Positions 1-64,000 of a stretch of DNA of 64,000 bases are shown here, piece by piece. Each line of letters opens with the position of its first letter. The stretch's first letter is position 1. The position numbers were made by a program, and so were the translations under genes. The stretch comes from Plasmodiophora brassicae (Eukaryota; Endomyxa; Phytomyxea; Plasmodiophorida; Plasmodiophoridae), in contig JASFAU010000001.1 of assembly GCA_039704465.1 (NCBI GenBank), positions 1,736,001-1,800,000 on the forward strand, in the 5' to 3' direction. The notes beneath the pieces are model-generated. The model was not told the origin of the DNA. It was given only the letters and a program-made list of their open reading frames with translations, and did not search any database.

Positions 1-299
1 CGCGGAAATCTTCACTGCCGTTTCCCCTAGTGCAGGTGCCCCTCTCAAGTCCGCACGGACGACGTACCCCGTTGTTTGGGGGCCGACAGGGGCACATGCA
101 CGGCCATGCCGTGGCGGAGTTCGCACCACGCGACCACGCTCGCGTCAACGCAAAACGATGACGCAAACAAGCCGCCAGAACTCCTTTTGCAGTGCCGGGG
201 ACGCGGTTCAAACGAACAGACCCGATTGCGTCGTCGTTATGAAGCGGCACATGATCGTTTGGGGTACGGTACGCGATATGACATATAGGTTTGTCAGCC

Positions 300-3200
300 A
301 TGCTTCCTGAGCGCGCCGGCAATGGAACATCGGTGCCGGTCGCGATCGGGCCCAGCTCTGTTCAGGCCGACTCGGACGACGTTGAGCTGGACAGCTTCGG
401 GCTCGGCGTCGCAGCCTTCGCGTTAAAATCGATTCAGAGACGGCCGCTGCAGAGCCAACAGACGGCTAAGCTTGGGGGACGGTCGCCTCCCGTTTCGGCC
501 ACAACTTTAACAGCTCAGCATTCGCTGACAGATATCAGGAAGGTTGTATGTGCGTTGAATTTTCTCGATGAGATGGGAATATGGGATTTCCTGGCGACGT
601 TTGCACCTCCGTCTGAGCGAGCCACCGAAGTCGCATCGGCGCCCAGCCACAACGAGGCGAGCCCTCATCGACGGCACTGTCGAACCGCTTCAGCGCTCAG
701 TGCCGCTGGGAAGCTGATATCATCGTCAACACCGACGCCGATGGGCGCTGGATCGCCAGTACCCGCCAATTCTAATATGCTCTTCAAAGCGTTGTATCAG
801 GCTCGACTTTATGAGCGAGCACAACGCAGGAGGATTCGGAATGCCGACTTCTCATGCTTGGATTTGAAATCCGTGTTCACGCAGCAGTGGATGTCCAGCG
901 AAAAAGAAGCATGCAATGCCCAGTTTCGAATGTTCTTCGACAAATTCCAAACGTCTGTTCGAAACTCTTCAAATGCCAATCTGCTGGCGACGGTCTGTCA
1001 GGGAACTACGCCGAACCGAGATGAACAGCAGAAGTATCAGCGCATGTGCACCTTTCTGTTCCGGAGGCCAGATGCAATGATGCGCTCGTATGGTGCTGAT
1101 GTTTGCTTGTTGCTCTCCCAAACCGCGAACACCATCATGCTGATGCGTGACCTTGAAGTGCAACCGAATTCTGCAGTTGGGGAAGGGTTCCTCAACAAGA
1201 TTGACAACCTTCTGGCTGTCATGCTCTACAGAAGGCCGTCCCTGATGACGGGGAACCATCATCGTCGGAAGTCTCAGAAGCTCAATGCTTACGCTGGGAT
1301 TACCCTACCACACATCATCCCACATCCCGGCACTCGGCAACCACTGCCCACTCCTACCTCAATTTCAATCACGGCCACGATATATGTGTTAACTGTGGTC
1401 GTTGTTCTTGTCGCGTTGGCAGGCATTGGAGGGTTATCTTTCTCGTGTTCGGATGCATTCTTTAAATCTTTGCAAGGAACCTCGCAGGTTTCCACTAATG
1501 CTATGCAGAGGGTTGCTCGAGAAGCTGTGGCTGGTGCTATAATTGATCAGCAAATAGCAGCACAAACTACTTCTGCCTTGTTGGCTGGGTATGGCGACGC
1601 CCTGGCTGCATCGATGTTGACCAGTCAAGCGTCCACGTTTCCGAACGCTGCGCGAACCATGGCGTTCGAAGATGGAAGATACTTGTTTGCTGGAGACTCT
1701 GATTGGTCAACCGGCCAGGTTGCTGCACGTATGGATGGCACTGCTCTTTTGATGGGGTGTTTGCTTAACGCAACTAGTTCGGGACCGACGAGAGCAATTT
1801 GGTCCCCCTCCATTATTGCTGTAATACCCAACGGTCGTTCCGAAGCCAGTGAGTACGGCATATCAGTGGCGTCACCTTGGAAGAGTGTCCAAAACTATTC
1901 CAACGCGAGTCGCATGACTGGTTGCGTGCGTGTCGACGTTCCGCTGTCTCTCGTATCGTCCTCGCTTCTCGCAGCTAGCGACAACCGACGTACGGGCGAT
2001 GTTATGCTTATTCAGAGGTCGACCGGCGTTGTTCTGGCAGCAACGCAGCCACAGTGGACATCTGCTGCGCTACAAGGCTCGTTGATCTACAATTCGGACA
2101 CGATGAAGCTGGGCGAGTACACCCACGCCCCCGTTGTTTTCTCGCGTACTGCCATGGGGGACCTGGTAGGAAACCATTGTCGGGCGGACTGCTCAGTCTC
2201 ATGTCCTCCTACGTTTAGGTTTATGTTGCGCACGACCGGTCATCTATCAGTCAGGTCGCACCAGACTGGTACATCTATGGGCTATTCGCTGCAGGTGTGT
2301 TGTTCTGCGCCGTATTCGCTACGTCGGTCTATCGGGTTGTTTCGCAGAGAAACGCACCTCGCTGGGTACGGAGTAATCGATATAGGCGGTGGGCACTGGT
2401 CGGTCTCGTTTGTGCAACCATTCTGGTCTGGCTCACATGGACCGGCTACACTAGCTCCAGTGATGGCCGGCAAATCGACTTGGTCATGTTCACCATTGCG
2501 CAGGGCGTTGCTGGTACTGTTCAGACGATACTTCGCAAGCAGAAACAGGCGGCCTCGTTAATCCGCTCAGCGTCGTTCTCGCTGTCCAGCACGGTCAATG
2601 TTGACCACCTCTTGAACAATGTCGTTATGCCTGCGTGGGGATCCTGGGCAATTTCGTCTGTCTATTTCAGGTTGCCGGATCGGTCGGTGCGGGGCATGAC
2701 CGCAGACGGTTCTACGCTCGTTTCTGAGACGGGCACCTGCGTTGAAAAGCTGTCTGGATCAGCGGTCGTCGATGTTTTCTGCAACACTGTACTCGACCCA
2801 TTCAACAACGCCGTCTTGATGGATGGACGGCCTGGACTTACTTACCGGTCTCAACTACCTTCTTCGTCCAACGCTACCGATGTCACAATTGAAACGGACA
2901 TTGGCATCATTCAATCCGGTTTGACACAACTGGCGTCTATGACATCTGCGGATGCATCTGTGTTCATTCTTGAGCGAAATACGGCTTACGATGACGTACG
3001 GTACGGGTTGGTAGCCGCTTCGAACTCAAGTGAGGTGTTATCCGATGCGACGCAATCAAGTGACCCGCGGGTCCGAAGTCTTGCCACATTACTGGTCGCT
3101 AATCCTCGCTCGCTGCCAGCGAATGGAAATGGGGAAATTGCAAGGGATCAAACGCAGCCGATGACCTGGTGTTCGACACTCCAGGCCGCACGAAATGGAA

Positions 3201-6200
3201 ACGATTGGCTCGCTGTTGCGATGGTGCCCCGGATGACCCTTGTCGGAGATGTTGATGACGCGCATACCCGAACGCTGTCAGGCGTTGTCATTATCGTTAC
3301 GTTGCTCTTTTCCTTGAACTGGATTATTGGGAAGGCGTATTCTTGGCTGACTGACGCTCTTAACGTCGAACGCAAGCAAAGTCGCTCCCAGGTCAACCTG
3401 CTGCAGTCGATTCGACAAGCGAAACTCAACAAGCCGGGGAAGTTCACGCAGCTGGATGCTTTCAAGGTATGCTGTTATCTGCTTGCCTGGCAGGGTTCGC
3501 TTACTGATTCCTTGCTCAGACTGCAATAGAACCGATAATCCAGGATGCCCGATCGTCGTCGTGGCTTCGCGACGAGTCAGCGTCGCGTCACCGTTTGAAC
3601 CAACCGATTGACAGTACTGAGTTCCGTTACCATGCATGGAGCAGGGCCTGTCGCCATATTCAAGACAGTGAGTGTGTATGTAATCATGATCTGACGATTG
3701 GTGCGCTGATATCACTTCACTGTAGGCAACAATGGTCTAAATGTCCTTCACATCTGCCTTCTTGAGAACCATAGATCAGGGATGCCTCTGCGTATCTACC
3801 GTTTGATTCAAAATTCCATAGTCAAACAGGTACTGGCCATTGTTATTGTGTTCCACTTGGCGTTAACCTTTGCGAAACCGGTATCATCCGATGCCATGTT
3901 GACGCAAGGAGTCGCTCTATCTGTCCAGATAATTGAAGGTGTATGCTTGCTGTCCGAGTTTCTGTTCATCCTTGCACGATTGCTCACAAAGTATACCTGG
4001 GTTCGGGCCTGGCGATCAACAGCGGACCCTGTAATCAGGGAGTCTGCCCTGAAAGAAGCGCTTCCGACTCGTCTACAATTAGGAGACGTCATACTTGTTC
4101 TTATCTATTCCATTATCCTAATTGACTGGATCGTCATGGTCTCAAGCAATCGTAGCATTGAATATTTCTTTCCCCTGCGACCGCTGCTCTACCTATTTGT
4201 CAACAGCCAGTGCCAAGAGGGTTTGAAACTGTTCGCCCGAACCCTTATGGATGCCCTCAAAGTCTTTGTCCTTTATCTCTATGTGATCGTCGCTGTTTCA
4301 TGCCTGTTTCTTGTTCTTTTCCGTCTTGTAATTAATATTGACGTCCTCAGCTCAAGCTTCGACAACATTGTCCGGTCACTCACAGCCTGCTTTATATTTC
4401 TGACGGGAACGAATAATTTCAGCGAAGTGTTCTATCCCGCTACTGCAGTAGACCCGCTGTACGCTGTACTGTTCCTGTTCGTTTTCTTAGTCGGCAACCA
4501 TTTCGTTTGGGGCCTGACAATCGGTACGCTGACATCGTCGTTCGAACAACAGAAGCTCCGGCACCATTCGTACAAAAGCGTGTACTCGAGGTCGGGGATC
4601 CTGGCCGCTTTCATTCTGTTGGATTTCGACGAAGACAATCAACTGGCCGTTTCTGATGTCAGACACTTTCTGCAATTCGCCCGAACCGGACTGTCCGTCG
4701 AGCAGGCTGATGGGGTTATTGACGAAATACGTCAGCCGACGACGGGGTCCACCCCAGTGCGAAAATCAACGCTCACTACTGATCCAATGACGGGATCAAG
4801 AAACGGTGTCTCGCGAGGATCCGTCACTGTCCGTCCTGCGTCTGCCCCAACGTCTGCTGGTCGAACGTCAACCGTTGTCAATGTCTCTGTACCGCATCCA
4901 GAGCCAGCTGATATCCGGCAGAGTGACGTTTCTGCTCGGCAATCCGCTGTCCTAACTCCATCATTTGGTGCGACGAAACATGACATCGTGATGCACAGGG
5001 GCGGCAGTTTAACGCCAGGTGGATTGCTCGGGCCATCGGGCATTTCGCCGCCGTTTCGCAGGAGTGTCGTCGTCAACAAGCGGGACGCCGCAAATGCCAG
5101 CCCAGCCATTGAGCGGCTGCCACCCGTGGTTGGCTCTACCGTTAACCATCCTGCTCGAATGTCGCTGGCTACGGAACTTGGTCTGCCGAGAAGTTCAATG
5201 TCTGTCATCCCTGAAGCCGTTGCGCAGACCGTCCCCGACGTTCCACCTAACCTACTTGCCATGGCGCGCGGCCGCAGATCGCGGCCCAGCGTAGGTGGCA
5301 GTGTCGTTGGCAAGGTTGGTAAGTCCTCGGGTACAGGACTTCTTGATCCCAGTCCTCATGTCGAGCCTGGGTTGGACTACTTTAGTCTCGATGAATTCGT
5401 CAGATGCGTTGAGAAGGCGTTTCTTTTAGACGTCAAGCAGAGCAGTCCTGTTTCTCAACAATACGGGTGGCTTCTTGCGCTTCGGGTATTATTCTTCGAC
5501 ACTCAGGCCTACCATGACGTCGTGAAAGCGTTCACGATCCTTTTGATTAGTATCGTCTCACTGTACGGCGTGGTTGAACAACCTGCCATGGTTGACATGC
5601 TCTGCATTGCGATGCTTCTGTTCTCGGTTATCGAGGTATCGCTTAAAATTTGGGCGTACACTGCCGCCGTTTACTGGAACTACTCGTCTTATAACACGGG
5701 CCCAGATGTCGATGAAATTCAGTTTTCGCATCGAATTGAAGCGGCCGTTATTGCCATCTCGCTCGTTGGCACTTTCATATGTCAGTGCATGTCGGGCTTT
5801 ACGTTCACGTATGGCCAGCATCAGGATATCTTCCGGTTGTATCTGGTACTGCCCACTGTGCGAATCTTTACAAGTACAAAGTTTGCCCGTCATATGCTGT
5901 TCGTCTTCGTCCGGGTGATCCCTGAGTTCCGAGAACTTGTCATAATCTTGCTTCTTGTTATTTATGTATATGCCGTTATCGGAGTCCTCATCCTGCAAGG
6001 GCAGTTCGATCTGCTGCCTGCTGATGTTCGTCCGGCCATCGACTTTGACAATATGTTTCGCAGCGCACTGTCACTTCTGCAGATGTTGGTTAAGGACGTA
6101 CGTAAATTGGGTCACTGGTCACTGGGGGTCTTTGCCTAATGGGTCACTTTAGAACTGGCATACACTCATGTACGCAAGCATCATCGCTAAAGGATGGAAT

Positions 6201-6435
6201 GCAGCCTGGTTTTTCATTTCCTATATGATTATCGTCAATAACCTATTCACGTATGCTGCGATTGCCGTCGCGCTTGCTTTCCGATCCGCTCAACAGTGTT
6301 CTCCGCAGGGACCTAATGCTCAGTGTTATCATCGGCAAGTTCTCCATGGTCCTATACCACGCGTCTGCAACGCAGAGCGACGTCAAAACAGCGATTTTCC
6401 AGCAACGCCGACTGTCTTTGGTGACATCGTCATAG
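300..6435 (+). CDS. Sensor-fused two-pore cation channel, paralogue A
   Basis: Six exons (300-2165, 2219-3466, 3520-3667, 3726-6097, 6153-6250, 6309-6435) join in phase to 1952 aa. A cytosolic N-terminal region is followed by four hydrophobic segments (about residues 354-380, 638-662, 676-700, 972-993) that bracket two large extracytoplasmic domains. The end of the second, with WLAVAMVP, resembles Cache-type sensors. From residue about 1106 a complete two-pore channel follows: six-helix repeat I with pore filter GTNNFSEVFYP, an EF-hand loop starting DFDEDN, a long Ser/Pro/Arg-rich linker (about 1422-1635), and repeat II with DFDNM then NWHTLMYA across an intron. Two-pore channels conduct Na+ or Ca2+ across endolysosomal or vacuolar membranes; coupling to an extracytoplasmic ligand sensor is my inference. 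The start is the ATG at 300. Its third-position GC is visibly lower than in paralogue B. Confidence 0.85.
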
Positions 6436-7289
6436 ACCTACCTACCTACATAGGCTCACGTTAACTACCCGGTTATCTACCTGGTGTGTAAACGGTACTA
6501 CTATAGACCAGTAAAGAGTATACGATATGTAAAAACCGCTCGTTGGCCTGCTCGAGCCAGCCGTCTTCGTGACGCCTCTTCTACTGTTTCCTTGTTGTGC
6601 CTGCATTCTTGGTCTGGCTGCGACCGGTCGTGCAGTCCAATATCCCAGGCAACCCGCCTTCCTGAACGTCCATCCCTATACTCTAAGCTCATGGGGCGAA
6701 CGCCCCGATGTAATTACGCCTGTCACACCCGAAGCATCTCCTGCGGATCGTCAGGCTCGCGGACGGGATGGACTCAGTCGAACAAGCATACGCGCCTCCT
6801 GGCCATAACGATACCTGCTGTGTGGCGTGCTGCGATAATGTTTACCAGTGCGACTCACCGAAGCGCATAGCACGTGCCAATCCCGCGATCATCAACGATT
6901 CGAGTCAATCGCAGGTGACGTGCATTACCACCGTCTCCGTGAACTCGAGCGATACCCGCGTGAGGCATACCGGTTATTTCGTCGACCCTCCAGATACTGC
7001 GCCCACAATTCGTCCATCGCTCGTTGCAGCCTTCGAACTGGCTGGCGATGTTCGACATCGGGGTCGCGAAGCCCAGCTCCCTGTGTGTCTGTGTGACCAC
7101 CGACGTTGGCTCGAATCTCGACCGTCACTGACCTGGAGCAGCCTGCTTGCGGGGGAAGACGATCGTTATGGAGGCCAAAGCGACCACGACGTTTGCGTCT
7201 GATCCGCGCACGTCCTGCGTCCTCGTCCGAATCACGGGCGAATGCCCTGCCAGCTTGCGAACGACGCTGCCATTCTACTCCATATCGTC
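6436..7289. other. Gap between channel A and the protease gene; no gene assigned
   Basis: About 850 bases. It begins with a short CTAC-rich stretch (6437-6480). Several short open frames exist, including one from an ATG at 6768, but none shows a recognisable domain and none joins the protease reading frame by a convincing intron. The 5' exon of the protease and the promoter probably lie here. Confidence 0.4.
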
Positions 7290-9412
7290 TGCGCCAGTTG
7301 GGGATACCTGACACAATGTGCCCGGTTTGATACCAGTGTCGCCCAGGAGGACGGGCCGCACGACGATCAGCGTCAGCGGCATCGTGATCGGCGCGAACCG
7401 CTCCCAGATTCGAATCCTCTGCAACGCGTCGGCGTTGTCGCTGTTCAACAAGAACGATATCGGCATTGTGGCCGTCCTGCCCGGCCATCCCGACCCCGTC
7501 GATTGCCGGCTCGACGCCGTTGGTCGTGTCCGTCCACCCGCTCTGGACTGGCCGCCCGATTCAGCCTGACTGTCTCACCCGACAGGTCAGTTGTGTCGAT
7601 GACGCGTTTCGCGCCATCATGGAGCAGACGATCGGGTGGACCGTTGGCTGGCGGTACGCGTCGTCATCCAACGACGCCGTCAACAACCTGATGTCGCCGG
7701 CTGCGCTGGCCGTTGTCACTGCCGACGTTTCCCAACCAGCTGTACGGCTGCGTTATCGCAGGCAGGCGCGTGTGTGTGTTCAGTCGTCCCTGACGCGACC
7801 ATTGGCGGCAGGGCGTGCGCCCGGTGACGTTAGGGCGTTCGGGGGACCATGGACAGGACGTGTACGCGGTCAGTTCTCCGTTCGGGCTGTTCTGCCCAGC
7901 GGTAATGCAGAACGGCGTGTCGAAAGGTGTTGTCGGCAATACGATCCGCCCAGGGTGCCTGCAGACCATCGACGCCAGGTGCCTGCCGGGCTCAGAAGGT
8001 TGTTCCATGCGATCGCCTTACGACACGACAACCACCAACCGGGGATCGATCGCCAGGTGGCGGCGTGTTCTGCACCGACGGCAACCTGGTCGGCGTCGTC
8101 ACGATACCGTTGCGCCGAGCCGACCAGACGGATACGACCGCGGTCAACATGATGATGTCCGTCGAGGCGATCGCCGGGTTCCTGAGTCGGCACCGGTGCC
8201 TCCCGCCCATGACGCGCCCTGCCGCGGGCCGCCCCCGAAGCAACCTCACCGACCGACTTACCCTGTAACGCGACAGCAATGCTGGTCTGTGGCACAACTG
8301 ACGCGCGCTGTCAGGGCGACGAGGTCCGTTGTCCCGATCTGCCTCGACAGGTCCTGGGCATCGGCCGTCATCATCCACTCCGACGGGTGGACCCTTTGTA
8401 CCGCTGCTATGCATTTGCGAATAGGTGCTCATGCTTGCGGTCCTGTTAGGTACCTGGTGACGAACGCACACCTGTTGATTCCTAGCGGTGCCACAGAGCC
8501 CGGTCCCGTTCCCGGGCTACGTGTCCGGCTGGACGGATCCAATTTCCTGCATGGCAACAGTACGAGGCAGAACGAACCGGTTCCCTGCCCGGCCCACGTG
8601 TAACCGATTGGTCGTGCAGAGCAGGGCAGGCGGTGGGCCCAGGCATCCGTCGTGTACTGTTCATCGGGCCCCTGGGACCTCGCCCTGGTCCACATCGATC
8701 AGGTCGGGTCCAACTCGCATCCCGCGTGACGAGCGCGCGCGTGACGCTATGTGGACGTCAGGACGAGCTCGTCAGTGTATCAGAAGGCATCGGATGGAGC
8801 TTCGCCCCGCCTCGTCCAGGAACGTCTGTTGCTGCCGTCGGGCATGCCCTGTTCGACCCGTCCGTCGAGTGCACGCCGGCAGGGCCGTCGGTGTCGAGAG
8901 GGACGCTAGCGAAAGGTGTGCAGCCGGCGTCCGACGCCGGCCCGTTCGTGGGAATATTCACGCGCGTTCGTCAGTCGGCAGAATACGCGGCGGCGAACCT
9001 GTCCTGTTGCAAAGTTCGGCGCTGGTCCATCGAGGGAACTCGGGAGGCATGCTTCTCGACGTGGACGCCGGTCGGGCCATCGGTACGACACCCTCACGTA
9101 ACCGTGGCCTGAACGCTGCTGACAAACACATGGTGTAGGCGTCGTGTCCTGCAACATTCGACAGTCGTTGCCGGGTGGCGCGGACAGGGACTCGGCGACC
9201 ATCCCTAGCCTGAACTTCTCCATCCCGGCTCGCATCATTGCCGACCTGATTACATACATCCATGCCAGGTACGGCGCGCGTGCTATACGACCAGCGGAAC
9301 ACTGTGCCTATATGGTCGTCGCAGGGATGACCGGATACTAGCCGAGCTAAACAAGGACGACGAGGCCATCAGAAACCTCTGGCTGCTCAAGTCGCCTCAG
9401 GCGCGTTTGTGA
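7290..9412 (+). CDS. Peroxisomal processing protease, TYSND1/DEG15 type
   Basis: A multi-exon gene for a double trypsin-like (S1-fold) protein of the family that removes PTS2 leader peptides inside peroxisomes. The first, non-catalytic half carries SSPFGLF and ARCLPGSEGGGVF, the latter split by an intron (7999-8056). The second half has the full triad: His in TNAHLL, Asp in GPWDLALV and Ser in HRGNSGGM. It then ends with a LNFSIP segment typical of the family. A final intron restores a tail ending LLKSPQARL; ARL is an acceptable PTS1 peroxisome signal. Introns supported by phase include 8265-8314, 8388-8449, one after GRAIG near 9083 and one near 9270. The 5' end and one or two middle joins are unresolved, so the start is approximate. 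It sits between the two channel paralogues on the same strand. Confidence 0.8.
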
Positions 9413-9673
9413 CCGCCGAACCGGGTGCGATCACCGCCGACGTTACGATGATGATAAATCCACCGGGGCTGAGACGCGATCCGTTGTGCACTTCGCGACC
9501 CGGATTGGCATCAATCCCTTTGCCAGCTTCGATGAATGCGTCCTGCCGGCCACTTCCTATTGCACCTTCGATGGTACGGGGGACGCCCAGCGGTAATGTG
9601 AGGCGGGCACATTACACGCTGACGACCGTATAACGGGCAGGTCGATCGGTTGATCAGTACTACCCGTGATGCC

Positions 9674-12600
9674 ATGGGCGACGTCATCGACGACGGGTCG
9701 ACAAAGGTGTCTATAGGGCCGATTCGTCGAGAGCCATCGTTCCCCTGGGATGACGACCGGGACGCCCATCAGGGTGGCGGTACCGCGTCTGCCCACCTCC
9801 CCGATACGACTGAGGACAGCGACCTATTCTCGGAGGGCGGGTCGTCACGGTCGCTCGACGATGACCCGATGATCAACCAGGCCTGGCGCCTGGTCTGCGC
9901 CCTGGACCTGCTCAACGGCATCGGCATCGGCGCGTTCCTGACCGAGTACATGCCCCCGCGGGAGTCCGCTCGCCTCCACGAGATCCTGAGCGGCCACGCC
10001 CGAATCACCCAGCACCGGCGAACGCTTTCCGTGCCAGCAGCGGCAACGCCCTCACCACCAGCACCACCCGCCAGCCCGCCACAAGACGTCGCCGTCAGGA
10101 AACCGCACATCCACGGCGCCCTGCGCTCCATGTACAGATCGCGGTCGTCGACGGCCACGAACGCCAACGCGGTCGTCTACCAGCCGACGCTGGATATCGT
10201 GCTGCCCACGGGAGCGACTGTCTTGACGCTGCCGGGCGGTTCCGCCGGCGACGCGGACCCTGTAGCAGTCCATGCGACCTACGCGGTCAGTGCAGCGGCG
10301 AACCGTCGCTGGTCAGGTCGTCGCTGATGTGCTGACTCTTCCGCCCCCTCCGCAGGAGTGGAGCGCCGTCCAGATGGCAACATCCATGGAGCGGTTCCGC
10401 AAGTTCCTGTCGGTGTTCGCGCCCGACAACGACGACCACCGGGCGTCGTTGTCGGGTCTGTGCCAGACGGCGCAGCCGACGCACCGGGAGAAGGCGCGGT
10501 ACAGGGCGCTGTGCGAGTTCCTGTTCCGGCCGATGCATCTGCACGCGAAGCGGTACACGCACGAGGCGTGTGCCGCGATACAGCAGGCGGCGACGACGAT
10601 CGCCCTGCTGCGCGACGTCGAAGCCCAGCCGAACCTGTCCGCCTGCGAGGGGTTCCTCTACCTGATCGACAACGTCCTCGCCATGATGCTGTATCGCAGC
10701 GAGACGCGCATGACGAAGATGCCATCCCATCTCCGTCCGACGGTCCTGGACCGGTACGAAGGCCTGCCCCTGCCCGATGCCGATCGCAGGAGCCAGGACA
10801 TCATCGACGCCGAGAACGCCACCCTCGTCCGGGACCTTCGCGACAAGTACGGCCGGGTGGCCGCCACCATCGCCAGCCGCACGTTCACCACCCTCGTCGT
10901 CCTCGTCGGCGTTGTCGGCGTCGTCCTCCTCATCTGGCAATGCCATTCGTCGTTCGGCGCGGCCGTATCGGGTCCCCAGCGCGTCCTGCAGGCGACGTCC
11001 ATCGTGGTCGCACAGAACCGCATCAGCGCATTGACCGGCGACGCCGACACGCTCGCCAGGCTGGCCGCCAGTCGGTTCACGTCGCCGGACGCCCTCGCCG
11101 ACCAGCTGGAGCTGTTCCCCGACGTCTCCAGCCTGTTCGTCGTCGACAACGCCGGCTACGTGACCGCCGCCGCCGTTCGTAACGAGTCGGTCGTGACGCG
11201 CCCGCCCTGCACCGGCAGCGCATGGCCTTGCGGGCGTCTGATCGCCCCGTTTCCGTCGGCGGGAACCTTGTGGACCGCGATCGTGGACCTGCCGTTTGGC
11301 GGCAGGGGGTACGCGGTCGTCTCGCCCATCAACGCAACGCGGCGCGTCGGTGCGGGCGTCCCTCTGCAGGCCCTGTCCAGCAGCGTAGGCTCGTGCCCGA
11401 ACGTCGACGTCGTCGTGATGGACGACGCCGCTGTCGTTGCCAGCACGCTGCCGAGCGCGCTCCTGGGCGGCAACGGCACCGCCCCGCCTCCGTCCGCATC
11501 GCAGTCGTCGTCGTTCCGCGCGACATCGGGCCTGTCTCTGATGACGGCCTTCGCCATCGACGACTTCCCGGCCACGTACGGGAAGCGCATTGCGCTCCTG
11601 ACGATCGGCACCGGCGCGGTCTTCGTCGTGTTCTGCATCGCCACGGTCGTCTTCGCGGCGGGCCGGTGGCGCGCCGGCCGCGGCTCCGACGACGACGGCT
11701 CCGGCGACGCCGCCGCCGCCGCCGCCACTGTCGCGTTCGTCGTGCTGGTTCTGGTCCCCGCCGTCGTCTGGGTCGCGTGGATGGAGGCGCTCGGGGCGAT
11801 CGGCGGCGTCGAGCGCGACCGTGTCGTGGAGTCGGTGGCGTGGCAGGCGGCGACCGACGTCGCTGGCCTGCTGCAGGCCTCGAAGACCGTCGTGGCGGAG
11901 GCGGCGCGTGCGGCCGACGCGACGGCGATGGCCTCGGTCGCATCGCTGTGGACGCGGTCGTCGGCGTTTCCGTCGGCGATCTACGTGACGCGCCCCGATG
12001 GGTTCATGTCCGGCATCAGGGTGGCCGGCCAGGAGACGCTGACCATCGAGCGGAGCCCAGGAGCGTCGTCGTGCTACACGGAGAGGAACGCGTCGGGTGG
12101 CGTCGTCGTCATCGATTGCGGGTACAAGGTGGCGCGCGCGTCGTCGACCAGGACAGCGTACCTGCCGACCGGATCGGGCGCCGTCTACGTGACGTCGCTG
12201 GCGTATGGCAACGGGAGCGTCTCCGTCGAGTTCGGGTCGGATGTGATCGTCGCCAGGCTGCGGTCCCTGATGGGGCGTGTGTCGCCGAACGCGGTCGGCA
12301 TTGTACTGGAGGACACCGGGTCGGGCCTGCGTCTGGTCGCGTCGACCACGTCGGACGGGACGGCGCCGACCGCGGACGCGACCGCCACGTCGACGGAAAC
12401 GATCATTCGGCACCTCGCCATGTTCCTCCTGCAAGCTAACGCCAACATTGCCTCGGTGACGACATCGGTCTCCAGCGTCCAGCGCGACACGTTGAAACCG
12501 CTGACCTGGGCCGTCCGCCTGGCCGATGCGGCCAACGGCAACGACTGGATCGTGGCCGCTCTCGTCCCCGTTTCCGACCTATCCGGCGCCACCGACCAGC

Positions 12601-15079
12601 GCCACACCCTGACGCTCGTCATTGCCGTCTTCACCGTCGTCCTCATGCTCGTGCTCGACTGGGCCGGTCGGCGGTCGGCCGCCGGGGTGACAGCGACGAC
12701 GACGACGGGGAAGCGGCCGACGAGCGGCCCTGGGTCGATGCTGACCATCATGACGTCGATCCGACATCGGCGCAGCGGCCAGAAACGGGTCAAGTACAGG
12801 ACGGCGTCGGACCTGAAGGTCGCGATCCAGACGACGATCCAGGAGGCGCGTGCCGCCGACTGGGAGTACCAGCAGCAGGTCCTGAGGCAGGTCGACCACC
12901 CGATCAGCAGTCAGCTCTTCCGGCGCCACGCCTGGGATCGCGCCCGACGCCACATCGTCGACGGTACGAGGGCCGAACGCGAAAACGTTCGCCGCCACTG
13001 ACGATGGGGAGGGGGGCATCACAGGTGCCGCTGGGCTCAACGTTCCCCACATCTGCCTGCTGGAGAAGTTGCCGACCCGGGTCCCGCTTCGCGTCTACCG
13101 CCTGATCCAGAGGCCCGTCGTCAAATGGGCCCTGACCGTCACGATCACGGTCCACATCTGCCTGTCGTTCGCGAAGCCGGCCACGCTGGGCGACCTGCTG
13201 GCCGGCGGCGCCACCACCTCGGTCGTCGTCGCCGAGGCCGTCTGCCTCGTGATCGAGGCGCTGTTCATCGGCGCCCGCCTCGCCACGAAGTACATCGCGG
13301 TTCGCAGCGTGCGCCTGCAGGCCGACCTGAAGTGGGACGACCATCGCACGATCCAGGTCAAGGACATCGGCCTGATCGTCGTCTTCGCCGTCGTCGTCGT
13401 CGACTGGATCGCGATCGTCGCCGGCAACGTCAGCATCGAGTACTACGTCCCGTGCCGCCCGTTCCTGTACGTCCTGTCGAACGCGGGCACGCGCGAGAGC
13501 GTCCGCCTGTTCGCCCGCACCGTCTACGACACGCTCGACGCGTCGCTCCTGTACCTGCTGATGGTCGTCGTCTGCGGGTGCATCAGCCTGGCCGTGTTCC
13601 GGGCCGACGTCAACGCCGACCAGCTCAACTCGAGCTTCACGAACGTCGTCCGCGCCATCTCGTCCTGCTTCGTCGTCATGTCGACCGCCGAGAACTATCA
13701 CGAGATGCAGTACCCGGCCGTGAACGCGTTCAACGTCGTCTGGATCGCGTTCATGGTCGGCGCCGGCATGTTCATCATCCTCGGCATCGTCATCGGCACG
13801 TTCCAGGCCGCGTTCGAGCGGCAGCGCGCCGCCGTCGACATCCACAAGCGCGTGCTGGCGCGCGCCGGCATGGTCGCCGCCTTCGTCCTCCTCGACTACG
13901 ACGAGGACGGCCACATGTCCATGGGCGATTTCCACCATTTCCTTCGGTTCATGCGCCCGGCGATCGCCTCCGAGGACGTCGACGCCGCCGTCGGCGACCT
14001 CGACAAGAAGTCGTCGCTGTCGAACGAGGCCGGCAGCGGGCGCCCGCCGAAGCGCTTCGTCGACGTCGACGGGTTCATATCGGGGGCGGAACGCGTGCTC
14101 GCGTCCACCATCGTCCAGCAGCCGGTGCGAAGCGCTTGGCGCGCCAACGCCCGCGGCCTGTTCTTCGAGAACCCGTTCTACCTGCACGTCTGGCGCCTGC
14201 TGACGATCGGCCTGATCGGGGTCGTCGCCCTGTACGGCGTGTCCGACGAGGCGACGACTCGCAACCTGGACCGGACCTGCCTGGCGTTCGTCGTCGTGTC
14301 GGCGCTGGAGATGCTCGTCAAGGTGGCCGTCTACGCGCCGTCCCAGTTCTGGAACTATTCCCGGTACAACATCGGGCGGTGGGCGGCCGAGATCCAATTC
14401 GCCAACCGGTACGACACCATCGTCGTCGGGGCAGCGTTCATCGGCAGCCTGGCCGGGCAGGCCATGACCGGGTTCCGGTTCCACTACACCGACAACGAGA
14501 ACAACGAGCGGTTCTACGCCGTCCTGCCCGTCGTCCGGATCGTGACGCAGACGGTGGCAACCCGACACCTGATCTTCGGCACGTTCCGGGTCGTACCGGT
14601 GATCAAGGACCTCGTTGTGCTGCTGCTCCTCGTCATGTACATCTATGCGATGGTCGGCGTGCAGATGCTGGCGCACAGGTTCGAGCGGATGCTCGTCGGC
14701 GCGGTGCCACCGTCCAACTTCGACAACCTGGCGAACGCGTTCCTGGGCCTGACGCAACTGCTCGTCAGCGATGTAAGCACAGGAGCCAACTACCGCGCCT
14801 GGTGCTGAGAGCGGCACACGCTGACCGATCGTGTAGAACTGGCACGCGACGATGTATGCAGCGATCCAGGTCACGTCGTGGAACATCGCCTTGTACTTCA
14901 TGTCGTACATGATCATCGTCTACATCCTGCTATCGTATGGGACGTCGGGAGATTGCAATCAGCCACATAGGTTGACAGGGGCGCGCGCGTGTCTGTGCAG
15001 GAACCTGGCGTCCGGTGTGATCACCACGGTGGCTCTCAAGTACACTCGTGGAGATGCCCATGCGAAGACAGCCGATTAG
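9674..15079 (+). CDS. Sensor-fused two-pore cation channel, paralogue B
   Basis: Five exons (9674-10285, 10356-12963, 13025-14772, 14837-14934, 15001-15079) join in phase to 1714 aa. The layout matches paralogue A. A cytosolic region is followed by membrane segments at about 379-398, 619-639, 661-682 and 958-975 around two extracytoplasmic Cache-like domains; the second ends with WIVAALVPVSDLSG. The two-pore channel starts near residue 1092, with filter I STAENYHEMQYP, an EF-hand loop DYDEDGHMSMGD (about 1362-1374) and repeat II with PSNFDNL then NWHATMYA. The linker between the repeats is short, unlike in A. The intron inside the second pore and the one after the last helix occupy the same places as in A, confirming common origin. 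The ATG at 9674 has a good context (gccATGg). The gene is strongly GC-rich at third codon positions, which creates long antisense open frames. Confidence 0.88.
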
Positions 15080-15306
15080 ACCCAGGGCAAAAGGCAGTGG
15101 GAGCGAGGAACACACGACGTCAAGTATGCATCACAGCGGGAACCGAAGCGTGGCGGCAAATGCCTTAGATTCATATATCAACACTCCTCAACATACGTAC
15201 TGTGATATCTCTGGCATCGTAGTCATGTACCTGCTTATCGTTGTCGTCGGGCTGGTCTGCTTTACCTTCATCTCTTCCAATGACGTCGCGTTCCAAGGCG
15301 TCGCTG
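15080..15306. other. Flank between channel B and the transposon; no gene seen
   Basis: A short stretch upstream of the rearranged hAT element. It contains one hydrophobic open segment on the + strand (about 15220-15290) with no start, family or splice support. It may be the original left flank of the element. Confidence 0.4.
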
Positions 15307-15541
15307 GATTGTCATCGGCCCGTGGACTTTCCGGAAGGACAATCTGAAGGGGATGTTGATGGATCAGGGCCTCTTGGGATTATGTGACATAATCCCTGAC
15401 AGTAACGTCGCCGTAGAGTGGACCACAAAGTCGACATCCTCGACGTCCAGGCCTTCAACCGCCTCCGCCTCAAAGAGGCCCTGATCCATCAACATCCCCT
15501 TCAGATTGTCCTTCCGGAAAGTCCACGGGCCGATGACAATC
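15307..15541. repeat. 69-bp perfect inverted repeat with a palindromic junction
   Basis: Bases 15307-15375 are the exact reverse complement of 15473-15541. Both encode the same transposase segment, including VIGPWTFRKDNLKGML. Just inside the left arm lies a 21-bp palindrome at 15376-15396 (9-bp arms, TGA centre). This is a fold-back structure at the inversion breakpoint and looks like a template-switch scar. Confidence 0.9.
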
Positions 15542-17082
15542 ATATCAACGAACTCGTCGATACACAGAGCGGTCGTTGGGTGAGATTCGGTTGCGAACGC
15601 CAGCTTCTTCACCTGATGAAAAAGCCCACGAAGTTCAGCGAACTGGTGCCCGAGAAGCGCCTCCTTGCCCTGACAGCGTGCAACCGTTTCGCTGGCCATG
15701 ACTGCGACGACGTTCAACGCTGAGTTCGTCAATCACCAGCGCTGCGATGGGGCATCAGACCGGCCATGATAGTGCTTCATCAGCCTGTCCCTGTTCGAAT
15801 GGAAGAATGTGGTTACCCGTGCCATTGATGACCATCGCGTCTTGGACAGCGCTGGGCAAGTCTCACCCATCTCGCCAATCAGAGAGTACTGACGCCTGAG
15901 GTGCGAGATGGTAGCAGTTGTTTGGCGGTAGAAATGGTCCCCATCGAAATTCTGGTAGGAGTCTTGCAGGACCAAGTCCAACTGATGCAAGTAGCACCAG
16001 ATTCGCATAAACCCAGGAAGAGCCACCGCTTGCAATCGTGTCCCTGATAATCGGCCTGCGATAGAGATATCGAAATCAGGTCATGCTCTGGAGTTCCATT
16101 TGTTATCCTTACCTGTCATATTAGCAGCACCGTCGGTTGAACTGCCGATAATGTGCTCTGTCCACGTTGGACAGAGAACATCGAAGAGCTGGCACACCAT
16201 GTTGAACATGGCCTCGCCGGTATGCGAGCCAAACAACGGAGCGGCAATGACATGTCGATTCTGCATCCGGCCGGCGTCGCAGAATCGAACCCGTACATCG
16301 ATATAGCCAGTACCGTCGCACACCGCGCCATCGAGTGCAATCGAGAAAGCCCATTGACGACGAAGACAAGAAGCGAGCGACTGGAAGTTTGCAGCACACT
16401 GGATGCGCGCGAACGTTGCAACTTTAACTTCCGAAGCGCACCCAAGCTTCGCATACCCAGTAACAAGCTTTGAATCATTGACCGCAGAGGTGGCCATCCG
16501 GAACGACATCCCCCGGGCAAGGAAACGGATTACCAATTGGAACTGTTTCGCCTCCTTTACGGTCGCAGTGTAACCCGAGCCAGTGCCATCGAGTTGGAAA
16601 ATTGACATTGCCTTGGTGTAAGCCAAGGTACCAACGTCCTCAGGACGCCACAGAAGCTGACCGATCAAGGCGTCAACGATCGGTTTGTCGAACTTGAATT
16701 CCAACTGTTCCGAGCGGGCGCCGAAGTAAAAAGGCAGAGTTTCAGCCTCCTTGACGGGCGCGTCGAAGAACACAGCCTTCTCCGCATCGGACAGGGTTTG
16801 ATACGTCGCCCACTTGCTGACGTGTTGCTTCTCAAGATGAACGCGATCATTGTAAGTCCTGAATGGTGCCCCTTTAAACGTCCATTGCGTTTTACACGTT
16901 TCGACCTCGCGACCGAAGGTGATGCAGCAGCGACACTTGACTCCCGTAACGGCGGACGTGCCGGGGTCTCGGTCGCTGATCACCAGACCATACTGTTGCC
17001 GATGGTTCAGCTTAAAGCCGCCCGACAACTTCTTTGGTGGGTTGTCATCAGCATTGTCAGGAGCCGCGCGTTCTATATCCAA
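15376..17082 (-). pseudogene. hAT-like transposase, N-terminal and catalytic part (inverted)
   Basis: It starts at an ATG ending at 17082. It contains a Cys-containing BED-like N-terminal region and a block of the type seen in hAT transposases of protists: FSIALDGAVCDGTGYIDVRV, then STDGAANMTG, then GFMRIWCYLHQLDLV. An intron between about 16030 and 16105 reconnects NMTG to RLSGTRLQAVALPG in phase. A TGA interrupts the frame near 15730, between SQRW and LTNSALNVV. The frame runs into the palindrome at 15376-15396 and stops making sense there, because the C-terminal part lies on the other strand. A transposase would cut and rejoin element ends; this copy cannot make a whole protein. Confidence 0.75.
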
Positions 17083-17380
17083 ATTACTACGTCACAAACA
17101 GCAGAGAGCAAAGCGTCATTCCACAACTCACTCAACGACGCTGATGGTTCAGCAGGTGCCCCACCGCCAGTCGTTGATACCGGCGCAGACGACGACGTCG
17201 ACCTCATCTTCGCGCTCCCAGCGCAGTTCAACGGACAACAATTGTGCGTCACACAAGTCCGAGCGGTCGGAGAGGCGCGAAATGCCCTCCCGAAGACCTG
17301 TGCAGTCCAGTTCTGAACTTTCGAAATTTTAGCTATTTTGAGAGACCCGAAGTTAGACATTTTAGACATTTTCAGCAAAC

Positions 17381-17405
17381 AATGCTAAACTTAAGAGGCC
17401 TGCTT
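17381..17405. repeat. Displaced left terminal repeat of the hAT element
   Basis: A 25-bp sequence with one mismatch to 17983-18007, in the same orientation. Terminal repeats of a DNA transposon should be inverted. The direct orientation here fits inversion of the block that carried the left end. The ATG just after it (17406) continues the interrupted transposase frame. Confidence 0.7.
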
Positions 17406-17891
17406 ATGTCTGGTGTTCTGGCGATCGTTGCGACAGACGATACGGTGACTGAGAAGGTCACCATTCCGGTACTGCCGCATGAGCTCGTACACCTGCAGGG
17501 TCGTGAACTTGTTGCCATCATCAAGAAACACAAAGATCGCCTGCTGGCGAGCTGGGCCGAAGACGATGTGACCAAGATCGTCTCGCAGCATAAGGCTCTG
17601 AAAGCCCAATACGACAGCAGCGCACGAATGCGAACTGCCCTTTCTCGGTGCAATGACCAAACGACATTCGACGACGCTTGGGCAATAGAAGGCATTCGTG
17701 ATCGTTATGGCGACCTCTGCCGTTTCGTCGGAGGACTGGCATCCATTCTTCCGAATACTGCAACAGTTGAGGCTGACTTCAGCAGTCTGAAGTTCGAGAA
17801 GGACAAGTTCAGCAAATCGTTGACAGACTTTTCGTTGGAGACTAAGCTGCAAGCAAGGAGACCATCTTGGGTGGTATCTGACCACAACTAG
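17406..17891 (+). pseudogene. hAT-like transposase, C-terminal dimerisation part
   Basis: An open frame on the plus strand with IPVLPHELVHLQGREL, then FVGGLASILPNTATVEADFS and SLTDFSLE. This is the typical C-terminal dimerisation region of hAT transposases, with the conserved late-domain pattern TVEADFS. It is the direct continuation of the minus-strand part at 15376-17082 and is separated from it only by the inversion. It has no promoter or start of its own. Confidence 0.75.
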
Positions 17892-17982
17892 TTCGCTCAG
17901 CTCCGTCTGCTTATCTAGCAAACATCTGAAATCCTGGATCGCATTTCATATCTAAAATTCTGGATATTAGACTTTTTAGCAA

Positions 17983-18007
17983 AATGCTAAATTTAAGAGG
18001 CCTGCTT
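17983..18007. repeat. Right terminal repeat of the hAT element
   Basis: The right end of the element, matching 17381-17405 in 24 of 25 bases. The bases after it (gtaagc...) are the candidate right flank. No clear matching target-site duplication was found on the rearranged left side. Confidence 0.65.
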
Positions 18008-18450
18008 GTAAGCAACCGGTTCAGTCGCCTCGGAGCACGTGCCCTGTCAGGGAGCGCGAGCCTTCAAAACACGAGGTGCACCAGACTCGCTACACCAGTA
18101 CGAAATCCTGCTGTCGTCGCCAAGCCAGCGGGGACCTTCACGAATTCTTCGTTATGCCAGCAAGCGTAACCTTCCTGCACCGGGTGCTCCACGAGGCGCT
18201 TACCGGGTGTTGCCCAGAACACGAGGTACAGAGTACTGAACGAGTCGTCGGGCAACGCGCACGCCAGTTAGGCACCGTAACCGCAACCCACCGAGCGCTT
18301 TGGGGAAACGACCACCGTTTGCCGATTGGGTTGGGACTTGGGAGTTGGGACATGGTGGTCTGATGGACCGGACGGGTCGTGCGTCGGACGGTGTCCGTCA
18401 GCGAGTGCGTGGCGGACTGTCGGCCATTGAGCGGTTGTGCGTGACGCGCC
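18008..18450. other. Intergenic; nothing recognised
   Basis: About 440 bases between the transposon end and the eIF2-beta start. Short open frames lack starts, splice joins and family features. It presumably holds the eIF2-beta promoter. Confidence 0.5.
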
Positions 18451-19346
18451 ATGGCGGCCAACGACGACCTGGAACGCTTCCACGAGTCCGATGGCGAGGA
18501 CATCGCCACTGTCGGGCGGCCGGCCAACGCAGTCGACGATGAGACGCTGGCGGACGACCTCGAGCTGTTCGACCTGTCGTTGAAGAAGAAAAAGAAGAAG
18601 AAGAAGAAGACCACGGAAGGTATGGACGGTCGCGTCCTGTGCGCGCATGGATCGTTGGGCTGAACGCTGCTGTGCAGAGGAGACGAAACAAGCGCAGGTC
18701 GGGGGCACCGGCCAGGAACGGGCCTGGGACGGGACTGACCGTGACTACGGCTACGTCGAAGTACGAGCGGGTCGTCCCCCCGATGTGGATATTGCTGGAG
18801 GGTCTAACTGGTGTCTGTAGATGCTAGAGAGGATCTTCCGTCTCCTTCGCGAGAAGAACCCGAATCTGTCCGAGCGGAAACGCAACGTGATGCCCCCGCC
18901 GAAAATGAACCAGATCGGGTCGAAGAAGACCATGTGGGCGAACATCGCCGAGATGTGCAGCAAGATCAACCGGAACATGGATCATGTGATTTCGTTCTTC
19001 ATGGCCGAATTGGGGACGGAGGGATCCATCGATGGCAACCAGCGCCTCGTGGTACGTCGACGCGCGCGTACCCCAATGGTTGCTGTTGCATGCGCGTTTG
19101 ACACGACAATGACAGATTAAGGGAAGATATAACCCGAAGCAGATCGAGAGTCTGATGAAGAAGTACATCATCGAGTACGTGACGTGCAACATGTGCAAGA
19201 ACCCGGATACGACCCTGACAAGAGACAGCCTGACGCGCCTGTACTTTATCAAATGCGAGATGTGCGGATCGTCCCGGTCAGTCGCCCCGATCAAGTCCGG
19301 TTTCCACGCCACGCTCCGGGCCGACCGACGTGCCGCCAAGAAATAG
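18451..19346 (+). CDS. Translation initiation factor eIF2 subunit beta
   Basis: Four exons (18451-18619, 18678-18760, 18821-19051, 19116-19346) join in phase to 237 aa. The N-terminus has a lysine run ([14 protein letters not shown]), one of the K-boxes that bind eIF5 and eIF2B-epsilon. The core shows [15 protein letters not shown] followed by [12 protein letters not shown], the conserved eIF2-beta/eIF5 fold. A C-terminal zinc ribbon follows (CNMC then CEMC, with [13 protein letters not shown]). The protein is part of the eIF2 complex that brings initiator tRNA to the 40S subunit in the cytosol. It is shorter than the animal protein (about 330 aa) because it has one K-box rather than three. 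The intron before IKGR is supported by the unbroken family match across the join. Confidence 0.95.
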
Positions 19347-20157
19347 GCGGGCATCCGTCGCGCGCTCCCACCCGATGATACATTCACCATTATAGATTCA
19401 CGCCAGCGCACGGCCCAATGCCCGCCTGGTTGCGCCGTAGATCTCCTGAAATGCTCTGTGACTGATGATGGCTGATCTCCATCCTGTCGCCCGAGGTGAC
19501 GACCTAGAGTCGGCGACTCGTGTCGATGGGCGACGTCCGGTCGCTAATGCAGCGCGTTCGAATCTCCGGCTCGCGTCGCCTTTCGTCATCATTGTCTCGT
19601 TGCCGCTCCGAGAAGCAGAGCGATCGACCGGCCATTCCATGGCAGTTAGGCACGAAGACCTGCAGCCCCCGAGAACCGGGGTAGGATCCGCAGCGGGAGA
19701 TTCTTTATACGCTGTGTGCTTAATATCGGTTTAGACGCGCACAAACACCAAGTAGTAGGTCGACAGGCAGTCGTCGAGACGTGAGCGTGTCCGAGGGCGG
19801 CGAGCCGACCACGGCCAGCACCCTGAACGTAGCGAGCGTCATGGGCAAGGTTCGAGCAGCAGCCCCAGCGACGCCCCGCCCCGCACCTGCGGCGCCCCGA
19901 CTCACCCCGGACGAGATGGTGGTCAAGCGCGGCCTGAATCGTCAAGCTCTGGCCCGCATGCTCCGCGACGAATCCAGCGACACGTTCGACGCGCAGGCCC
20001 ACGTCGATCTCAGCATCATCATGAACAGCTTCGCTAGGTCCGTCCCGCCGGGATCCTTCCCGTCAGGCCTCAACCCAACTGCTCAATGAACGATCGTATG
20101 GTCCCCAAACCGGACATACGCCAACTCGCAATCGTTGTTCGCTGCCGGCGCCGTGTG
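19347..20157. other. Gap with one weak hypothetical frame (19841-20089, +)
   Basis: About 800 bases between eIF2-beta and the adenosyltransferase. One + strand frame with an ATG at 19841 runs to a stop at 20089 (Ala/Pro-rich start, then a charged helical part containing MVVKRGLNRQALARML). It has no recognised domain, and I cannot tell whether it is an exon, a small gene or chance. A GTTCGAATC at 19556 resembles a tRNA T-loop but has no matching stems. Confidence 0.3.
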
Positions 20158-21091
20158 ATGCAGATGTTGACGGCGGTGCCCCGCCGTGCGACGGTTCGCA
20201 TTGCGGACTTGAGGGCGCTCCAGATCTGCATCAAACGATTTCGATCGCCGGACGAAGGTGGGTTGGTGGTGTCGTCGCGCGTCTGCAGGGGCGCTGGTGG
20301 CGCCGCGTGTCCGTCATGTCGGAGTCGGACGAGGAGCTGAGGCGCGTCCGAATATATACAAGGTCGGGCGATCAAGGTTTGTATCCTGGCGTGCTTGCCC
20401 ACCGTTGCCCCGTTGCCTGACGTGAGTTGACGCGTGGCAGGAACGTCCTCTTTGTACAATGTGAGCGGAACGATTTCGGGCGAATAGTGAATGGGGTGGA
20501 TGCTGACGAGCGCCTGCTTAGGGGAAACGCCGACCGAAATCGGACCCGGTCTTCCACGTCCTGGGCGATATCGATGAGCTGAACGCCCACATTGGCCTGG
20601 CTCGTGAGTATTGTACTACCCAGGATCACGTAAGCCTGCAGGCGATCAACAAGCAGATGTCGATGATTCAGTCAAGGCTGCTTGACATTGGGACGCATGT
20701 TGCCACTCCTCGATCGTCTTCGAATGAGAAGGCCTTGGTAGAATCGCACTTGTTGCGAACGCTACGTTGCCTGACGTTGAAGTAGGAGAGGGCGGCGTTC
20801 CCGGGCGGGCAAACAGAGATCCTCGAATCGTGGATCGACGAGCTAGACAAGTCGCTCCCTCCTCTTCGCAACTTCATCCTGCCCTCCGGCGGCTTGCCAT
20901 CAGCCGCCATCCACGTCGCGCGTACCGTCTCCCGCCGCGTCGAACGCGACCTGGAACCCGTCATCCAGGACGGCGACTGCGACCGCTCCGTCGGCATGTT
21001 CGTCAACCGCCTGTCCGACTACCTGTTCGTCGCCGCCCGCACGGCCGCGCACGCCCTGGGCGTCCCCGAAACCACCTACAAGAAGCAATGA
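20158..21091 (+). CDS. Cob(I)yrinic acid a,c-diamide adenosyltransferase (PduO/MMAB type)
   Basis: Converts cob(I)alamin to adenosylcobalamin with ATP, normally in mitochondria, to supply methylmalonyl-CoA mutase. The ATP-binding start RIYTRSGDQGTSSLYN is split over two introns (20377-20440 and 20461-20521) that rejoin in phase. It is followed by DPVFHVLGDIDELNAHIGLA. A third intron (20739-20785) leads to ESWIDELDKSLPP, NFILPSGG and DRSVGMFVNRLSDYLFVAAR, all family signatures. An ATG at 20158 opens a basic, Ser/Thr/Arg-containing leader (TAVPRRATVRIADLRAL) that looks like a mitochondrial presequence, but the intron joining it would be only about 30 nt. The ATG at 20316 is the alternative start. 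The protein body is of normal family length. Confidence 0.88.
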
Positions 21092-21293
21092 TGCATCCGT
21101 TTGTATGTCCCGATCGCCGGATGGCAGCTCCTCGTCCCCGTAAGTACTTAAGTACAGGGCCCTCACATGCGGCCAGAGGTAATTTGGACTTGTGCCGGGC
21201 AGCCCGTGCGGCGGCGGCCGCCGCGCTTCGCATAGTCCGTAAGTCGTCGCGCGATCCGCACCGCCGTCAGACCACCCACCGGTGCTATCCGCG

Positions 21294-22454
21294 ATGCAGC
21301 CGACGAGCTCGGCGATGCTGGCCGACTTCGCGCAGCGGTTCGCGGAGATGGAGAAGGACAACGCCACGCTGAAGGAGGCGCTGGCCGCCGAACGCGATGC
21401 GCACGCGTCGTCGAAGGCCATGCTGGCGGACGTGCTGCGGCAGGCGAATTCGGGTGGGAAATTGCAGGGCGAGTCGCTGATCAACACGGTCCGCAGCGCT
21501 GACATGAAGGCGTTCGCCGAGAAGTCGATTGCGTTCTGCGAGCAGATGCGGGCGTTCGCGACGCATATCCTGAGCCAGCAGGAGCGTCTCGAGGCGCTCG
21601 CTGCGTCTGTCGATAACTCTCCTGATCGGTCGCTGGACCGGACTCCTCCACCCGTCAATTCGGAATCGAATCGCAACGAAACGAACCGTCGTGGCTTGGA
21701 AGGGCAGAATGCCGCATCGGACCGCTCGAACTGGTTGGACTCTTCTCCGCCGTTTGATCCGGAGTCGCCTGAGACTCGGAGCCAGCTGCTTCGACTGGTT
21801 CGGGAACTGGAAATTCTTCTGCAGGAGCACTCGGATAAGATCGAACTCGGGTCGCTGCATCGTCTGTATTCACGTAAGTACGGGCACGATGTTGTAGCGT
21901 TCCCAGGGATGTCATTCGAGAAGGTTGTCGCGTCCCTGCCAGGTCGTTCGATTCGCATCGAGTCCTCCGAGCTCGGTGATTTCGTCGTTCTCGACGCATC
22001 GCTATCTCCTCCAGTTCACCGCTCGTTCCCGAAGGGCAATGACCGTCCAGGGCAGGCCGTGCATCCTCGTCGATCCCGGTCGCGGTCGCCCCGTTCTCGT
22101 GGTGGGCCTCGTAACAGCTCGGGGCGTATGCGCTCCCCAGCTGGACGGTTTGTTCGAGGGTTCTCGTCCAGGCGTCCCAGCAACGATGAAGGTCGACGTC
22201 GTCCGGTGCGCGCGTTTTACAGATTCCCTCGTGATAATAACGGCGTCCTTTCTTGCATCTACTACAACGAGCGGGAGTGCCCGAATGATCCTTGCAACTA
22301 CGCCCATATCTGTGGTGAGTGCGGCAAGTCGACGCATGGTATTCGCACGTGCCCGAATCGAGGTCGTGATGAGCAACGAGAGCAAGGGCAGTCCCAGCAG
22401 CAACCGTCGCAGCAGTCCCCGACTGGCTCTGTCGATGACAACGGCTCCGTCTGA
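21294..22454 (+). CDS. LOTUS-domain protein with CCCH and CCHC zinc fingers
   Basis: A single open exon of 386 aa. Residues about 1-110 are a heptad-rich coiled coil. Residues about 160-235 (LLRLVRELEILLQEHSDK ... SLHRLYSRKYGHD ... SFEKVVASLPG) resemble an OST-HTH/LOTUS winged-helix domain, which binds RNA (often G-quadruplex) or DEAD-box helicases. An Arg/Ser-rich stretch follows, then a CCCH finger (C-x7-C-x4-C-x3-H in CIYYNERECPNDPCNYAH), a CCHC knuckle (CGECGKSTHGIRTC) and a Gln-rich tail. An RNA-binding, post-transcriptional role is inferred. The domain match is by eye and moderate. A possible upstream exon near 21121 (ATG, then gtaagt) was not joined. Confidence 0.6.
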   Translation: MQPTSSAMLADFAQRFAEMEKDNATLKEALAAERDAHASSKAMLADVLRQANSGGKLQGESLINTVRSADMKAFAEKSIAFCEQMRAFATHILSQQERLEALAASVDNSPDRSLDRTPPPVNSESNRNETNRRGLEGQNAASDRSNWLDSSPPFDPESPETRSQLLRLVRELEILLQEHSDKIELGSLHRLYSRKYGHDVVAFPGMSFEKVVASLPGRSIRIESSELGDFVVLDASLSPPVHRSFPKGNDRPGQAVHPRRSRSRSPRSRGGPRNSSGRMRSPAGRFVRGFSSRRPSNDEGRRRPVRAFYRFPRDNNGVLSCIYYNERECPNDPCNYAHICGECGKSTHGIRTCPNRGRDEQREQGQSQQQPSQQSPTGSVDDNGSV

Positions 22455-23133
22455 TTCGCATTTGTGCTGTACTATTGGTTTGGATATCCATCGGATATAT
22501 CTGTCGCATGACCCATCTGTCGTCTTGTCTCCAAACTAAAACAGTGTTGACATCGACCACGCTGTTGGCGATTGCGGTTTTCAGTTTGCCCATGTTTACG
22601 CGTTGCCATCATTCGCCCATCGGCGTTTCAGTTCGCGTGGACGTGTGTGGCACTTTTGTGTTCCGGCTATCGCTCCAGGTGCATCGATTATGATCTGGTT
22701 GCTCCATGCAGTATGTAGATGGCGGCGGGTTCTGTCGGAATATGTGCATCCCAGTTTATGGATAATCCTGGAGGCTATCAATCCCCGTTGGGCCCGCATT
22801 AGAACCGTGGTCTTGGTCGGCTCGATAATTGTGTTGGACGCGTCATGCAGTAACTGCTGTCGACGCATGGCGTTTTACAGGCTATTTGTTGACGTGGCAC
22901 AAAGTTGATCTTTCTGGGGTACGTTTATCACCGATAGCTTCAATCGCAGCGTTCCTAGGTGATTGCTCTCATAGCGACCCGTTTGGGGAGTTGTTCGAAT
23001 TCGAAATAAACGTTCAGAAGGTGTGATATACGCTGGCACTATTCTATTCGCCTATTCGCAAGAAGGTCCTCTCGTATGGCACGGGATTCGTATCGGTAGA
23101 GCATTACGCATGCGATAATCGGCGCTGGTACAT
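22455..23133. other. Intergenic, about 680 bases; no gene recognised
   Basis: AT-richer than its neighbours. Short frames on both strands lack family features. It lies between the 3' ends of two convergent genes. Confidence 0.5.
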
Positions 23134-23459
23134 TCATTGCGAAGAGCGAACGCCCGCACCATCAACGGCAGGTGCCGACATCAGGGCGATAAAGTCCTTA
23201 CTGAGGTGCTCGACCTTCTTGACGTCAGGCTGCATTTGCGTTCGGTACTTCAGGCACTACACAGGCAAGCGTTCGATCAGCAACCATGGCGACTCTGATT
23301 CGGAATCGTCAGCTGGACCTGCCGGTCGTCGGTAACCTTGAGGACGAGGGCTCCCGCCTTGTGCCTGTACTTGATACAGTATCTGGTGTCATTGGGCCGC
23401 TCGGCGTACAGCTGCTTGGCAGCGGAGGCGAACGTCGGCCAGTCCGTGTAGTACACCAT
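23134..23459 (-). CDS. SRP9: Signal recognition particle 9 kDa subunit
   Basis: Two exons (23459-23319 and 23256-23134) join in phase to 87 aa, the usual SRP9 length. The sequence begins MVYYTDWPTFASAAKQLY, continues TRYCIKYRHKAGALVLKVTDD, and across the intron gives CLKYRTQMQPDVKKVEHL. This matches the conserved SRP9 pattern of an aromatic/acidic start, KYRH, KVTDD and DVKKVE. SRP9 pairs with SRP14 on the Alu domain of SRP RNA and pauses elongation in the cytosol. The gene is divergent from the PEP mutase gene with about 520 bp between starts. Confidence 0.93.
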
Positions 23460-23979
23460 CAGGACCAGACCGGTCTGCGACGACGACGACGCCGCGACGC
23501 ACTCCGACCGCCAGTTCGAGTACGACGCCCCGTCGGCCCTCGACGCACGCACCTTGGTCACGGCTCACCTCATGCCACGGTGACTAGGAGAAACGACGAC
23601 CGGCGCGTGCAACGACGTTCGCGTTGCCACGACGTGCAACCTCATGATGCTGTGGTCCTCCTCTGTCTGTCGTCTCTCCTGGTAAGCGGATTCCCGCGCT
23701 TGCCTGTGCGGCTGTCTGCTGTTTATCGCGCCTGTTCATGTCCCCGTTAGCCGTACGCGTGCAGCAAGCCGGACCCGGAACGGCCGCGTCAACGCGTGGC
23801 ATCCACAAGTGTGCCGGTGTGACCGATGATGCCGAGCGCGTCATAGTGTCACGGGAAGCACGTTCCGGTGCGGCCACTGTGCTGTGCAACTTCCTGCTAC
23901 ATCGGGCCTCCGACTGCATTCCGTCTTTGCTCGTCGCCCAACGATGCTGTCGCGTGGTTGCCTTATTCGACGTCCAGCG
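23460..23979. promoter_or_regulatory. Divergent intergenic region, SRP9 and PEP mutase
   Basis: The 520 bases between two divergently oriented starts must hold both promoters. No TATA element or other motif stood out. A phrase similar to ccaacgatgctgtcg recurs at 23938-23952 and near 23974-23988, just before and over the PEP mutase start. Confidence 0.4.
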
Positions 23980-25140
23980 ATGCTGTCGGGTCGACAAGCC
24001 ATGCCGTTCCTGTGCGGTGCTGCCGGGCGACGCCGGTTCAACACGTCGCCCCGCAAGACGACGATGCTGCGGAAGATGATTGAGAGCAAGGGCCTGGAGT
24101 TCATCATGGAGGCGCACAACGGCCTGAGCGCGAAGATCGTGGAAGAAACCGGGTTCAAAGGCATTTGGGGTAGCGGCCTATCCATTTCAGCGGCCATGGG
24201 TGTTCGTGACAGCAACGAGGCTGCTTACACACAGGTTCGACGTGGTGTGGATCGGTTCCACTATCCATCAGTCTCTGACGGCGTTGCCTACAGGTCCTCG
24301 AGGTTCTCGAGTTCATGTCGGAAGCTACCAACATACCCAGTACGTTCGCATGTCAGATGGGAACGTGCGCTTACGCTGACCCGTGGTTGGTTAGTTCTCT
24401 TGGACGGCGATACAGGCTATGGCAATTTTAATGTAAGTTCCAATTCGAAACGCTCACGCCTCGATTGCTGAGAGTTGCGGTAGAATGCGCGACGCCTGGT
24501 GGCCAAGTTGGAGTCCAGGGGAGTCGCGGGTGTGTGCTTGGAAGATAAGCTGTTCCCGAAGACGAACTCGCTGTTGAGCGGCAAGGCACAGCCGCTGGCC
24601 GATATCGAAGAATTCTGCCTGAAGATCCAGGCGTGCAAGGACACGCAGCGTGATCCCGACTTTCAGGTCGTCGCCCGTGTCGAGGCGTTCATCGCCGGAT
24701 GGGACCTGAGCGAAGCCATGAAGCGAGCCGACGCGTACAGGAAAGCCGGCGCGGATGCTATTCTCATTCATTCCAAGACGAAGGATGGCGCTGATATTAA
24801 CGCGTTCCTTGACGAATGGGGGTAACGCAGCAACGCGACCCCGTTCCCCGTTCTGTGGCTGAGCTTGCTCTGTAGGGAGCGTCACCCTGTCGTGATTGTG
24901 CCCACCAAGTACTTCAAGGTCCCGACGGAGCACTGGCGTAAGAAGGGCGTCAGTCTGATCATTTGGGCGAACCACAACATGCGCGCCTGCATTTCGGCCA
25001 TGCAGAAGACCTCGAAGCAGATCCTCGAGGGCGAATCGCTGCTGGACGTCGAGGGAAAGATCGCGTCCGTCAATGAAGTGTTTCGCCTTCAGAACCAGCA
25101 CGAACTGACCGAAGCCGAAAAGCGCTATCTCCCGTCGTAA
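23980..25140 (+). CDS. Phosphoenolpyruvate mutase with mitochondrial-type leader
   Basis: Five exons (23980-24234, 24294-24339, 24395-24432, 24484-24821, 24876-25140) join in phase to 313 aa. PEP mutase isomerises PEP to phosphonopyruvate and forms the C-P bond, the entry step of phosphonate synthesis. Signatures: [50 protein letters not shown] (metal-binding Asp residues), and [10 protein letters not shown], the active-site loop that separates PEP mutases from isocitrate-lyase relatives. RVEAFIAGW and [11 protein letters not shown] follow. About 28 residues before the catalytic core are basic and end [11 protein letters not shown], as in a mitochondrial presequence; other in-frame ATGs upstream could lengthen it. 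No phosphonopyruvate decarboxylase or aminotransferase is nearby. Confidence 0.93.
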
Positions 25141-25321
25141 GCGACTCGCTTCTGCGTGTCATTATTAAACATCCCGATGCGTCATCTGATCGAGCACCCA
25201 TGATTGCTATGCTCATTAAACGCGCCAGGGCGCACTAATCCGCTCAACAGGTTCCTGACAAAGCGACTTGACCGATAAGGAGCACTGTATTCGAAAAGTG
25301 TGCCTGTAGACGGCGGAATGT
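25141..25321. other. Short convergent intergenic region
   Basis: Contains two ATTAAA motifs (near 25164 and 25216), which could serve as polyadenylation signals for the PEP mutase gene on the + strand. Nothing else seen. Confidence 0.35.
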
Positions 25322-25876
25322 TCACATCCAATGACGGATCAGTTCGCCCGTGATGATGTGGTCGATCATGGGGATGACCACGTCGCGATTCACGATCTGT
25401 GCAAGGAACCGGTGCAGGGCCGCCTTAACTTTGCGTTCCCGTGGAAAATCAATGACCCCAGTACAAATGGCATCTGAGGCAGCAACGCCGGCCGCGGCGG
25501 CAGCACAGGTAGCTAGGTACGGATGAGAGTCCTTTAGCATGCCGGCCCCCTGCATTCCAAACAAGCACAATTTCGCGCCGGCTTGCATACGATAGATACA
25601 TTCCTGTCGGAGCGACAGCAAGTTCAGGAAGTCGCCAAGCTTGTCATTCGGAGACCTCGTATCGAACGCGGGGTTGATCATGATGTTGTGGGCGTTCAGG
25701 TACGCCTTGTATTCTTGGAGCGCGCCATTGTCGTTCAAGTTCAGCACGAGGCATTCCATCGTTGGGGCGTCGTCGCCATCGACCGCTTTCAAGGTGACGC
25801 GGACATGCCGCTCGGCTTCGATTACGACCAGGAGGACCAGGCCGGTCAGCGCGAAACACAGACGAGGACTGCACAT
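25322..25876 (-). CDS. Secreted protein of an unknown tandem family, copy 1
   Basis: 184 aa from the ATG ending at 25876. It starts with a hydrophobic signal peptide (LCFALTGLVLLVVIEA). The mature part shares with copy 2 the pattern V.L.A.DGDDAPTMECLVLNL, then EYKAYL, then SPNDKLGDFL, a small-residue hydrophobic segment, and near the end ALHRFLAQIVNRD followed by IDHIITG. I do not recognise the family. The central Ala/Gly-rich hydrophobic part could be a second membrane segment or a pore-like helix pair. The tandem copy indicates a recent local duplication. Confidence 0.7.
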   Translation of the reverse strand: MCSPRLCFALTGLVLLVVIEAERHVRVTLKAVDGDDAPTMECLVLNLNDNGALQEYKAYLNAHNIMINPAFDTRSPNDKLGDFLNLLSLRQECIYRMQAGAKLCLFGMQGAGMLKDSHPYLATCAAAAAGVAASDAICTGVIDFPRERKVKAALHRFLAQIVNRDVVIPMIDHIITGELIRHWM

Positions 25877-26407
25877 GATGGCGCCTGACCAGTAGAAATC
25901 ACGAATGACGCCGGCAGTGGGACCCAGCGGCAGCGGGTAGTCCGCAGCCCAGTGCAACCGTCAAAGATGCGCCACTGTGTTTCGGAAATACGTGCCCCGA
26001 CAAGCCCACTGCGCCCTTGAAATGTGCGTCAGTGGCAGCCACGCCAGATGCGTCAGTGGGGTCGGCCAGAGGCCAGGGACCATAGCACTTAGCAGTGAGC
26101 ACGGCACACCCTTGGACGGTGCAAGTAATCAGAGCAGAACGATGTTGGTGATAACAGCGAAGTCACCGTCGAGGACTACATCGGCCGAGAGCACTATTGG
26201 GCGACCACAGCTGGTTGCCGACATGGCCACGACGTGCTTGCCAAATGTGTACAATCGCCGAACTTCTGGATGACGTCCGAGCCGAGGAACGGTTCACCCG
26301 CCCCTCCCCGGCCTCCCCTTCCCCCGGAATTTGTCACGCGCTTGGCGAGATGCGGACAGCGGCAAGATGACAACGTTTATTACGAATGCGCCGAACAAGA
26401 AGGACGC
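25877..26407. other. Intergenic between the two secreted paralogues
   Basis: About 530 bases, expected to hold the copy 1 promoter and the copy 2 3' end. No other gene features seen. Confidence 0.5.
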
Positions 26408-26998
26408 TTACGACCAGTTGACGATCTGGCCACCTGCGACAGTGTCGTCGATCTGTTTGACGGCCGACTCACGATCGGCGACCTGTGCCAGGAACCGATG
26501 CAGCGCCTCCTTGACTGTGGCGGCCGATGGGCGCGTGCACAGGCTGGCACCAATGCCAACCAGAGATCCGCCGACGACGGCATTGCTGACGATGGCAGCG
26601 GACACGATCAGTGTGACAGGGTTCATACAACCGATCAGCGTAGTGGCCCCAGCAGCAATCGTTTGCGCTCCAAACAGGTACGTGGCCGTGCAGACGCCAG
26701 CGGTGACACCGCGAGTCGTTCGGCACGACGCCTTCTTCAGGAAGTCGCGTAGCTTGTCGTTCGGGGACATCAGGTCGAGCTGGTGGTCGACCTTGACGCA
26801 GTGGTCGGTCAGGTACGCTTCGTACTCTCTGCGGGCATCCTCGTCGTTCAAATCCAGCATGCAGCATTGCATCGTGGGAGCGTCGGCACCATCGTGCGCC
26901 GACAGTTCGCACTTGATGACGCGCGTGTCGTTGTTGGCCTCGATACCCGCCTGCAGGAGAGCCAGGCCGGCCAGCACGAATATCAGACGAGCGCTCAT
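26408..26998 (-). CDS. Secreted protein of an unknown tandem family, copy 2
   Basis: 196 aa from the ATG ending at 26998. The signal peptide LIFVLAGLALLQAGIEA is followed by a mature region parallel to copy 1: HDGADAPTMQCCMLDL, EYEAYL, SPNDKLRDFLKKASC, a long Ala/Gly/Val-rich hydrophobic segment (about residues 100-145), then ALHRFLAQVADRE and IDDTVAGGQ. The shared PTM-C-L-L and SPNDKL-DFL signatures define the family. The function is unknown. A stretch of open frame continues upstream of the ATG but lacks a better start. Confidence 0.72.
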   Translation of the reverse strand: MSARLIFVLAGLALLQAGIEANNDTRVIKCELSAHDGADAPTMQCCMLDLNDEDARREYEAYLTDHCVKVDHQLDLMSPNDKLRDFLKKASCRTTRGVTAGVCTATYLFGAQTIAAGATTLIGCMNPVTLIVSAAIVSNAVVGGSLVGIGASLCTRPSAATVKEALHRFLAQVADRESAVKQIDDTVAGGQIVNWS

Positions 26999-27157
26999 GA
27001 TCGATAATGACCGTGTGATGTGTCCCCGTCGGGGTGCCTGCCTCGAAATTAGAGACGTTGCCCCCCTCTGTAAATAGACGTGGCTGCTAATTCGGGGATT
27101 TGGTGCCTGGCTCGGGTGAAGCTGAGGTGGGTTTATTAGAAGGTGGAACACGACGAC

Positions 27158-27601
27158 TTAGGCGTTGAAGTAGACTAATGGTTCGTCAATGGTCCAGATG
27201 CAGGTGGCCTGGTTGTGTTTGATGGTTTCGTGTAGCGAGTAGAAGTCCCAGACGTCGTGGTGCTTCTGACGATGGACCCGGATGTGGACGCAGAGCGTTG
27301 GCGCGATCTGCACCTTGACGAAGTAGTTGACCCCGTAGGCGACGACTTCTTCGGCGTACTTCAGCGGCTTCCACGCCTACAGATTGACGCTAGAGTCAAT
27401 ATGGTCATCTGAGGGCGCGCCGCCGACCTGGACATGCTCTTGAAAGTTGTCCTCAACGAACTTGTGCATTTTATTCTCTCTGTGCTTCTCGTACAGGGCG
27501 TGGATGGCGGCGTGCTTGATCTCCCGGGTGGATACGATTTCGGCTATCTTCGGGTCCACGTCCATGACAGGGCCCATCTGGTTCTTGGACACGGACGACA
27601 T
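27158..27601 (-). CDS. Stefin-like cysteine protease inhibitor (type 1 cystatin)
   Basis: Two exons (27601-27428 and 27376-27158) join in phase to 130 aa. The C-terminal exon has the cystatin core: YAEEVVAYGVNYFVKVQI, in which EVVAYG sits where stefins have QVVAG, followed by VHIRVHRQ and a terminal LVYF. No signal peptide is seen, which fits the intracellular stefin subgroup. Stefins block papain-like cathepsins by inserting the first hairpin loop into the active site. An extra Tyr within the Q-V-V-A-G loop and a basic N-terminal helix (IKHAAIHALYEKHRENKM) are unusual. Neighbouring WDR3 is divergent. Confidence 0.75.
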
Positions 27602-28474
27602 GGTCACCTGACGTCGGGGGATAATAATTCTTTGACGTACGAATCCGATCGCATCCGCAACGAATCTGTCCTGACGGGTGTTTGCGCCCTTCCCCTGATA
27701 TCCCAATAACATAGACCGGGCTCAGTTACGACCAACCGGAGAAAGCCGCTCAGAAGCACATGGCAACTGGTATGGCAACCCGGGCCTTATTTATCGTTGG
27801 CACAGGGCGGGGATGTGTTCGAAACGAGTCTGTGGCGCCATGTCGTTCGCACGCTGTTCTGCCCGGCGCGGCTGTCACTTCTCATTCGTTTGCCGAACAA
27901 CGAAAGACGTCCACCGCCCCCTTGGGATGGCATTACGGGTTCCTGTGGACCTAGCTTGGCGTTAGGGAATACCAATGTCGAACCCGATAGCATGTCCAGG
28001 TCTACACGGTCTGTTCGCTCCGAGGACCCAATAACTAAACTCCAACGTGGACCGTATGGTGTCGCTAACATGACCGTACATAGCCCACTTACCGGCTGCA
28101 CGCCAGTAAGTCGGCTAAGTACCAAACACTATATATCCGATGCCGAGAGAGAGAGCTTTGTTCCTCGACGTCCCCGTCAAGGCAGCGGAAACACTGAGAC
28201 AGCACAGCCAGGGCATCACTCGTCACGGTACACCGAGGGCGGCGAACAGGAGTTTGCACTCCGATCCCAAACCAGGCGTAGGCGACCCGCGATGCTTGGT
28301 CCGGTGTCCTGTACCAGAGCACGCACGGCTCAATCATTACCGTACCCACCTACATACCTACTGCTCCGAGCCATCACTTATCATTATCAGCGAGCGAACT
28401 CCGCGACGGAGTCCGTGACGGACTTCCCGCAGTCCCCTGGAAACCGGCTGCTGGTGAGAGAACCCGTCGCCGGC
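27602..28474. promoter_or_regulatory. Divergent intergenic region, stefin and WDR3
   Basis: About 870 bases between divergent starts. The WDR3 frame stays open upstream to about 27797 but without family similarity, so I treat that as chance or 5' leader. No clear promoter motif identified. Confidence 0.4.
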
Positions 28475-31234
28475 ATGGTCAAGGCGTACTTGCGCTATGA
28501 GCAATCGTCGTCCTTCGGCGTCGTTTACTCGCCAACGAGTGACGTCGTATTTGATGTTTCCGGGCGTCTCGTTCTATCCGGATCGTTGGAATCGCTTCAA
28601 GTCTGGAATGTCAAGCAAGGCGCTCTAGTGACCAGCATGTCGCCTGAGCGTACGTCTAAGGAACGGCCGATCTCCGTCACGCGAATCGCGGTTGGACCAG
28701 ATGGGGCTGCCGCAGCTGGGTACTCGGACGGATCCATCCGTCTTTGGAACACGGCGGACTCCACGTGTATCGTTACCTTGAATGGGCACCGAGGTGCCGT
28801 TAGCGCGTTGCGTTTTAACAAAGACGGGTCGAGACTCGCGTCCGGGTCGAACGATACCGACATCATCATGTGGGACGTCATTGCGCAGGCGGGTTTGTTT
28901 CGATTGCGTGGGCACATTGACGCCGTCACCGATGTCTGTTTCGTTGGGGACAATACCCTGTTGTCGTCGTCGAAGGACACGTTCGTCAAGCGCTGGCAGC
29001 TGACAACTCAGCACTGCGCGCAGACGCTCGTCGGGCACCATGCCGAGGTCTGGAGCCTCGACGTCGACGGCAATGGTCAATTCCTCGTGACCGGGTCCAC
29101 CGATGCCGAACTTCGTCTGTGGTCCATTCCCGACCCGAACGCCGACATTGTCCTTCTGGGCGCTATTCCCCGATCGGACAAGACTCGCGTCAACCGCATT
29201 CGGTTCTCCGCTGGCGGGTCGCGCTTGCTCGTTCAGGGCACCGGCAACCACCTGGAACTGTTCCGAGCCAGGACCCAGGACGAGATCAAGAAGAAGGTGC
29301 AACGTCGGCAAAGGCGCCTGCGCGAGAAGGGCAATACGGCAGGTGCCGATGAGGTCACCGTCCAGGCCGCCGACTACCTGGAATCGCAGCGCGTCGTCCG
29401 CACCGAGGACAAGCAGAGATCGTTCAGCGCGTCCGGTGACCGTCTGGCGGTCGGCCTCGCCGATAACTCCATTGCCGTCTTTGACGTCAGCGGCGACGGA
29501 ACGGACGAGATCAGTAAGCCTGTTCATGTGATCGACGAGGCCGGCCATCGGTCCGGCGTTCGTGCCGTCTGTCTGAGCCGCGACGATACCATGATCGCGT
29601 CGGCATCGCGCGGCAGCGTTAAGGTCTGGAACCTGGCCACCCAACGCTGTGTTCGAACACTGCCGTCTGGGTACGGTCTCTGTATTGCCTTCGTCCCTGG
29701 CGATCAGCACGTCCTTGTCGGTACGAAGACCGGGCACCTGGAGCTCTACTCGCTTGGTTCCGCCCAGCTTCTCCAGCGCATTGAAGCGCATTCAGGCGCG
29801 CTGTGGTCGATCGACGTGCACCCGAGCGGTCGTGGGTTCGTCACTGGAGGTGCCGATCACGACCTGAAGTTCTGGATCTTCGAGCTGATCGACAAGGCGG
29901 ATGCCGACGGCGAACCTGCATCGTCCCGAAAGCGAACGCGAACGCTGGGCGCTGTCCATTCGCGAACGTTACGCCTGGACGAAGACGTGCTGTTCGTTAA
30001 GTTCAGCCCCGATGGTCGCTACGTCGCGGTGGCGATGCTGGACGCTACGATTCGGGTGTTCCATGAAGACTCACTGAAGTTCTACCTGTCGCTGTACGGG
30101 CACCGCCTGCCCGCGCTCTGCATGGACATTAGCTCGGACGGGACGTTGCTGTGCTCAGCGGGCGCCGACAAGAGCCTGAAGATCTGGGGTTTGGATTTCG
30201 GTGACTGCCATAAGTCGCTGCTGGCGCACGACGACAGTGTCATGGCCGTGAAGTTCGTCCCCGGTACACATTACGTGTTCACAGCCAGCAAAGACAAGCA
30301 GGTGATGAACTCTGTGTGTGTGTGCTGTCGAGTTCCGTGTGCTGACGAGTTCACAGATTCGGTTCTGGGATGCGGACAAGTTCGAACAGATCTACGCCCT
30401 GTCTGGGCACCAGGCAGAGGTCTGGGGCTTGGCGGTCAGTCGAGCAGGACGAACGCTCGTTAGCGCTGGCAACGATCGGTCCATTCGCGTTTGGTCGGAA
30501 ACCGAGGAGCAAGGTACGCCGTTGCGTCGCCTGCATCGGAATTCAACCCCTGGTCTGAACCTGCACGTTTAGTGTTCCTGGAGGAGGAGCGGGAAACACG
30601 CTTGGAGGAGCTGTTCGAAGAAGGCGTGGTCGAGAAGGAGTCTGCTGGCGTGGTCGGCGCTCTGCCAGAGTCCGGTCTGCCCGACCCGACGACGTTCCAG
30701 TCGGCCAGTGCCGTCGACAAGCAGTCGCTGGCCACTGTGCGAACCGGTGAGCGTCTCATGGAGGCGATCGACTTTGTCGAAGCCGAGCTGGCATTCTCCG
30801 AAGGTCGAACACCGGACAAGCCGTCATCGAACCCGATGCTCCTCGGCCTGACACCGTTCGCATTCATGACCAAGGTCCTGAGCGAGGCACGCCCGAATGA
30901 GCTCGAGGTCGCCCTTGTTGTCCTGCCGTTCACGTACGCGAAGCGCCTGCTGCTGATCCTGGAGGACATGCTTCTGCAAGGGGATGCCATTGAGCTCTAT
31001 GTCCGATGTGTCCTGTTCCTGCTGCAGACGCACCACCAGCGCCTGATCGCCGCCGACGAGATGGGCCCCCACTTCGTCACACTTCGCGATCGCATGCGTC
31101 AGCGGCTGCGGGCGCAGAAGGACCTCGTCGGGTACAACATGGCCGCCATCACGTTCCTCAAACAGGAGGTCGACTCCCGCTCCAATTCAGACTTCTACGA
31201 GGCACGCGACGCCCTTAGTCAGTGTATGTCATAA
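28475..31234 (+). CDS. U3 snoRNP protein UTP12/WDR3 (small-subunit processome)
   Basis: Three exons (28475-30301, 30357-30513, 30573-31234) join in phase to 881 aa. About a dozen WD repeats make two beta-propellers, with typical ends such as DGSIRLWN, DTDIIMWD, TFVKRWQL and DKSLKIWGL. Between the propellers lies a basic linker (EIKKKVQRRQRRLREKG) typical of UTP12. The C-terminus has the helical UTP12 domain (KRLLLILEDMLLQGDAIELY ... LLFLLQTH-type region) that assembles with UTP13, UTP21 and others in the UTP-B complex. It acts in the nucleolus in 18S rRNA processing. MVKAYLRYEQSSSFGVV is the typical family start. Confidence 0.93.
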
Positions 31235-31497
31235 ACGCTCTGCAACACTTGTGAGACGATCGCTAGGTAGGTGGCGCAAGATCGTAGGTATTCCGTCAGG
31301 AGGCATCAGGGGGCCGCCGGAAGCTGATCGAGGGTGGCAGACGTTCGGTTGTTGGAGCCGGCGTGAATCACGCCCGTCGGCTCCACTGTGTCCTAGGCGT
31401 GACGTTATGGTTTCGTATCGAGTGCGCTGGATCCCGGTTACGTTTCCTCATTGACATTATAGATCGCGTTGGTGGACTACGCGCGCTCGACGAGACC

Positions 31498-33279
31498 ATG
31501 GTCGACGCCGTCCAATGGCTTGGACCGAACTTCGTCATGGCGGCCAACGGCGTCGTGTCCTTCTTCCTGCTGATTGCGTTCTTCCACGCGTTCTCGTACT
31601 TCACCTCGTACTGCATCACGTTGTTCAAGGTGGTTCGCGACGGCGAGAAGGCGGGCAAGCACCCGATTCTCACCCGACTGACGGCGTTCCTATTCCTGAT
31701 CGCCTACATGGGGTATAACGGGTTCGTGTACTTCGTCCTGGCGCAGACCGTCAACTGGCAGGGCCTGTACCTGCTGCAGAAACCGTTCCTGGGGTCGATC
31801 TTCGACCACGAGTACGTCCAGTTCCTCCAGTTCGAACCCGTCGTCTTGATCGCCCTGACCTGGTTCAAAATCGGGTGCGCCAGCGACGCCTGGCGGCGGT
31901 CGCCGGGCACGAAGGAGGTCACGACGCTGCTCCAGGAACGCGCCAAGGACAGGCGACAGGGCGGCCTACCCTCAATCACGGTCGTCATGCCCATCTACAA
32001 CGAACCGATCGAGACGCTCATGATCGCCATCAACTCGGTGGTGACGTCCAAGTACCCGAAGAAGCGGTTGCACCTGGTGCTGGCGTTCGACGACGACAAG
32101 CTGACGCTGGTGTACAAGGCCGTCATCTACTGCCTGACGAGCGGCAACCCGGATCCTGACTACGCCAAGCTGGCGACCGACGAGGGGCAGGCCGAGCTCG
32201 GCATCTCGTCGAACGCGGACGACTACCCGTTCATCGGCGACATCAAGTACAGGAACCTGATCATCACGCCGTGCCGGTTCGAGCACGGCGGCAAGCGGCA
32301 CGCGCAGATGTGCGCCTTCAAGTACCTGCAGCGCACCTACAAGTCGATGCCGACGAAGCCATTGCTCCTGTTCATCGATTCCGACATTGAGCTGGACGAG
32401 ACCGCCATGGCGCACTTCGTGTACGACATGAACAGGAACAAGGGCGTGACGCGCGAGGCGCTGACGGGCCTGATCACGTGCAAGACGGCCGGCACATACA
32501 GCTTCTACAAGCTGATGCAGGACAGCGAGTATATCGAGTCGCAGATGTTGCAGAGGAACACGGAGGATTACCTCGGGGCGGTGTCCTGCCTGCCCGGTGC
32601 GCTGACCATGGTGCGGTTCGAGGCGCTGGAGGCGGTCGCGCCGACCTACTTTGGGAAGATGACCGCCGAGGACAACTTCGACTTCAACAGGACGCACCTG
32701 GGCGAGGACCGGTACCTGACGCACCTGCTGATGGAATCGCGCACCGTCAAGTACCGGATCGGGTTCTGCCCGGCCGCTCGCTGCAAGACGGAGGGATGCG
32801 AGGACTTCCGGTCGCTGATGAAGCAGCGCCGCCGATGGTACCTGGGCACGCTGACCAACGAGGTCTACATGCTGACCTCGCCGGTCCTCTGGAGGCACTT
32901 CACCGGACTGAACGTCCTGATCGCGCTGCTGGCGCTCAAGAACGGCCCGCTGTTCGTGTACGTCTTCTTCCTTGAGGCGGCCCTCGGGCACGGCACCGTC
33001 ACGACGATCGGGTTCGCGATCCTCATCTTCGTGCCTATCTGGTTCTTTGTAAGCGCGTGGGCAATCCACATCAACCGCTACAAGGTCATCTTCGGGTACC
33101 CGATGAACATCTTGTTCCTGCCCATCTTCTCGTCCGTCTTCCAGTTGTACGGCATGCTGACCTTCAAGGTTCGCAGCTGGGGCGGGCCCCGTCAAAGCGC
33201 TGCTCAAGCAGTCGTTCAAGTTGAACCGAAGGAGCGGCTGACGCGACGGCGGGACGCACAGGTCGCGAGCGCGGTCTGA
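31498..33279 (+). CDS. Chitin synthase (GT2 family)
   Basis: 593 aa. N-terminal membrane helices lie at about residues 15-45, 60-90 and 105-120. The cytosolic glycosyltransferase domain opens with ITVVMPIYNEP and AFDDDK, then FIDSDIELDE (metal-binding DxD-like), CLPGALTMVR (acceptor region), GEDRYLTHLL (catalytic ED) and QRRRW (chain-binding), the full chitin synthase signature. C-terminal helices (about 490-580) would form the export channel. It would polymerise UDP-GlcNAc at the plasma membrane into cell-wall or cyst chitin. No myosin or chitin-binding domain is attached. The start is the first in-frame ATG with a good context (accATGg); the frame extends upstream, and a TATAG at 31456-31460 could be the end of an intron from a 5' exon. 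Confidence 0.9.
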   Translation: MVDAVQWLGPNFVMAANGVVSFFLLIAFFHAFSYFTSYCITLFKVVRDGEKAGKHPILTRLTAFLFLIAYMGYNGFVYFVLAQTVNWQGLYLLQKPFLGSIFDHEYVQFLQFEPVVLIALTWFKIGCASDAWRRSPGTKEVTTLLQERAKDRRQGGLPSITVVMPIYNEPIETLMIAINSVVTSKYPKKRLHLVLAFDDDKLTLVYKAVIYCLTSGNPDPDYAKLATDEGQAELGISSNADDYPFIGDIKYRNLIITPCRFEHGGKRHAQMCAFKYLQRTYKSMPTKPLLLFIDSDIELDETAMAHFVYDMNRNKGVTREALTGLITCKTAGTYSFYKLMQDSEYIESQMLQRNTEDYLGAVSCLPGALTMVRFEALEAVAPTYFGKMTAEDNFDFNRTHLGEDRYLTHLLMESRTVKYRIGFCPAARCKTEGCEDFRSLMKQRRRWYLGTLTNEVYMLTSPVLWRHFTGLNVLIALLALKNGPLFVYVFFLEAALGHGTVTTIGFAILIFVPIWFFVSAWAIHINRYKVIFGYPMNILFLPIFSSVFQLYGMLTFKVRSWGGPRQSAAQAVVQVEPKERLTRRRDAQVASAV

Positions 33280-33416
33280 TCAGGAGCAGTGGTGCCACGT
33301 GCTGGCCTGCTCATTACACCCCTCTTCACATGGCATCATTAAAAACTGTCTGTCAAATGTTTCCACAAGAAACGCACGCTGATTTGGTTTCGCCTCTTTA
33401 AACACGATCAGCTGTA

Positions 33417-34683
33417 TCACCTTTGCCGGTAGCGCTTATCGCCATTGGCGGAGCTCTGGCTATCGCGGCCGCGCTTGTAGCCGGTGGGTCTGGAGACGTC
33501 CGACGCCGCCCAGGGGTCGTCACGTGACGTGTCTTGATCCGCGAGATGGGTGTCTGGGCAACGAGGATCAGTACCAGGCCTAGCAAACTGGGCAACGTTC
33601 CCCGTTCGTACATTTCGTGCGGCTAGCGAACCCAAAGTTCTTGACCTGGAGGACTGTCGGGAGGGCTGCCCGGTCAATCTCGGCGTCGACGCCGGTAGGC
33701 GCTGCATAATCGCGTTGCAACAGTTCGGTATCGACTTTGTCCTGGTAGAAGGCGCCCTTATGGTGGTAGCGCTGCAGGAATTTCAGCTTGCCCTTCTCAG
33801 GAGCGTTGGCACGCGCCGCAGCCTTCTCTGCCTCGATCTCGGCGTCGGTCATCGTTCTTCTACGCGCGGTGTCCTGCATTTCCTCTTCTGCGAGTCTGCG
33901 CTCCTCCCTGTCCCGCAGCAGCCTCACCATCTCGCGAAGCTTCCATTTCTCAATCTCGACCTCATCGTCGGGATAATCGGTGTCGTCAGGCCTCTCGGCC
34001 AATGATGCTTTGACGGCCATCTCCTGTTCCAGCTCCTCACGTTCGATGACGTCAATCAGCTTGGCGGTCGCTTCTCGCTTTCGCTCAGCAATCTGCGCCT
34101 GATCGCGTTCTTCCCTCTCTCGTTCTAGCTGATCCTGCGCAGCACGTTCTTCAGTCGTCTTGCGATTCGACCTGGCAACGAACACGGGCTTAATCAGCGG
34201 TCGACCGTACTCCTGGAAGTCTTCCTCCTCCTCCTCTTCCGTTTCCGTTTCTTCCTCCTCCTCTTCAGATACCTCTTCTTCCACAGCCGCAGGCGCGACT
34301 GTCTCCGACAGGGCAGGCTCGACGGCGCGCTTCATGCGAGCACGTTGCCGGCGAACATCCACGTCTTCCTCGTCGGATTCGCTAGCGGCAGCGACTTCCG
34401 GCACTTCCAGGCCAGCGGTCTCAACGGCGGCAACGACAGCAGGCCGGACATGGGGCGGCGGCACGGCCGCCTCGCTCTCCACAATCGCTTCAATGCGAAT
34501 CTTCGACGTGGTCGGCCGAACGCGCGGCGCCCGCTGCACGGCCTCGTGGATATCAACAACATCATCGTGCTCCACCTCCTCCTCCTCCTCCTCCTCGACG
34601 GCGGCCTCCTCAGTGAACGCCTCCGGCGCCCACGAGGGACGCTCGCCGCGCCGGTATTCTCGCGCACGTCGCCGCAGCACCAT
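33417..34683 (-). CDS. MFAP1: Microfibrillar-associated protein 1 homologue (spliceosomal)
   Basis: Two exons (34683-33612 and 33553-33417) join in phase to 402 aa. The N-terminal half is Glu-rich and low complexity. The C-terminal half is the MFAP1 domain: EEDFQEYGRPLIKPVFV, a long charged helix, KLKFLQRYHHKGAFYQD, and across the intron GFASRTKYTHLADQDTS, matching the invariant RTKYTHL-DQDT ending. The protein is part of the spliceosomal B complex, with PRP38/Snu23, in the nucleus. The tail ends in a short Arg/Lys-rich segment. Confidence 0.93.
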
Positions 34684-34844
34684 TCGACAGCCAACCCGCT
34701 GGACCAGTGACGCGCGCACGGTCCGTGACCGCTCCTGCAGGAGATCAGCGCGGGCCCCCCCCCCTCCCTGTCCGCTTCCAGCTCAGCGAAGCATTAGATG
34801 GGGAAACGTGTTGCTTTTCATGATAGTGAGGTGGGGAACCAGGT

Positions 34845-37552
34845 TCACCGAGCCCGACGTGACGTGTACAGCGTGTCGAGGTCGCGACAGGTCGTGTCGA
34901 GCTCGACGACGTCGTGTGCAAGGTTCTGCTCGTACGACGCGAGGTCGGCGATCTCAGAAGAGATGCGCTTCATGTCGAGCTGGAACGCGTCGGCGAGGCG
35001 GTCGGCGTCCTGGCAGGCGACGCGGCCGACGGATTCGGCAAGGGTGGCGTCGCAGGAGAAGCCGGACGTCGACATGGGATTCTGGATGGGTTTCTCGATG
35101 TTGCATATGGCGAGACTTTCGATGTCGTGCACACAGAATAAGAGTTGCGTCAGGAGACACCGCTCGGCGATCTTCCGAACCAGCACGACGGATTCCCGGT
35201 CTAACGACCGAGTTGTCGGCCACTGCACTGCATCAGTTAAGTGGTCCCCTAGCATGATACGCAGGCGCCTAGAGACGTCGCTGTTGACCTCCGGCGCAGG
35301 AGGCGCGTCGGGCGCAGCACCTTCAGAGTAGTACCCTTCACTGTTGTTGGCAGTGAAGTAGCCATCCACAGATCTCGATTCAGTCTGCGAATCGGTGGCG
35401 AAGACTGCTGCCATGTTTCGGCTGAGACTCTATCGCCGAACGTCAAGGGTCGAAATGCAAAGGGAACATGGGCAGCTAACCAGATCGAGGAACTCGGATT
35501 TCGCTTCAACTAGTTGCACGGCGACAGCCTCAGTGGCACGAACGCGTTTTTCTACCCATTCCTGAAACGCCACTTCGAATCGCGTTAGTCGGACACTCGT
35601 GAACCAAATGATCAGAACGACGGACCGTTGACTTCATCAACAAACTGGTGAAACCCTGTAAATTTCGCGTCTGCCTTCATCGAATCCGCGATGATGGTCC
35701 CGATGCGCTTGAAAATGTGGAGGATCCGCGAGGTCATGAAGTGAACCGAAGGCACCATGAGCTCGCGCAGCCACCTGAACGAAACACTGATTAGACGATG
35801 GCAACGTACCGGAACCCGCGCGTGGTCACCAGTTGACAACTTGTGCGACCGCATGGTCCCAAGAGGGCGAGGTGGTTGCCTTCACGAAGTGGCCAGTGGC
35901 ATTCAGCCAAAGGTCACTGTTAATAGGCGGGAGTTCAGCTGTGCACAATATTGCGCGATTGACGTTGAAGAGGCGACGAATCTGGGAGCTCCCAAGCAAC
36001 TTCGCATCGAGCTCGAGTTGCCAGTCCGCCGAAGGCCCTCGGATTCCCTGTAGTTGGCTCTGCGAGATTTCCCGCTCCCAGAGGAACGGCCTCTCTCCCG
36101 ATGATTTGTACAGACAGTCCTCCTCATCGAATGTCACGCCCGACGACTTGAAACCAAACATGGACGAACTCCATACGGATGCGTCCTGTTCGGTGACTAG
36201 CTTCACCAGGTTCAGAAACTTTGACGCAATCTTCGAGACAGAGACACGAATCGTATCTGGATCGTTGGCAGACTGCAGGGACCGCAGCTCGGCAAGCTTG
36301 GCTGCTGTTTCACGTTGCTTCTCCTGAAGAGAAATTCGTACGGCGGGAAACTGCTTCGTGTAGCTGTCGTACCATTGCTTCTTGATCGCAGACTTGGCGT
36401 TCCCAAGTCCAAGAAACGGTCGCCAGTAGTCGATGTCAAATTCGGGATGAACGCTTGATCGGATCTCGGTCAGGCACTGCTCAATCAAGTCATTTTCCAA
36501 CCGCTCCAAGTTGCGAATGCGCTGGATGAGTTCATCATGCTTGCGCTCCATCAGCGCTGCACGATCGACGACAGGTGGAGGATTGCACGACACGAAGAAC
36601 TTCGTGAGAACTCGTTTTTCTTTCGGGTTCTCTGGATCGCAGCAGTGCCCTTCCAGCTTCAGTGCCAGGGCCTCTCCATTCTTCGGCAGGTTGGCGTCAA
36701 AATGAGTCGCAACGAATAGAGATGACTGTTTCCACCCAGGACGGGCATTATCTCTGATGAAGCTATATAGCATACCTAGGTTTCGGATTGTGTCAGCGTG
36801 TAGGAACAAACGAATTGGGGCAAGATCCCGGTACCGGTAGCAAGATCCTCGGACGCTTTAACAACCATGATTGGGATGACGCTTGGCATCTGAAGGTATG
36901 TTCTGACAATGCTCTCGATGGTTTTGCATCGTGGATCAATCTGAGACACGATTCCCGGCAGGTCGACAAAGAAGAGGTTGGGGCACAAATCGCTCGTAAC
37001 GTGAACTTCCAGTTCGTCAATCGAAAACCCGTTGGCACTGTGCTCCTCAACTTCCTGCATCATTTTTCCAAGGGCATTAGGTAGCGCCTAACAAGAACGT
37101 CAGCTAGACTTGAAATTCGAGAAAACTATGTCGGACCTTGTAGTCGGCTTTCATCGGACTGGAGACGCTGACGTCCGGATACAGATGGGAGACCTCTTTC
37201 GGGACTTTGACAATTTCGCACCGTGGGGTTTTCACGTCGACATTGAACTGGAGGAAGAACTTTGTTGGACATCGGGTACCAGTGTCCTCCTTAATCAACG
37301 TCAAAGGCATCCCGACGAAGAATTCGACCAGCGAGGATTTCCTGAGTACAACCACCGTCAGCAGGGGAACGCCGAGTGCAAAACGCATGATCCGCACCCA
37401 TGCGACTGAACTCCTATCAGGCACAGCGTCGGTATGGCATCAGCTGAAATGGAATGCGACCTCAAGATGGAGATGATCTTCGAAAACAGCCGGCGCTCCT
37501 CGATCTCGTCACGCGTCGCCACGAACGCTGCGCCGTGGCTTGAAGACCCCAT
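34845..37552 (-). CDS. Dynamin-family GTPase, paralogue A
   Basis: Seven exons (37552-37398, 37341-37137, 37087-36835, 36775-35830, 35774-35626, 35572-35481, 35429-34845) join in phase to 794 aa. G1 is GVQSHGKSSLVE, split by intron 1; G2 Thr lies in TGTRCPTKFFLQF; G3 is VDLPGIV. The G4 region reads VATHFD instead of TKLD, so base recognition may differ. A middle/stalk region follows, with RRLFNVNRAI, and a C-terminal GED-like helical segment (SVGRVACQDADRLADAF). No PH or proline-rich domain is seen. It would remodel membranes through GTP-driven assembly; which membrane is unknown. A diverged copy lies at 48160-50992 on the other strand. This copy has lower third-position GC and one extra intron. 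Confidence 0.88.
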
Positions 37553-37730
37553 TGCGCCGGACGATGAGTGGCGACACTGCGACGCAATCGCCCGGCACCA
37601 AAAAGGGGGGTCGCTTCGCCAGTGGCGCGTTGCTCGGCACGGCGCACGTGCGCAGTACAGTACGACAAGAGAACAGTTCATAAAGGTTATCAATATTAGG
37701 ACGTATGAATAAAAGAACAATGCAGGTGCA

Positions 37731-38812
37731 TCATCGCGTCGGAGGGAGTTCGTTCGTGGAAAAGCTGTAAGGGACTGTGGTCCATGACGTTGGCGCGACG
37801 CTCACTGATGCCAGACTCCGGCTGGAAGCATCTGCATCACGTAACATGCGCTGAGCGCGAAGTTCGGCTTCACGACGATCTTGCTCTTCCGAGTTCTCGA
37901 CGTCATCAAGTGCGACAGGTATGATGGGAGTTTCCTCAGCGAGGACCTGGATTTGGCCCCGCCGCAATGGTTCAGGAGGACTGATTTCAATTACCTTGAT
38001 GGATGGGTTTCGGCTGATGGAATATCGCTTGCTATTAAGCCGTCTGTTTCTCCGCGTCACTGATTGTACAATCCTTCGCCAGCAACAAACAACCACGACA
38101 AGGATGATCAGGGAAACGCCCACGACTGACGCGCAGATGATGAGAAGTAGTGGAAATGAGGACCGCCTCAGTGTGGGTTTCGAATCATCTTCAGGAGACG
38201 GAGCAGGGGGAACCGCCTCAGCACTAGAATCAGGCCAGCTCAGACGATGGCCCAGGGTATCGGATTTCGCAGCTGTCCTGAACCCGATCGCTACGCCAGC
38301 AGCCAATGATAAACCCGTGACAGCAGTTGATGCTGAAACAAACTTCGATTTCAACAGACCCTTTGCAAAGAATCCACCTACGATCAAGTAAGTCCTAGAA
38401 ATCAGTCACACTTTCGCATTCTTACTGTTCAATGGTGTCGCAGGGCTGGCCCTATTCAGGTAGTACAGCAGAAACCCCGCACTGGTAACGAGCAACGCAG
38501 CGTCAATCTAAAACGCCGAACGTCAATCGACGTCGATCAATACAGTCATATGGGAACTGACATTCGACATCAAGTTATTACGACGGGGAAGTACCGAGGA
38601 TGCCGTCTTGCTGGCGCTGACGTGGTCTGTACGGTATACCAGCATCAGACGACCGTTCGTGTGCTTGCAAGCGTGACCTGACCGGTGTATCGGCCTCCAT
38701 CAGTGCCTGTATCCTCACCACTGAGTCCGTCGTCGCTCGCGTCCATGGCCTGTGAACAGGCCAACATAGTGACAAGCACCACGACGAGCAGTCGATATCG
38801 TCCATACAACAT
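37731..38812 (-). CDS. Predicted membrane protein, function unknown
   Basis: A signal-peptide-like start (MLYGRYRLLVVVLVTMLACS, ATG ending at 38812) is followed by an acidic mature segment. Further exons include a hydrophobic segment (IDAALLVTSAGFLLYY) that joins by a 48-nt intron to the last exon (38377-37731). That exon contains another hydrophobic stretch, a Pro/Ser/Asp-rich part, a strong transmembrane helix (FPLLLIICASVVGVSLIILV) and a basic cytosolic tail rich in Arg, Glu and Pro. The first exon-to-second exon join is uncertain. No family is recognised; it could be a type I or multi-span surface protein. Confidence 0.5.
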
Positions 38813-38939
38813 CGAGGGCACGGCCTTGCCGGCCGCCGACGCAGTTGCCGATTGACTGCCCTCACTGTCGCGCAGTTTTCAGGCGACCACCAGTGTCCGT
38901 GGCCCTGGCTTGACCGAAGGTACGGTACTTACACTCCAG

Positions 38940-39318
38940 TTATGACGACCAGTACGCCAAATCATCGTGAACTGACTCCAAGACGACCTCCTCGTTATCC
39001 GGGTTGGGGTAGATAGCGTTGTCATCGATGTCCTTCGGCTTCTCGACGAGATCGACCTCGCGATCACAGGATCTCCACGACCCTCTGCAGCAATACGCCA
39101 ATACCCGCGAGAGACTCCCCACAGGAGTGGAAATCAGTAGGTGCTTGAGGGGCCCGTCTATTGGCCGCGCTTCCGGAACGCTTCGGTTGGGACGAGTTGA
39201 ACGAAAATGCGGTCTGACGCTCAGTATTCGCATCTCCAAGGTTATCACGCTTCTGAGAATGGACCAGGTTTCTCGTTGTGTTCGCCAGCAGTGGCACAAA
39301 AAAGAGCAGAATAGACAT
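38940..39318 (-). CDS. Possible secreted protein, two overlapping frames, uncertain
   Basis: An ATG ending at 39318 opens a hydrophobic start (MSILLFFVPLLAN) followed by an Asn/Arg/Ser-rich region, and stops near 39064. An overlapping frame ends at 38940 with VEKPKDIDDNAIYPNPDNEE, which looks coding. Joining the two needs an intron of only about 25 nt, so this may be a broken gene, a mis-joined exon or chance. No family is recognised. Confidence 0.25.
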
Positions 39319-39603
39319 TCACGAGCTCGGTTCTGGTACTCGTCGGCAACAAGGGACGAGCTGAGATCTGGTCGCTGTTCTCTCAGCAGCGAGAAAGGCC
39401 TCTGGTTCCGTCTCGAGAGGCAATGGCGTAGCGACCGAATTCACCTAGAACGTCTTTGGCTTCGGCCTGGGCGGCGTCGAAGCAGCAACGTTAGATAACG
39501 CCTATACCCCGGCAAGCGCTGCAGAAAAAATATGCTCTTGGGGTAAGGACTGCTCTGTTCTACCTGTACGTTGCGTTTATAACCGAATCTTCCTTAGGTT
39601 CCA

Positions 39604-39849
39604 GGGTTTACGTCCTTGCAGAAAGTCGCCTGGGCGGTGCGCATGCTCACATCAGGTGATTCAGCACACGAGCTGGACGATAAGTTCAGACTCGCCGAGT
39701 CTACTGCTATCGAGAACCTTCATCGCTTCAGCAATGCCATCATCGGGAACGACGCGATACGGCCTCCATCCGTCGACGACCTGAACCACCTGCTCGACGA
39801 AGGGTGGAAAGCTGGATGGCCCGGCTTGAATGTCAGATGTAACTGGTAG
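39604..39849 (+). pseudogene. PIF/Harbinger-type transposase remnant
   Basis: About 80 codons resembling the region just before the nuclease domain of Harbinger (DDE_Tnp_4) transposases: LQKVAWAVRMLTSGDSAHEL, then ESTAIENLHRFSNAI, then GWPGLN. The family normally continues with a GSIDC-containing catalytic part. Here the frame stops after RCNW, so the catalytic domain is missing. The fragment lies directly downstream of the PPR gene's 3' end. Confidence 0.6.
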
Positions 39850-39898
39850 CCAGAACTGTGAGAAACTGGTAGGCAAGTTTGCGGATAACTTTAGTTTG

Positions 39899-42382
39899 TC
39901 ACCAATAATCGCCACAGGAGCAATGGCCACCCTGAAAGTGATGATGTCGGACGGCGTCTCGAATGTGAATGTCGCGCTGATACAGGGTCGATACTGCTTT
40001 CATGGCTGTATGGCAGCTAGAACATAGTTCGGCGTTCTTGGTCGCGAATACTGTGCCGGCTGGCGAAATACTGAAAGCGTAGGCAACTGCAATCACCGGT
40101 CCATGCATGCAAACCGATGCATGACCTTCAACTGGTGAGGCACCATGATCCGAAACATCTGGACTATCAGGCGATAATCCATGAGCAGTTAGTTTCTCCA
40201 TGAGTCGGGAATGCGATTGTCGCAAGCGAAGGTCAGCATTATACAGGCCGTCACCCGGTTCGAAGCGAACAGTACGATCGCGAAGCACGACCGTCGTCCT
40301 GATCGGCGTTGGCGATAGCCCCTTTGCCGTCATGTCACGCTGGAGACGCTTCGCGTCCGACGAGCGGCCAACCTTGCTATACAGGTTCGACATTAATATG
40401 AATGCTTCCGGAAGACGCAGGGCATCATCGGGCAACGGAGGCAATGCGAGAATCGTAGAAAAGGAACGTTCTGCCCGCAGAACATCGCCGTGCTTACAGG
40501 ACAATCGAAGCAAGGTCATCCAGAGCGCCAGTGCATCGGTGGATACTGCAGACATCACGAGACGTTCGGCTTCGTCCAGCTGCCCGCCTCGACCGAACAT
40601 GTCGACCAAGCAGTTGATGTGGGTAGGATCCGGCGAGATGTTCCACTGTGCCTTGAATTCGGATAGGATCGCGTTGGCATAACCAATGTCCCCGGCATTG
40701 CCGCATGCGACCAAAAGTGACAGAAGGATTGTGCCATTCGGAGGCAGCCGGGAAGACTTCAGGCGGTCGTACGTCCTGACGGCATCTTGGAACATGCCAT
40801 GATCCGCGTATGCAGAGATCAAGACAGATAAGGAATCGGCGTCAGGAGATGGATGTTCGAGGAACAACCGGGTTGCGAGATCAATCCGTCCGCACTGGGC
40901 GTACGAACGCGCAAGGGCATTCGCAACGCGAGCTTCTCGAGCAAATGGCTTGTTGACGATGAGCTGGTGCAGAGATTGCAGCGCAGCGAGCTCGAAGGAA
41001 CGGCCGCATGCTTCGATAAGACAGGTAAGAACGGGAACATCGCCAACGGACACGTTTGCCCTGAGGTTCCTATCAAATAGGGCAACTGCGTCTGAGAACC
41101 TGCCATGACTGGCATATGCAACAATTGCACTGGAGCAAATGGCACGATCTGGACGAACGCTGCTGTCCCGAAACCGCTCGAACGTTTCGATTGCTTTCTG
41201 GGCCATCCCGCACGCGTTGTATGCTGAAATCAGGGCAGTATAGGCCACGACGCTTGGCTTTGAGCCGGAACACCGTTCTGCCAGCACCTTCTCGGCGGCC
41301 TCGAACTGAGACAACTGGCAGTACGCGTCAATCAGCGACGAAGCCAACCGATCATTCTGTAGGAACGCCCGCTGGCGCGCATAGTAATGCAACTCCTCGA
41401 TCGTTGGGAGCTTGCGCTCTCGACCACACGATGCGATAAGGAGGCATAGTTCGGGGATCCCAACAAGGTGGCCCCGGTCTCGGATTGCATTGAACATCTG
41501 GAATCCATCATCAGCTCGCCCACTGTTGGCAAGCGTGCGCAAGACCGCAGTCAAGATCCCCATGGACGGCGGGAACCGCCTCGAATCCATCCACTGGATC
41601 AAGTCGAAGACGACATCAAGACGATTCTGCGACATCAGGGCCTTCACTATGTACCCAAACGAGCATTCGCTTCGGTGGAAAGGAATGGTGTTCGACCGAA
41701 TCAGCCTCAGGATCATTTCGGCAGTATCCGCCGCCTCTGGCGAGTTGGCTTCGGCGCAACAGCCAGTGAACGCGGATAACAGTTTGTGGGTGACCTCGAC
41801 GCCGTTGCGAACGGCATCCGGCACCAGGAACATCGCCGAGTTCGGCCGCTTGGCAACTCGGCACATATGCGCCAGGCTGAACAGCGCGTTTGTCGATCGG
41901 AAGTCGCACTGGGCGTACAGGTCGAGCGCGTCGGCAACCATACAGGGTTTCGTCTTCATGCACGAATCGACAAAGTCGATGAAGATCGTGTCGCACAGTC
42001 GGACATGTCGGTCGATGGCGCCGCGAAACACAGCAGGGGCCTTGGCGGGCAGATGCCGTTTACAGAATCGCATCATCCGTTCGAAGAAGACGGTGTCCAG
42101 GCGATCGTCGGACCCGATCATGAGCTGGTAGACAGTCCACCCGCGAACATGGTCGTCCTCCTGTTGCAGGGATCTGGCGGCAAGCGCCACGGACGGGGAC
42201 CGCACGAACGCCCTGAACGCGGCCGTCGGCTGCGACGACCCGCGCTGCCCTGCCATCAGCCTCCGCAGCGTCGACAGCAGGCCTTCGTCATACGCGGACG
42301 CGTGCCGAACGCCGCCGCCTCCCGGCCGCCATACCGTGCGGCGACACCCTGGGCATGCCCGGCCGGCCACCGACGCATGCAT
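39899..42382 (-). CDS. Pentatricopeptide repeat protein with a C-terminal DYW domain
   Basis: A single open frame of 827 aa from the ATG ending at 42382. An Arg-rich, acid-poor N-terminus (about 50 residues) suggests mitochondrial import. Roughly residues 130-640 are PPR helix-turn-helix repeats (for example VVAYTALISAYNACGMAQKA). The C-terminus is a DYW domain with CSSCH, RDIHIRD, RHHHF and terminal HCSCGDYW. DYW proteins are organellar C-to-U RNA editing factors: the repeats choose the RNA site and the DYW domain is a zinc deaminase. The catalytic HSE motif here reads HGP (MHGPVIAVAYAF), so the proton-shuttling Glu is replaced by Pro while the zinc and terminal residues remain. It may bind RNA without editing, or act with another deaminase. 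Confidence 0.9.
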   Translation of the reverse strand: MHASVAGRACPGCRRTVWRPGGGGVRHASAYDEGLLSTLRRLMAGQRGSSQPTAAFRAFVRSPSVALAARSLQQEDDHVRGWTVYQLMIGSDDRLDTVFFERMMRFCKRHLPAKAPAVFRGAIDRHVRLCDTIFIDFVDSCMKTKPCMVADALDLYAQCDFRSTNALFSLAHMCRVAKRPNSAMFLVPDAVRNGVEVTHKLLSAFTGCCAEANSPEAADTAEMILRLIRSNTIPFHRSECSFGYIVKALMSQNRLDVVFDLIQWMDSRRFPPSMGILTAVLRTLANSGRADDGFQMFNAIRDRGHLVGIPELCLLIASCGRERKLPTIEELHYYARQRAFLQNDRLASSLIDAYCQLSQFEAAEKVLAERCSGSKPSVVAYTALISAYNACGMAQKAIETFERFRDSSVRPDRAICSSAIVAYASHGRFSDAVALFDRNLRANVSVGDVPVLTCLIEACGRSFELAALQSLHQLIVNKPFAREARVANALARSYAQCGRIDLATRLFLEHPSPDADSLSVLISAYADHGMFQDAVRTYDRLKSSRLPPNGTILLSLLVACGNAGDIGYANAILSEFKAQWNISPDPTHINCLVDMFGRGGQLDEAERLVMSAVSTDALALWMTLLRLSCKHGDVLRAERSFSTILALPPLPDDALRLPEAFILMSNLYSKVGRSSDAKRLQRDMTAKGLSPTPIRTTVVLRDRTVRFEPGDGLYNADLRLRQSHSRLMEKLTAHGLSPDSPDVSDHGASPVEGHASVCMHGPVIAVAYAFSISPAGTVFATKNAELCSSCHTAMKAVSTLYQRDIHIRDAVRHHHFQGGHCSCGDYW

Positions 42383-42672
42383 GGCAGGACTGTCAGCAAC
42401 GACAACGCTGGCGCATCCTGATTTGGCGGCGCCCACGACCACGATCTACCTACGGGTTCCGTTTATAATACAGAATACCTTTTCACGTTCGCCCAAGGCA
42501 GGTGTCAACAAGGGCACGTACTGCCAGTAGTGCATTCGGGGGGAGGCAGCCACAGCCTCGTTATGTCGTCGACGGCAGAGCGAGGCTACAGTTAGGCGGT
42601 CGGGGCTCCCAAACCATGTTTTGAGCGAGCTTTGAAAAACCGGTCCGGAAATCAAAAGGAAATCAAACCTCA

Positions 42673-42705
42673 GGCGATAGCGGGCGCGAAGCGCCCGCTA
42701 TCGCC
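42673..42705. repeat. Perfect 15-bp GC-rich hairpin with a T-run after it
   Basis: Arms 42673-42687 and 42691-42705 are exact reverse complements (ggcgatagcgggcgc) around a GAA loop, followed by cgtcttttt. It lies between the PPR gene start (42382) and the 3' end of the large transposon-like gene (42932). It has the shape of a bacterial intrinsic terminator but sits in nuclear-type DNA. It could be a processing or termination element, or part of a mobile element's end. Confidence 0.85.
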
Positions 42706-42931
42706 CGTCTTTTTCAACCACATGGTAAACAAATGTTGAACCTGGTGTCTGCAGGCTGCTGACTGGGATCAGGCGATGCGAATTCGCTGAAGGCATTCCC
42801 CATCGCTGGCTGCTTTGACGACGCGCTCCCGACGACACCGCTCTATATAGAGTCTGTTAATCAACGGTACACTTTATCGATTTCAGCCGTTCAATGACCA
42901 TCAAAAGCGTGGTTAAATGCAAGCGGACTGT

Positions 42932-45900
42932 TCAACCGGAACACCACTTTCGGTTATACTTTCCGTTGCATTCGTCGTTGCCGCAGACCTTGCAACAGCT
43001 CTTCGGTTTACGGACTCGTTTTGTTTCGCCTGGATCGCGAACCGGGGCTGACAGGCGACGCTTTGCAGCACTTAATGGTACCACGTCCAGCACCGCTCCA
43101 ACTGCCGCAGCCGAGGAGGGCGCCTGGTGGATATCGAGACTTGCATGGTGTGCAGGCTGCGGGACAAGGACAGGCGCGGCGGTCTCAGGTGGCTGGATAG
43201 GAACAGGCGGGGCAGGAACGGGCGGGACCTGGCGTTGGACAGGCGCTGCTGCTGACGGGAACAACAACGTTGACGGCGGGACACGACTTGATAAGCGGAC
43301 GGAGCGTGTGTTCTCTCGAGTAGTGACCGACGCTGAGGTCCGGTTATTCGATTTTCTCCAGTTCGTATAATAGCGTTGAAGCTGTGTTGCCGTCTTCCGG
43401 AAGATGGAAACGCCGTCCGCTTTCGTCCGGAAGACCTCGACAATAGCAGCAAAGTCTTTGCCAAACTGGCGCATTGCCTCGTCGAACAGCTTGAACTCTT
43501 CCGGTAGGTGCATTGGCATGATGGGAATAGCCATACCAAAGCGTTTAGCGGCAAAGGCGTAGCATCCCGTCAGTGGCCGGGTTGACTGGGGACCGTTTTC
43601 GGCATCGGTGCGGTTGATCAACCTGCAGAGACCAAATTGTTCGCCCGTCGCAAAGAACGACCTCAAAGGATGCCAGTTCTCGTACACGAGTCGTGATGAT
43701 ACCGATAACGCCAACTCCTGAACGCGTTCGATATTCCATACATCGTAGTGGCCAAAGAAGGGCACGTCAGCGCGATGTCGAACGCTGGCCCGCATCAACT
43801 GGCGATGACGCTTCTCAGCCAGAATAGCATCTGCTAATTCCAGGGAAGCGCCGAAAGAACCCATAGAACGGTACAGGTCCCGATGGTACCCGCCTTCAAG
43901 GGAATTCGTTCCCCGCGAACAATGATACACGGGTAGGCCCAATTCGTCAACCGCAATTTCAGTATAGAACTGGAATCCGGGAGGGTCGCTGAGACACCCT
44001 TTCCTGACGTGCACCCTCATTGCCTAGCATGCGTTGACAATATTAGTCGGATAAACCAGAACATTGGTAAGGGAATCTGACCTCGATCTTCTTCAGACCC
44101 GCCTCGGTTAACAGCGGGTCGTTCGTCATTGGGTCCTTCGCGGAACGATATGCGTCGACCACAGCCTGTACCGCTTCGTCCATCTCGACTGGCCGTCGCG
44201 TTGCGCGCTTGATCCGAGAGCGCGCCCATCGTGAATTATGGATGAAAGCTTCGAAATCGTCCGGGAGTTGACCTGCTTCTTCAAGTTTCCTCCTGACCAT
44301 ATCTTTGTCCTCTGGATCGACAACCAGAATGGCATCGCGCATCGCGGCCAGGAACGCCGGTTGGTACGCGTTCGTCGCTTTCACGGGAAGGTCGTTTAGC
44401 CAGTGGAATATATCTTTCAATACAACCACGTCGTCAGATTGCGACTCCAACGGCAGACACTGGCGAGCCCTGCGAATTGATTGAAGACGCACTGGCAGGC
44501 GCACAGGAAGCTCCTTGATCGTTTGAAATGATGGCAACCCGTTCCGAGTCGCAATACGGAGTCCAGGAGCTGACAATTCGTCCACTTCAACAAGCAGGAC
44601 GTGTTGTGAGGCTGTCACATCACGTGACGTTCCGCTGTTCTCGACAATGGTCCCGGAGGCGACGCGTTTGCTGTTTCCGATAACGATATCGACTCGAAGG
44701 CCCGGGGCAGCGTCAGTGAGTGGAATAGGAGTCGAACAATCCTGGAACTGGGTAAAGTAGTGGTACAGCGCTAGTCCAGCGAAGGCATCGCGGTTCGCGT
44801 AACGAATTTGTGCCCGTGACAACGGACCTGACCAGTGTTCCGAGACCCGGATGTGTGGAGGTTTTTCCAAAGAAACGTGGAATACTAAAGACATCAACCG
44901 CTCCAAAGAGAGCTTAGACGTGGACAGTTTCCCACGACGCTTCCCCAGCACAGCGACGTCGACACAATTATTCAGGTGCACGCCGAAGTCTTTCAACAAT
45001 TTCGCAGCGTCATGCTGGATCTGTCTGCCCACTTTGGCTATACGGGCGTCCGCGAGTAATGTGACCACCGCTCTTGGAAGTTGCTTCATGGCGTCTGTAA
45101 CCCGGACCAAATACATCTCACCGTTCGACATTGCAATTTGGATCGTACGCACGCGAGAACGGGAAGAGACGAAGCGGCCGCCCAAGCGAGTCATGACAAC
45201 GTCCCACTCCTGGTCATACCCAATCACACGCTTGTCGGGCGCCTCGGATAAGAGTGTGCGGTAAACAGCATCAACAACGTCGTTGATTTCAGATGGTGTC
45301 GACAACACACGACCGTCGCTGGGTGGCCATGAAAACGATGGGACTGCAGAGTCAGCCAGATCGCGGCCACGTTGCCGAGCAGAGATGGACCGTAAAGAGA
45401 CAAGCTGATCGGTTGCCCCGGTCACAGCTGAAACAAAACTGGCGACTGCAGCAGCAAAATCGACGGTCTGCGATGAACGCGAAGATTCCTCCAGAATCCG
45501 TTGAGCGCAAACGTTGGTGGCCCGTGTCACGCTCTCAATGACCCCATCGAACAGTCGTTCGCAAGTGGTGTCGTCGATATCCACATCCTCGTTTTCAATG
45601 CTCTCGAGAAGACACCGCTGAGCAGCAATACGCACGGCGCCCAATGCAACCACTTCAATTTCGACCAGACTGCGGTGAACAACGATGGGGAGCTCGAGGA
45701 ACAAGTTCTCGCGAATAGAGCGCAAAATGGCGGCTAGATTGGAGCAAAGTGCCTTCCCCAGAGAGAGCGCACGAAGAAAGTGCTTAAACTCCACGAACAG
45801 GCTGGCATCCTGGCAGCATCTATCGGACACGAAAAGAGATGGTTCCGTCAAACCATTCTTTAGAATACGCTTCATGAAGCCGCGCAATGCTGGCAACAAC

Positions 45901-47881
45901 TCGGCGAGGCTGGCCCCGAACGTCAGCATTTGAAGAACGGGCTCTTCAAATTCGTTGCAACAGGTGAACAGCGCCTCAACAAGCTTCTCGCCGTTGAATC
46001 GACGAATCAATTTGGGGATCTTGAAGGAATGGTCCAGTTTCAAGATTCGTCCACTGACGGTCTGTATAAGAAGGTCCATCAGCGGTCGTACCTGTCGGTG
46101 GAATTTCACCAAACAGTATTTTAGGTACGAAGGTGACGGAACGAACCCGTTGTAGCGATCGGGGTCAGCAAAGGAAGAAAATTGCGGTGGGGAATCACCC
46201 AACTCTCTGGTGAACCTGTACCCGATTCCCCTCTTGCAGTGTAGCAGAGACCCGAACCATTGGATCTGTAAACGGGTGTATCTGGAAGTATGCCATTCCA
46301 TAAGCATACGATGGTACCCCTCGATGGAGACGCCCTGCTCAGTGAGCGACCGCATCTCTTCTATAATGGAATTGTCGATCGCACTGCGATGCGTGAGCAA
46401 CGCGGGGAATTGAACCCGAATAAAGTCAGGCAGTTGAGAAAGAAAGTTTTCGTGATACGCACTGAACGTATACGAAGGCGCTTTGCTGCCCTTGCAGCGC
46501 GTGCACCGGTACGTCCGCGCAATGATGAAATAGCATGAATCGCGAGTGACGACGCGTCGACCTGCTGTCCACGAATGGTGGACGACATTGTAGTCACCAG
46601 GCTTGGCCTGTCGTGCAGAACGTCTCTGCCGGCAATGAGGGCAATGGATGGGGATATCGGAGGCCATTGTCTCCGGATCCCACACAAACACGTCGTAGAC
46701 GTAGAAGCGATTCGGATCCAGGTCGCCAACGAGCAGCTGACGCACGGCCGCTGAACCAAAACGGACCCAAAGCTGTCCAGAACGAACAAGCGCGAGGATG
46801 GAGCTGTCAACGCTCTTTACGTTCTCTAGGATGCCGTCCAGGACCTTCCGCATTACAGGCGATGCGGCATCTCCTTTCTTGCCCTTATTCCCGTGACTCA
46901 CACCTGTTCCATTTCAAACACAATCTTCACATACCCGTAGTACAAGAAAGACACACCTGTAGGAGACGACTTCTCATTTGGGTGCGAGTCTGGATCATCG
47001 TCGACATCGTCATCCATATCGGAGTTATCGACATGCGATCCATTGCTGGTCAAACGGTCGAAAGCGTCATCGTCGTCGACTCCGTCATCGCCATTCGATA
47101 CAATTGCAGGCTTAGCGAATCGCTGAAGCTGACGTTCAAGCCAGTCAGTGCCCTTTGTAAGAAGGGGTGGCGGATCAGTAGTCGCTGCTGCAACATCGCT
47201 GAAGTCGGGCATGGATGCGGTGGTGGACGATAAAGAACTAGTGGACGATGATCGCTGGCGCCCGATAAGGACTGGAGCCAGAGCTGCTTGGAGAGCAGCA
47301 ATGCTTTGCCCATGCCGCAGCGCGTTCCTCAGTTGACGAGGAGCTGGATTGTTCTCAGGAGGATCCGCAACATCACGCTCGCGGTCGACCGGATTCGGAA
47401 CGCATTCGGCGGGATTCGGACGACTGAGATCAACCGGTTCAGCTACGATTGAATATAGGTTAGTTCTGGATACGGCAATTGTTGGCCGAGTGATTACACA
47501 TTGTAGGCCGGATCGACGTAGAGGGCGATGTCTCAGGGTGACTCGATGTCAAACCAAAGACGAGTGGAGGTTGAGGAACGAGAGCCCCTGTTGGCGGTGC
47601 CAAAGGTGGCTCGACAGGGATGGATGTCGTATTCCCAATCATTCCGCCTGCTGATTTTCATCAGACAATGCATGTGTGCATATCAGTTCTTGGTAACCTC
47701 CTGCGACATCGCGCTGCGATTGTTCGCGAGGCACTTCGACGGCTGTATCGGATGGCCCTCGCCGAAAGTATGCAGCAATAGACGGCTGCTTCGGCTCTTG
47801 TTGAGAAAGAGATTTACTCGACTTGTTCCTTGATCCTGGCTTGCGTCCCGCTCCAGGTCGATAACCGCCGCGACCGCCCAT
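42932..47881 (-). CDS. Large transposon-like protein with RNase H-like and 3'-5' exonuclease domains
   Basis: The ATG at 47881 opens a short exon with MGGRGGYRPGAGRKPGSRNK (AT-hook-like) and PSIAAYF. A Pro-rich and an acidic region follow; the joins between them are approximate. The main exon (46901-44066) begins after an intron that gives GVSHGNKG in phase. It holds a Cys-rich zinc-binding part (HCPHC then CTRC), an RNase H-like core (LDHSFKIP ... VSDRCCQD) and a DEDDy exonuclease with all three motifs: GYDQEWDV, VGRQIQHDAAKLLKDFG and RYANRDAF. A 58-nt intron after GLKKIE joins the C-terminal part (LSDPPGFQFY, RGTNSLEGGYH) in phase, which ends in a CKVCG ... CNGKYNRKWC knuckle. The layout resembles uncharacterised transposon-like proteins of fungi and animals. 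I saw no inverted termini, so it may be domesticated. Confidence 0.7.
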
Positions 47882-48038
47882 CCTGCAACCGCTTGCCCGG
47901 GTCAGAGATCGCCTGCAGCTGGAAGAAAATGCGGACACGTGCAACAAAAAACACTGGCATTTGTAGTGAAACGTTTCTGCAACTTCCAGAAAACGTCCAA
48001 CCGGAAATGTGCTAAAAACGGGGGAAAATCCGAGGATG

Positions 48039-48080
48039 TCCGAGAGTCAAGAGCCATTGTCCGAGAGTCAAGCGCCAGTG
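48039..48080. repeat. Two copies of a 21-bp direct repeat
   Basis: The unit tccgagagtcaagMgccaktg occurs at 48039-48059 and 48060-48080 with three differences. It lies in the gap between the transposon-like gene and dynamin paralogue B and may reflect slippage. Confidence 0.7.
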
Positions 48081-48159
48081 GGAACTCACTCCGCGCACTG
48101 CGTGAGAGCCGTCGGCAGCAGGTCCTAAATCGGGCCGGGTGCTAAATTCTGTTTATAGA

Positions 48160-50992
48160 ATGGACACCCCAGATTGGGATGGACAGCAAGCAGGTCCAGG
48201 ACATTTGGTTGAATCGCCGATTGCGTTTCGGCTGTCGTCCCTACACGACGACATGGTCGGACCGGCGGTGGAGCAGCCGTTCGCGGCGACGGCCGCTGAG
48301 CTCGAGGAGCGGCGCCTGTTCTCGGATATCATCGGCATTCTGCGGTCGCATTCGATATCGGCTGATGCGATCCCGACGCTGTGTCTCGTCGGTGTGCAGT
48401 CGCACGGGTATGGAACGGCGTCCGCTCCTGCCCCACCACCATGGGTGCTGATATGATCGCGTTCACAGCAAGTCGTCGCTGGTCGAATTCTTCGTCGGGA
48501 TCCCGTTGACGCTGATCAAGGAGGATACGGGCACCCGGTGCCCCACCAAGTTCTTCCTGCAGTTTGACAGCCAGGCGAGGACGCCCCACTGCGATATCGT
48601 GAAGGTGCCACGTGAAGTGGCCCACCTGTACCCGAACGTCAGCGTCGCACGCCCGATCAACGTCGACTACAAGGTACGCGTGTGTGGCCCTGTGACAGCG
48701 ACGTCCACCTGTTCATGCAGCGCCCTACAGGTGTTGCCCGACGCGCTCGGTAAGGTCATGCAGCAGCTCGAGGAGCATTCGGCCACCGGGTTCTCCATGG
48801 ACGAACTCGAAGTGCACGTGACGAGCGACCTGTGCCCGAACCTGTTCTTCGTAGACCTGCCCGGGATCGTCTCGCCAATAGACCCGCGATGCACCGTCAT
48901 CGGCGATATCGTTCGAAGCTATCTGCAAATGCCGAACGTTATCCCCATCATGGTTGTAAAGGCATCTGAAGATCTCGCAACGGGTCACCGCCGGCCGTCC
49001 TCGACTCATTCTTCCCGATACTGAACCTGACTTCCACAGGCATGCTGTATTCGTTCATCCGCGATCATGCCAGGCCTGGCTGGAAAGAATCGTCTCTCTT
49101 CGTCGCGACACATTTCGACGCCAATCTCCCCAAGAACGGCGACGCGCTGACGCTGAAGCTCGAAGGGCATTGCTGTGACCCAGAGAACCCGAAACTCAAA
49201 CGCGTGTTGACGAAATACTTCGTGTCGTGCAACCCACCGCCGATCGTCGACCGAGCCGCTCTCATGCAGAAGAAGCATTCCGAGCTCGTCGAACGGATTC
49301 GCAACCTGGAGCGCCTGGAGGCCGACATGATCGAGAAGTGCCTGGCGGAAGTGAAGTCCAGCGGCCAGCCCGACTTCGATGTTGCACACTGGCGCCAGTT
49401 CATGGGTCTGTCGCACGCCAAGTCGGCCATCAAGCGCAAGTGGTACGAGAGCTATTCGGCCCAGTTCCCGAACGTCCAGCTGGCGCTGATGCAGAAGCAA
49501 CGGGAGACGGCTGCCCGGATCGACGGCCTTCGTGCTATCAAGGAAAGCCTGAACCCGACGTCGATCCGTTTGCGGGTGTCGTCGCTGGCGGCCGATTTCC
49601 TGAACCTGATCAAGCTGGTCACACAGCAGGACTCGACGATCTGGAGCGTCGACAAGCTTGGGTCGCTGTCGTCGGGCGTCTCGTTCGAGGACGAGGACTC
49701 ACGGTACAGGTCCAGCGGCGGCAAGGTCTTTGTCTGGGGTCGCGAAATGTCTCAGTCCGACATGATGACGATCAACGCGTCCATGTCGGGCTGGCAGAGG
49801 GAACTTCCCGCCAAACTGCTTGGTGTCTCCCAGATTCGTCGCCTGTTCAACGTAAACCGTGCCATCATCAGCATGGCGGAACTGCCGCCCGTCGACGACA
49901 GCATGTGGATGAACGCCCTCGGGCATTTCATCAAGGCGTCCACGGAGCCATCGTGGGACCACGCCATTGCCCAGGTCGTCAACTGGTCGCTGCGCGAGAT
50001 CATGATCCCGTCGGTAGACTTCCTGACGTCGAGGGTCGTGCATGTGTACAACCACATCGGGGTAATCGTCGCCAGTGCGGTGAAAGACAAATACGACCCC
50101 GAGTACCACCGGTTCATCGACGAGATCCTCGGTCGGCCCATGATGCACAACGGATTACGTCTTCTTGCACTGAACGTGTGCTGTCAGAGTCGTACCTGTC
50201 GTTTGTGGCGGAAAATGGCGAACGTTCGGCTGAAGCTGCGAAGCATCTGGTCAGGGCGAAGTCATCGTTCCTGAACATGGTCAGTCTGGGTCGCGGTTGT
50301 TCTCTGGATTCATATTGAGTGCGCCCCATGTGTTTTAGAAGCTCGGTAGTAACCTGGCTCAGATGTTCTGCGAACTCGAGCACCAGACACGATGCACTGA
50401 TCATGTTGAGGCGCCGTACGATGAAACGGCATACTATCAGTCGCCCGTCTACGAGGAGCCAAGCAATGGGGAAGAGGCACCTCCACCGCCCCTCGAACGT
50501 CGCATCTGTGGCACTCAAGCACGTCTGGCCATGCTGCTGTCGGAGCCGAAAGCAACGGAACGACTTCCTCTGGCACGATACGTTGATCGCGACGCCGTGG
50601 CCATCGTCCGCGACGTCGTCGAGAAGTCGCTGCTGACCCAGCTGTCGTTCAGCGTGTACGATATCGAGAGCCTGATTGTCTGCGACCTTGAGAGGCCGAT
50701 CCACAATCCTTACTCGAGGCCGGAACTGACCAGCGGTGATTCCCTGGAGGCCTATGTTAACCGCGTTGCATGCCAAGACGCCGACAAGCTCATGGCAACG
50801 ATCGTGTTTGACGAAGCCAAGAATGAGGCTGATATCCTCGAGCTGGAAGCGTATTCGCAGACGTTGGCGAAAGATATCGTCCTTATTGAGGAGAAACGGG
50901 ACGCGTTGAAAGCGTTGTACTCGAGGGCGCCACGACCAGCACGAAAGTCCATCGTCAATGGGGGGCCTGCACCAAGGCGAAACGGCAAGTGA
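48160..50992 (+). CDS. Dynamin-family GTPase, paralogue B
   Basis: Six exons (48160-48407, 48469-48673, 48731-48983, 49040-50131, 50188-50279, 50339-50992) join in phase to 847 aa. G1 is GVQSHGKSSLVE, G2 lies in TGTRCPTKFFLQF, G3 is VDLPGIV, and the G4 position has VATHFD rather than TKLD, as in paralogue A. The stalk includes RRLFNVNRAI, and the C-terminal GED-like segment has NRVACQDADKLMAT. Exons 2, 3 and 5 have exactly the same lengths as their counterparts in A (205, 253 and 92 nt), and five intron positions are shared. The N-terminus and tail are longer, with an Arg/Lys-rich end. This copy is GC-rich. The two genes point away from each other across a 10.6-kb segment. Confidence 0.9.
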
Positions 50993-51095
50993 TAGCCGCT
51001 GTCAACCTGAGAACGCAGACGGCACTGGGCCTCGTATTGACATATTCATATGAATTCTTGCGTTGATAATTTTGAAATGAGCGGTCGAATCGCTA

Positions 51096-52434
51096 TTATC
51101 GTGAGGTTCGCAATGTGAGCATCTCCCGTCGTTGGCGATCACTGGTTTGAGCGGTAGCCGCCGCCTTCTCAGCGGCAATTCGCCGATTGACGTCCTCGCG
51201 TTCAGCAGGCGTCAGCGAATACCAACGACGGCCGGATGCTTGTTCCCATTGCCGAATATCGCGGGTCGAGTGCTGTCGCGGGACGTACTTCGTTTTCGGA
51301 CGAAACTGCTTGTTGTGGGCCTCGAGCATCGCCGCGATGTCGTCCACGTCCTCCTTGCCATTCGCCACGTTTCTGCCCTTTTTCATCTTCGGTACGACTG
51401 CATCACCAACGACGTTCTCCTTGCCAGTTGCAGCTGGCCGTGCCTTTCGTTTCTTCGTCGGGGACGCCTTCGACTGCGGGTCCATTCTGGCGAGAGGTCG
51501 TGGTGCCTCGCAGACGACCGCTTCAACGCGAATGCGCTTGCGAAGTTTGGCAGGGTCGGTGGAGACGACGGACGATCGTTTCCTGGTGACGGCTGCCGCT
51601 GGACGGCCGCCAGCCAGATCTCGTCGGGATCTAACTGCAACGTTGTGGTTCTCGCGAATCTTCTTATTGTGCTGGTCCAGTAGTTCTTGGATGCTGCTAT
51701 TGTCATCACTGACCTTCCCAGAAGGTTTCGCGATCTCGACCACTGGTCGGCCCGAGGCCGCTGGGTCCGCGCTCACAACGGCCTCATGATGAACGTGACG
51801 CTCCGAGAACCATGCATCGTCACGCTGGCTGTCGGCGTCATCGTCACCGACGAACATCCGACGCATCTCGACCATCAGATCGACGTACTGCGGTGCCTCA
51901 AACCTTGCACGGACTCAGCGTCAGCATCCAACCGCCGACTAAACGGATAGGTTCCGACTCGAATTTCGGGTCGACTACGAACGCCTCGTCATCGTTGATG
52001 CGTTCGCTGTGTAGGTCGGGGACGACGGGTTCACCATCGTCAATCGCAGCGAGCGCCGCCGCCGCCGCCGCCGCCGGCTGGAACATCGCTCGCGCGCTGT
52101 CCTCGGCTCTGCCCACAGGCACGGGCACGAAGCAGCGCAACGCCTGTACCCGGCGGCAGCCTCCCAAAATGAAGCGACACACGACGGACGCGATGCGCTG
52201 CGCGCCGTGTTTGAATAGCGACCCGCCCTGGTGGTTGACCTCCACAGTTCCACCGGCAGCAGTGCTGGTACTGCTCCCACTGGGACTCACTGCACCTGCG
52301 ACCGTATCGCGCACATCGGAATCCACACAGCCCTGGCTGGGTACGCGCCATAACCTTGCAAGGTCCGCCCGCGCCGAGATCATGTCCAGTGGCACATGAA
52401 CGTGTCGGGAACTGTGCGATAGGGTACACGACAT
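51096..52434 (-). CDS. Unknown basic protein with a duplicated HNK motif
   Basis: Two exons (52434-51940 and 51887-51096), joined by a 52-nt phase-0 intron, give 428 aa. The N-terminal third is Gly/Ser/Ala-rich with a poly-Ala run. The C-terminal half is Lys/Arg-rich with KKRK-type nuclear-signal patches. Two related segments recur: SSIQELLDQHNKKIRE and DDIAAMLEAHNKQFRP, the second leading into RDIRQWEQASGRRWYSL. I do not recognise the family. A nuclear or cytoskeletal scaffold role is possible but not shown. Its ATG nearly coincides with an ATG of the divergent G-patch gene. Confidence 0.6.
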
Positions 52435-52519
52435 GCTTATCTCTTTTCGAATAAAAAGTGTACCAAGTAGCCAAAGTGGCACCCGGATTGCATCTGGAAG
52501 GCCGTCGCCCGCGGAGTTC

Positions 52520-53239
52520 ATGGACAGTGATGGTCGGCGAGGGACGAACAGCGACGACTGCTCGGGCGAGGTCGCCGCGAGAGACGACATCGAGGCTCGC
52601 AAGCAGCGTCTTATATCCATGTATGGGTTGGACGAGAAAGACGAGGAGGAGGAGGCGACCGACGAACGTTGCCAGAGTACGGACCATGAGTTCTGCACGT
52701 GGGTGCAGAACACGAATGGGATTGGGTTAGCGTTGATGATGAAGAGTGGGTATCGGTTCGGCACCGGGCTCGGCAAGCGCAGGCAAGGACGTGTTAACCC
52801 GGTTCCGATTAACGTGCGGCCGCCTGGCGCCGGGATCGCCTACCAGCCTTCGACTGCGCCTAGGAAACAACGACCATCAAAAGTCGAATCGCCTGTCGAA
52901 GCACCTCCTGATGTATTCGACTTTATCAACGTCAGCGTAAACCGGCGGAGGACTGCCAGTGACGCGCCGAAAGGCGTGACGACGTTATCGGAACAAGAAT
53001 GTACTACGAGCCTGCTTGCTATGAGTGGGCGCGCGGAGGCGGCCAGAGATGAATGTGAACGAGTACGTTCGGCTATGAAACGGAACGCCGGCCAAGGCAA
53101 CGGTAACATGGCATCACATTACCAAAGCAGGCTACAAGCTGCTGAAGCGAACCTTGCTCGCGTCACCGAACGACAAGCCAGTCTATCTTCAGCGAGGAAA
53201 CGCCACAAGTCAGCATCCATGAAATCGTTCAAGTTCTAA
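52520..53239 (+). CDS. G-patch domain protein
   Basis: 239 aa from the ATG at 52520; the frame is also open from an ATG at 52433, which would overlap the divergent gene's start. A Glu/Asp-rich helix (RKQRLISMYGLDEKDEEEE) precedes a G-patch: NGIGLALMMKSGYRFGTGLG then GRVNPVPINVRPPGAG, close to the G-patch of ZGPAT-like proteins. The C-terminus is a coiled-coil-forming basic region ending ARKRHKSASMKSFKF. G-patch proteins activate DEAH-box helicases in splicing or ribosome assembly. The partner is unknown, and the CCCH and Tudor parts of ZGPAT are absent. Confidence 0.75.
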   Translation: MDSDGRRGTNSDDCSGEVAARDDIEARKQRLISMYGLDEKDEEEEATDERCQSTDHEFCTWVQNTNGIGLALMMKSGYRFGTGLGKRRQGRVNPVPINVRPPGAGIAYQPSTAPRKQRPSKVESPVEAPPDVFDFINVSVNRRRTASDAPKGVTTLSEQECTTSLLAMSGRAEAARDECERVRSAMKRNAGQGNGNMASHYQSRLQAAEANLARVTERQASLSSARKRHKSASMKSFKF

Positions 53240-53252
53240 CTGCCAACGGCGG

Positions 53253-53951
53253 TCATGGGTGTATTGATGGGTTGGTGGCACGTTTCGCGTAGCCGTGTCC
53301 GGTAAAGTTGTCCAGAACGCCACGTGACGGGATGTCTCTCCTGCCGAACCCGATCACGGACGCGGACTGCTTCACGTTTCGGTTCTCGTGAAGCTTCTTC
53401 TTGCGATCGCTGATGGCGAACCGGTAGATGGATGTGCGATTCCTGTTGAGCGTCTCCTGAACCTGCTCGGGTGTCGGCGTCGATGGGAACATCTTTTTGC
53501 CTTCGGGGCGGGGCCGGGGGAGGTCCGTTATAGGATTGCCTTTTCGTTTGTTCATCTCCTGAAGCACTTTACGTCGCTCTTCAACCCGCTCTAACTTCTT
53601 GAGCCTCTCCTGAAGCCAACATTTGTCAGGCAAACGAGGGCGATCCCAAACGCCGACCGTTTCGTACCTGCTCGACCTTGCACGCGTCCATCTTCTTGTT
53701 GGGCCAGATCTGATCAACCGAGCGTCGGTTGAATCCTTTGAGGAACTTCGTCTCCCGGAGGCCCTTGGGCGGGGCGAACTAACCCGTACAGTCACGTTCA
53801 CGAAGTGAATTCGGCATGTTGCGCAACGAACCTCAGATATCGACGATGAGTTGTCATGATGCATTAGGTAGTTCCATCGGTGGATCTCGTCCTGGACCTG
53901 GTAGTGACGGCGACCTCGGAATTCTACCGTCGAATGCGACGCCGTGAACAT
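53253..53951 (-). CDS. Unknown basic coiled protein
   Basis: The last exon (about 53609-53253) reads ERLKKLERVEERRKVLQEMN, then PTPEQVQETLNRNRTSIYRF, and ends RGVLDNFTGHGYAKR. It joins through a GT-AG intron (near 53610-53668) to an exon with LRETKFLKGFNRRSVDQIW and NKKMDACKVEQ. The exon upstream, with a possible ATG ending at 53951, is uncertain. Charged helices and short Gly/Asn turn motifs recall ciliary inner-microtubule proteins, but I cannot assign a family. It is convergent with the G-patch gene, only 14 bases away. Confidence 0.5.
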   Translation of the reverse strand: MFTASHSTVEFRGRRHYQVQDEIHRWNYLMHHDNSSSISEVRCATCRIHFVNVTVRVSSPRPRASGRRSSSKDSTDARLIRSGPTRRWTRARSSRYETVGVWDRPRLPDKCWLQERLKKLERVEERRKVLQEMNKRKGNPITDLPRPRPEGKKMFPSTPTPEQVQETLNRNRTSIYRFAISDRKKKLHENRNVKQSASVIGFGRRDIPSRGVLDNFTGHGYAKRATNPSIHP

Positions 53952-54220
53952 CGTGCGACTTGCCACCCGCCCTCTGGTCGACCAGTACAGATATCACCTG
54001 ACGATCGCGAAATATCTTCACCTTGCAGCACATCAACCCGAACTGAACGGAGGCCCGGTGTCACTTCAGTAACCGATTCCATTTGCAATGATCACAGGGT
54101 GCTTCATGCTATAATAAACTCTAAACTAGAAGTGCTACTCGAGTAATGCATCCAGCATCCGGGCGAACCGCGCACCTATTTGAGTCGGTGCCGCAGCAGT
54201 CGCGTTATCGCAACCGAGAC

Positions 54221-56220
54221 ATGGAGCATACGCACCACGAACACAAGTTCGACCGGCAGATTAGGTTCAAACAACCCGGCGTCGTCGTCGTCGCCTATTC
54301 ATCTGGACGCTGAGTGTGTGGTGTTCGTGTAGGCTGTGGGGATATCATGGCCAGGCGGCGCTGGAGTCGGCGCACGTTCTCGTTCTGGGATCCGGTACGG
54401 CGCATGGACGTGGTTGCGTGTCTCGATGGACAAGGGGTATGCTAACAGTGTTCAACAGGGCCAATCGCGTCCGAGTTCGTGAAGAATCTGATCATCGCCA
54501 ACGTTGGCGGTATGACAATGCAGACCATCCTCGCGGACGTATTAACACGTGATGACAGGATTCACAATTGTGGATGGCGCGACAACGTCTGAAGGCGACT
54601 CTGGCAATAACTTCTTCGTCGAGCCCGCGCAAATCGGGCACCCGCGTGCAGAAGCAACCGCGTTCCTGCTGTCTGAATTGAATCCGGACCGAAATATACA
54701 AGCCGTTGTCCGCGATCCAGTTGCCTGGATAAATGCATGTGCGGGAAATCCTGTCGGTCCCGAACGCCAATGCCTGAAGCAAGCAAAACTTGGTACATTT
54801 CTATCGGGTGCTCCGTCGAAGGAGATGCTAATCATACTTACTAGTACTTGCCAGTCAGTTGCCTCTTGCTGCCGCTGCCAGGCTCTGCGACGTCATGTTT
54901 CCCATGAAAATCCCCTTAATGTTCGTTCGCGGCTTTGGCCTGATTGGATACCTACGAATCGGTAAGCGGTCCCGAGGCCCGCCTCTGATGACTGCAAAGT
55001 ACTCACATTCGGATGTCGTAGCGATTGAGGAGCACGCCATCATGGAATCGCACAGTGAATCCGATAGGACGGACTTATTCATTCACCAAGACCAGATCGG
55101 CTCCGGAACCTTTCCCGAGCTTGCCAGCTTCCTGTCTGGATTCGATTTGACAACGTCTGACCCGCATGCTCTGTCGCACATTCCTTTCCCTGCCATCCTG
55201 TATCAACTGGGGCGGCAGTGGGTACAATCCCATGGAACGCTTCCCCGGTCGGCCTCTGAAATTGCCCAGTTCAAGGCCTTAATCAGTTCCCACGATCGTC
55301 TGAACTCTGCGAATTTCGAAGAGGCTCTCCGATACTACCATTACGCGACACGTGACCCATCTCTCCGCATTGACAGTCGCGTTACTGGTGTGCTTCGTGA
55401 CCCTCGTGCCGACGATTCCAACTTGTCACCTCAAACCGAACCGTTCTGGATACTGGTCAACGCGCTGAATCGGTTCGTATCGGGTGAAGGGCGCGGGTTC
55501 TTACCCGTATCACCATCCCTTCCTGACATGACTGCTGATACACAAACGTACGTTGCCCTAAAAGCGCTGTACCAAGGCAAGGCCGAGCGTGATCGTGATG
55601 CGGTACTGCGGCACGTACATGATCGTCTCGATTCGCTAAAGATGAGCCATGATACCATTCCGGATGCGCTGGTCGAGTTGTTCGTACGCAACTGCCGAAC
55701 GCTTGACGTTTGCCGAATGCGGTCTCTTGGTTGCGACCTAGGACCTGCTATTGACGATGTTGCACGCGCAGTCGTTTGCGAAGCGTTGGACGAAGAACAG
55801 CAAGCTCGAGATGACGTGTCGTCGTCAATGACGTCGGATGAGATGGAAGGTGAAGACCCTCCGGCCATGCCCCCGAACGACATCCACTGGTACATTGCAA
55901 TCAAGTGTGCCGATGTATTCCTCAGTCGCCACGGGCGTTACCCTGGGGACGCGAACGACATAGGCGGTGACATCAAGGAAACCGAATCGATCGCGCGTGA
56001 TATCTTTAAGAGCATCGGCGTGCCTGCAGATCGCATCAATGTGGACACGCTCGAGGAGCTGGCGCGCTTCGGCTCGTCAGCCATTCACAACACGTCCGCC
56101 TTCATGGGCGGATTAGCCGCCCAGGAAGCCCTGAAGGTGGTCACCCAGCAATACGTCCCGTTCAACAACACGTGCATTTGGAATGGCGTGCATGCGACGC
56201 TGGCGCGATGGAGCTTGTGA
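54221..56220 (+). CDS. NAE1: NEDD8-activating enzyme E1 regulatory subunit (NAE1/AXR1)
   Basis: Six exons (54221-54264, 54333-54394, 54459-54509, 54559-54792, 54845-54961, 55022-56220) join in phase to 568 aa. The start KFDRQIRLWGYHGQAALE is the ThiF/E1 opening. It continues with the nucleotide-fold strand VLVLGSG, FTIVDGATTSEGDSGNNFF and LIGYLRI. The C-terminus has the family ending ALKVVTQQYVPFNNTCIW. The subunit pairs with UBA3 to activate NEDD8 for cullin neddylation. It lacks the catalytic Cys, as expected for the regulatory half. The protein is slightly longer than the human one (534 aa), with an acidic insertion near residue 430. Confidence 0.93.
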
Positions 56221-56282
56221 TCCTTGTCCCCTCGCGCCTCTATGTGATGGATACACGGGACCGTATCGTCTGGGGGGTACTT

Positions 56283-56366
56283 CAGCAATTTGGACAGGAA
56301 AGCAGTGACGCGCTGAACAACCCTCAGCAATTTGGACAGGAAAGCAGTGACGCGCCGAACAACCCA
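56283..56366. repeat. 42-bp tandem duplication
   Basis: Two adjacent 42-bp units (56283-56324, 56325-56366) differ at two positions. They lie between the NAE1 stop and the VPS4 start, in the VPS4 leader region. Confidence 0.9.
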
Positions 56367-56432
56367 GGGACGCCTTCCATTTTTGCGCCTCGTGCGCGTG
56401 CTATATTTGTGCCTCGTGCGATGGGTCCGTGA

Positions 56433-58104
<1,672 letters not shown>

Positions 58105-58231
58105 TTCACAGTACGGCTAGCAGTGGGGCCCCACGTTCGACTGTCGACGGAACTCTCTACACGAGATCATAATGTACACTTTCATTCCCCCACGATCAAG
58201 AATTATTAGAAACATCGTTGCCAGGCGAGCA

Positions 58232-61168
58232 TCAGAGATCGCAGTCGTGGTGGTTTCGTTCCCACTGCAGCAAAGGGTGCATGTACGCGCTGGCGAAACC
58301 TTGCTCATGGCCTGAACTGGTGACAGCGTGCAGACTGGGCTTCGTAGCGGCCGCCCATTGGCTCACGCCGTACGTCAGGATCGTCACGATAGCGCCGACA
58401 ACCATGACAACGGCACACACCTACGTAGGCAGCACAATGACCAACAATGACGAGTACGGGACCATGTTTCGGATACCCGCAGCGGGAATGCCTTCTGGAT
58501 GCCCATGATGGACGCGATCACGAGTTCAAAGATGACGACGTACGAGTACATATACAGGACGAGCGACGGGACAATGTTGTTCAAGGCGTCACTGCACACG
58601 GTCATCAGGAGCACTGAGCGTTTCACAATGTGAACGACGCAACAGTACCCATCGACTGTTCGCAGCCTGCGATCAATAAGGTGTCGCATGACGGCTACGT
58701 TGATCACGAAGTACATCAAAGCGAAAGGGAGCAGTAGCGGCACAGTCACGCTGATGCTGGAATCAGTACCGAGTTGAACGCCGACATGACGGGAATCTCC
58801 CTACCTGTACGTTAGCGCCAAGCCGAACATGGTCAGATGATAGGCAAGGCTGTAGCCGCAATCGATTCGCGTTTGCTGTACGATTCCCATCAGGACGACT
58901 TTGGCACCAGGCATGGCGAATCCGGATGACCTGTTTCGAACGGTCCAGTTCGGCACGCGTGACCGCTGACGCCGCGTTAGGTCAATTACGTCTTGCGGGT
59001 GACCTGGCAGACGGAACCCACCTGTGTATCTGTAGTATGCTCGCCAGAACATGCCGCTAACGTCCAACAGTTCGGCTGCTGGACCGAGAAGCGCTGCGTG
59101 CACGAGGTAGATCATGAAGAATTGCCCGCCGGATGACATGATGAGCAGGCCGAGTTGCTGTTGCCAGAACGACTATGCGGAAGTCTAAGAGATGGGGCGA
59201 GAATGGCACCGGGTCACGTGGTGAAATACCAGATCCTGGACGTACTCAGAATTGATGAACGACGCCAGGGAGTTCAAGGAGAAGGTCGGCAGCAGCAGGG
59301 CGTTGAAGAATAGAAACAGTGTGTGCTTCGACATAACTGAACGCTCCCTGGGCGAAACAGGTCATTGTCGACATTCTGAAGCATGACGCTGCGCGTAACC
59401 TTTCAGTAACTAGGAACTCTCGTTGAAAATCGGCCATTAGCTGGATCAGCCTACAGTCGAACGTTACAGGATCACGTAGCGGTTAGGTGTCAACATACCA
59501 AGGAAGAATGATTGTGTTCACCAAGAATAACGCCAGAGCGGGCATCGCACTGCCGACGAGGGACGCGCCCGTCGAATTTGCCAACGAGGAACCTCGAACG
59601 GAATCCACTCCAGTGAGGATATAGGTGAGCGGCCTAAGAGACAGTCAGCGAAACTGGCGATCATCGCAATGCAAACGGAGCGCCTGACGTCAGGACGGTC
59701 GATGGGGTGATGATGATGACCATCATGATGGCAAGGAACGCGTTGCCAATCCAACACCGGAACCAGCGAACCGAGGCGCTAACGGCGACGTTGTTCCAGA
59801 TGATATCCTCGCAAGGAGGGGCGGGCATAACAACCCACCCAGGCAAGCCGACGGCCTGCCCATGTGGGTCCTTTCTCGCCGGACCCTAACGTCGGCATGG
59901 TCAGCCCCCACGATGTTAAATGCACCTGATCAGGTCCGATCGTACGCGAAGGTACGCTAGAGCGGCACGAGCTTGTTGTCGCGTACGAAACGCTACGAAA
60001 GCGTGCCCAGAATTGACGGAATGCCTGGTGAGGGCAGTGCTAACCGCGAGGGCGACCTGTCGGGTCAGCTGCCGGTGCTCATTCTCCAGCTGGGCAGCGC
60101 GTGCAATGGAGTTTGGATTCCTCTACGGGAGAGAGAGGCTGAGCGGGAAAGCAGATCATAAACAATCACACGGCGAGAGTACCTGTGATCGGCAGATGCG
60201 CGCGCGCTCCAACGCTTGCGTCAGCTGGTCCAATTGTTCGGCCAGGAGGGCGGCCTCGGATAAGTCGGGCACAACGTGGACCTGGTCGATCTGTCGCCCC
60301 GAGAATCGGGCCTCTAAGTACTCCCTCAGTTGGCTTTCGGTGAATCCGACCCGGGGGATCTCTGCATCGTCATGGTCCCATTGAGACCCCGGATTGCACA
60401 ATCGTTTCCATTCGCCGTACCGGTAATGTGTATGGTTCTAGGCATCGCAGGAACGTCCCTGTCGGTCGTGACTGCCTGATCCGAATCGGGGGCGGTAGTA
60501 TCCTTCTGCAATCTCTCCGACTCGTCCAGGAACCCGGACGCGACGCTGCAGACGAGAACGATGAAGACGAGAGCCACGCCAAACGCCGATACGATCAGGC
60601 CCGTCTCTGAATGGCACACCTGTCATGTCACGTTGTGGGCTAACTGGAAGCATCCGACCAACCGTTGACGTTTGCGATCGATGCCCGACCAAGTGCTGAC
60701 ATCGCCTCCCACTTGTCGATGTTGCCCCCGGACAGGTAGACGGGCACCAGGATCGTCATGCCGATCGTCGTCATCACGGCGAGCACCGCCAGGCATAGCT
60801 GCAGGAAGCGGATCACGACCCACGAGAACTTACTCGTGAAGAAATAAGGCCTGTTGTTCGTCATTGAGCATGCTGGACGCCAACTGATTCCGATTCGTCC
60901 CCCCAAACACACACCGCGGGTCAGGAAACTGGCGGAGGATCGTCGCGACCGGGAACGGATAGAACCTGGCCGACGTCGCCGTCGTCGTCGATGACGTCGT
61001 CGAGAACTTGGGCGACACGCCGATCAGGGACTGGGTTTCGGGCCCGTCGGCGACATGACGCGTCCGCACGACGTAAACGACGAGGCAGGCGACGAAAACG
61101 GTCACATCGACAGTGACGGCCATGAGCAGGCTGTTCAGTTCGGAGTCATCGGGCAGCAGCAGCAGCAT
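58232..61168 (-). CDS. TMEM63/CSC1-type stress-gated cation channel
   Basis: A multi-exon gene on the minus strand from an ATG ending at 61168 (MLLLLPDDSELNSLLMAVTV, the first helix). The next exons show SWVVIRFLQLCLAVLAVMTT with ILVPVYLSGG, as in the RSN1_TM domain. The cytosolic domain has IPRVGFTESQLREYLEARF and IDQVHVVPDLSEAALLAEQL (PHM7_cyt-like). The 7TM part has LLLPTFSLNSLASF, CGYSLAYHLTMFGLALTY and VPLLLPFALMYFVI (RSN1_7TM-like). The last exon ends WERNHHDCDL. These proteins are osmo- or mechanosensitive ion channels of plasma or endomembranes. I recognised the pieces but did not resolve every intron, so exon limits are approximate. Confidence 0.8.
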
Positions 61169-61802
61169 TGGCGCTCCCCCGGCACGCACGACGATCGCCA
61201 CCGCCCGAGCGCGCCCGTCTGACTGACTGCACCCGATGCTACGACGCTGAGACGTTCCACGATGCGGACGATATGCTACAGACAGTTCATCGATAGTCGA
61301 GACGCAGGAGCGACATGATCGATTCAAAGTTGCCGGCCTCGACCGTCTCCGAGTCCGTCTCCAGCGCATCCGAGAACGAACGCGTGTTCGCATCTGCACG
61401 ACCGCCCCAACCGGGTCAGCAAGACACGCGGTCGTGTCGGCGGCTCCCGACCACCAAACCTTCGACGAAGATCTGAAGGTACCGGGCAATGAGCGCGATG
61501 CTTTCTTTGCTGTCTGCACATGGCCCAGGTCGGTGGCGTCGTCGGACGCGACCCCAGCGCCTACGTACATGTCAACCGCGACGGGGTCTTCGTGGCCAGC
61601 GACTTCATCAGGGCCGCAATCAGGCAATGGTCGAACGCCGGGCCGCCGTCGTCATCCATCACCGCCGCCGACGCTCTGCGTTTGCTTGCCGCCGATTTAG
61701 GCGGCCAGCGAGGCCTGCAGGACAGCCGTCGGTTTCCACACTGTTCGGTACCGGGCACGCGCCCCCGGTCCAGTATGAGTCACCGACGAGGGCCACAACC
61801 CG
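61169..61802. promoter_or_regulatory. Divergent region, TMEM63-like and type I membrane protein
   Basis: About 630 bases between divergent starts. Open frames on both strands here reflect GC-rich composition and show no domain. Confidence 0.35.
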
Positions 61803-63267
61803 ATGGCGACGATGATGACGGTCGCGTTCCTCCTGCTCAGCCTGGCGTCCGTCGCCGGCGCCGACTGCTTCACGAAAGCGGCGTCCGAACTGGCCGGGTG
61901 CCTCCAGCGCGTGTCGTGCTCGGATCGCACCGTCAAATCGCAGGTCGTCGCCTGCCGTCAGGTGTTCGACGCCACCCTGGCCGGTACACAGTGCGTCGAC
62001 GGGCGCATGACGACACCGTCCAGCACGGTCGCCACCGTGCGAACCGTCCTGGGCGCCGCCGAATCCAACCCGCCCGTCTGCCGCCCTGCCGACGATGAGA
62101 GCGTGCACCCGGCGGCGGCAACAGCGGCGACGATTTCGGCTGCTGTCCCGCCTGACGCACCCGCCCCGCCACCTCCTGCCGCTGCTGCTCCACCAGCGCA
62201 ATCGCCTCCTGCTGTCGTCGTCCCCCCAGCCGTCCCGCCTGCTGCTGCTGCTGCTGCTGTTCCCGCTGCTGCTCCTGTACCAGTGACGGTGACACCTCCT
62301 TCGACAACGGCAGGTCCAGCGGCAGCCAAACGGTCGGACGATAACGGGTCATACGATCATGGGTCGTCTAACGGTCGTACGATGACGCAGGCCTGCGAAG
62401 AAGAAGGGGATTCCGGGGAAGAAGGCGCAACCGGCGGCGGCGGAAGACAGTGATGATGCTGCTGCTGCTGCTGCGGCGGCGGCCGATGCCGTTGAAGGCG
62501 ACGCCGACGACGACGACGACGACGACGAGTCGGTCGCGCCACCTCCGCCGCCACCGCCGAAGAAACCGAATCGCAGGCCGCCACAGGCCACCTCCCAGCA
62601 ACAGCAAGCTGTTGCTCAGCCACCACCGGCCGACCCTGCTGTGGACCAGGTCGCCCCCGATCCGGGAGCACAGCAGCAGCAGCAACAGCAGACGCGGATC
62701 CAGCGGTCTCCGTTCAAGATGCCACGACATCGTGGCCCGGAACAGGTCGCTGCTGGCGACCCGCCGCCTGGGTCGATCGTCGCCCAGGAGAACGCTCTGC
62801 CGGGGCAACAGGCCGGTCCAGGCCCCTGGCCGGGCAACGACAACTCGGTATGGGGCAACCTGGGCCGCAACCCGCCCGACCAGCAGCAGCGGGTCGTTGT
62901 CTGGCCCACAGGTGCCCAGGGACAGGACGGCGCATGGGGTCCTATACGACGGGAGGCGCAGGACAGCGTGTTCGACGTTGCCGACCCGGGCACGGCAACG
63001 ACCGAGACGGTCGTCATCGAAAGCAGCCGAAGCACCGGCGGCAAACCCAGGAAGGCGAAAGCGGGCGGCAAGACGAAGCCGGCACCAGCGCCGGGCGAAT
63101 CGTCGTCAGACCAAGCGCCTGCCGCTCAAGAATCATCCAGCGCGGGCCTGTCCGAGGGATCCACCGCCGCCATCATTGCCGCGGTCGGCGCCGTTCTCGT
63201 CGTTGTCGTTGTCGCTGCCACCATGTACGCCGCCCGGAGGCGTGCCGAGTTCCTGTCGTCATCGTAG
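61803..63267 (+). CDS. Low-complexity type I membrane protein
   Basis: Two exons (61803-62332 and 62391-63267) join in phase to 468 aa. The signal peptide MATMMTVAFLLLSLASVAGA is followed by a Cys-containing small domain (CFTKAASELAGCLQRVSC ... GTQCVDG). Next come long Ala/Pro runs, a Lys-rich patch, poly-Ala, seven Asp in a row, poly-Pro and poly-Gln tracts, then a Trp/Gly/Pro/Gln-rich region. A single transmembrane helix (AIIAAVGAVLVVVVVAATMY) precedes a short basic tail ending AEFLSSS. The layout is that of a stalk-like surface or cell-wall-attached protein. No family is recognised. Trinucleotide repeats make it prone to length variation. Confidence 0.7.
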
Positions 63268-63390
63268 CCCATGGGCGCGTCCCCCGTCACAAAGGTCCTG
63301 TTCCGCCGGCGGGACCTTCCCGTTCACGTTGCGCATTCGAAGGAGGCCGATCCAGTACCGGTGGTGTCAGTTGGGCGGTCGCCGGCGACG

Positions 63391-64000
63391 ATGTCGACGA
63401 GCGCGCTCGCTCTTGTTACGACCCTATGCATCAGGTTCGCGATTGTGTCAGGGGCAACAACCTATGGGCCGACGTCGACCGCAACGGCCGCTGTACGTCT
63501 CGTCGCGTTGCCCTGCTATGATGATTGGCGATCGTGGGGTGACAGCCTGCGTCATAGACGAATCCAACGACGATAGGCGGGACACTGTCGACCAGGCAGG
63601 TGACGGTGACGGCGAAGACGTCGGGTGGCGCCGCCGTCGGCACGGGAGGCGACCTGTTCGTCGCCGAGCTGTACACGAACAACGCGTCGTGCACGAATAA
63701 CCTGTACACGTACACGTGCCTGCCATCGTGCGCTCCATACACGTCGCCTAACGTTGCCTCGCCGTCCTGCCTGTCCACCTCGTACATTCAGGCACGAGGC
63801 AGTGTGTGTATCGTCGCCCGTCAGGCATCGTTCGCTAAGCAAACCCGGACAGGTGTCAGGTGGACCGAACTGGGTCGTCGGCACCGTTGCCGACAACGCC
63901 GACGGCACGTACACGGTGACGTACGCGCCCGAGGTCGTCGGCACATACGACCTGTCAATCTGTGAGGCGCCTGGCGTGTGCGAGACGCCGCTCCCGGAAT
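63391..64000 (+). CDS. Filamin-type repeat surface protein, 5' part only
   Basis: Three exons are visible (63391-63492, 63558-63801, and 63859 onward) and the window ends inside the third. A signal-peptide-like start (MSTSALALVTTLCIRFAIVS) is followed by a filamin/Ig-like repeat: QVTVTAKTSGGAAVGTGGDL, a Cys-rich insertion, and then NADGTYTVTYAPEVVGTYDL, the hallmark strand pair of filamin repeats. Extracellular filamin-type repeats occur in large protist surface proteins. More repeats probably follow. The donor at 63493 (gtacgt) and the acceptor ending 63557 keep the frame. The disulphide-rich insert is unusual for cytosolic filamins and supports secretion. Confidence 0.65.

Follow-up and report, generated by a model that had tools for sequence, protein, structure and literature searches.

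Plasmodiophora brassicae probably possesses a three-member family of two-pore channels fused to a sensor module, in which Cache-like domains and a channel of the two-pore (TPC) type are joined in a single chain; we assign this reading a probability of about 0.6. Two of the genes, gene 1 and gene 2 (g1 and g2), are located on the forward strand of the analysed window, a stretch of 64,000 nucleotides, while the third (g3, locus L019) is a distant paralogue on another contig (C10). The fusion of the putative sensor module to the channel is real in this organism, and the three genes are paralogous.

In an independent rebuild, gene 1 (300..6437) is composed of the exons 300-2165, 2219-3466, 3520-3667, 3726-6097, 6153-6250 and 6309-6437 and encodes a fused protein of 1952 aa. 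Gene 2 (9674..15079; exons 9674-10285, 10356-12963, 13025-14772, 14837-14934 and 15001-15079) encodes a fused protein of 1714 aa, so that both lengths given by the exon sums of the preliminary description were reproduced. All introns of the two genes are of the GT..AG type and measure 53-70 nt. The spliced translation of gene 1 agrees at 1932 of 1952 residues (99% identity, 20 residues differing) with P0001, a public record of likewise 1952 aa entitled 'Ion transport domain-containing protein [Plasmodiophora brassicae]', which has the same exon reading.

The predicted membrane layout of the fused proteins emerges clearly from hydropathy. In g1 and g2 an N-terminal region is followed by one membrane segment, a loop, two further segments, a second loop, a fourth segment, a linker and the two-repeat channel. 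At hydropathy thresholds of 1.6 for g1 and 1.5 for g2, the four extra segments of gene 1 are found at 1377..1439 (segment 1, aa 360-380, hydropathy 2.62), 2270..2449 (segments 2 and 3, 2.06 and 1.73, separated by a short basic turn) and 3272..3334 (segment 4, aa 974-994, 2.16). Those of gene 2 are situated at 10878..10940 (segment 1, aa 379-399, 2.53), 11592..11771 (segments 2 and 3, 2.44 and 2.64) and 12606..12668 (segment 4, aa 955-975, 2.47). g2 has two further weak peaks, one at residues 73-91 (1.51) and one at residues 556-574 (1.61) within loop 1, both of which were taken as non-membrane. The loops comprise 259 and 274 aa in g1 and 217 and 278 aa in g2. Their proposed extracytoplasmic location is supported by hydropathy and by the distribution of N-glycosylation motifs over the three paralogues, with 14 in 1524 aa outside versus 4 in 1279 aa inside (the N-terminus of g3 being partial). 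The turn that connects segments 2 and 3 contains 31% K/R and no acidic residue in g1, but 17% K/R and 22% D/E in g2; since it is basic in g1 but not in g2, its charge alone does not decide the topology.

Domains of the dCache_1 type are extracytoplasmic, about 200-300 aa long, placed between two membrane segments and built as a PAS-like double fold. This size and bracketing are found in all six loops of the three paralogues (217-278 aa), and profile comparisons suggest that the loops are likely folds of the PAS/Cache type. The bacterial dCache_1 profile aligns collinearly, on the diagonal, with six of six loops versus 18-20% of 88 decoys, while control profiles reached the diagonal in none (CHASE) and two (SBP) of the six. 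The diagonal limit was set at 0.1, a choice that bears on the control counts, with a single value each of CHASE and SBP at 0.11. In HHalign the first loop of gene 1 (1440..2269, aa 381-639, containing intron 2166-2218) scores 19.1 against dCache_1 on the diagonal, outscoring 87 of 88 decoys. The second loop (2450..3271, aa 700-973) is likewise on the diagonal with a score of only 12.8, which 14 of 88 decoys attain. For gene 2, loop 1 (10941..11591, aa 400-616) and loop 2 (11772..12605, aa 677-954) lie on the diagonal with scores of 14.8 and 14.6, each equalled by 6 of 88 decoys, and loop 2 matches at the C-terminal strand DWIVAALVPVSDL. In g3, loop 2 outscores all 88 decoys and loop 1 has an ordinary score (28 of 88 decoys as high). 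When the membrane segments were kept, HHalign yielded 26.4 for loop 1 and 16.7 for loop 2, versus maxima of 14.4 and 12.7 in 40 column shuffles; upon their removal the scores were 15.3, above 100 of 100 shuffles, and 12.6, above 99 of 100. The HHalign probabilities themselves are low (0.1-8%).

The preliminary description had named both Cache-like domains and a channel. In the HMM search the channel was recovered as Ion_trans in g1 and g2, but the loops of g1-g3 gave no Cache domain in Pfam up to E 5, HMMER filters dropping most matches above about 0.1. The Cache identity is supported in relative terms, the profile evidence favouring dCache_1 over CHASE and SBP, but not in absolute ones, with no Pfam match and HHalign probabilities below 10%. 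dCache_1 (PF02743) had no match at E<=1 over the whole genome, and PDB searches with the loops by phmmer and by profile returned no Cache match. The sole loop match there, the 81-residue chain 2n28_A (E 0.35), aligned at a membrane segment and was taken as chance. A pattern scan for relatives of loop 2 in prokaryotes gave 44 candidate stretches, of which none could be confirmed.

It is rather unlikely, though a reading to be weighed, that the loops of the fused proteins are not ligand sensors and would instead provide a lineage-specific extracytoplasmic scaffold for channel assembly, trafficking or regulation, comparable to the alpha2delta subunits of calcium channels. Their escape from Pfam and their low absolute HHalign probabilities would fit such a role, as would their standing as the least conserved parts of the proteins: g1 and g2 are identical at 47 of 224 positions in loop 1 and 72 of 250 in loop 2, and both share 15-22% identity with g3 in the loops (alignments A5 and A6; g3 was misplaced by MAFFT in the long alignments A1, A3 and A4, whose identities were left out). 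However, all three paralogues retain the loop lengths and the bracketing by membrane segments, and the dCache_1 matches are collinear in every loop. The alpha2delta architecture combines VWA and Cache domains and has no pore; in g1 and g2, Pfam at E 5 matched none of the VWA or alpha2delta families, and a pore is present.

The channel of gene 1 (3794..6437) contains Ion_trans cores at 4085-4558 and 5534-6088, an EF-hand-like region at 4598-4729 and the filters GTNNF and KDNWH; that of gene 2 (13109..15079) contains cores at 13363-13824 and 14248-14769, an EF-hand-like region at 13876-14013 and the filters TAENY and SDNWH. Pfam detects Ion_trans in two stretches of each protein with whole-protein scores above the cut-off (E 1.9e-15 for g1, 7.4e-18 for g2), and a genome search with Ion_trans likewise hits two places per gene. 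Among solved structures, 14 of the 15 matches of g1 are TPC1-3 (best E 2.8e-4), and the better of the two matches of g2 is TPC3 (E 1e-7). The two-pore assignment of the preliminary description is borne out by the two repeats per chain and by these best matches, and sequence comparison establishes g1 and g2 as relatives of the TPCs. The EF-hand fared less uniformly: g3 carries two above the Pfam cut-off, while those of g1 and g2 stay below it (best E 0.042 and 0.017), EF-type loops being discernible by eye. Plant-type TPCs carry EF-hands between the repeats, and a modulation of the fused channels by Ca2+ is plausible on these grounds.

That the channel represents a different two-repeat branch of the voltage-gated cation channels rather than a true TPC, and gained the module separately, appears improbable. 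Such an origin could account for the low identity to TPCs and for g3, whose repeat I alone matched only CatSper3 in the PDB at E 0.1 (E 0.0094 and 0.016) and no TPC. It would also agree with the second filters, KDNWH, SDNWH and, in g3, QDWH, which differ from SNNWY in the TPC-like L023. It is countered by the combination of two repeats with an EF-hand-type linker, and by the TPCs that make up 14 of the 15 structural matches of g1 and the better of the two of g2.

Between module and channel extends a linker (3335..3793 in gene 1, with introns 3467-3519 and 3668-3725; 12669..13108 in gene 2) which could be aligned in all three paralogues. In the rebuilt model and the paralogue alignment, intron 12964-13024 of gene 2 corresponds in place and phase to 3668-3725 of gene 1. 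Altogether three introns match in this manner, one of phase 1 at the join, one of phase 0 ahead of NWH and one of phase 2 within the last membrane segment; two introns of g1 and one of g2 are without counterpart in the other paralogue. With 43 of 115 identical positions between g1 and g2, the linker is conserved about as well as the channel repeats (101/251 and 108/274) and better than the loops. A single BLASTP alignment spans the join (g1 768-1444, g2 744-1412; 34% identity, E 8e-105), calculated with provisional C-terminal ends that lie beyond the aligned stretch. This unbroken alignment, the agreeing introns and the matching P0001 confirm the earlier view that each is one gene and not a neighbouring pair.

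In g3, an uninterrupted frame of 1037 aa includes the greater part of loop 1, then segments 2-4 with loop 2, the linker, and repeat I as far as the filter. Since this frame is unbroken over the join, the fusion is independent of splicing and, together with the agreeing public record, most of the doubt about transcripts is answered. The pre-channel part of g3 scores 21.7 bits against the g1+g2 module profile (maximum of 4.2 in 500 shuffles), the profile matches three frames of L019 (E 8e-7 to 6e-4), and the N-terminal stretch of g3 is 38% identical to that of g1 (E 1.4e-5). An annotation error by which an adjacent receptor gene and channel gene were wrongly joined, for which the short introns at the joins of g1 and g2 might speak, is rejected as extremely improbable on the uninterrupted join of g3, in agreement with the continuous g1-g2 alignment, the conserved intron place and phase and the public record.

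TPCs form one pore from two chains and are characterized by this dimer, by an endolysosomal or vacuolar location and by regulation through PI(3,5)P2, NAADP or voltage. Within the preferred reading of a sensor-fused TPC, each chain would start with a cytosolic region, followed by the four-segment module with two extracytoplasmic or luminal Cache-like domains, the conserved linker and the channel with two six-segment repeats and an EF-hand-type linker, two chains building one pore. Binding of a small molecule or an ion to the loops might shift segments 2 and 4; through the linker this shift would reach repeat I and open the cation pore, with Ca2+ possibly feeding back via the EF-hand linker. Tentatively, the assembly could be a two-pore cation channel formed as a homodimer and gated by four Cache-type sensors in tandem, two per chain, which detect a small molecule either extracellularly or in an acidic organelle.

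A protein database search with g1 found only P0001 (8000 candidates, and 86 scored in another run), and one with g2 had no match among 8000 candidates. Among the candidates compared no relative outside P. brassicae was seen, although orthologues at 30-40% identity may be missed by candidate sets of limited size. As g2 itself was absent from its own search, either the database is without g2 or the word filter missed it. The genome also holds two TPC-like genes, L023 and L025. Near these the g1+g2 profile, which in the same run did detect the L019 module, revealed no module, its best hit being a 64-aa frame downstream in L025 (5.5 bits, E 0.05); a much diverged module may escape, as that of g3 once did.

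Going by titles and abstract openings among the matches listed, no Cache-TPC fusion was found in the literature searched, and the proteins would, if the reading is correct, represent a receptor-channel class without description there. TPCs are known, partly from the sections of PMC8490419 available, as organellar channels whose gating depends on lipid, NAADP, Ca2+ and voltage. With a sensor built in on the luminal or extracellular side, this family would gain a ligand-gated branch and would offer a natural system in which to ask how the pore of a TPC is driven by a domain outside. In an obligate plant parasite, a protein with sensor and channel in one chain could detect something outside or within an organelle and itself open the pore for ions, so that chemical perception and Ca2+ signalling would be united in it. 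For clubroot, the fused proteins would be candidates for the means by which the parasite may sense its environment.

Known TPCs begin, to our knowledge, with a short cytosolic tail. The P. brassicae proteins share two six-segment Ion_trans repeats with plant TPC1 and animal TPC1-3, the best structural matches of g1 and g2, and, clearly only in g3, an EF-hand linker with the plant type, but have about 1100 aa before S1, a region with four membrane segments and the two predicted extracytoplasmic loops. The TPC of Toxoplasma gondii (1,502 aa) is likewise a protist TPC with an extended N-terminus and divergent filters. It differs in that, in the available sections of PMC8490419, EF-hands are said to be absent and no extra membrane segments or sensor are reported for its N-terminus. 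According to the accessible text of PMC549065, there are ligand-gated channels of the bacterial Cys-loop type that carry Cache and MCP-N domains at the N-terminus. They combine a Cache domain and a pore in one chain, as proposed for P. brassicae, but are prokaryotic, possess a pentameric Cys-loop pore and have no double membrane-bracketed module reported there. The alpha2delta subunits of animal voltage-gated calcium channels place extracellular Cache domains on a cation channel (excerpts of PMC549065 and PMC4822843) as a separate subunit, whereas the P. brassicae module resides in the same chain as the pore and has no alpha2delta-type or VWA family match. Eukaryotes rarely have Cache domains, and the part of PMC4822843 at hand links them to alpha2delta subunits, to kinases and to a cyclase. 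The Naegleria Cache-adenylate cyclase and the yeast Sln1 kinase, listed there as rare eukaryotic Cache membrane sensors, have an enzyme as output, whereas that of the P. brassicae proteins would be a pore.

Rebuilt from the DNA, gene 1 (positions 300 to 6437, forward strand) comprises 1952 codons over six exons and gene 2 (9674 to 15079, forward strand) 1714 codons over five, exactly the sums given in the preliminary description, and these models bear out its proposal that in both genes at 300-15079 a module resembling a receptor is joined in frame to a two-pore channel (TPC). The module consists of four N-terminal membrane segments bracketing two loops, followed by a linker and the two-repeat channel. 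The introns are 53-70 nt long with GT..AG ends, and three of them have a common place and phase in the two genes, including the one at the module-channel junction (3668-3725 in gene 1, 12964-13024 in gene 2). An unbroken BLASTP alignment of the two proteins (34% identity) runs from loop 2 across the linker and on into repeat I. Linker identity (43/115) is on par with that of the channel repeats (101/251 and 108/274), and the loops are less conserved than the linker (47/224 and 72/250). The unbroken alignment and the conserved linker, together with the uninterrupted frame of a third paralogue, confirm that these are not two neighbouring genes. Among the matches listed in the protein search, gene 1 has a single one, the public record P0001 (1952 aa, 'Ion transport domain-containing protein [Plasmodiophora brassicae]'), which differs from our model at 20 of 1952 residues; the record and the window probably represent different strains. 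The accessible text of the P. brassicae genome paper reports a genome of 25.5 Mb and the use of RNA reads in building its gene models (PMC4471660).

The third paralogue makes the observation, which is real, slightly richer than first noted. When the window's own assembly (25.3 Mb, 21 contigs) was searched with the module of gene 2, only genes 1 and 2 were matched; the channel of gene 2 additionally matched a locus on contig C10 (L019), which carries the more distant gene 3. An uninterrupted frame of 1037 aa covers most of loop 1, segments 2, 3 and 4, loop 2, the linker and repeat I up to the filter, and downstream frames hold two EF-hands over the Pfam cut-off and the second repeat, so that gene 3 is known as separate frames rather than as one end-to-end model. 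In having four membrane segments ahead of the channel, and in the lengths of its loops, gene 3 agrees with genes 1 and 2. A module profile built from genes 1 and 2 scores 21.7 bits against the pre-channel part (at most 4.2 in 500 shuffles); this score is owed to the region ahead of segment 1 and to the linker preceding S1, as the loops have diverged too far to contribute. Independently, TBLASTN aligns the N-terminal stretch with gene 1 at 38% identity (E 1.4e-5). Since the frame is uninterrupted and matches genes 1 and 2, the fusion is independent of any splice guess; most likely, it was already present in the common ancestor of all three genes. Downstream of gene 3 (L019 8160-8903), a frame was seen by eye to hold the stretch RPDGHCLYH, which we take to be OTU-protease-like.

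The two profile families expected from the preliminary description fared differently: Ion_trans was found in two stretches each in genes 1 and 2, while Cache gave no Pfam match at E 5 in the loops. The assignment of genes 1 and 2 as TPCs is supported by these stretches and by the best structure matches. With the channel exon of gene 1, 14 of the 15 solved structures at E <=0.01 are TPC1, 2 or 3, and the better of two matches of the gene 2 channel is TPC3 (E 1e-7). Repeat I of gene 3 alone matches only CatSper3 (E 0.0094 and 0.016), and the class assignment of gene 3 therefore rests on its similarity to genes 1 and 2 and on its layout. The pore motifs read GTNNF/KDNWH in gene 1, TAENY/SDNWH in gene 2, TEDNY/QDWH in gene 3 and TTENF/SNNWY in L023, a TPC-like gene of the same genome; the acidic residue of the second filter may bear on Ca2+ preference. 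Genome-wide, Ion_trans yields 47 matches, 45 above cut-off, and eight of them, clustered at C2:853540-857724, look like one multi-repeat channel.

For L023 and a second TPC-like gene, L025, the best PDB match is a TPC (E 9e-13 and 1e-11), followed by many Cav, Nav and bacterial sodium channels. A profile search of the loci did not find the module at either gene, while it recovered the one at L019; the genome thus has TPC-like genes lacking a detectable module alongside the fused ones. Upstream of the TPC-like gene of L023, positions 1-2454 of that locus contain frames that by eye resemble retroelement coding sequence (RT/RNase H).

Hydropathy and N-glycosylation motifs (14 per 1524 aa outside vs 4 per 1279 aa inside) place both loops on the non-cytosolic side in the predicted topology; the turn joining segments 2 and 3 has a basic character in gene 1 and not in gene 2. 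The module of gene 2 had no match in the PDB, and a dCache_1 search of the whole genome returned nothing at E 1. HHalign was used to compare the loops with a dCache_1 profile made from 36 of 51 bacterial sequences. When the membrane segments were included, loop 1 scored 26.4 across 205 columns, where 40 column shuffles reached at most 14.4, and loop 2 scored 16.7, where the shuffles reached at most 12.7. Without them, the three-sequence profiles scored 15.3 for loop 1, above 100 of 100 column shuffles, and 12.6 for loop 2, above 99 of 100. The single loops reached 11.5 to 24.1; among 88 decoy segments drawn from this genome, 0, 1, 6, 6, 14 and 28 scored as high. The strongest argument for Cache is position: the best match of each of the six loops is collinear with the dCache profile, being offset by <=0.07 of the length, as against 20% of the 88 decoys within an offset of 0.1, although the loops are related to each other and the test gives no clean probability. 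The same test placed 0/6 loops for CHASE and 2/6 for SBP_bac_3, with one more value at 0.11 in each. The probabilities that HHalign itself assigns are all <10%. The Cache-like identity given in the preliminary description is thus partly supported; with a probability of about two in three, the loops are Cache/PAS-type in fold, and they are named Cache-like here.

From the observed anatomy alone, we infer a working that would involve binding, coupling, gating and a cellular location. TPCs are dimers, and two chains would supply four loops per channel. A putative ligand in a loop would shift the membrane segments of that loop, as in bacterial Cache receptors; the conserved linker, running straight into S1, would pass the movement on to repeat I, and the EF-hands between the repeats would provide Ca2+ feedback. 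Because animal and plant TPCs reside in acidic organelles, according to the accessible text of PMC8490419, the loops may face either the outside or an organelle lumen.

Precedents for a Cache domain beside a pore, as far as the accessible text of PMC549065 goes, are bacterial Cys-loop channels that carry Cache and MCP-N domains at the N-terminus and, likewise, animal alpha2delta subunits. The eukaryotic cases in the accessible part of a survey are mostly animal alpha2delta, plant and fungal histidine kinases and one Naegleria cyclase (PMC4822843). The Toxoplasma TPC (1,502 aa) has an extended N-terminus, with no sensor described in the portion available (PMC8490419). A Cache-TPC fusion is not described among the best matches of a literature search covering mostly openly accessible papers, and no relatives outside P. 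brassicae were found among the protein candidates compared, a set that orthologues of 30-40% identity could escape. The fused proteins constitute a new form of TPC, with a likely sensor of putative function.

Between genes 1 and 2 (6440-9670), overlapping frames with trypsin-like serine-protease-looking stretches were noted by eye; TBLASTN of gene 1, gene 2 and the gene 3 part gave no match to this region at E 0.001. Directly behind gene 2 lies a perfect 69-nt inverted repeat (arms 15307-15375 and 15473-15541, 97-nt spacer), possibly a small mobile element.
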